The notes under the pieces are model-generated. The model was not told the DNA's origin. It made no database searches and worked only from the letters and a program-made list of their open reading frames with translations. Source: an uncultured Clostridia bacterium (lineage in GTDB: Bacteria > Bacillota > Clostridia > UBA1212 > SIG427). Taken from it: DNA of 38,573 bases. Positions 1 to 38,573 of this stretch are shown one piece after another. Position 1 is the first letter of the stretch, and every line of letters begins with the position of its first letter. The stretch is taken from contig CAMFNB010000010.1 in assembly GCA_945965275.1 (NCBI GenBank), forward strand, positions 1 through 38,573. Reading direction: 5' to 3'. The position numbers and the translations under genes were made by a program.

Positions 1-15
1 CTATTACGAAAATGC

Positions 16-1830
16 TCATTTTTTCTCCCTTATGGAATTATATAATGCTTCAGCTGCCGCCTTGTTCATTGAAGGCGCTGCGGCGAGTTCTTCAACAGTT
101 GCTTCTCTTATTGCCTTAAATGTCTTAAAATGCCGTAATAATGCGGTTTTTCGCGATTTTCCCACACCCGGCACATCGTCCAAAATAGACTTTTTATATC
201 TTTTTTCCGTCAGTTTTCTGTTGTATTCGATGGCAAATCGATGTGTTTCGTCCTGAATCGACGAAATGAAATGCCAAAGTTCCGGATGATTTTTCAGTAA
301 TATTTCCCGTTCTTCATCCACAAGGGCTCTTGTTTTATGGTGATTGTCCTTCACCATGCCGAATACCGGAATCTGTACGTCCGTTTCATCCATTGCCTGT
401 CTTGCTGCCTCAATTTGTCCCAGACCGCCGTCCACTAAAATAATATCGGGTTTTTCTTTGAAGTTTTCACTTCCCGCCTTGTATTCATTAAGTCTTCGGG
501 TCAGCGTTTCCTTCATGGCTCCCACGTCGTTTCTTGTGGTTATTTCTTTCATCTTAAAATGTCTGTATTGGGACTTATCGGCCCTTCCGTCCGTAATAAC
601 AACCATTGATGCATCGATTTCCCTGTCTCCCAGGTTTGATATGTCATATGCTTCAATTCTTTTCGGTAAAAAGTTCAAATCCAGTGCCACTCTGAGTTTT
701 TCCAGAATATTAAGGTCTTTTACCTTGATATTGCGTCCCTTTGACTCAAAATTAAGAAGCATGATATTTGCATTGTTTTTTACCATCATCTGAATTTTGC
801 GCATTTCTCCGCGCTGTGCGTGATGTATGGATGTTCCCAGCATTTTACCGAGGTTTTCAGCGTCATTTCCTGCAAGCTCAGGTTCCGTGTAAATCAGCTT
901 GGGCGTAACGGTTTCTTCCTTATAGAACTGCGAAATAAACGAAGAAAGGATTTCAGTCTCTTCCTCAATTCCTGCTCCTTCTAATATGAAGAATTCTCTG
1001 CCGATTGTTTTACCGCCTCGTATAAAGAATAACTGGACGCATGCATTCTCTTCGTTCTTTGCAACGGATATAACATCGCTGTTGTTTGTCCTGGCATTCT
1101 CAACCTTCTGTTCCGAAGAAATTCTTTCAAGTGCGGAAAGCTTATCTCTTTCTTTTGCAGCAAGTTCAAAATTAAGCTCCTCAGATGCCTTGAGCATTCT
1201 TTCCTCAAGTTTCTTTTTAAGTTCGCTTTGTTTACCTGACAGGAAATCACATACACCGTTTACATAATTCATATATTCACTCTCTGTCACTTTCCCTGCA
1301 CAGGGAGCACAACAAAGGCCGATGTGATAGTTAAGACAGGGTCTCTTGTTCTTATCAGGCGCTATTGACTTATTGCAGCTTCTGAGCGGAAATACCGTTC
1401 TTAAAGCATCCAATGTTGAATAAATAACATCGGCGCTGCAATATGGACCGAAATATTTACTTCCGTCTTTTATCGCACGTCTTGCAAGGACAGCCTTCGG
1501 GAATGAATTCTTTATGTCTATTTTAATATATGGGAATGTTTTGTCATCCTTAAGAAGAACATTGTATTTCGGCCTGTATTTCTTAATAAGGTTACATTCC
1601 AAAACCAAAGCCTCATATTCCGAATCAACAACGATATATTCGAAGTGATCAATAAGGGAAATCATTTTCTCAATTCTGACGCTGTGGCCTGTTTTCATAA
1701 AGTAAGAGCTGAGTCGTCGCTTTAAAATGACGGCCTTTCCTACATATATAACTGTATCATCCGCAGCATGCATAATATACACGCCCGGCTTCTCCGGCAC
1801 TCTTTTCAGTTCTTCTTTAATATCAAACAT
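16..1830 (-). CDS. uvrC: excinuclease ABC subunit C
   Basis: 604 aa ORF; N-terminal GIY-YIG region (PGVYIMHAADDTVIYVGKA), UvrC homology region (EAYDISNLGDREIDASMVV, ILVDGGLGQIEAA), C-terminal HhH (DDVPGVGKSRKTALLRHF). Confidence 0.97.
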   Translation of the reverse strand: MFDIKEELKRVPEKPGVYIMHAADDTVIYVGKAVILKRRLSSYFMKTGHSVRIEKMISLIDHFEYIVVDSEYEALVLECNLIKKYRPKYNVLLKDDKTFPYIKIDIKNSFPKAVLARRAIKDGSKYFGPYCSADVIYSTLDALRTVFPLRSCNKSIAPDKNKRPCLNYHIGLCCAPCAGKVTESEYMNYVNGVCDFLSGKQSELKKKLEERMLKASEELNFELAAKERDKLSALERISSEQKVENARTNNSDVISVAKNEENACVQLFFIRGGKTIGREFFILEGAGIEEETEILSSFISQFYKEETVTPKLIYTEPELAGNDAENLGKMLGTSIHHAQRGEMRKIQMMVKNNANIMLLNFESKGRNIKVKDLNILEKLRVALDLNFLPKRIEAYDISNLGDREIDASMVVITDGRADKSQYRHFKMKEITTRNDVGAMKETLTRRLNEYKAGSENFKEKPDIILVDGGLGQIEAARQAMDETDVQIPVFGMVKDNHHKTRALVDEEREILLKNHPELWHFISSIQDETHRFAIEYNRKLTEKRYKKSILDDVPGVGKSRKTALLRHFKTFKAIREATVEELAAAPSMNKAAAEALYNSIREKK

Positions 1831-1839
1831 AGCAAATAT

Positions 1840-1845
1840 ATTTTA
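1840..1845 (-). promoter_or_regulatory. putative extended -10 (TGC-TAAAAT) for uvrC
   Basis: Minus strand reads TGCTAAAATATATTTGCT-ATG; 9 nt between the -10 and the ATG. No good -35 and no SD. Confidence 0.5.
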
Positions 1846-1865
1846 GCATTTTACGGTAAAAATAA

Positions 1866-1894
1866 AAAGGGCTCGTGTTAAACACAAGCCCTTT
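1866..1894 (-). terminator. Rho-independent terminator after tuf
   Basis: Minus strand AAAGGGCTTGTG-TTTAA-CACGAGCCCTTT followed by TTATTTTT; 12-bp stem with one G.T wobble. Confidence 0.85.
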
Positions 1895-1923
1895 GTTATT
1901 TGGTTTATTGGTTGTTTTTAAGA

Positions 1924-3132
1924 TTATTCGATAATCTCTGAAACTGTACCGGCGCCTACTGTTCTGCCGCCTTCACGGATAGCGAAACGAAGGCCTTCTT
2001 CCATAGCGATTTCAGTGATAAGCTGAACTTCCATTGTTACGTTATCGCCGGGCATAACCATTTCAACGCCCTCAGGAAGAGTGATTGTTCCTGTTACGTC
2101 AGTTGTTCTGAAGTAGAACTGAGGTCTGTAGTTTGAGAAGAATGGGCTATGACGTCCACCCTCGTCCTTTGTAAGAACGTAAACCTGACCCTTGAAGTGA
2201 GTATGAGGATGAATTGTTCCCGGTTTAGCAAGAACCTGACCTCTCTCGATTTCGTCTCTCTGGATACCTCTTAAAAGAGTACCGATGTTGTCACCTGCGT
2301 AAGCTTCGTCAAGGAGCTTTCTGAACATTTCAACACCTGTGATAACTGTCTTCTTCTTCTCGTCTGAAAGACCAACGATTTCAGCTTCGTCGCCAACTTT
2401 GATTGTTCCTCTTTCTACTCTACCGGTTGCAACTGTACCACGACCAGTGATTGTGAATACGTCCTCAACAGGCATAAGGAAAGGAAGATCTCTCGGTCTC
2501 TCAGGAGTTGGGATGTAAGAGTCTACAGCGTCCATGAGTTCTTTGATGCAAGCATACTCAGGAGCGTTAGGATCCTCTGATGTTGACTCAAGAGCAACAA
2601 GAGCTGAACCTCTGATGATCGGAATATCATCACCCGGGAACTCGTACTTGTTGAGAAGGTCTCTGATTTCCATCTCTGAAAGGTCAAGGAGCTCAGCGTC
2701 TTCTTCTGCAACCTGGTCGCACTTGTTCATGAATACTACGATGTAAGGAACGCCTACCTGACGAGCAAGAAGGATGTGCTCTCTTGTCTGAGCCTGAGGA
2801 CCCTCAGGACCAGCAACGAGAAGGATAGCACCGTCCATCTGAGCTGCACCGGTGATCATGTTTTTAACATAGTCAGCGTGTCCAGGGCAGTCAACGTGAG
2901 CGTAGTGACGTGTGTCTGTCTCGTACTCAACGTGTGCTGTGTTGATCGTGATACCTCTTGCTCTTTCCTCTGGAGCATTGTCGATCTGATCATATGCTTT
3001 AACTTCAGCTTTGCCACCTAAAGCAAGATACTTTGTGATAGCAGCTGTTAATGTTGTCTTACCATGGTCAACGTGACCGATAGTACCAATGTTAACGTGT
3101 GGTTTTGTTCTTTCGAACTTGGATTTTGCCAT
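1924..3132 (-). CDS. tuf: elongation factor Tu
   Basis: [33 protein letters not shown]; GTPase motifs [26 protein letters not shown]; 402 aa. Confidence 0.99.
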
Positions 3133-3195
3133 TGTTACTTCCTCCTAAAAATGTGTTAGTAATTAATTTACTATGTTTTTTTCAATATTGTATAT

Positions 3196-3224
3196 ATAAT
3201 ACACAATTTATAATTTTATATCAA
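3196..3224 (-). promoter_or_regulatory. putative sigma-A promoter for tuf
   Basis: Minus strand TTGATA-17 nt-TATTAT in the fusA-tuf gap. Confidence 0.55.
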
Positions 3225-3231
3225 GCACTTT

Positions 3232-5343
3232 TTATGCTTTTGCCTTTGAAGCAATTACTGCTTCCTGTACACTCTTCGGAACTTCCTCGTAGTGACTTGG
3301 TTCCATTGTGAATGTACCACGGCCCTGTGTGATTGAACGGATTGTTGTAGCGTAACCGAACATTTCAGCAAGCGGAACCTTAGCGTCAACCTGTCTGCCG
3401 CCGCCACCTACGTCGTCCATTCTCTCAATCTTACCTCTTCTTGAGTTAAGAGTACCGATAACGTCGCCGAGGTATTCCTCAGGGATGTTAACTGATACTT
3501 TCATGATAGGTTCAAGAAGAACAGGATCTGCTTTTCTGCAGGCTTCCTTGATAGCCATAGAACCGGCAATCTTGAATGCCATTTCTGATGAGTCAACTTC
3601 GTGGTATGAACCATCAATAAGTGAAACAGCAATGTCAACTACCGGGTAGCCGCCAAGTACACCGCTCTTTAAAGCTTCCTGAATACCCTGGTCAACAGGA
3701 GCAATGTATTCCTTCGGGATGGCACCGCCGACGATGTTGTTCTCGAACTTGTAGCCTGCGCCTCTTTCCTGAGGAGTTACTTCGATCTTAACGTGACCGT
3801 ACTGACCTTTACCACCTGACTGACGAACGAACTTGCTTTCCTGAACTACAGCCTTGCGGATACCTTCACGGTATGCAACCTGCGGGTTACCTACGTTAGC
3901 CTCAATCTTGAATTCACGAAGAAGTCTGTCAACGATAATCTCAAGGTGGAGCTCGCCCATACCTTCAATGATTGTCTGGCCTGATTCTTCATCTGTGTGA
4001 ACTTTGAATGTCGGGTCTTCTTCAGCAAGTTTAACAAGTGCGATTGACATCTTTTCCTGACCTGCTTTTGTCTTAGGCTCTACAGCTACAGCAATAACAG
4101 GATCCGGGAATTCCATCTGCTCTAAGATACAAGGATTCTTCTCATCACAAAGTGTATCACCTGTTGTTGTGTCTTTAAGACCAACTGCTGCAGCGATATC
4201 ACCTGAGTAAACTTTTTCAATTTCCTCTCTGTGGTTAGCATGCATAAGAAGGATACGTCCGAGACGCTCTCTCTTATTCTTTGATGAGTTAAGAACGTAT
4301 GAACCTGCATCGAGTGTTCCTGAATATACTCTGAAGAAGCAAAGCTTACCAACGAATGGGTCTGTAACGATTTTGAATGCAAGAGCTGAGAATGGTTCTT
4401 CATCACTTGCAGGCTTTGTCATAGGCTCGCCGTCCATTGTTGTTGCCTCTGCAGGCGGAATATCGAGCGGAGATGGCATGTAGTCGATGATTGCATCAAG
4501 GAGCATCTGTACGCCCTTGTTTCTGTATGATGAACCGCAAGTCATAGGAATGATCTTAGCTGCGATAACTGCTCTTCTGAGAGCTGCCTTGATCTCAGGG
4601 ATTGTGAGTTCCTCACCCTCGAGATACTTCATCATAAGCTCGTCATCTGTTTCGGCAATAGCTTCGATAAGTGCATTTCTGTACTTCTCAGCCTGCTCTT
4701 TCATGTCATCAGGAATTTCTCTCTCCTCGTACTTCTGACCGAGTTCGTCAAGATAAACCTCAGCCTTCATACGAATAAGGTCGATGATACCAACGAAGTT
4801 ATCTTCCTTACCGATTGGGAGCTGGATAGGATGAGCATTAGCTCTGAGTCTGTCTCTCATCATATCTACGCATCTGTAGAAGTTGGCACCAAGGATGTCC
4901 ATCTTGTTAACATGAACCATTCTCGGAACTCCGTACTGGTCAGCCTGTCTCCAAACTGTCTCTGACTGAGGCTCTACACCACCCTTTGCACAGAGCAAAG
5001 TAACAGAACCGTCAAGTACACGAAGAGATCTCTGAACCTCTACTGTGAAGTCAACGTGTCCGGGGGTGTCGATGATGTTGATACGAGTACGAGGTGTACC
5101 CTTTCTTTCTTCATCATGCTCATTAGGCCAGATACATGTTGTAGCGGCAGAAGTAATTGTGATACCTCTTTCCTGCTCCTGAGCCATGTAGTCCATTGTT
5201 GCTGAACCTTCATGAGTCTCACCAATCTTGTGAGTACGACCCGTATAGAAAAGTATTCTTTCTGTTGTTGTTGTCTTACCGGCATCGATGTGAGCCATGA
5301 TACCGATGTTTCTGGTATTTTCCAGTGAATATGATCTTGGCAT
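3232..5343 (-). CDS. fusA: elongation factor G
   Basis: 703 aa; [38 protein letters not shown]; lies between rpsG and tuf. Confidence 0.99.
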
Positions 5344-5361
5344 TGTACTCTCCTTATCTCA

Positions 5362-5859
<498 letters not shown>

Positions 5860-5990
5860 TCATAGGTACTCTTGAAACATTTGGTTTCAAGTCAGCGCCG
5901 GCATACATCATACGGATACATAGCAAATTGATATGTATATATAATATATCCGGTCACCTTCCGGGTTTCCCGGTAAAATTCAAATTCTAA

Positions 5991-6404
5991 TTATTTCTTT
6001 GGGGCTTTCGCACCATACTTTGATCTGCTCTGTGTTCTGTTAGCAACGCCTGCAGTATCAAGTGTTCCTCTGATAATGTGGTATCTTACACCGGGAAGGT
6101 CCTTTACACGACCGCCTCTGATAAGAACTACACTATGCTCCTGAAGGTTATGTCCGATACCGGGAATGTAAGCTGTTACTTCCATACCGTTAGTAAGACG
6201 AACTCTGGCAATCTTACGGAGCGCTGAGTTAGGCTTTTTCGGAGTAGTTGTTCTTACGTTAGTACATACGCCTCTCTTTTGTGGGCTGTGTACGTCTGTA
6301 GCTTTCTTCTTAAGTGTGTTAACACCTTTCTGAAGAGCCGGTGCAGTGTACTTCTTCTCCAAAGTCTGTCTACCTTTTCTAACCAATTGGTTAAATGTTG
6401 GCAT
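5991..6404 (-). CDS. rpsL: 30S ribosomal protein S12
   Basis: [13 protein letters not shown]...[36 protein letters not shown]. Start trimmed from 6449 to the ATG at 6404, preceded by AAAGGAG. Confidence 0.98.
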
Positions 6405-6479
6405 TCGCTTCAACTCCTTTCTTAAAGAATAAATTTTTCTTTGCAGCATTGCAGAAACCGCAATACGGCAAGCTTGTTA

Positions 6480-6508
6480 ATTCTACAACTTGGGAATGTC
6501 TTTGTCAA
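6480..6508 (-). promoter_or_regulatory. strong sigma-A-type promoter for the rpsL operon
   Basis: Minus strand TTGACA (6503-6508)-17 nt-TAGAAT (6480-6485). Confidence 0.8.
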
Positions 6509-6571
6509 CACTGAAATGTGTTTGTTTTTAAGGTTCCGAAGTGTTGGAACATAGGCTTGAATCAGGCATGA

Positions 6572-6710
6572 TTACTACTATTTTTCATTTTTTCCGAAAT
6601 AGTAGTAAAAAGTGGCCAAAAACTACTACTATTTTCTTATTTTCGTGAAATAGTAGAAGAAAATCACCGTATATTACTACTATTTTTCAATTCCGTAAAA
6701 ATAGTAGTAA
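6572..6710. repeat. three tandem palindromes with exact 51-bp period
   Basis: Unit 1 TTACTACTATTT/AAATAGTAGTAA (6572-6608), unit 2 CTACTATTT/AAATAGTAG (6626-6656), unit 3 TTACTACTATTTTT/AAAAATAGTAGTAA (6674-6710). Confidence 0.93.
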
Positions 6711-6747
6711 CCCCGCAGCCGGCCGCTCGCCTTTTACCCGACAAAAC

Positions 6748-6781
6748 AAAAAAGCCACCGACTTTCTGAGTCGATGGCTTT
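6748..6781 (-). terminator. Rho-independent terminator after rpoC
   Basis: Minus strand AAAGCCATCGACT-CAGAA-AGTCGGTGGCTTTTTT. Confidence 0.88.
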
Positions 6782-6800
6782 GATTTGTATTTTACCGAAA

Positions 6801-9800
6801 TTACTCAGAGATTGTTTCTTCTCCGATAACTTCCTCTGCTTCAACAACAGGAACTGTTGCATTCGGAAGAGGCTCAACATCAACCTTGATGTTCTTGTAT
6901 CTTCCCATACCTGTTCCGGCAGGAATAAGCTTACCGATAATAACATTTTCCTTAAGACCGATAAGAGGATCACGCTTGCTCTTGATGGCTGCGTCTGTAA
7001 GAACTCTTGTTGTCTCCTGGAAGGATGCTGCTGATAAGAACGAATCAGAAGCAAGAGCTGCTTTAGTGATACCGAGAAGAATTCTTGTACCTGTAGCCGG
7101 TTCCTTGCCTGCTGCAAGAGCAACCTTGTTAGCTTCATTGAATTCATATACGTCAATTGTTGATCCGCTGACAAGATTTGTTTCGCCTGCATTGTCAACT
7201 TTGATTCTTCTGAGCATCTGACGAACGATAACCTCAATATGACGGTCGTTGATTTTAACACCCTGCATATTGTAAACAGTCTGTACTTCTTCGATGATGT
7301 ACTTCTGAACGCCCTCAACACCGAGAACACGGATGATATCCTGTGGGTTGATTGAACCTTCTGAAAGCTTGTCACCAGGCTGTACTTCGTCGCCGTCCTG
7401 AACTCTTACCTTAGCACCTGCAAGAAGGCTGTATGTCATTGACTGTCCGTCCTTGCCTGTTACTGTTACTTCTGTCTTACGTCCTGAATCATCAACTGAA
7501 ACAGTACCTGCGATATCAGTAATAGTTGCAAGACCCTTTGGCTTACGAGCTTCAAAAAGCTCCTCTACTCTCGGAAGACCCTGTGTAATATCTTCTGCTG
7601 ATGAAATACCACCTGTATGGAAAGTTCTCATCGTAAGCTGTGTACCGGGCTCACCGATTGACTGAGCAGCGATGATACCTACTGTCTCACCGACGTTACA
7701 TGTCTTGTTTGTAGCAAGGTTTGAACCGTAACACTTAGCACATACACCGTGGTGGCACTTACATGTGAGAAGTGAACGAATCTTAACTGATGTGATTCCT
7801 GCTGCAACAATCTTGTCTGCGAGTTCATCATTAATAAGTGTGTCTCTGTCAGCTAAGATTTCGCCTGTCGTAGGATCTACAACATCCTCTGCAGGATATC
7901 TGCCTGAAAGTCTTGCCGCAAGCGGTACAACTACCATCGGCTTCTCTGTATCATAGTTCATGATTGCTTCAACAACCATACCCTCATCAGTTCCGCAATC
8001 AAGGTCACGGATGATAACTTCCTGAGATACATCAACAAGACGACGTGTAAGGTAACCTGAGTCAGCTGTTCTCAAGGCTGTATCAGAAAGAGTCTTTCTG
8101 GTACCGTGAGAAGAAATGAAGAATTCCAGGACATCAAGGCCTTCACGGAAGTTAGCCTTAATAGGAATTTCAATTGTGCGTCCGCCTGTTGCTGACATAA
8201 GTCCACGCATACCGGCGAGCTGCTTAATCTGGTTGATAGAACCTCTGGCACCTGAGTCTGACATCATGTAGATTGGGTTGTCTTTGCCCATGTTTGCCTG
8301 TAAAAGTTTTGTAAGCTTATCGATAGTCTCTGTCCAAGCTTTGATAACGTTTTCGTAACGCTCTTCGTTTGTGATAAGACCTCTTCTGTACATCTTAGTG
8401 ATGTTGTCGATAACTTTATCTGTCTCTTCAATAAGTGACTGCTTTTCTTCAGGTACATTGATATCTGATACGCTGACTGTAAGAGCACCCTTTGTTGAAT
8501 ACTTGTAACCCTGTGCCTTAATCTTATCAAGTACGACAACTGATTCTGTGTTGCCGTGAATCTTGATACATCTGTCAAGAATTTCAGAAAGAGTTCCCTT
8601 CTTAACAAGCATATCACACTCTAAGAGAAGAGCATTTTCTTTCTTTGTTCTGTCAACGAATCCGAGATCCTGAGGAACTGCATCGTTGAAGATGAGCTTA
8701 CCGATTGTTGTGTTTACAACCTGTGAAATCGGTTCGCCGTTCCACTCACCGTATCTCTTAACTTTGATTGGTGTGTGAATCTTAATATCACCCTGGTCAT
8801 ATGCGAGCATAGCCTCGTCATATGATGAGAATGCCGGAGCATGCTCATAATCATCGCTTACTGAAAGTGTAAGGTAATAGCTTCCGAGTACCATATCCTG
8901 AGTAGGAACTGTAATCGGCTTACCGTCCTTAGGAGCAAGAAGGTTGTTAGATGCAAGCATAAGGAATCTTGCCTCTGCCTGTGCCTCTGCTGAAAGCGGT
9001 ACGTGTACGGCCATCTGGTCACCGTCGAAGTCGGCGTTGAACGCTGTACATACGAGTGGGTGAAGTCTGATTGCACGTCCTTCAACAAGGATTGGTTCGA
9101 ATGCCTGAATACCGAGTCTGTGAAGTGTAGGAGCACGGTTGAGCATTACAGGATGTTCCTTGATAATCTCTTCAAGAATATCCCAAACCTCAGGACTGAG
9201 TCTTTCAACTTTCTTTCTTGCGCTCTTAATGTTAGGAGCAATTTCTCTTGAAACAAGCTTGCTCATAACGAAAGGCTTAAATAATTCAAGTGCCATTTCC
9301 TTGGGAAGACCGCACTGATAAATCTTGAGCTCAGGACCTACAACGATAACTGAACGTCCTGAATAGTCAACTCTTTTACCGAGGAGGTTCTGACGGAAAC
9401 GTCCCTGCTTACCGCGAAGCATGTCTGAAAGAGATCTGAGAGGTCTGCTTCCCGGACCTGTGATAGGTCTTCCGCGACGACCGTTATCCATAAGTGCGTC
9501 AACAGCTTCCTGAAGCATTCTCTTTTCGTTTCTGATAATAATCTCAGGAGCTCTGCACTCAACAAGCTTCTTTAAACGGTTGTTTCTGTTGATAACTCTT
9601 CTGTAAAGGTCATTTAAGTCAGATGTTGCAAATCTGCCGCCGTCAAGCTGTACCATCGGACGAAGATCCGGAGGAATAACCGGAATTGCTGAAAGAATCA
9701 TCCACTCAGGCTTGTTGTTTGACTGACGGAATGCTTCAGCAACTTCAAGACGCTTAACAAGACGCATCTTCTTCTGTGCGATTGTCTGAGCTGCTTTTTC

Positions 9801-10412
9801 CTTCTCCTGGTTTGTAAGCTTGTCGATTTCTTTCTTAAGTTCTTTTGTGAGCTTGTCAAGATCCACAGCTTCAAGAAGCTCTTTTACAGCCTCAGCACCC
9901 ATTTCTGCACGGAATGCATCCTTGCCGTATGTTTCAACAGCTTCTCTGTACTCTTTTTCGTTCAAAACCTGCTTATATTCGAAAGGAGTTGTACCTGCAT
10001 CAAGAACAACATAGGCAGCGAAGTAAAGCACTCTTTCAAGGGCTTTTGGAGTCATATCAAGGATAAGACCCATTCTGCTCGGGATGCCTCTGAAGAACCA
10101 GATGTGTGATACGGGAGCAACGAGCTGGATATGACCCATACGGGTTCTTCTTACCTTTGAGCTTGTAACTTCAACACCACACTTGTCGCAGACAATTCCT
10201 CTGTATCTGTTTTTCTTGTATTTACCGCATTTACATTCGCCGTCTTTAGTTGGTCCGAAGATTACTTCGCAGTAAAGACCGTCTTTTTCAGGCTTTAATG
10301 TTCTGTAGTTAATTGTTTCCGGCTTCTTAACTTCACCGTGAGACCAAGATAAAATCTTCTCGGGAGAAGCTAAACCTACCTGCATTGAATCGAAATTAGT
10401 AAAATCTATCAT
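6801..10412 (-). CDS. rpoC: DNA-directed RNA polymerase subunit beta'
   Basis: 1203 aa; [16 protein letters not shown] catalytic motif; Zn-binding [22 protein letters not shown]. Confidence 0.99.
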
Positions 10413-10425
10413 CTGCGTCGCCTCC

Positions 10426-13400
10426 TTAGTTCAAATCATCGAAGATGCTTGAATCAAGATTGTTGTCTCCGAGGTCAACTGATTCGGTTGTATCTTCACC
10501 GAAGTTTTCCTCCATGAAACCTTCTTCGTCTGATCCGACAGCACCGATAATGCTTCCGTCTTCACCGACAATCTGCTGGAAGTCAGGGTTGATGACTGCT
10601 GCGTCAACTCTGTACTTGTCAGGGTTCTTGATGTAGTCCTCTTCAGTTTCCTTAAGCGGAATTTCTTCTCCGTTTTCAGTGAAGATTGAAACATCGAGAG
10701 CCAAGCTCTGAAGTTCTTTTACCATAACCTTGAATGACTCAGGGATACCGGGCTCAGGAACGTTCTCGCCCTTTACGATTGCCTCATATGTCTTAACACG
10801 TCCGATTGTATCGTCAGACTTGATAGTAAGAATTTCCTGCAATGTGTATGCAGCACCGTAAGCTTCAAGTGCCCAAACTTCCATCTCACCGAAACGCTGA
10901 CCGCCGAACTGAGCTTTACCGCCCAGAGGCTGCTGTGTAACAAGTGAGTAAGGACCTGTTGATCTTGCATGAATCTTATCATCAACTAAGTGATGGAGCT
11001 TCAGGTAGTACATATATCCGACTGTTACTCTGTTGTCGAAAGGAAGACCTGTACGTCCGTCACGAAGCTGAATCTTACCGTCTTCGTCAAGACCTGCCAT
11101 CTTGAGACACTCAGCGATGTCTTTCTCTGATGCACCGTCAAATACAGGAGTTGCAATCTTCCAGCCAAGTCTCTTAGCTGCCATACCGAGGTGAACCTCA
11201 AGCACCTGTCCGATATTCATTCGGGAAGGTACGCCAAGTGGGTTAAGTACGATATCAAGAGGAGTACCGTCAGGAAGATAAGGCATATCCTCTTCCGGTA
11301 AAATTCTTGAAATAACACCCTTGTTACCATGACGTCCGGCCATCTTATCACCAACAGAGAGCTTTCTCTTCTGAGCAATGTAAACTCTTACCATGCGGTT
11401 AACGCCGGCTGAAAGTTCGTCATCATTCTCTCTTGTGAATTCTTTTACGTCAACGATGATACCTGACTCGCCGTGAGGAACTCTGAGTGATGTGTCTCTT
11501 ACATCCTTTGACTTCTCACCGAAGATTGCACGGAGAAGTCTTTCCTCAGCTGTAAGCTCAGTCTCGCCCTTTGGTGTAACCTTACCTACAAGGATATCAC
11601 CGGCATGAACCTCAGCACCGATCATAATGATTCCGCGCTCATCAAGGTTCTTGATTGCATCCTCACCAACATTAGGAATCTGGTTTGTGATATCTTCAGG
11701 TCCGAGTTTTGTATCTCTTGCTTCACACTCATATTCTTCAATATGAATTGATGTATATACGTCGTTCTTAACAAGCTTCTCACTGATAAGAACAGCGTCC
11801 TCGTAGTTATAACCCTCCCAGGTCATGAAACCGATGAGAGCATTTTTACCGAGAGCAATTTCACCCTTATCTGTTGAACAACCGTCAGCGATTACTTCGC
11901 CTTCGTCAACATGGTCACCGATGTTTACAATCGGCTTCTGGTTCATACATGTACCCTGGTTAGTACGCATGAACTTTAAGAGTGAGTACTTATCAATACC
12001 GCCGTTGTCGCGTTTGATTGTAATTGTGTTACCTGTTACATCCTTAACAGTACCTGCTGCCTTTGAAAGAACTACGGCACCTGAGTCATAAGCTGCCTTA
12101 TATTCAATACCTGTTGCAACGATAGGAGACTCTGCACGCATAAGCGGAACTGCCTGTCTCTGCATGTTACAACCCATCAGGGCTCTGGATGCGTCATCGT
12201 TTTCAAGGAAAGGAATCATGGCTGCTGCTACAGATACAACCTGCTTAGGTGATACGTCCATGTAGTCAACTCTGTCAGGTTCAACTTCGATGAACTCATC
12301 TCTGTAACGGCAAACAACCTTCTTGTTTAAGAAGTGTCCCTTTTCATCAAGAGGCTCGTTAGCCTGAGCAACGATGAAATTGTCTTCTTCGTCTGCCATT
12401 AAGTAGTCAATCTTCTTTGTTACAACTGACTTGTCATGGTCAAACTTTCTGTATGGAGCTTCAATGAAACCGTATTCATTGATTCTTGCATATGTTGCCA
12501 GAGATCCTATAAGACCGATGTTAGGACCTTCAGGAGTCTCGATAGGACACATACGACCGTAGTGTGTATAGTGAACGTCTCGAACTTCAAATGATGCTCT
12601 GTCTCTGTTCAAACCGCCCGGTCCGAGAGCACTGATTCTTCTCTTGTTGGCAAGCTCTGCAAGAGGGTTTGTCTGGTCCATAAACTGTGAAAGCTGTGAT
12701 GAACCGAAGAACTCTCTGATAGCTGCAGTAACAGGTCTTGTGTTTATAAGTGACTGAGGTGTAACCGAATCAGCTTCCTGAACAAGCATTCTCTCACGAA
12801 CAACTCTTTCAAGTCTTGAAAGACCTACTCTGAACTGGTTCTGTAAAAGTTCGCCAACGCTTCTGATTCTTCTGTTTCCCAAGTGGTCAATGTCATCAGT
12901 GTGTCCGATGTCATATTCGATACCTAAGATATAGTTGAAGCCGGCAATGATATCATCAATAGTAAGATGCTTCGGTACAAGGTCGTTTGAATGTGCAACA
13001 ACGAGTTCGCGAAGTTCTTCCTTATTTTTAGCCTGCTTCTTGAGTTCCATAAGTGCAGGATAATATACATTATTTGCGAGCTCAAGATCGGGATTGTCAA
13101 GCTTAACATATTTTGCAAGCTCAACTGTATTGTTACCGATAACTTTTACAGGCTTGTATGGTGTGTCAATCATTACTACGTTGATACCTGCGTTCTGAAT
13201 TTCAACAGCAAGCTCAGGAGTAATTTTCTTCTTTGCATCAACTAAGATTTCGCCTGTCTTAGGATCAACAATATCCTCAGCTGCAATCTGATTCTTAATT
13301 CTTGCTGCAATGCTGAGTTTCTTGTTGAATTTATATCTTCCGACACGTGCAAGATCATATCTTCTTGCATCAAAGAACATGCCGAAGAGAAGGTTCTTTG

Positions 13401-14166
13401 CTGAATCAACCGTCGGAGGCTCACCCGGACGAAGCTTTTTGTAAATTTCGACAAGAGCTTCCTCTGCAGTAGTTGTCGTATCTTTTTCAAGTGTGTTTAA
13501 GATTCTCTCATCCTCGCCGAAGAGTTCAAGCAAATCATCATTGCTTGCATATCCGAGGGCACGAAAAAGAACAGTAACAGGAAGCTTTCTGTTTCTGTCG
13601 ATTCTTACAGAGATTGTATCATTGTAGTCAATCTCAAATTCAAGCCATGCACCTCTGTTAGGGATGAATGTTGATCCTGTAATATACTTTCCTTTTACCT
13701 TGTCAAGGTTTTTCTCATAGTAAGCACCCGGAGAACGAACGAGCTGGCTGACAATAACTCTCTCAGCACCATTCAAAATGAATGTACCGTTGTCTGTCAT
13801 AAGCGGAAAATCACCGAAGAAGATTTTCTGTTCCTTGATTTCTCCTGTTGTTTTGTTATGAAGACGAACTTTAACATTAAGGGGAGCAGCATAAGTTGTG
13901 TCTCTCTCCTTACATTCATCAATTGTGTAGTTCGTTGTGTCTTCAAGTTTGTAATCTACAAATTCAAGTTCAAGCTTGTCATCATAGTCTGAGATGGGTG
14001 AAATATCTTTGAATACTTCTTTAAGACCCTCGTCGATAAACTTCTTATAAGAGTTCTTCTGGATAGCGATGAGATTTGGCATGTCGAGAATTTCATCAAT
14101 TTTCGAGAAGCTTTGTCTCTCGTTTCGCCCGTATTTAACGGGATGAACCATATTTGTGCGCGCCAT
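10426..14166 (-). CDS. rpoB: DNA-directed RNA polymerase subunit beta
   Basis: [59 protein letters not shown]. Start chosen at 14166 with GAGGTGA SD; the ORF track extends to 14211. Confidence 0.98.
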
Positions 14167-14237
14167 GTTCATGATCACCTCATATATGTATTTGACGTCA
14201 TATAAACCCATTATGGGATAATATTACGCAATATGAG

Positions 14238-14266
14238 ATTTTAACACTTTTGTCAATGAGTGTCAA
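14238..14266 (-). promoter_or_regulatory. strong sigma-A-type promoter for rpoBC
   Basis: Minus strand TTGACA (14261-14266)-17 nt-TAAAAT (14238-14243); a second TTGACA 10 bp downstream (14251-14256). Confidence 0.75.
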
Positions 14267-14314
14267 GCAATTTTTTTCGCTTTCATTTGCTGTCTCCCGT
14301 ATCTGTAAAATTAC

Positions 14315-14347
14315 AAAAAAGAACTCCCCCGAAGGAGAGTTCTTTTT
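14315..14347 (-). terminator. Rho-independent terminator after the giant LamG gene
   Basis: Minus strand AAAAAGAACTCTCC-TTCG-GGGGAGTTCTTTTTT; 14-bp stem with one wobble and a UUCG tetraloop. Confidence 0.9.
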
Positions 14348-14376
14348 GTCAGAATACTATTTGAAATTTGAATTTC

Positions 14377-17300
14377 TTATCTTACTCTGTATGAAACAGT
14401 TGACTGCCATACACCGCCACAAGAGATTGTAGCCTGGAATAAGCCAGCTTCTGCTGTTCCCGGACATGTTACGTCGAATGTATCAACGATGTCTACTGTT
14501 GATCCGTCTGAATACCAAACTCTAACGAGCATGCCTGTTGTATCAAATGATTCGCCTACTGTGTAGAAGAGCTTTGTAGGTTTGCTGAGAAGCTGTGTTC
14601 CTATAACAGTTACAGCATCTACTCTTACTGAGAACTGAGCCTCAGCGCCTGCATATGATACTGTGATTAACTGGATACCAGGTGCCTCAGGATTAATTGC
14701 AGATACTGTATAATCCTCAACAGCCTTTGTTGTCTTCTCGCCTGTAGCCGGGTTGTAAACAACAGCCTCAACTACTAAACCTGTTGTATCAAGTGTTTCT
14801 GAAGCCAGATATGCAAGTTTTGAAGGCTTAGCAGCAACTCTGATACCTGTGATCTTCTCTTCAACAACCTTAACGCTGAATGCCTTTGATATGCCATAGA
14901 TTGTGTCGATTGTTACAATCTTTGTGCCAACTTCATCAAGAGCAGGAGCATTTACTTTGTAAAGTGTTGTTCCGAGCTTTGTTTCGCCGGCATAAACAGC
15001 AAGACCTTTTTTATCAAATGTATCGCCTACGTTGTAAACTAACTTAGTAGGTTTAGTAATTGTGATGTCTGCAGGTGTTACTGAAGGAGCTTCAGCGCCT
15101 GTTACGATGCTGTACATTTCAGCTGCCTGCTCAAGTGTAGCTGTTCCCTGATATACTCTTGTAAGAGCTACACCGTATCCTGCGTAGTTTGTCTTACAGA
15201 AGTTAAGGATCCAGATACCTGTCTCTGTTACGTGGCTACCAACCTTGTTCGGTTTACCGTTGATGTACATTACAGAACCGTCTGTTGGGTTAGATGTAAT
15301 AACAACGTGTGTCATACCAGCTTTTACAGCTGTTGATTGAATGCTGTTACCAGCGCCGTCAGCCCACTTAATGTAATTCTTTGTAGTTGTAGAAAGAGTG
15401 TTCCATCCGTTGCTGTCATCGAAGCCTTGTAAGATTGTTACAGCTTTCTTTGATGCATCGAAGTATACATAAGCTTCAATTGTGTAACCTTCATCACCGT
15501 TAAGTGAATCGTAGGTTCCGTCGAAAACATAGCCGTTACCACTTGCTGTGTTGAATGTTGTATAAGAAGCATATGGGATGTACTCGAATACTGAAAGATC
15601 ACCGGTTGCTTTAGCAAGAGGAGCGTGAAGTCCAGGTTCGTTGTTTACATCGCCGTCACGAGCATCAACGTTGAATACAAGGTTGAGGTTCTCTGCTGCG
15701 ATTGGAGCAGGAGTTACTACCGGCTCCGGTCTTGGAGCTGCTGCATATAATGCTGCAACTTCTTCGTCTGTAGCTGCTCTGTTGTAGATGTTAAGAGTAC
15801 CGCATGACTTAGCAATCTGAAGACCTGCGTTTACATCGTGAGCAAAGTTGAAGTTTCCAGCGCCTGCTGCGAATGAAGGGTTAGAAGGTGTGTTACCCTG
15901 GAATGTAAGTGTTTCTGTTGTGATGAGGTTACCATCTACATACCACTTAGCTGTTGTTCCTTCAATTGTAAGAACTACGTGAGCGAAGTCTCTGTTGATA
16001 ACTGCACCGCTGCCTACTGATGGTGAGTTGAACTCCCATGTGTAGATTCTGCTGTCAGGGCTAACTTCCATCTGCCATAAGCACATGTTGAGGATTGATA
16101 CCTCACCAACAGGGCAAAGAACTCTTCCGAACCATTCGTAAGAGAATGATTCGCCGATAGGCATCTTGTCTGTTGTGTTAGCAACGCCCTCAGGCATTGT
16201 GTATGTTACTTCAAGTGGCACCGGAGTTGGCTCTGGAGCGTATGGAGCGTACATAGCTGCAACTTCCTCAGCTGTAGCTGCCTTGTTGTAGATTGAGAAG
16301 AATGCAGGGTTTGTAGAAGCCCAAGCAAGTCTCATAATCTTAGCAAGGTTGAATTCGCCTGCTGCAAATCCGCCCGGAGCTGCAGGATCAAAGTCAATTG
16401 CAAGAGTTGCATCGAGAACGCCGTTTACATACATCTTAAGAACACCAGCCTCAGCTGTAAGTACTACATGTACGTTAGCGTCTGTCGGATATGCGTTATT
16501 TGATGTGATTATCTGGCCTTCATTAGCGTATCCCCACAACCAAGCACTGATCTTACCGGTTGAAACATCCTGCTCAATCTGCCAAGCAGAAGCGTAAAGG
16601 ATGTAACCGTCGTTAAGTCCTGTTGTATTTGCATATGCTTCAAGAGTGAAATCAGAAGTATATGGGATTGAATCTGGGTTTTTGCTTGATACTAATGAAC
16701 TTGTATAAGTCTTAGTAAGCGGAGCCTCAGTTGGCTCTGGAGTTGGCTCTGGCTCTGGAGTTTCCGGAGCAGGAGTTACAGGAGCCTCTGGTGTAAGTCC
16801 TGTAACGATTGTGTACATTTCAGCAGCCTGAGCTTCTGTTGCTTTGCCCTGATAGAATCTTGCAAGAGCGATACCGTATGTATCAGCTTCTGTGTTATTT
16901 ACCTGGATAATCCAGATACCGGGGTTCTGAATGTTTACAGTCTTTGTCTTGTTGAGAACACCGTCAATATACAGTGAAACGCCATCAGCATTGTTTGCAA
17001 CTACAACGTGGTGTAAACCAGCTGTAAGAGCATCTGTTGATGTGATTGTCTCTGTTCCGTTCTTCCACTGGATGTGACCATCAACGAGCTGGAGTGTGTT
17101 CCATCCGAATCCGTCGTCAAATCCATGGATGATCTGTGATGTCTGAACTGAACCATCTGTGTAGATGTAAGCTTCAATTGTATAACCGGCCTCTGTATTT
17201 AATGAAACATATGTGCCGTCATACGTATAGTCGTTTGTTGAAGGAAGTGTTGAGTTAGCTGCGTAGTAAACTCCCTCATATTCCTTGAATACGCCTACAG

Positions 17301-18192
17301 TTGCCTTTGAATCAAGAAGAGCGTGCATGCCCTCTTCGTTAGCAGCTGAAACGCCGTTTCTCATATCAACGTTGAATACGCGTGTAAGGTTGTCAGCAAC
17401 GATAGGACCGGCTGTCGGAACCGGAGTCTCTACAGGCTCTGGAGTAACGATTGAAGGATCCTGTGCTACAGCGTACATTGCAGCAACTTCTGATGCAGGA
17501 GCGCAAGCCTTGTACATTCTGAAGAATGCCATTGAACCTTCCCAGTCGCCACCGGCGAATGCCATACCAGATGCATCATATGCAAGACCAACCTGACCGA
17601 TGATGTTGCTGGCACGAGTAAGGTCGCACTTTAATGCGCCGTCAATATAGAGTTTCTCTGATGTAGCGTCAGCTGTAACAACAATGTGATGCCACTGATC
17701 GTCGTTGTATGAAACGCCACTGTCACTAAGCTCGCCGTATCTCGGAGTCATTCCGTCCCAAAGACGCATCTCAAGGCCGAGGTCCTCGCCAATGTACTGA
17801 GTCATACCGAAGATGGTAGCTGCACCTGGCTCGTAGAAGATAACAGAGTTATGTTCGTTATTGCTTGAAGCAGACTTAACATAAGTCTCTACTGTTAAAC
17901 CTTCATTGAGGTTGTAACCACAGAGCTGGAGACCACCGTGGTATATATCATTTCCGAAACCATCGAAGTAGTTTACATATCTGTTGATATCTGCATCCCA
18001 AGTGAACTCGTCACCGTTTGTGTATGATGCGTTATCAAAAGTATATGTTCCAGTCTGATCTTCTCTTGACTGCTTTGAGTAGTCAACATCCATAACGAGC
18101 TTATCATATACTGAATCAGCTGATACAGGAATTGTCCACATTGCAGCAATCATTGCAACTGATAATACAATTGCTAAGAATTTCTTAAACAT
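14377..18192 (-). CDS. large secreted protein with about five LamG/concanavalin A-like modules and three C-terminal Ig-like (Big_3-type) repeats
   Basis: Signal peptide MFKKFLAIVLSVAMIAAMWTIPVSA; recurrent LamG signatures (GLTVETYV, YTIEAYI, HHIVVTAD...LYIDG, RFYQGKATEAQAAEMY); three C-terminal KPTKLxYxxGxxFDTxGL repeats. Start moved to 18192 because the 18210 ATG overlaps the AAGGAG SD. Confidence 0.85.
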   Translation of the reverse strand: MFKKFLAIVLSVAMIAAMWTIPVSADSVYDKLVMDVDYSKQSREDQTGTYTFDNASYTNGDEFTWDADINRYVNYFDGFGNDIYHGGLQLCGYNLNEGLTVETYVKSASSNNEHNSVIFYEPGAATIFGMTQYIGEDLGLEMRLWDGMTPRYGELSDSGVSYNDDQWHHIVVTADATSEKLYIDGALKCDLTRASNIIGQVGLAYDASGMAFAGGDWEGSMAFFRMYKACAPASEVAAMYAVAQDPSIVTPEPVETPVPTAGPIVADNLTRVFNVDMRNGVSAANEEGMHALLDSKATVGVFKEYEGVYYAANSTLPSTNDYTYDGTYVSLNTEAGYTIEAYIYTDGSVQTSQIIHGFDDGFGWNTLQLVDGHIQWKNGTETITSTDALTAGLHHVVVANNADGVSLYIDGVLNKTKTVNIQNPGIWIIQVNNTEADTYGIALARFYQGKATEAQAAEMYTIVTGLTPEAPVTPAPETPEPEPTPEPTEAPLTKTYTSSLVSSKNPDSIPYTSDFTLEAYANTTGLNDGYILYASAWQIEQDVSTGKISAWLWGYANEGQIITSNNAYPTDANVHVVLTAEAGVLKMYVNGVLDATLAIDFDPAAPGGFAAGEFNLAKIMRLAWASTNPAFFSIYNKAATAEEVAAMYAPYAPEPTPVPLEVTYTMPEGVANTTDKMPIGESFSYEWFGRVLCPVGEVSILNMCLWQMEVSPDSRIYTWEFNSPSVGSGAVINRDFAHVVLTIEGTTAKWYVDGNLITTETLTFQGNTPSNPSFAAGAGNFNFAHDVNAGLQIAKSCGTLNIYNRAATDEEVAALYAAAPRPEPVVTPAPIAAENLNLVFNVDARDGDVNNEPGLHAPLAKATGDLSVFEYIPYASYTTFNTASGNGYVFDGTYDSLNGDEGYTIEAYVYFDASKKAVTILQGFDDSNGWNTLSTTTKNYIKWADGAGNSIQSTAVKAGMTHVVITSNPTDGSVMYINGKPNKVGSHVTETGIWILNFCKTNYAGYGVALTRVYQGTATLEQAAEMYSIVTGAEAPSVTPADITITKPTKLVYNVGDTFDKKGLAVYAGETKLGTTLYKVNAPALDEVGTKIVTIDTIYGISKAFSVKVVEEKITGIRVAAKPSKLAYLASETLDTTGLVVEAVVYNPATGEKTTKAVEDYTVSAINPEAPGIQLITVSYAGAEAQFSVRVDAVTVIGTQLLSKPTKLFYTVGESFDTTGMLVRVWYSDGSTVDIVDTFDVTCPGTAEAGLFQATISCGGVWQSTVSYRVR

Positions 18193-18238
18193 AGAAAATT
18201 CTCCTTTCAAAATAATAATCTTTGTTTTTATCTACAAA

Positions 18239-18265
18239 GGCGAAATACGCTTCCGCCTTGCGGAA
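18239..18265 (-). promoter_or_regulatory. possible alternative hairpins in the 5' UTR of the giant LamG gene
   Basis: Minus strand TTCCGC-AAG-GCGGAA overlaps GGCGGAA-GCGTA-TTTCGCC; the two stems share one arm. Confidence 0.4.
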
Positions 18266-18339
18266 CAAAATAACAACTAACTTATATAATCTTTTGTGAC
18301 CCTTGCATATTTAGATTTATGCACATATTAAGTATCGAT

Positions 18340-18368
18340 ATTATACAAGTATGTTCATACTTTGTCAA
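18340..18368 (-). promoter_or_regulatory. full-consensus sigma-A promoter for the giant LamG gene, with inverted repeat in the spacer
   Basis: Minus strand TTGACA-17 nt-TATAAT; spacer contains AAGTATG-AA-CATACTT (18347-18362). Confidence 0.85.
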
Positions 18369-18405
18369 TAAATTCGACATTATTTTTTTCAAATTTTTGT
18401 GACAA

Positions 18406-18434
18406 AAAAACAGGACCGTTCAGGTCCTGTTTTT
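18406..18434 (-). terminator. Rho-independent terminator after rplL
   Basis: AAAAACAGGACC-GTTCA-GGTCCTGTTTTT, perfect 12-bp stem; T7 run on the minus strand. Confidence 0.92.
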
Positions 18435-18466
18435 GCATGTGAATTTGAAAATAATTCAGGTTAAAA

Positions 18467-18850
18467 TTACTTAAGTTCAACCTCAGCGCCAGCTGCCTTG
18501 AGTTTCTCTTCGATAGCTGCTGCTTCGTCTTTTGAAACCTTCTCTTTGATTGTTGCAGGAGCTCCGTCAACCATCTTCTTAGCGTCCATAAGAGCTGCGC
18601 CTGTGATTTCCTTAACAACCTTGATAACGTTCATCTTAGCTTCGCCTGCACTCTTTAAGATAACGTCGAATTCTGTCTGCTCAGCTGCGCCGGCATCACC
18701 TGCTGCTGCAGGAGCTGCGCCGCCTGCTACTGCTACAGGAGCTGCTGATACGCCAAATTCTTCTTCAATTGCAGATACGAGTTCTGCAAGTTCCATAACT
18801 GATAATGCTTTAATATCTTCGATAAATTTTGTGATTTTTTCACTAGCCAT
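18467..18850 (-). CDS. rplL: 50S ribosomal protein L7/L12
   Basis: [44 protein letters not shown]...; start at 18850 preceded by GGAGG. Confidence 0.98.
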
Positions 18851-18887
18851 TTTAATATCCTCCATTTAATAAATTTAATAGCTTTGA

Positions 18888-19388
18888 TTATGCTGTTTCT
18901 TTCTGCTCGCGAACTGCGTTCAAGCCGATAGCAAGCTTTGCGATGATTGCCTGCAGGTTTCCTGCGATCTGTCCGTAAAGAACATCCTTTGTAGGAATCT
19001 TTGCAAGTCTCTCGATTGTTGCCTTGTCAATGGCAGCGCCGTCCATAAGTCCGCCCTTAACTTCGAGCTTCTCAAACTTCTTTGCGCCTGCAACAAGGAT
19101 CTTAGGTCCTACTGTGTACTCATCCTTGCAGTATGCGATGGCTGTCGGGCCCTTTACATACTCTTCAGCGCCTGTGATACCTAACTTTTCAAGAGCTTTC
19201 TCTGTGAGTGAGTTCTTAGTTACTTTGTACTCAACGCCTGCTTTTCTGAGTTCGCTTCTGAGCTCTGTGTCTTCCTCAACAGTGATTCCTCTGTAGTCCA
19301 TAAAAACTACTGTGCATGAACCCTGGAGTTTTTCAACGATGGAAGATACAACTGCTTCTTTCTCTTCTAAAACTTTTTTGCTTGGCAT
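18888..19388 (-). CDS. rplJ: 50S ribosomal protein L10
   Basis: 166 aa; VFMDYRGITVEEDTELRSELRKAGVEYKVTKNSL. Confidence 0.98.
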   Translation of the reverse strand: MPSKKVLEEKEAVVSSIVEKLQGSCTVVFMDYRGITVEEDTELRSELRKAGVEYKVTKNSLTEKALEKLGITGAEEYVKGPTAIAYCKDEYTVGPKILVAGAKKFEKLEVKGGLMDGAAIDKATIERLAKIPTKDVLYGQIAGNLQAIIAKLAIGLNAVREQKETA

Positions 19389-19430
19389 TCAAAACACCTC
19401 CTTCTTTAATATTTGAGATGCTTAGTTGTT

Positions 19431-19545
19431 TCTGTAAAAATGCCTCTGTATCCGAAAAAGACACAGAGGCTTAAAAATACTTTAAACAACACCTCTGCAG
19501 GATTTACACATCAAAGATATTACCTGCGGTCTTCGGCATCTTATT
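19431..19545 (-). ncRNA. ribosomal protein L10 leader
   Basis: Lies in the rplA-rplJ gap. Minus strand has AATCCTGCAGAGGTGTT, resembling the conserved L10-leader core, then GCCTCTGT...ACAGAGGC + ATTTTT attenuator hairpin (19442-19470). Confidence 0.75.
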
Positions 19546-19574
19546 AATTTGTTTATTCAATCAAAATCGGTTTA

Positions 19575-20270
19575 TCAGTTAGCACCCTTAACTTTGATTG
19601 CAGGTCCCATAGTTGAAGTGATTACTACACTCTTCATATATGTACCCTTTGCAGCAGCCGGTTTAGCTTTTGCAATTGCGTCGAATAAAGCTGTGAAGTT
19701 TTCGTTGAGCTTTTCAGCGCCGAATGAAGCTTTACCGATCGGGCAGTGGATAATGTTTGTCTTATCCAATCTGTACTCAATCTTACCTGCTTTAAGATCG
19801 TTTATGGCCTTAGTTACATCCATTGTAACCGTACCTGCTTTTGGGTTTGGCATTAAGCCCTTAGGACCTAACACTTTACCTAAACGACCTACGAGACCCA
19901 TGCAGTCAGGAGTTGCTACTACTACATCAAAGTCGAACCAGTTTTCGCCCTGGATTTTAGCAACCATGTCTTCTGCGCCTACGTAGTCAGCACCTGCAGC
20001 CTCAGCCTCCGAGGCCTTGTCGCCTTTAGCGATAACGAGAACTCTGACCTTCTTACCGGTACCATGCGGAAGTACTACTGCACCTCTGACCTGCTGGTCT
20101 GCATGTCTTGAGTCAACACCGAGTCTGAAGTGAGCTTCGATTGTCTCGTCAAATTTTGCTGTTGCTGTCTTTACAACAAGTGCTGTTGCTTCAGCAGCAT
20201 CATAGATTTTTGTTGAATCAATAAGCTTTGCGCTTTCTTGATATTTCTTTCCTCTAAACAATTCATTCAC
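19575..20270 (-). CDS. rplA: 50S ribosomal protein L1
   Basis: 231 aa; [18 protein letters not shown]. Confidence 0.98.
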
Positions 20271-20312
20271 TCTCCTTTTTATGGTTTTGTTTTACCATAA
20301 ACAACCCGGCTA

Positions 20313-20738
20313 TTAGTCAGTAACGACAATACCCATACTTCTGGCTGTTCCGGCAATCATGCTTGTTGCTGCTTCGATGTCGTTGGCATTCAAGTCTGCC
20401 ATCTTCTGCTCTGCAATCTTAGCAACGTCTGCTCTTGAAATTTTTGCGACTTTGTCACGGTTTGGAACGCCTGAAGCCTTTTCGAGCTTGCATGCCTTTT
20501 TAAGCAATACAGCTGCCGGCGGAGTTTTTGTAATGAATGAGAATGTTCTGTCTGCATAGACAGTGATAACTACAGGGATAATAAGTCCTGCGTCATTCTT
20601 TGTCTTCTCGTTGAACTCTTTACAAAAGCCCATGATGTTAAGGCCATGCTGACCTAAGGCTGGTCCAACCGGTGGAGTCGGGGCTGCCTTTCCTGCCGGA
20701 ATTTGCAGTTTGATGTAAGCTGTGATTTTTTTAGCCAT
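20313..20738 (-). CDS. rplK: 50S ribosomal protein L11
   Basis: 141 aa; [35 protein letters not shown]. Confidence 0.99.
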
Positions 20739-20760
20739 TTAATCCACCTCCCAAAAATAA

Positions 20761-21297
20761 TTAATATATCTTCTGAATATTTCCATATTCGAGTTCGGCT
20801 GAGATTTCTCTTCCGAACATAGATACCAAAACTTTTACTCTTTCCTTTTCCGTATTGATTTCTTCTACCACGCCGGTAAAATTCTCAAGCGGTCCGGAAG
20901 TAACTTTTACAGTGTCGCCGATTTCATAGTCCATAACAATCTCTGAAGGTTCAACACCTAAGTTGCGAACCTCCTGCTCTGAAAGCGGAGACGGTTTTGA
21001 TCCCGGTCCCACAAAGCCTGTTACGCCTCTGACATTGCGGACAATATACCAAGTGTCATCAGTAAGAATCATCTTGATTAAAACATAGCCCGGGAAAACT
21101 TTCTTAAGAGTTGTTTTCTCCTTGCCTTCTTTAATCTCAACCTCTTCCATCATAGGAATGATGATCTCCTCGAAGTAATCCTGCATTTCTCTGTTTTCAA
21201 TAACACGCTCGAGGTTAGCCTTTACCTTATTCTCATATCCTGAATAAGTATGTACGATATACCACTGCATGTCTTCTGAAGTATTTTCAATAAACAC
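20761..21297 (-). CDS. nusG: transcription termination/antitermination protein NusG
   Basis: WYIVHTYSGYENKVKANLE, VRGVTGFVG, KOW region; GTG start at 21297 preceded by GGAGG. Confidence 0.98.
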   Translation of the reverse strand: MFIENTSEDMQWYIVHTYSGYENKVKANLERVIENREMQDYFEEIIIPMMEEVEIKEGKEKTTLKKVFPGYVLIKMILTDDTWYIVRNVRGVTGFVGPGSKPSPLSEQEVRNLGVEPSEIVMDYEIGDTVKVTSGPLENFTGVVEEINTEKERVKVLVSMFGREISAELEYGNIQKIY

Positions 21298-21315
21298 TCT
21301 TACGTCCTCCAGATA

Positions 21316-21546
21316 TTAAGCAAAGATTAAACCGATTACTGTCTTGAAAAGGAAATCTGCAATCCAAATAACCGCACCGACAACAAGGCAGAATACCAAT
21401 ACTGAAACTGTATTGTTTACTACCTGCTTGCCGCTTGGCCAGGATACCTTCTTAAGTTCTGAAAAGATTCCCTTAAAGAAGCCGCCGATTTTACTTCCGA
21501 CTCTTGCAAAGAAGTTCTTCTTCTTTTCTTTTGATGCGTCTGCCAT
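21316..21546 (-). CDS. secE: preprotein translocase subunit SecE
   Basis: 76 aa; FKGIFSELKKVSWPSGKQVVNNTVSVLVF; upstream of nusG. Confidence 0.95.
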   Translation of the reverse strand: MADASKEKKKNFFARVGSKIGGFFKGIFSELKKVSWPSGKQVVNNTVSVLVFCLVVGAVIWIADFLFKTVIGLIFA

Positions 21547-21562
21547 CTTAAAAAAACCCCTT

Positions 21563-21712
21563 TTACTTTGTTTCTTTATGTGTTGTATGCTTCTTGCAGA
21601 ACTTGCAATACTTGCTCATTTCAATCCTGTCAGGATCGTTTTTCTTGTTCTTTTTAGTTGTGTAGTTTCTTTGTTTGCATTCTGTGCAAGCCATTGTTAC
21701 TGTAACTCTCAT
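21563..21712 (-). CDS. rpmG: 50S ribosomal protein L33
   Basis: Absent from the ORF track (short). Translation: [54 protein letters not shown] upstream; CxxC...CxxC. Confidence 0.95.
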
Positions 21713-21747
21713 GAGTACACCTCCATATTTCTAAAAACGCAAATGAT

Positions 21748-21776
21748 AGTTTAGCAAAAACCCATCTGCTTGTCAA
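21748..21776 (-). promoter_or_regulatory. sigma-A-type promoter for rpmG-secE-nusG
   Basis: Minus strand TTGACA (21771-21776)-17 nt-TAAACT (21748-21753), with TGC extended -10. Confidence 0.75.
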
Positions 21777-21779
21777 CAC

Positions 21780-22454
21780 TTAAAATTTAGCCAAAAGCAT
21801 CATTAATATATTATTATTGTAGAAGTATTTGGCAAAAAGAGAATTGTTTATACTTTCCGTTATCGGCGTGAAAGAGGGACTGGCCGCAAACAGGTTGATT
21901 ATCGCACATATTATCGACACCCAAATAAGTGCAAGTAAAATACCGGCTGCAAATCCGCCGACCCTGTTAATCTGACTTATAACAGGAATCTTTGAAATAA
22001 ACTTAAGCGTTTTTTTCAGTATCATCATAACAAGCAGAATAAGCAATATCAAAACAACCACAGAAAGCAGGCTTACCAGGAATTCCGACAGGCTTCCGGC
22101 AAACTGTGTTCTCACCTCGTTATATGCCTGGGTTGAATTCCATGCCGGTATTTTCTTCTCAAGAAAACTGTTTGCAAAGCTCGGCAGATTAAGCTTATCA
22201 GCGAAGTCTCTTGCCGTTGCTTCGGCAGCACCTCCGTTTATTGCGTCCATCTGTGCCTCTATTCCCTTTGAAAACATTTCGTTGGCACCCATCTTTGTAA
22301 GGGCTTCTGAAACGAAGGGCCTCAGGAAATATGCCACAACTATTGCGACTATTGTGGAACACATTGAATAGATTGTCATGGCAAGTCCGCGCCACGTACA
22401 CAGTGCAACTATTACTATGAATGAAATAAGTATTGTATAGTCGGCTACAGTCAT
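21780..22454 (-). CDS. CvpA-family membrane protein
   Basis: 224 aa multi-TM; DYTILISFIVIVALCTWRGL start and INRVGGFAAGILLALIWVSIICAI typical of CvpA family. Confidence 0.8.
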   Translation of the reverse strand: MTVADYTILISFIVIVALCTWRGLAMTIYSMCSTIVAIVVAYFLRPFVSEALTKMGANEMFSKGIEAQMDAINGGAAEATARDFADKLNLPSFANSFLEKKIPAWNSTQAYNEVRTQFAGSLSEFLVSLLSVVVLILLILLVMMILKKTLKFISKIPVISQINRVGGFAAGILLALIWVSIICAIINLFAASPSFTPITESINNSLFAKYFYNNNILMMLLAKF

Positions 22455-23563
22455 CCCACATCAACCTCCGCAGTTCTGGAACCTCCGCAGACAAGAAAAT
22501 GTCTCTTTCCTGTAAATTCAATTGATGAAATCTGAGTTATTTCATCAAGGGTTCCCAGGAAGTGTCCGTATTTATTGTAAAGGTTTGCTTCGTTTTCACT
22601 GAAAAGAACAACTGTGTTTTTGTAAATTGAAATTCCGTCGGCCATTCTTCCGATTTCAAATTCAAATGTCTTTTTACCGGAAAGGCTGTACTCTCTTACG
22701 ACATTTTTCTCATTATCCTGACCTACGGTAAAAACATTTCCGTTTTCGATAACTGCGCCATTGAATTTGCCTTCAACCGTTGTTTTGTCGTCACCCTTCA
22801 TAATTACGATTGCGTTTCCGCCGGTAAAAACAATTGTGTTTTCCTTTACGTATTCAACCTTCGGAAGCCAAGTGTCGCAAAGGGCTTCAATTGTTTCTTT
22901 AACAGATAAATCCTTCATGCCAAGTTTTACGGCCACTGCCTCATATGTGTCTTCTTTTGCCTTGATTCCGGAAACGATAAATTCCTCGCCGGAGGGTGCA
23001 ATTGAAGCAGCTGACATATAGTACTCACCGAACTTTCTTGTGGCAACCGCTTTAACATCAGCCGTAAAGTCCAGAACGGTTACTGCGGAAATGTAGCTGT
23101 CGGCTTTGTGTATAAAGCAAAGATGACTGTTAACCGTGTTTTCGGACACGCCGATGATTGTGTCTGACGAAAGATATGTTTCCGTAAAACCGTTTTTATT
23201 AAAGAAATGAATTCCCGTTCCTCCGATGTCTGCAACAGCAATTTTTTTATCTGTTTTGAGAATTACGGGATTCTGAAGATTCAGTTCCTTACTCCAAAGC
23301 CACACACCGTCTTCGGAAAAGCAGGACACGCCTGACTGGTCAGCGATGATTATATTATCGTCAAATGTAGTCAGTTCCGAGCTTCCCTTCGGAACATAGT
23401 CAAGATATGTGATGTCTATGTTTTTTTCGGACTCTTCGTAAATTCCGAGGGACATAAAAAACTCCTGAGCAACTCCGGTAACGAGCAGTAAAATAGAGAC
23501 TGCCAGAAAGGCAACCAGTGCTGCTGTTATGATAAAGAGTTTTTTATTGGAGATTCTGTCCAT
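22451..23563 (-). CDS. DUF5711-like membrane-anchored beta-propeller-type protein
   Basis: 370 aa; N-terminal TM, then PQQ/WD-like repeats (VSCFSEDGVWLWSKELN, VREYSLSGKKTFEFEIG); 4-nt overlap with cvpA-like gene. Confidence 0.65.
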   Translation of the reverse strand: MDRISNKKLFIITAALVAFLAVSILLLVTGVAQEFFMSLGIYEESEKNIDITYLDYVPKGSSELTTFDDNIIIADQSGVSCFSEDGVWLWSKELNLQNPVILKTDKKIAVADIGGTGIHFFNKNGFTETYLSSDTIIGVSENTVNSHLCFIHKADSYISAVTVLDFTADVKAVATRKFGEYYMSAASIAPSGEEFIVSGIKAKEDTYEAVAVKLGMKDLSVKETIEALCDTWLPKVEYVKENTIVFTGGNAIVIMKGDDKTTVEGKFNGAVIENGNVFTVGQDNEKNVVREYSLSGKKTFEFEIGRMADGISIYKNTVVLFSENEANLYNKYGHFLGTLDEITQISSIEFTGKRHFLVCGGSRTAEVDVG

Positions 23564-23564
23564 T

Positions 23565-25007
23565 TTAACTGTTTAATAATTTTTTGTATGCTTTGATTGT
23601 ACCAAGGAGACCCTGATGATCCTCTTCGCTGAATATTCTCCACTTATCGGCATAACCGCCGAAATACTTTCCGTCTAAGTAGAGATACATGGTTCCTTCT
23701 TCTCTTTCGTAAGCTTCCACAACAGCCTTAGAGCCATCCTGTCGTGTGTAAGTAATTCGTCCGAGAAGTGCTCCCTTTTCATATTTCTGCTCAGGTTCGA
23801 TACCGTCAAGCTGAACCGCATAGCAATAAGTTGTGATTCCCTTGAACTCGTAATCGTAATTGAAAATTTCTTTGCCGTCGTTGTCAAATTCCTTTGACGG
23901 TTGTCCGTCAAGAACAAGTCTTTCCGAATCATCGCCGAATTGGAATGTAAGCTTATGGTTTTCGTTTACATTACCGAATATTTCAATGTCAATTTCCGAA
24001 AGGTTCGTATATGTTTCAAAGAACGGATAAGCATATGCGTAGTTAAGAGCCGTATTATCAACAAATTTTATATACTCGTTTGACACGGTAAAAACTGCTG
24101 TACTGTCGCCGATTGTACAGTAATAGTATCTTCCGTTGAGATTTCCGAGAGCAAAGCTCTGCGTACCCTTATTATCAGTCATTGATACTCTGAGAATCGG
24201 ATTATCAAGACCGTAGTCTGCGAGATTTGCACCCTCAGGTTCAACTATGTCATAAACGGTAAGTCCCGTTACTGTTTCGATTAGTCCGTTAACCTCTGTT
24301 GTGTTTGCCTGACAATTAAGAGGATATGTGAGATTCCATGCTTTGTTTGAATCATCAGTGGTTGCACTGAAGTCCGCGACCATCGTCACAACCTTTTCAC
24401 CGCTTTTCTCAACGGAGATTTCTTTTATTTTACCGGTCTCGGCAAATTCCATGAGATTTCCCGCAATCAGGTCTGTTCTGTCCAGAACAAGCTTGCGGGC
24501 AAATACTGATGCAACCATATAGATTGCATCTGAATCTTCAGTCATTAGATAGTATCCCTGCTTTGAAGGAGCTTCTTTTCCGGTAAGCAGTGTGTGCTTT
24601 GTTCCGTCCTTCATTACAATTGAAAGCTTTGCGGGATTTGCAAGGCCGAACTGTGCAAGATCACCCTTATACTCACCCTCGGCAAATACAACAGAGCCTG
24701 TCATTTCGTTGAGAAGATTTACAATGTTTGAAATTGCCGAATCTGTAGTTGTAACATCAGAAGGAGTTTTACAGATCCATGAGCCGCTGTCTGTCTTTAT
24801 AACATTAAAATCTTCTTTTGCGGATGCCTCTAAGGCAACAACATCATTTGCGTTATATGAAACAATAACCGCAGTCTCAGTGTTTTCCGGTGTGGCTTTT
24901 GCAGCCTCATTGTTTTCCTTCAAACCCGGCATGAGTTTTATGAAAAGAAAAACTACGACTGCAAGTATTAAAACTGCAATAATTGCTTTCCAGACGGTCT
25001 TGCTCAT
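23565..25007 (-). CDS. DUF4340-domain protein
   Basis: 480 aa; N-terminal TM; duplicated GLANPAKLSIVMKDGTKHTLLTGKEAPSKQGYYLM pattern; coupled to a GldG-like gene. Confidence 0.8.
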   Translation of the reverse strand: MSKTVWKAIIAVLILAVVVFLFIKLMPGLKENNEAAKATPENTETAVIVSYNANDVVALEASAKEDFNVIKTDSGSWICKTPSDVTTTDSAISNIVNLLNEMTGSVVFAEGEYKGDLAQFGLANPAKLSIVMKDGTKHTLLTGKEAPSKQGYYLMTEDSDAIYMVASVFARKLVLDRTDLIAGNLMEFAETGKIKEISVEKSGEKVVTMVADFSATTDDSNKAWNLTYPLNCQANTTEVNGLIETVTGLTVYDIVEPEGANLADYGLDNPILRVSMTDNKGTQSFALGNLNGRYYYCTIGDSTAVFTVSNEYIKFVDNTALNYAYAYPFFETYTNLSEIDIEIFGNVNENHKLTFQFGDDSERLVLDGQPSKEFDNDGKEIFNYDYEFKGITTYCYAVQLDGIEPEQKYEKGALLGRITYTRQDGSKAVVEAYEREEGTMYLYLDGKYFGGYADKWRIFSEEDHQGLLGTIKAYKKLLNS

Positions 25008-26440
25008 AAATGTCTCCTCTTAAGCCAAACGATTAATCCGACTGCAACTACAGCAACAGGAATCACTCCCATGAGGACAACCATAATGGTAATTGCCTGG
25101 CTCTGGGTAATGCTGATTACATCAGTGTTGTATTCCTTCGCAGGAATGAGGTCACCGGCATTCTCTGAAGCATACATCCAGTTAAGAGCTCTGATTACAA
25201 TTGCTCCGCCGCCGTTGCCGTATGTTGTTATTGCTTCATCAGTAAGGTTGTCACTTGAACCTGTCAGGAAAAGTTTTGAAACCTCTGTTCCTGCCTGGTA
25301 TGAACCGCTTGCCGCAATTGTAAATGCACCTGTTCTCTCTTCTCCTGTTTTGATGAGAGTTGATGTTGATTTCTCAGATGTTTTTACAAGAGCTGTTGAA
25401 GTTGAATATGAATTTGTTGTTGACAGAAGTTCAATTGATCTTGTGTCGTTAAAATAGATACCTTTCTGCGAAAGTCCTTCCAACGGGCTGTCATCAGGGC
25501 TCAGTGTAACTGCCGCAAAACCTCTGTGGTTCGGAAGCAATGCAAAGTCATCTGTTTCGGTAACAACGTCATTATTGATTCTCATGCTGAAGAGTTCAAA
25601 CAATGAGTTGAAGTTTGTATATTCCGTTCCTGCCTGAGTATAGTCCATAAATGCCATGACGTTTCCGTTCGTCTTTATGAACCATGTCTTGAGTTTTCCG
25701 AGTGCAACTGATGAAAGATCAGAAGACGGATTGATGAACATGATTACCGCAGCATCATCCGGAACATCATCCTTGTTAAGATTGATGTTCTTTATTTCAA
25801 AGTTGTTGTTTTGAATATTGAGCTTAACCTTCGGAAAACTGTCGAGAGTGTCTTCACCGAAGCCTGTTGATACATATACAACCGGGATTTCATCAGACAT
25901 TACATATATAATACCGCCCGTAAGGCAGGCCTCTGCATTGATACCTTTTGTATTGTACTGATAAGTTGAAGTGTCAAGCTCTGTTTCATACATATCGGTG
26001 GAAACGATGTGTTTGATTCTCTCCCCGCATTTTACAATATAGTCACCTGCGGAATAGTCATTTACCATTTCCTCTCCGACGGTGTCGAGAAGGAAACTCG
26101 GATTCTTATCAAGGTCAACATATTCAACATCAACATGAGAATAATTGTCATAGATGTCAAGATACTTAATTACCTCAGCATATCCGGTTGTGGTCTCACC
26201 TTTTGTTTTGTCGAAAAGAGCATAAATCGTTACGTCCTTATCAAGGCCGTCAAGACATTCTTTTGTCTGATCTGTGATTGAGTAAAGAGATTCTGCTGTA
26301 ATATCAGCTGTTAAAGGGAGCTGCTCTAAAAGTAAGTTTACGAGTACCACGATAACGATAACCGCAATGATTACAATTATTGAGCTTGTGCCGTATTTAA
26401 GTTTTCTTTTTGTCTTCTCTGAAAGTTTCATTTTCGGCAC
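25004..26440 (-). CDS. GldG-family ABC transporter auxiliary membrane protein
   Basis: 478 aa; N- and C-terminal TM segments; LTADITAESLYSITDQTKECLDGLDKDVTIYALFDK typical of the GldG/ABC_transp_aux family. Confidence 0.82.
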   Translation of the reverse strand: MPKMKLSEKTKRKLKYGTSSIIVIIAVIVIVVLVNLLLEQLPLTADITAESLYSITDQTKECLDGLDKDVTIYALFDKTKGETTTGYAEVIKYLDIYDNYSHVDVEYVDLDKNPSFLLDTVGEEMVNDYSAGDYIVKCGERIKHIVSTDMYETELDTSTYQYNTKGINAEACLTGGIIYVMSDEIPVVYVSTGFGEDTLDSFPKVKLNIQNNNFEIKNINLNKDDVPDDAAVIMFINPSSDLSSVALGKLKTWFIKTNGNVMAFMDYTQAGTEYTNFNSLFELFSMRINNDVVTETDDFALLPNHRGFAAVTLSPDDSPLEGLSQKGIYFNDTRSIELLSTTNSYSTSTALVKTSEKSTSTLIKTGEERTGAFTIAASGSYQAGTEVSKLFLTGSSDNLTDEAITTYGNGGGAIVIRALNWMYASENAGDLIPAKEYNTDVISITQSQAITIMVVLMGVIPVAVVAVGLIVWLKRRHL

Positions 26441-26445
26441 CTCCT

Positions 26446-27147
26446 TTAATTCCAGCGTTTTCTTTCCATGTTTGATTCAGTTACAAGCAACATGATTGCC
26501 GCAAATGAAACATAGAAAACAACTGATGCAAAATTTAAAATACCATTTGCGAATTCCGCATATTTTGTAAGCGGCGAAATCCACATTATTGCATTGCCCA
26601 GCCATCCTCCGATGAGTGAGCCTATTGAATAAAGCCCTGTTGTTGAGAATAAGATTACAACACCGACAATTGCAGCGATAATCTGACTCTCTGTAAGTGA
26701 CGAAGCAAATATTCCGACTGCAACAAATAAAAGTCCCTGAAGCATGTATCCGAGATATGCGCCTATTGTTTCAGCTATCGGAAGCGGAGCATAAGCTGCC
26801 ATTAAGAATACATGGATAAGTGTTGCCGCATTCATGATTACAAACAATGTATATGCCGCAAAGAATTTTCCCAGAACAACTTCCCACATCGAAATCGGAG
26901 ATGTTCTGAGAAGAACCTCGGTACCGTTCCTCTTTTCATCGGCAATGAGCTTCATTGTGATTATCGGAATGATAATCGGTAAAATTGATGTCATTGTCTG
27001 AAGTGTGGTTCCGATGTATACACTTCCGCCTGCAAAGTTATAGCTCATTGAAAAATATCCGAATACAAAAAGATAAACGGCAATTACAACATAAGCTATC
27101 GGAGATTTGAAGAATGAACTCATTTCTCTTTTATATATCGTGTTCAT
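26446..27147 (-). CDS. ABC transporter permease (ABC-2, GldF-like)
   Basis: MNTIYKREMSSFFKSPIAYVVIAVYLFVFGYF; start at 27147 preceded by GGAGG (ORF track start 27177). Confidence 0.87.
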   Translation of the reverse strand: MNTIYKREMSSFFKSPIAYVVIAVYLFVFGYFSMSYNFAGGSVYIGTTLQTMTSILPIIIPIITMKLIADEKRNGTEVLLRTSPISMWEVVLGKFFAAYTLFVIMNAATLIHVFLMAAYAPLPIAETIGAYLGYMLQGLLFVAVGIFASSLTESQIIAAIVGVVILFSTTGLYSIGSLIGGWLGNAIMWISPLTKYAEFANGILNFASVVFYVSFAAIMLLVTESNMERKRWN

Positions 27148-27148
27148 C

Positions 27149-28102
27149 TTATTCCTCCGTTTCTGCGGACTGGTCACGTCCGACGATTTCTATAAATACT
27201 TCTTCAAGATTTTTACCGATAGGTCTGAGTTCCAAAATAGGAAGATCGTTTTCGGCAAGTGCCCTGAATACTTCTTTTCTTGAATCTTCATTCTGCTTTG
27301 ATTCAATTCTGAATACGGAATTGTCACCGTCAATTCTTATGAACTCAACTCTCGAAGCTGATCCAACCTTGTCCAGGGTCTCTCTGCACAGTGTCTTGTC
27401 TCCGGCAATTGTCACGTTGTATTTTGACACGCCGTTTGAGGCTGCCGCAAAATCAGAGAGCGGACCCTGTGCTGCGATTTTACCGTTGTTAATCATTACA
27501 ACGGAGCTGCAGACCGCATTTACTTCCTGAAGGATGTGTGTGCTTAAAATGATTGTATGCTCGCGTCCCAGTGCAGTGATGAGTTTTCTGATGTCGAGAA
27601 TCTGCTTCGGGTCAAGACCTACGGTAGGTTCGTCAAGAACAAGCACCTGGGGATTTCCCACGAGAGCCTGTGCAAGGCCTACTCTCTGTCTGTAACCTTT
27701 TGAAAGGTTTCTGATAAGTCTGCCCTTTTTGTCTCCGATTTTTACGAGATACATAATATCATCGAGTTTTGTTTTACGTCCCTTGAGCGGAACATTCTTA
27801 AGATTTGCGATGAATGTAAGGTACTCGCCTACTGTCATGTCGCCGTAAACAGGGGGAAGTTCCGGAAGATATCCGATTTTTTTCTTGACTTCCTTCGGAT
27901 TTTCCATGATATCAAAACCGTCAACCTTGACAGTACCTGATGTTGAAGGAAGATATCCCGTAAGGATATTCATTGTTGTTGATTTGCCGGCACCGTTAGG
28001 TCCGAGGAATCCTAAAATTTCACCTTTTTTTACAGTGAAATTAAGATCATTAAGAGCAACGATATTACCGAACTTTTTTGTGAGATGCTGTATCTCTATC
28101 AT
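27149..28102 (-). CDS. ABC transporter ATP-binding protein (GldA/CcmA-like)
   Basis: 317 aa; Walker A GPNGAGKST, signature LSKGYRQRVGLAQAL, Walker B VLVLDEPTVGLDP. Confidence 0.95.
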   Translation of the reverse strand: MIEIQHLTKKFGNIVALNDLNFTVKKGEILGFLGPNGAGKSTTMNILTGYLPSTSGTVKVDGFDIMENPKEVKKKIGYLPELPPVYGDMTVGEYLTFIANLKNVPLKGRKTKLDDIMYLVKIGDKKGRLIRNLSKGYRQRVGLAQALVGNPQVLVLDEPTVGLDPKQILDIRKLITALGREHTIILSTHILQEVNAVCSSVVMINNGKIAAQGPLSDFAAASNGVSKYNVTIAGDKTLCRETLDKVGSASRVEFIRIDGDNSVFRIESKQNEDSRKEVFRALAENDLPILELRPIGKNLEEVFIEIVGRDQSAETEE

Positions 28103-28126
28103 TGTTTTCCTCCTGTAAAATGTAAA

Positions 28127-28152
28127 CGGGGGCCCTTGTTTCCGAGCCCCCG
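28127..28152 (-). terminator. possible terminator between LCP and ABC cassette
   Basis: CGGGGGC/GCCCCCG 7-bp stem, 12-nt loop; weak T-tract on the minus strand. Confidence 0.55.
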
Positions 28153-28164
28153 AAATTATTTGAT

Positions 28165-29217
28165 TTATTTGTAAATCTTACAATATGAGATGTGGTCTCC
28201 CAGCGGATCGAACCACTGGCCTTCAATAAGAACTGTCTTAACCTTATACTCGCCGTGAGCATAGTCGATACCCATCTGAGCGTAGTCACCGAAGTCGTTC
28301 ATGTCGAAGCTGTGATATACCGCATTCTGAAGAACTGCCATAATGTCTTTTACTCTTGCAATATTATCAACGGTGATAATGTCTTTTGCCATATCAGTAA
28401 TCATGTTGAGCTGGTGGTCCTTTCTGTATGGGTCACCTGCCGTACCAACCTCTTTACCTGTTGATGTGTATTTATGTCTTGCTCTCGCATAGTAGAGAGC
28501 CATTTCTCCGTTAAGCTTGTGAGTACCCTTTGAAAGAGTAAGTTCTCCGTTAGGAGTGTACATGTCTTCAGCAACATTTACCGTAACACCGCCGAATGAA
28601 TCCACAAGGTCTTTGAATCCCTGGAAGTCAACTTCAACATAGTCGTCGATTCTGTAACCGAGCATGCTCTGAAGAATAGAGCAAAGGAAGTTTACGCCGG
28701 TATTCTGGAACTTGCCGCCTGTATAATGCACATAGTATGTTCCGATGTTGGGAGCTGCATTGATTTTGAACATACCCGGGCTCTTGTAAATGCCCTTGTT
28801 TTTAAGAATCTGAACCACGCTGTCATCGTAAGGAACATAAGAGTCACGGGGAATGGAAATAATCTGAATTTCTTTGCCTGTCTTGTCGATACTTACAACA
28901 TAGATAGAGTCTGTGAGTCCGGCGGACTGGTCAGTGCCAAGCACGAGAATATTAGTATTCGACTCAGGGAGCGTCGGTGCATACTGAATATTGTCACGAC
29001 TTGATTCGCCCGGGGTTGCATAGGGATTCTCAGGCTCAGGCGTTGATACTTTGATTAAGTCACCGCTGACTGTTTCAACATCAGGGATGGGAGTACTCGC
29101 TCTTTCATTGTTTGCGAAATTCATTATCGGAAGCAGGTATCCGAAATATGTGACACCGAGTATCACGATAACTGCTGATATAATAGTTAATACTACTGTA
29201 GATGTTTTTACCTTCAT
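28165..29217 (-). CDS. LytR-CpsA-Psr (LCP) family protein
   Basis: 350 aa; N-terminal TM; ILVLGTDQSAGLTDSIYVVSIDKTGKEIQIISIPRDSYV, VDSFGGVTVNV, ALYYARARHK. Confidence 0.93.
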   Translation of the reverse strand: MKVKTSTVVLTIISAVIVILGVTYFGYLLPIMNFANNERASTPIPDVETVSGDLIKVSTPEPENPYATPGESSRDNIQYAPTLPESNTNILVLGTDQSAGLTDSIYVVSIDKTGKEIQIISIPRDSYVPYDDSVVQILKNKGIYKSPGMFKINAAPNIGTYYVHYTGGKFQNTGVNFLCSILQSMLGYRIDDYVEVDFQGFKDLVDSFGGVTVNVAEDMYTPNGELTLSKGTHKLNGEMALYYARARHKYTSTGKEVGTAGDPYRKDHQLNMITDMAKDIITVDNIARVKDIMAVLQNAVYHSFDMNDFGDYAQMGIDYAHGEYKVKTVLIEGQWFDPLGDHISYCKIYK

Positions 29218-29292
29218 GTTTCCTCACCCAAGGTTCATTGTCTTTTGTAATATCCAAACGGGCGCAAAAATACCCATTCAAAATCACGGTAT

Positions 29293-29321
29293 ATTTTAGC
29301 ACCACGCATGTGCATTGTCAA
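29293..29321 (-). promoter_or_regulatory. sigma-A-type promoter of the LCP gene
   Basis: Minus strand TTGACA (29316-29321)-17 nt-TAAAAT (29293-29298), TGC extended -10. Confidence 0.75.
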
Positions 29322-29343
29322 AAGAAATCACCTGTGCTAACAT
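29315..29343 (+). promoter_or_regulatory. sigma-A-type promoter of the GT39-like gene
   Basis: Plus strand TTGTCA (29315-29320)-17 nt-TAACAT (29338-29343), TGC extended -10. Confidence 0.6.
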
Positions 29344-29354
29344 ATTTCAATGTT

Positions 29355-30860
29355 ATGAAAAACCTTAAGAACTTTTTTATTTCTTTGATAATATCATTTA
29401 TGTTCATGATGGCGGCATCGGAAACATCATTTTTGTTCCCGATTCACAGCCGTGTTGATCAAAATATCTTCTTCACACTGGGAAGAGGAATTCTCCAGGG
29501 CAAGGTTCCCTACCGGGATTTATTCGAGCATAAGGGACCCCTCATTTATTTCATTCATGCTGCAGGCGCACTGATTTCAAAGACAAGCTTTGTCGGTGTG
29601 TTTGTTATGCAGGTTCTCTTTTTTGCTGTTTCGATTTTGTTTATGTATAAGACAGCAAAGCTTTTTACCACTGAAAAAAGAGCGTGGATTGCAGCAATGG
29701 TTACGGCCGCTGTTTCATCTGCTACATATGCCTTCAAGCTCGGAGACAATGCAGAGGAATTCTGTTGGGCATTTCTCATGGTTTCCCTGTATTATCTCGT
29801 AAAATATTTCAAAGACTGCGAGACGGAATTCAGACCCGAGAAATTCAGCATTCTTTTCTTAAACGGTATAATGGCCGGCTGTGTTCTTTGGCTGAAGTTC
29901 ACTCAGCTCGGTTTCTGGATCGGCTACATGGCAGTCATATTCTTCTACCTTATCGCAAACAAAAAATACGGTCGCGCCTTTGCGTCCTGCGGAGTTTATC
30001 TCGGCGGCATGGCGGTAACAGCCCTTCCCTGGATTGTATATTTCGGAATCAAGGGAGCTTTGAGCGACCTCTTCACAACATATTTTTACGACAACATTTT
30101 CCTTTACGGTTCCGGTAAAAGCTTTTTCGAAAAAATCATTTCAATCGGAAGCAGCCTTGCGTACGACATTATACAGAACCCTCTTGTAATGTTTATGATC
30201 GGCCTCGGAATATTTGCATTCTGCGTTAAGAAGCAGTATTTTACAAAGCCCTTCGGCAGAGCCTGCGTCACAACCGCATTTCTCGTTTTATATATTATGT
30301 TATACATTGGCGGTGTACGATATGACTACTATATGCTTATCGCAACTCCGTTCATGCTTTTCGGAACGATTTACGTTTTGGACATTCTCGCATCAATGAA
30401 ACATCCCCGCAAATACATGCAGACCATTGCTTTTGTGCTTTGCTTTGTTTACGTAATTGTCGGTTCTAATGCACTTCCATACTACGGTAAAAAGAAATCA
30501 GATTTCCCGCAGTTCGTGTTTGCCGACACAATCAAAGAAAGAGGCGGTAAAACGCTTCTCAACTACGGCTTCATTGACGGCGGATTCTATCTTGCCTCCG
30601 GCATAGAGCCAATCAACAGATTCTTCTGTAAGGTAAACATTCCGCAGGATGCTTTCCCTGAAATGTATGATGAGCAGATTGAAATGGTTCGTGACAAGAA
30701 GGTTGATTTTGCAGTAATCCGTACAAGAAAAGACAGAACAATAAAAAAGGACATGCGTCTTGAATACGATGACCTTTTTAAGAACTATACTGTTATTCAG
30801 ATTTCAGACAACCCGTATGAAACATACAGGTATTTCCTTCTTGAAAAGAATCCTGATTAA
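29355..30860 (+). CDS. GT39/PMT-like polytopic membrane glycosyltransferase
   Basis: Start MKNLKNFFISLIISFMF; FPIHSRVDQNIFFTLGRGILQGKVPYRDLFEHKGPLIYFIHAAGAL motif of GT39-like bacterial proteins; many TM segments. ORF track start 29202 lies upstream of the promoter-like sequence. Confidence 0.75.
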   Translation: MKNLKNFFISLIISFMFMMAASETSFLFPIHSRVDQNIFFTLGRGILQGKVPYRDLFEHKGPLIYFIHAAGALISKTSFVGVFVMQVLFFAVSILFMYKTAKLFTTEKRAWIAAMVTAAVSSATYAFKLGDNAEEFCWAFLMVSLYYLVKYFKDCETEFRPEKFSILFLNGIMAGCVLWLKFTQLGFWIGYMAVIFFYLIANKKYGRAFASCGVYLGGMAVTALPWIVYFGIKGALSDLFTTYFYDNIFLYGSGKSFFEKIISIGSSLAYDIIQNPLVMFMIGLGIFAFCVKKQYFTKPFGRACVTTAFLVLYIMLYIGGVRYDYYMLIATPFMLFGTIYVLDILASMKHPRKYMQTIAFVLCFVYVIVGSNALPYYGKKKSDFPQFVFADTIKERGGKTLLNYGFIDGGFYLASGIEPINRFFCKVNIPQDAFPEMYDEQIEMVRDKKVDFAVIRTRKDRTIKKDMRLEYDDLFKNYTVIQISDNPYETYRYFLLEKNPD

Positions 30861-32509
30861 TCGAGAATTTTATTCAATGCGACACCAAGTGCGTGAGCAG
30901 AAGCTCTGATGATATCGGGGTCAATACCGCATCCCCAATACATTTTACCGTCCTTCAAAAGACCCACATATGCAACGGCGTTTGAAGAAGATGATTTTTC
31001 AAGGGCATGTTCTTCATATGCCGCAAGAATATAATCTTCATTGAGGAATTTTTTAAGTGCATTGTTTATGGCATCCAAAGGACCGTTACCTTTTCCCCTG
31101 ATTACCGTTTCTTCATTTTCGTAATTTACAACAAGCTCAGCCTCTGAACCCACTTCAGTCTGAGCATATTTCCAGCTTCTGAACTGAATGTTCGGGTGGT
31201 AGCTGATATAGTCCCTGTCAAAGATTTCATATATCCACTCGGGACTGAGCTCCTTGTGTGCTTTATCAGATACGTCTTTAACGTGATATCCGACTTCTTC
31301 CTTCATTTTTTTAGGCATGTTAATGCCGTATTTTGTACGAAGTATATAGCTTATGCCGCCCTTACCTGACTGGCTGTTGATTCTTATTACGCCGACTTCG
31401 TAAAGTCTGCCTACATCATGAGGATCAATAGGAAGGTAAGGAACACTCCACTCAGTGAGATTGTTCTTTTCTCTCCACTCAATTCCCTTTGCAATGGCAT
31501 CCTGGTGAGATCCTGAGAATGCCACGAATACGAGATCTCCCGCATAAGGCTGTCTCGGATTGATTTCCATTCCCACAAGTCTTTCGTATGTATCGCAGAT
31601 TTCGGGCATGTGTGAAAAGTCAAGGTTTGACTCAACGCCCTGGGCATACATATTCATTGCCAAGGTCACAATGTCCACGTTTCCCGTTCTCTCACCGTTT
31701 CCGAAAAGAGTTCCCTCGATTCTGTCTGCACCTGCAAGAATACCCATCTCCGCAACACTGACAGCTGTTCCTCTGTCGTTGTGCGGATGAAGTGAAATAA
31801 GGACCTTTTCTCTGCAGTTTAAGTGCTTACTGAAATATTCCACTCTCTGTGCAAATACATGGGGCATGGAATTTTCCACGGTTGTGGGAAGATTTATGAT
31901 TATCTTTTCCCTGTCCTTCCACACGTCTATAACTGCATTACATACCTCAAGTGCAAATTCATTTTCCGTTGCATGGAAGCTTTCCGGGCTGTATTCAAAA
32001 ATGAAATTTCCCTCTGTGTTGTCTGCGTAATCAAGCACGAGCTTTGCGCCTTCAATTGCAAGTTCTTTAATCTCTTCTTTGCTCTTTTTAAACACCTGCT
32101 CACGCTGCGTGACCGATGTTGAGTTGTATACGTGAACGATGGCCTTCGGCGCACCTTTAAGGGCCTCGAAGGTTCTTTTGATGATATGAGGTCTTGCCTG
32201 AGTAAGTACCTGAATTGTTACATCTTCGGGAATAAGATTATTCTCAATGAGATTTTTCGTGAATTCGAATTCGGTTTCCGATGCTGCCGGGAATCCGATT
32301 TCTATCTCCTTGAATCCGACCTTGCAGAGAAGCTGAAAATACTCAATTTTCTCTTCCATATTCATGGGCTCAACGAGTGCCTGGTTTCCGTCTCGAAGGT
32401 CTACGCTGCACCAAACCGGGGCTTTTTCGATATATGTTTTATCTGCCCAGTCATTGCATTTCTCCGGCGGAATGAAATATGTGGTTTTGTACTTGTTTAA
32501 GTTTTTCAT
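30857..32509 (-). CDS. leuA: 2-isopropylmalate synthase (LeuA type 2)
   Basis: 550 aa; WCSVDLRDGNQALVEPMNMEEKIEYFQLLCKVGFKEIEIGFPAASETEFEF; HPHNDRGTAV; C-terminal regulatory domain. Confidence 0.95.
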   Translation of the reverse strand: MKNLNKYKTTYFIPPEKCNDWADKTYIEKAPVWCSVDLRDGNQALVEPMNMEEKIEYFQLLCKVGFKEIEIGFPAASETEFEFTKNLIENNLIPEDVTIQVLTQARPHIIKRTFEALKGAPKAIVHVYNSTSVTQREQVFKKSKEEIKELAIEGAKLVLDYADNTEGNFIFEYSPESFHATENEFALEVCNAVIDVWKDREKIIINLPTTVENSMPHVFAQRVEYFSKHLNCREKVLISLHPHNDRGTAVSVAEMGILAGADRIEGTLFGNGERTGNVDIVTLAMNMYAQGVESNLDFSHMPEICDTYERLVGMEINPRQPYAGDLVFVAFSGSHQDAIAKGIEWREKNNLTEWSVPYLPIDPHDVGRLYEVGVIRINSQSGKGGISYILRTKYGINMPKKMKEEVGYHVKDVSDKAHKELSPEWIYEIFDRDYISYHPNIQFRSWKYAQTEVGSEAELVVNYENEETVIRGKGNGPLDAINNALKKFLNEDYILAAYEEHALEKSSSSNAVAYVGLLKDGKMYWGCGIDPDIIRASAHALGVALNKILD

Positions 32510-32517
32510 CGTCCTGC

Positions 32518-32546
32518 ATTATATCACAAGGTTTGCCTATAATCAA
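32518..32546 (-). promoter_or_regulatory. promoter of leuA
   Basis: Minus strand TTGATT (32541-32546)-17 nt-TATAAT (32518-32523); only 8 nt from the -10 to the ATG. Confidence 0.7.
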
Positions 32547-32578
32547 AAACGGGAACAGCATTTCTGCTGTTCCCGTTT
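32547..32578 (-). terminator. Rho-independent terminator after the sialate O-acetylesterase-like gene
   Basis: AAACGGGAACAGCA-TTTC-TGCTGTTCCCGTTT, perfect 14-bp stem; T5 on the minus strand. Confidence 0.92.
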
Positions 32579-32601
32579 CAATGAATAAGTTTAGTCTCTC
32601 G

Positions 32602-34203
32602 TCATTCAATTTTGTGTCTGTACGAGAATGCACATGCACCGATTCCGTTGCTGTTCTGGAGGTTACATTTCTCCTGGTCAGCCATGGCAAATCCGCCATA
32701 TACGAAACTGAATGTCTGGTTGGTAATTGAGTTACCTGCGCGGTCTTCAAGAATAACCTTTACACAGTTCTTGCTTACAATCTTAGCATCGAGAAGCTTA
32801 CCTGCGTTCTTTGAATAGAAGCCCACAACATCCTTGCCGCCGTTTGATGTCTGAAGTCCGTCGCCTACATAATCGAAGTATACATAAGCATATCCGCTCT
32901 TAACTTCCACCTTAGCCATTACAGGTGAACCGTAGTAGTCAATCGGGAACTTTTCAGGGGCATAGATTCTTGAAAGTGCAAGATATGCAAGTCTGTCACC
33001 GATGTGCTTCTTGTTCTTCGGATGTGCCCAGTCTGTGTCAAGAGCATTTGAACCGTAGTCCATACCGCAAACGATGAAGTAGTTATCAATCTTATCAAGA
33101 GCCTTCCACTGAGCATAACGGATGTCCGCGATGTTCGGCCATGAAGCATTCTGGTCGTTGTGTGATGTGATCTGTACACTGTAGAACGGAAGATCTTCTC
33201 CCCATTCCTTACGCATCATGTCAACAAATGAAACAAGGTCATCTGTGTATGAGTCGTATGCACTCTCATTTGCTTCGCCCTGATACCAGAGGAAACCTCT
33301 GATGTTTGAGTTTGCAAACGGAGCCATAAGGCTGTTCCAGATATCTGTAGCTTTGAATAAGCTGAGACCGTGGTCCATAGTCTTGTCATCATAGTACTCC
33401 GGTGGCATAAAGTCACGGATTGCAGCACCGCCGGCCACACACTGAATCATACCGATCGGCACGTCGGTGTTATCAGCAAGCTGCTTTGCAAAATAGTAAC
33501 CTACAGCTGAGAAGGCTTTTGCAGTCTCAACACTGTTTGTCCACCACTTTGTGTTAGGAGCTGCGTCATATCTGTGCTCCTCGTGTGGTTCTATTCTGAT
33601 CTGGTTGTCGTTTTCATCCATCTCCCAGTAGTGGCTGGCATCCCAGAAGAACTGGTTATACAGTCTGATGTTGTCATCTTCTGAAATTGTACTTTCGAAG
33701 CTTGGGTTGTTGTCGAGTGTTCCTTCAAGAGAAACCTGAACGTTTGACTGACCTGAAACAATCCAAACATCACCGATGAGGATGTTTGTGAATTTTTTAC
33801 CGCCGTCTTTTCCCTCAGCCTTTGTGTAAACGTAAAGGTCCTGGCCTTCCTTGTTTGCTTCCTGTGGGTTGAACTGAATAAGCCAATGTCCCATTTCGTC
33901 ACACTCAGCGTAGCGTGTGTCACCGCCGAATTCAGCATAAACTAATTTGCCGGGCTTGCCTGTTCCGTAAACGTTGATATATTTATTTCTCTGGAAAACC
34001 ATATCACTGTTAATTGCACCGCAGACAGTATATTCAAATGGCTGTCCGTCGTCATCAACAGGATCCTGAGCAGGAAGGTTCTCAGGTGAAACAAGAGGAG
34101 CCTGTGTAGGCTTTGGTTCTGTTGTATATGAACCTGCACATCCTGTTACGAGAAGGATGATTGCAAGCATAAGTGCAGAAAGTATAGCTATTCTCTTTCT
34201 CAT
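32602..34203 (-). CDS. sialate O-acetylesterase-like (SASA/SGNH) lipoprotein
   Basis: Lipobox LLVTGCAG; DVWIVSGQSNVQVSL; FLWYQGEANESAYDSYTDDLVSFVDMMRKEWG; C-terminal DxxH-like WAHPKNKKHIGDRLAYLALS. Confidence 0.85.
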   Translation of the reverse strand: MRKRIAILSALMLAIILLVTGCAGSYTTEPKPTQAPLVSPENLPAQDPVDDDGQPFEYTVCGAINSDMVFQRNKYINVYGTGKPGKLVYAEFGGDTRYAECDEMGHWLIQFNPQEANKEGQDLYVYTKAEGKDGGKKFTNILIGDVWIVSGQSNVQVSLEGTLDNNPSFESTISEDDNIRLYNQFFWDASHYWEMDENDNQIRIEPHEEHRYDAAPNTKWWTNSVETAKAFSAVGYYFAKQLADNTDVPIGMIQCVAGGAAIRDFMPPEYYDDKTMDHGLSLFKATDIWNSLMAPFANSNIRGFLWYQGEANESAYDSYTDDLVSFVDMMRKEWGEDLPFYSVQITSHNDQNASWPNIADIRYAQWKALDKIDNYFIVCGMDYGSNALDTDWAHPKNKKHIGDRLAYLALSRIYAPEKFPIDYYGSPVMAKVEVKSGYAYVYFDYVGDGLQTSNGGKDVVGFYSKNAGKLLDAKIVSKNCVKVILEDRAGNSITNQTFSFVYGGFAMADQEKCNLQNSNGIGACAFSYRHKIE

Positions 34204-34244
34204 TTTAATACCTCTTTACTCTTTTCTTAAATTAATTTCTTAAA

Positions 34245-34973
34245 TTAAGAGTTTCTTGCCTCGTAGAGTGCTGTTACTTCAGCTTCTGAAGCAGGTGCTG
34301 AGTAAAGTCTTACGAAAGCAGCCTTGAATTCTGTTACAGGGAACTGGCAAAGTCCGTTGTAAGCACCGATTCTGAAGCCTGCGTTTGAATCATAAGGAAC
34401 AAGCTGCTGAGCTTTGATTTTACCGTTTTCTGCAAGCTTACCGTTTACATAGTAGTATGAGCTTTCGCCCTCGTGAACGTATACAAGGTGTACCCATGTG
34501 TTGTAGTCACCGCCGCCAACTGATGTTGTTGCATAGCCGTTACCTTCGAACATTGAAAGTACTTTGTTTACGCCTGCGCTGTCGCCTTCGCCAAGGTCAA
34601 ACTTGCCTGCACCGAAAGCTGCGCCTGTCTTTGAGTTGTAGAAGTATGTACCGCAGATTAAGCCGAAGCCGCCCTGCTTTTTAACATTTACATAAGCTTC
34701 CATTGTGTAGTCGCCCTGTGAAACCTTTGTTGTGTCAATAAGGTATGTTACACATGCTTCTTTGAATACGGCAACTGTCTTGCCTACTTCTGCATCATTT
34801 TCAAATGTGATTTCACCTGCAGCTGATCTTGATACATCATTAGCCTGATCGTTGAATGTTCCCTTGCTGAAGTCTGCATCAAAGAATAAAGACTTCTCGA
34901 AATCGCTTCCGCCGCAAGCCGTGCATGCGAGGAGCATGATGGCAGCAAGTACTAATACTAAAACTTTTTTCAT
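34245..34973 (-). CDS. LamG-domain lipoprotein
   Basis: Lipobox LLACTACGG; YTMEAYVNVKKQGGFGLICG, HLVYVHEGESSYYYVNGKL, FVRLYSAPASEAEVTALYEA. Confidence 0.78.
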   Translation of the reverse strand: MKKVLVLVLAAIMLLACTACGGSDFEKSLFFDADFSKGTFNDQANDVSRSAAGEITFENDAEVGKTVAVFKEACVTYLIDTTKVSQGDYTMEAYVNVKKQGGFGLICGTYFYNSKTGAAFGAGKFDLGEGDSAGVNKVLSMFEGNGYATTSVGGGDYNTWVHLVYVHEGESSYYYVNGKLAENGKIKAQQLVPYDSNAGFRIGAYNGLCQFPVTEFKAAFVRLYSAPASEAEVTALYEARNS

Positions 34974-35009
34974 TTCTTTCCTCCGAACTATTTAAACAAA
35001 CAAATACGC

Positions 35010-35039
35010 AAGGTATGGCAAAGTACTGCCACACCTTGC
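35010..35039 (-). terminator. possible terminator or hairpin between the two LamG genes
   Basis: Minus strand CAAGGTGTGGCA-GTACTT-TGCCATACCTTG (one wobble); no clear T-run. Confidence 0.45.
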
Positions 35040-35052
35040 ATTTTAAACAAAA

Positions 35053-36441
35053 TTATTTCTGTGGAGCCTGAGGTCTCGGTGGCATTGGAGCGCCCTGAGG
35101 TCTCGGTGGCATTGGAGCACCCTGAGGTCTCGGCGGCATTGGAGCACCCTGAGGTCTCGGTGGCATCTGAGGAGCATTAGGAGTAATTCCCTGAGGTCCT
35201 AATCCGCCCTGAGGTCCCTGTGGAGCTACAGGTCCCTGAGGAGCCTGAGGTCCGTTTCCGCCTGCCTTCTTTTTCTTAAGAAGGATAAGGACGATTGCAA
35301 CTGCTGCACCTACGATAACAACTGAGCCTGCAATAATTCCGATAAGTGCACCTACCGGCAAGCCATTCTTTTTAAGTGCGGCAACAGCTGCATTTAATGC
35401 TTCTGCCTTAGCATCTGTGTCTTCCTGTGATACAGGGTTGTTCTTTGCATTCTTAGCTGCCATGAGAGCAGTCTGAACTGCGTCATATGTTTCATCTGTA
35501 TAGTCGTCTTTGTTAAGACCTTCTGCCTTTGCAATAGCTGCGTCAATCTTAGTTGAATCAACTACAACCGGCTCGGGAGTCGGCTCAGGAGTCGGCTCAG
35601 GAGTAGCAACATCAATCGGGCCCGGATCAACAGTACCGCTCGCATTTGAATAGAGGGCTGTGATATCTGCCTGAGATGCAGGATAAAGGTAAACACGTGC
35701 GTAAGCAATTTCACCTTCGAGAAGTGCAGGCCAAATACTTGCACCGCCGTCACCGATTGTAATTGTTGATCCGATTTCTGAGCTTACAGTCTGCGGGTGT
35801 AAGTTATTTGATACTCTTGCTTCTGATTTAGCTGCTTCAGTACCGTTTACATAGTAGTAGTTGTACTCACCGTCAGATACACCAACGATATGAGTCCATA
35901 CACCATGTGTCATATGCTCCTGAACATATGCGTTACACATTGCGGTGCTGGGATCTGTTGTCCACTGAGGGTCGTTGTTCTGTGTGCAACGGAAACCGTT
36001 TGCCTGGTCACCTGCAGTGTTGTAGTCTGATAAACATACGGCATTTGCACCGATTGCAAAGAAGTTTGTTTCCTTGCCGTCAAAGCCTTCGTCCATCAAG
36101 AGATACATTTCAACTGTAAGACCGTCATTAAGATCATAAGCTGTGAAATCATATCCGTCCTCATATACGAGAGCTGCTGAACCCTCTCCGCCGAATCTTG
36201 CAACCTTTGAACCAAGTGTTGCATCATCTACGAAAGTCGGGTCATCACTGCCGTCCTCAGAAATTGTAAAATTTCCTGTCTGGTCTTCAGCAGAACCTGT
36301 TCTGTAGTCAACTGAGAAAGTAAGTGCACTTGTAAGAGCATTACTTACTTCAGCAGCAGAAGTTGCAACAGGAATCATACCAACTACCAATGAAAGTGAA
36401 AGTACGATGAGAGTTGCTAAAAAGAAACTTCTCTTTTTCAT
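35053..36441 (-). CDS. membrane-anchored LamG + FIVAR-like protein with cytoplasmic proline-rich repeat tail
   Basis: Signal peptide; LamG region (LTVEMYLLMDEG...YYYVNGTEAAKS...YARVYLYPASQADITALYS); PEPTPEPTPEP linker; FIVAR-like helix region; TM VGALIGIIAGSVVIVGAAVAIVLILL-KKKK; tail of (PPRPQGAPM)n. Confidence 0.8.
   Translation of the reverse strand: MKKRSFFLATLIVLSLSLVVGMIPVATSAAEVSNALTSALTFSVDYRTGSAEDQTGNFTISEDGSDDPTFVDDATLGSKVARFGGEGSAALVYEDGYDFTAYDLNDGLTVEMYLLMDEGFDGKETNFFAIGANAVCLSDYNTAGDQANGFRCTQNNDPQWTTDPSTAMCNAYVQEHMTHGVWTHIVGVSDGEYNYYYVNGTEAAKSEARVSNNLHPQTVSSEIGSTITIGDGGASIWPALLEGEIAYARVYLYPASQADITALYSNASGTVDPGPIDVATPEPTPEPTPEPVVVDSTKIDAAIAKAEGLNKDDYTDETYDAVQTALMAAKNAKNNPVSQEDTDAKAEALNAAVAALKKNGLPVGALIGIIAGSVVIVGAAVAIVLILLKKKKAGGNGPQAPQGPVAPQGPQGGLGPQGITPNAPQMPPRPQGAPMPPRPQGAPMPPRPQGAPMPPRPQAPQK
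35067..35166 (-). repeat. 27-bp tandem repeat, about 3.7 copies, coding PPRPQGAPM
   Basis: CCTGAGGTCTCGG(T/C)GGCATTGGAGC(G/A)C repeated at 35067, 35094, 35121, 35148. Confidence 0.93.
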
Positions 36442-36464
36442 AATAGTCCTCCAAATAAATTTAC

Positions 36465-36492
36465 TTTATACAACAATATAATTGAATTACAA
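36465..36492 (-). promoter_or_regulatory. possible promoter of the LamG/FIVAR gene
   Basis: Minus strand TTGTAA-16 nt-TATAAA. Confidence 0.4.
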
Positions 36493-36522
36493 TTTTATAT
36501 TATTCTCTTTTTGTTGTAAAGA

Positions 36523-37467
36523 TTATTTAATCTTTGCAGCAATAGCTTCTTTAGCCTTCTTTACAATCTCGGCAGCTGTGATTCCGTACATTTCAAGAAG
36601 CTCTGCAGGAGCACCTGAAGTACCGAACTTATCCTGAACAGCAACCATTTTTACAGGGCATGGATAGTTCTGGCAAACCACCTCAGCTACTGCACCGCCG
36701 AGACCGCCGATGATGTTGTGCTCTTCAGCAGTAACTATGGCACCTGTTTCGATTGCAGCCTTGATAATTGCATCTTTGTCGATAGGCTTAATTGTGTGCA
36801 TATCAAGTACACGTGCATTGATTCCTTCTGTCTTAAGGATTTCTGCTGCCTTAAGTGATTCCTGAACCATCATACCTGTACCGATAAGAGTAACATCCTT
36901 GCCGGCTACAAGCTCATTTGCCTTGCCGATTTCGAATGTGAAGTTTTCGTCTGTATAAACATCCTCTACTGCTGCACGGCCGAATCTTGAGTAGCAAGGT
37001 CCTTCGTAATCAATGATTGCCTTAACAGCTTTGTTTGCTGAAGGGCCGTCACAAGGATTGATAACTACCATATTAGGAAGTGCTCTCATAATTGCAAGAT
37101 CTTCAAGAGCCTGGTGAGAAGCTCCGTCCTCACCTACTGTAAGACCTGCGTGAGTTGCACAAACTTTAACGTTGAGTTTCGGATAACAGATTGAGTTTCT
37201 GATCTGCTCACAGGCTCTCTCTGAAGCGAATACTGCGAATGTACTTGCGAAAACAATCTTTCCTGTTGTTGCAAGACCTGCTGCAACACCCATCATGTTT
37301 CCTTCTGCGATACCCATATCGAAGAATCTCTCAGGAACATCCTTCTTGAAAACTCCTGTCTTTGTAGCTGCTGCAAGGTCAGCGTCAAGAACTACAATTC
37401 TGTTATCATCTTTTCCGTACTGTACCAGTGCCTGGCCGTATGCGTCTCTTGTTGCAATTTTACCCAT
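36523..37467 (-). CDS. transketolase, C-terminal subunit
   Basis: 314 aa; RFFDMGIAEGNMMGVAAGLATTGKIVFASTFAVF, THAGLTVGEDGASHQALEDLAIMR. Confidence 0.95.
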   Translation of the reverse strand: MGKIATRDAYGQALVQYGKDDNRIVVLDADLAAATKTGVFKKDVPERFFDMGIAEGNMMGVAAGLATTGKIVFASTFAVFASERACEQIRNSICYPKLNVKVCATHAGLTVGEDGASHQALEDLAIMRALPNMVVINPCDGPSANKAVKAIIDYEGPCYSRFGRAAVEDVYTDENFTFEIGKANELVAGKDVTLIGTGMMVQESLKAAEILKTEGINARVLDMHTIKPIDKDAIIKAAIETGAIVTAEEHNIIGGLGGAVAEVVCQNYPCPVKMVAVQDKFGTSGAPAELLEMYGITAAEIVKKAKEAIAAKIK

Positions 37468-37470
37468 GAC

Positions 37471-38313
37471 TTAAGCCTCCAATCCTTTTAAGTATTCGTC
37501 GAGTTCAGCGATTGCCTGGTCTCTCTGTTCCTGGTTAGGAGCTTTGCCGTGCCAGCCAACCTGGTTTTCCATGAAGGAAACGCCTTTGCCCTTAAATGTC
37601 TTACCGATAATCATTGTAGGCTTGCCCTTAACAGTCTTTGCTTTTTCAAGAGCGTCCTTGATTTCTTCCACATCGTTTCCGCAGATTTCGTAAACATTCC
37701 ATCCGAATGCTTCGAACTTAGCTGCGATAGGCTCTGAACACATAACCTCTTTGATAGGTCCGTCAATCTGAAGTCCGTTGTAGTCAACGAAAGCTGTGAG
37801 GTTGTCAAGCTTGAATTGAGCTGCTGCCATAGCTGCTTCCCATACCTGACCCTCTTCGAGTTCGCCGTCACCGAGGATTGAATATACTCTGTAATCTTTG
37901 TTGTCGATTTTTCCTGCAAGAGCCATTCCGACTGCTGCTGAAATACCCTGTCCAAGTGAACCTGTTGACATGTCAACGCCCGGAACGTGGTTCATGTTAG
38001 GGTGACCCTCAAGATAGCTGTCTGTCTTTCTGAGAGTTACGAGATCTTCCTTAGGGAAGAATCCTTTTTCTGCAAGTGTTGCATAGAGTGCCGGTGCACA
38101 GTGTCCTTTTGAAAGAACGAATCTGTCACGGTCTGCCCACTGAGGGTTCTTTGTATCTACATTCATTTCGTCGAAGTAAAGAACCGTAAGCATGTCCGTG
38201 CATGATAATGATCCGCCCGGATGTCCTGACTTGGCGTTAAATACTTCTTCGATAACGCTTTTTCTGATGTTTGTTGCTGTCTTCATTAATTCAAGCTTCT
38301 TAAGCTTGTCCAT
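37471..38313 (-). CDS. transketolase, N-terminal (TPP-binding) subunit
   Basis: 280 aa; [51 protein letters not shown]. Confidence 0.96.
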
Positions 38314-38367
38314 ACCTGTTACCTCCGTTTTTTTCGTTATTGTTTATAACGTATAATTATAGGGAAA

Positions 38368-38573
38368 TTACTGTCTTTTTTCAATATCCGCAATCATGTT
38401 TACGCGGGTTTCGTGTCTGCCGCCGAGGAACTCAGCGTCAACCCATGCGTCAACAATCATTTTTGCAAGTTCAGAGCCGACAACTCTTGCTCCGAAGCAG
38501 AGAATATTTGAATTATTGTGTTCTTTTGAGAGTTTTGCAGAGAACGGTTCGCTGCATACAACAGCTCTTACTC
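38368..38573 (-). CDS. rpiB: ribose-5-phosphate isomerase B (partial, 5' end outside the window)
   Basis: Translation VRAVVCSEPFSAKLSKEHNNSNILCFGARVVGSELAKMIVDAWVDAEFLGGRHETRVNMIADIEKRQ*; RpiB-family HNxxNxLxxGxR...FxGGRHxxRxxxI motif. Confidence 0.9.
   Translation of the reverse strand, partial: VRAVVCSEPFSAKLSKEHNNSNILCFGARVVGSELAKMIVDAWVDAEFLGGRHETRVNMIADIEKRQ

Follow-up and report, generated by a model that had tools for sequence, protein, structure and literature searches.

The rpoC-rpsL intergenic region

The window analysed here is a stretch of 38,573 nucleotides from the draft genome of an uncultured Clostridia bacterium (1.53 Mb in 86 contigs, 83% complete; hereafter, the window genome). 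Between its minus-strand genes rpoC and rpsL lie three palindromes of the form TTACTACTATTT-N13-AAATAGTAGTAA, repeated start to start at an exact period of 51 bp (Table 1). The units are 37 bp each with loops of 13 nt, and are separated by 14-bp spacers that differ from each other. These features, and the perfect inverted repeat of the third unit, had been described in an earlier note on this DNA and are confirmed here, as is the placement of the array past the rpoC terminator and upstream of the rpsL promoter-like site, which begins 63 bp away. The window contains no second copy, as the note had also stated: ten sites match the arms with at most one mismatch and clustering is seen only for the six half-sites of the array itself. 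When dinucleotide-shuffled sequence from the window genome (374 kb) was scanned de novo, no arrays of three or more units were detected. Elsewhere in the window (35067-35241), a weak and irregularly spaced cluster of CCTCAGG inverted repeats lies within a long ORF (35053-36441) and is probably a chance occurrence in coding sequence.

Table 1. Features of the rpoC-rpsL region (window positions) and the five loci of the array in the window genome
Feature	Position	Strand	Remarks
Palindrome unit 1	6572..6608	.	TTACTACTATTT-N13-AAATAGTAGTAA
Spacer 1	6609..6622	.	14 bp; conservation above random and below that of the arms (five arrays)
Palindrome unit 2	6623..6659	.	Outermost pair C...G
Spacer 2	6660..6673	.	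14 bp
Palindrome unit 3	6674..6710	.	Perfect 14-bp arms
Whole gene-less array	6572..6710	.	139 bp
rpoC intrinsic terminator	6751..6781	-	Adjoins the array, outside the element
rpsL promoter-like site	6480..6508	-	TTGACA-17-TAGAAT; neighbour, outside the element
rpsL ORF	5991..6449	-	Neighbouring gene
rpoC	6801..10412	-	Neighbouring gene
Array locus C2			Between ftsZ and rimP-nusA-infB
Array locus C4			Starts at the stop codon of the 250-aa nuclease-like gene
Array locus C10			Window array, rpoC-rpsL
Array locus C16			Beside radC-mreB-mreC
Array locus C35			Between convergent dusB and an ABC-transporter gene

Copies of the array and the equivalent locus in relatives

A genome-wide search allowing up to three mismatches identified 15 units, all of which lie within five 3 x 51-bp arrays with zero single units. 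The window array is thus not unique to the rpoC-rpsL gap, as four further copies are present in the genome (Table 1; gene names at the five loci were read from translations). Of the many dispersed copies that, according to the earlier note, would favor a REP- or MITE-like element, the dispersal is borne out and the abundance is not, the arrays being few. Identity among the five arrays is 0.93 over the arms, 0.46 over the loops and 0.48 over the spacers (permutation means of 0.31 and 0.27 for loops and spacers, respectively) and 0.25, which equals random, over the flanks; the homology ends exactly at the outermost palindrome ends. The middle unit has C...G as its outer bases in every one of the five arrays, so that they probably descend from a shared ancestor. 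No target-site duplication is visible at the five arrays and, in contrast to MITEs and other elements with terminal inverted repeats, these copies are bounded by their palindromes and lack any additional terminal repeat. At the C2 locus (L012, G000:C2), a further left arm in degenerate form, TTACTACTATTTTC, is present about 46 bp before position 8586 and ahead of the C2 array, outside its 51-bp register.

The rpoC-rpsL gap is 396 bp long in the window genome versus 120-173 bp in the six relatives with a readable gap, in all of which it is devoid of the array. This points to the window array being either a lineage-specific insertion or a sequence lost in all six relatives. The earlier note had proposed control of the str operon by the array. 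An operator array for rpsL would be in keeping with the proximity of the array end to the rpsL -35 box (63 bp) and with a helical spacing compatible with cooperative binding. However, the same array is present at four unrelated loci and is not conserved in the rpoC-rpsL gap of the relatives; these observations do not support such control, and on their basis we have ruled out a str-operon operator as very improbable.

A predicted PD-(D/E)XK-type protein encoded beside the array

The array at the C4 locus begins at the stop codon of a gene encoding a 250-aa protein (G000:C4:33282-34031), for which profile and structure database searches found no Pfam or NCBIfam family and no convincing PDB match. 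All eight members of the family alignment match the PADLOC candidate-defence models PDC-S68 and PDC-S69 (best member E-values of 4e-38 and 7e-12, respectively) and seven of the eight match HEAT_CxxC_PDDEXK (best 2.9e-07), with coverage of the 289-aa PDC-S69 model by P0001 confined to profile positions 131-261. PHROG profiles of endonucleases and Holliday junction resolvases also match the protein weakly. The pattern RSKSE...YE...PDF...EHxG is near-invariant among 93 homologues, with E143, E160, D173 and E188 kept in 92-93 of them, and has E-H in place of the usual E-x-K. As this pattern matches the expectation for PD-(D/E)XK-type enzymes, we infer that the family likely possesses nuclease activity. 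The predicted order of core strands is compatible with an alpha-beta-beta-beta-alpha arrangement, but the structure model, built from a three-row alignment, is poor and of low confidence (pLDDT 54); the PD-(D/E)XK fold is hence a putative assignment drawn from motifs, weak profile matches and this low-confidence model. The dN/dS ratios, 0.07-0.37 where estimable, indicate that the coding sequences of these nuclease-like proteins are under purifying selection. Phage and plasmid collections contain few relatives, mostly of the C-terminal domain common to large AAA/helicase proteins, and the one near-full-length relative, on a phage contig, is without an array of at least three units.

Seven paralogues with distinct arrays in the window genome

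If gene and array constitute one module, paralogues of the gene would be expected to have arrays of their own. The window genome encodes seven paralogous nuclease-like genes, and palindromic repeats adjoin the gene in all seven, each with a different arm (AGCCATTAT, AATCCACTT, ACCATAA, ACACACA, GTATACC, GTCCACT-type and TTACTACT). Genome-wide searches covered the arms of three of the seven array types, and all three are also dispersed without the gene; these copies retain the number of units and the period of their gene-linked counterpart. The second dispersed type, with four units at 61 bp, is gene-linked on C27 and recurs on C15, C16 and C76, and the third, with the C11 arm, recurs at four other places in the genome. 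At one of the latter, a gene-less copy on C11, the gene-linked spacing of 62,63,52,62 is repeated as (62,62),52,62, with one unit degenerate. Near-identical units and spacers in the arrays G000:C15:12336-12556 and G000:C17:2082-2453 suggest that local tandem amplification also happens and that in these two arrays it was recent and retained the period. A frameshift splits the C9 paralogue (L054, G000:C9, 2792-3620, minus strand), next to which the GTCCACT-type palindromes look degenerate.

Linkage of gene and array across Clostridia

Profile searches identified homologues in 27 of 117 Clostridia genomes, with up to 15 per genome, and six Pseudobutyrivibrio genomes encode 3-10 each. We searched the 700 bp flanking each of 99 distinct homologues on both sides for palindromes that share an arm and have a fixed geometry, without imposing a period, and found at least three palindromes beside 51 of them (41 upstream, 14 downstream, 4 both). 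Only one of 206 distant windows from the same stretches and one of 144 shuffled flanks yielded an array (Fisher 5e-29), and the sole array-positive distant window is itself a real-looking array. Within these 700-bp flanks, an array of at least three units was not detected beside 42 of the 93 close homologues, and none of the six remote homologues has an array of three units; two units only are present beside 28 further close homologues. The Pseudobutyrivibrio arrays match the window array in geometry and have arms related to its own (TACTACCT), with steps of 51, 52 or 41 bp; in three species of this genus, the array at comEC adjoins a homologue of the C4 protein. Two Pseudobutyrivibrio nuclease-like genes (L169, L170) are flanked on both sides by arrays of 6-7 units with the same arm.

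Helical phasing of the units

Unit spacings cluster at 41, 51-54, 61-64, 72-75, 82-84, 93-94 and 102-104 bp, which correspond to multiples of ~10.4 bp (41, 52, 63, 73, 84, 94, 104). The best period over 64 spacings from many arrays is 10.35 bp, with an R of 0.85 against a 95% null of 0.28, and the array-level Rayleigh test gives a p of ~4e-11. A period so close to that of B-DNA suggests a protein on one face of the helix and disfavors an RNA element. The helically phased sites are thus predicted to be protein-binding arrays on duplex DNA, and the earlier proposal of such an array finds strong support in this periodicity. Hairpins in RNA that terminate or stabilise transcripts would explain why both strands fold better than their shuffles (z ~ -6), but a stable fold is expected from any palindrome array, the spacing follows the B-DNA helix, and changes in the inner arms of the window-genome arrays are unmatched on the partner arm. 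An excess of matched arm changes at one position in Pseudobutyrivibrio is read as reflecting array subtypes. We have rejected the RNA element, whose probability appears very low, on the grounds that strong single-strand folds are expected of palindromes and that the spacing is DNA-helical.

Multi-site operators, iterons and parS-type centromeres likewise have repeated sites, in phase with the helix, to which an oligomerising protein binds. The dispersed arrays could accordingly be envisaged as chromosome-organising parS- or matS-like sites that load or tether a protein bridging distant loci, as they have a fixed geometry, are intergenic and occur in few copies per genome. However, the arrays studied here are both gene-linked and dispersed, their partner is nuclease-like and a genome has many mutually distinct systems; moreover, they are lineage-specific and their arms turn over fast, unlike the conserved parS and matS. 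A chromosome-organising role hence seems improbable.

Covariation of arm and protein

The similarity of the arms is correlated with that of the adjacent proteins (Mantel p of 0.0005 over 51 gene-array pairs). At least seven of nine arm bases are shared by 73% of the 11 pairs whose N-terminal identity is 0.5-0.7, compared to 2% of distant pairs. The overall correlation is weak (rho of 0.12-0.15, with N- and C-terminal parts not separable) because arms diverge fast, but the arm sequence does track protein relatedness. As arms differ between modules, an exact-sequence search of 146 relatives returned zero matches to the window arms. Four pattern matches in unrelated genomes (L022, L023, L032, L033) resemble simple repeats or chance and were discarded.

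Presence and absence of arrays at orthologous sites

Array presence differs between Pseudobutyrivibrio xylanivorans and P. ruminis CF1b at seven loci. Between NUDIX and glgC, an array-carrying insertion of ~426 bp is cleanly absent from the other species, and at a pyrimidine/lysozyme locus the pattern of presence and absence is reversed between the two genomes. Presence or absence at orthologous sites, a hallmark of MITEs, is hence seen in Pseudobutyrivibrio and suggested for the window locus. In P. xylanivorans (L203, ~462-889), a 4-unit array and a long imperfect hairpin are held in an element of ~400 bp with 18-bp inverted repeats (AGAGGTTTAGTCTATGGC / GCCATAGACTAAACCTCT), which is missing in P. 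ruminis CF1b. With such terminal repeats and precise presence or absence, the Pseudobutyrivibrio arrays resemble MITEs and, as they ride in a terminal-inverted-repeat element, the nuclease need not be the mover; these arrays could be moved by another transposase. In P. ruminis CF1b (L199, 456-868; G148:C8), an insertion of ~413 bp splits a stretch orthologous to a small acetyltransferase-like ORF and has an apparent 13-bp duplication on its flanks.

A non-mobile function for the system also merits consideration. The nuclease-like protein could have an antiviral or genome-guarding role, with the arrays serving as its regulatory, storage or decoy sites on the chromosome. The match of every family-alignment member to PDC-S68 and PDC-S69, and of nearly all to HEAT_CxxC_PDDEXK, would agree with such a role, as would the intact catalytic-type residues, the high diversification of the paralogues and the persistence of the comEC-linked gene and array at one locus in three Pseudobutyrivibrio species. 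However, the PADLOC models in question are themselves candidates, and the retention of irregular spacing patterns in copies suggests copying of arrays over independent recruitment of sites. We therefore deem this explanation unlikely, albeit the most serious of the alternatives.

Proposed origin of the array and comparison with known systems

We consider it very probable that the window array belongs to a gene-plus-array module and, with somewhat less confidence, we hypothesize that it represents a copy, dispersed and without the gene, of the predicted binding-site array of the C4 PD-(D/E)XK-type protein. Recognition of the array by its cognate protein is likely, judging indirectly from linkage and from the covariation of arm and protein, and its mobilisation by that protein is a tentative suggestion that may or may not hold; binding, cleavage and mobilisation are each predicted activities of the nuclease-like protein. 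Each palindrome would be bound by a protein dimer, and adjacent dimers would assemble along a single face of the helix. Spread of the arrays would occur as whole blocks through a copying process, which may use the nuclease activity of the protein, in a manner resembling the spread of REPINs with RAYTs. The rpoC-rpsL copy would then represent a lineage-specific insertion into a tolerated intergenic gap and not an operator of the str operon.

The REPIN-RAYT systems (GTAG REPs; PMC3733652, PMC2817692, PMC8266576) are similar in having dispersed intergenic palindromes linked to a gene under selection, and a separate element family for each gene paralogue. However, the protein there is a Y1 HUH transposase and here is PD-(D/E)XK-like, and the elements studied here are symmetric duplex palindromes in few copies, in blocks with a fixed number of units and a helical period. 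They also have no unpaired GTAG/CGTC tag, the homology stopping at the outer arm ends. The window system thus resembles REPIN-RAYT in outline and lacks two defining features of RAYTs, viz., the Y1 transposase and the single-sided tag. An ordinary REP/RAYT or IS200/IS605-type element would account for intergenic dispersed palindromes with a linked gene, and GTAG is present inside the arms. On the other hand, a search for Y1 transposases (PF01797) gave no match in the window genome, which is 83% complete, nor in G087, G147 and G148, the other array-bearing genomes included in the search; together with the PD-(D/E)XK-like linked gene and the symmetric units, this makes such an element quite improbable. 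The dispersed, REP-like element offered as an alternative in the earlier note comes nearer than control of the str operon, but the associated gene encodes a PD-(D/E)XK-like protein and no REP transposase is detectable in the genome.

On balance, we favor the view that these modules constitute an undescribed class, widespread in Clostridia, in which a nuclease-like gene co-evolves with a private, helically phased array that spreads in blocks, and it seems rather probable, by analogy, that this class is a non-HUH equivalent of REPIN-RAYT, present in many mutually orthogonal copies in each genome. A search of the open-access literature, with subscription journals and preprints outside its scope, found no published description of a pairing between a nuclease-like gene and a palindrome array. 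If correct, this view would provide a non-HUH origin for dispersed palindromic repeats and account for a class of unannotated intergenic repeats in Clostridia. If the cognate proteins do bind the arrays, they would form an extensive and so far unexploited collection of sequence-specific nuclease-like proteins, with targets readable from the adjacent DNA, and, with several specificities per genome, a recognition code could be learnt from protein-arm pairs. The existence of discrete classes of helical spacing renders both assembly and cooperativity open to direct study in vitro.

The modules may be selfish, defensive or both, and the match to candidate-defence families provides a lead. PDC-S68, PDC-S69 and HEAT_CxxC_PDDEXK have a C-terminal domain homologous to that of the C4 protein, but the PDC-S68 models are ~1200 aa long versus 250 aa here; no mention of linked arrays was found for these PADLOC candidate families in the open-access literature. 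Plasmid relatives of the C-terminal domain are annotated as AAA/helicase proteins, and the domain is also present in large AAA/RecD-like/RecQ-type plasmid proteins from other phyla (H5-H9, H11-H13).
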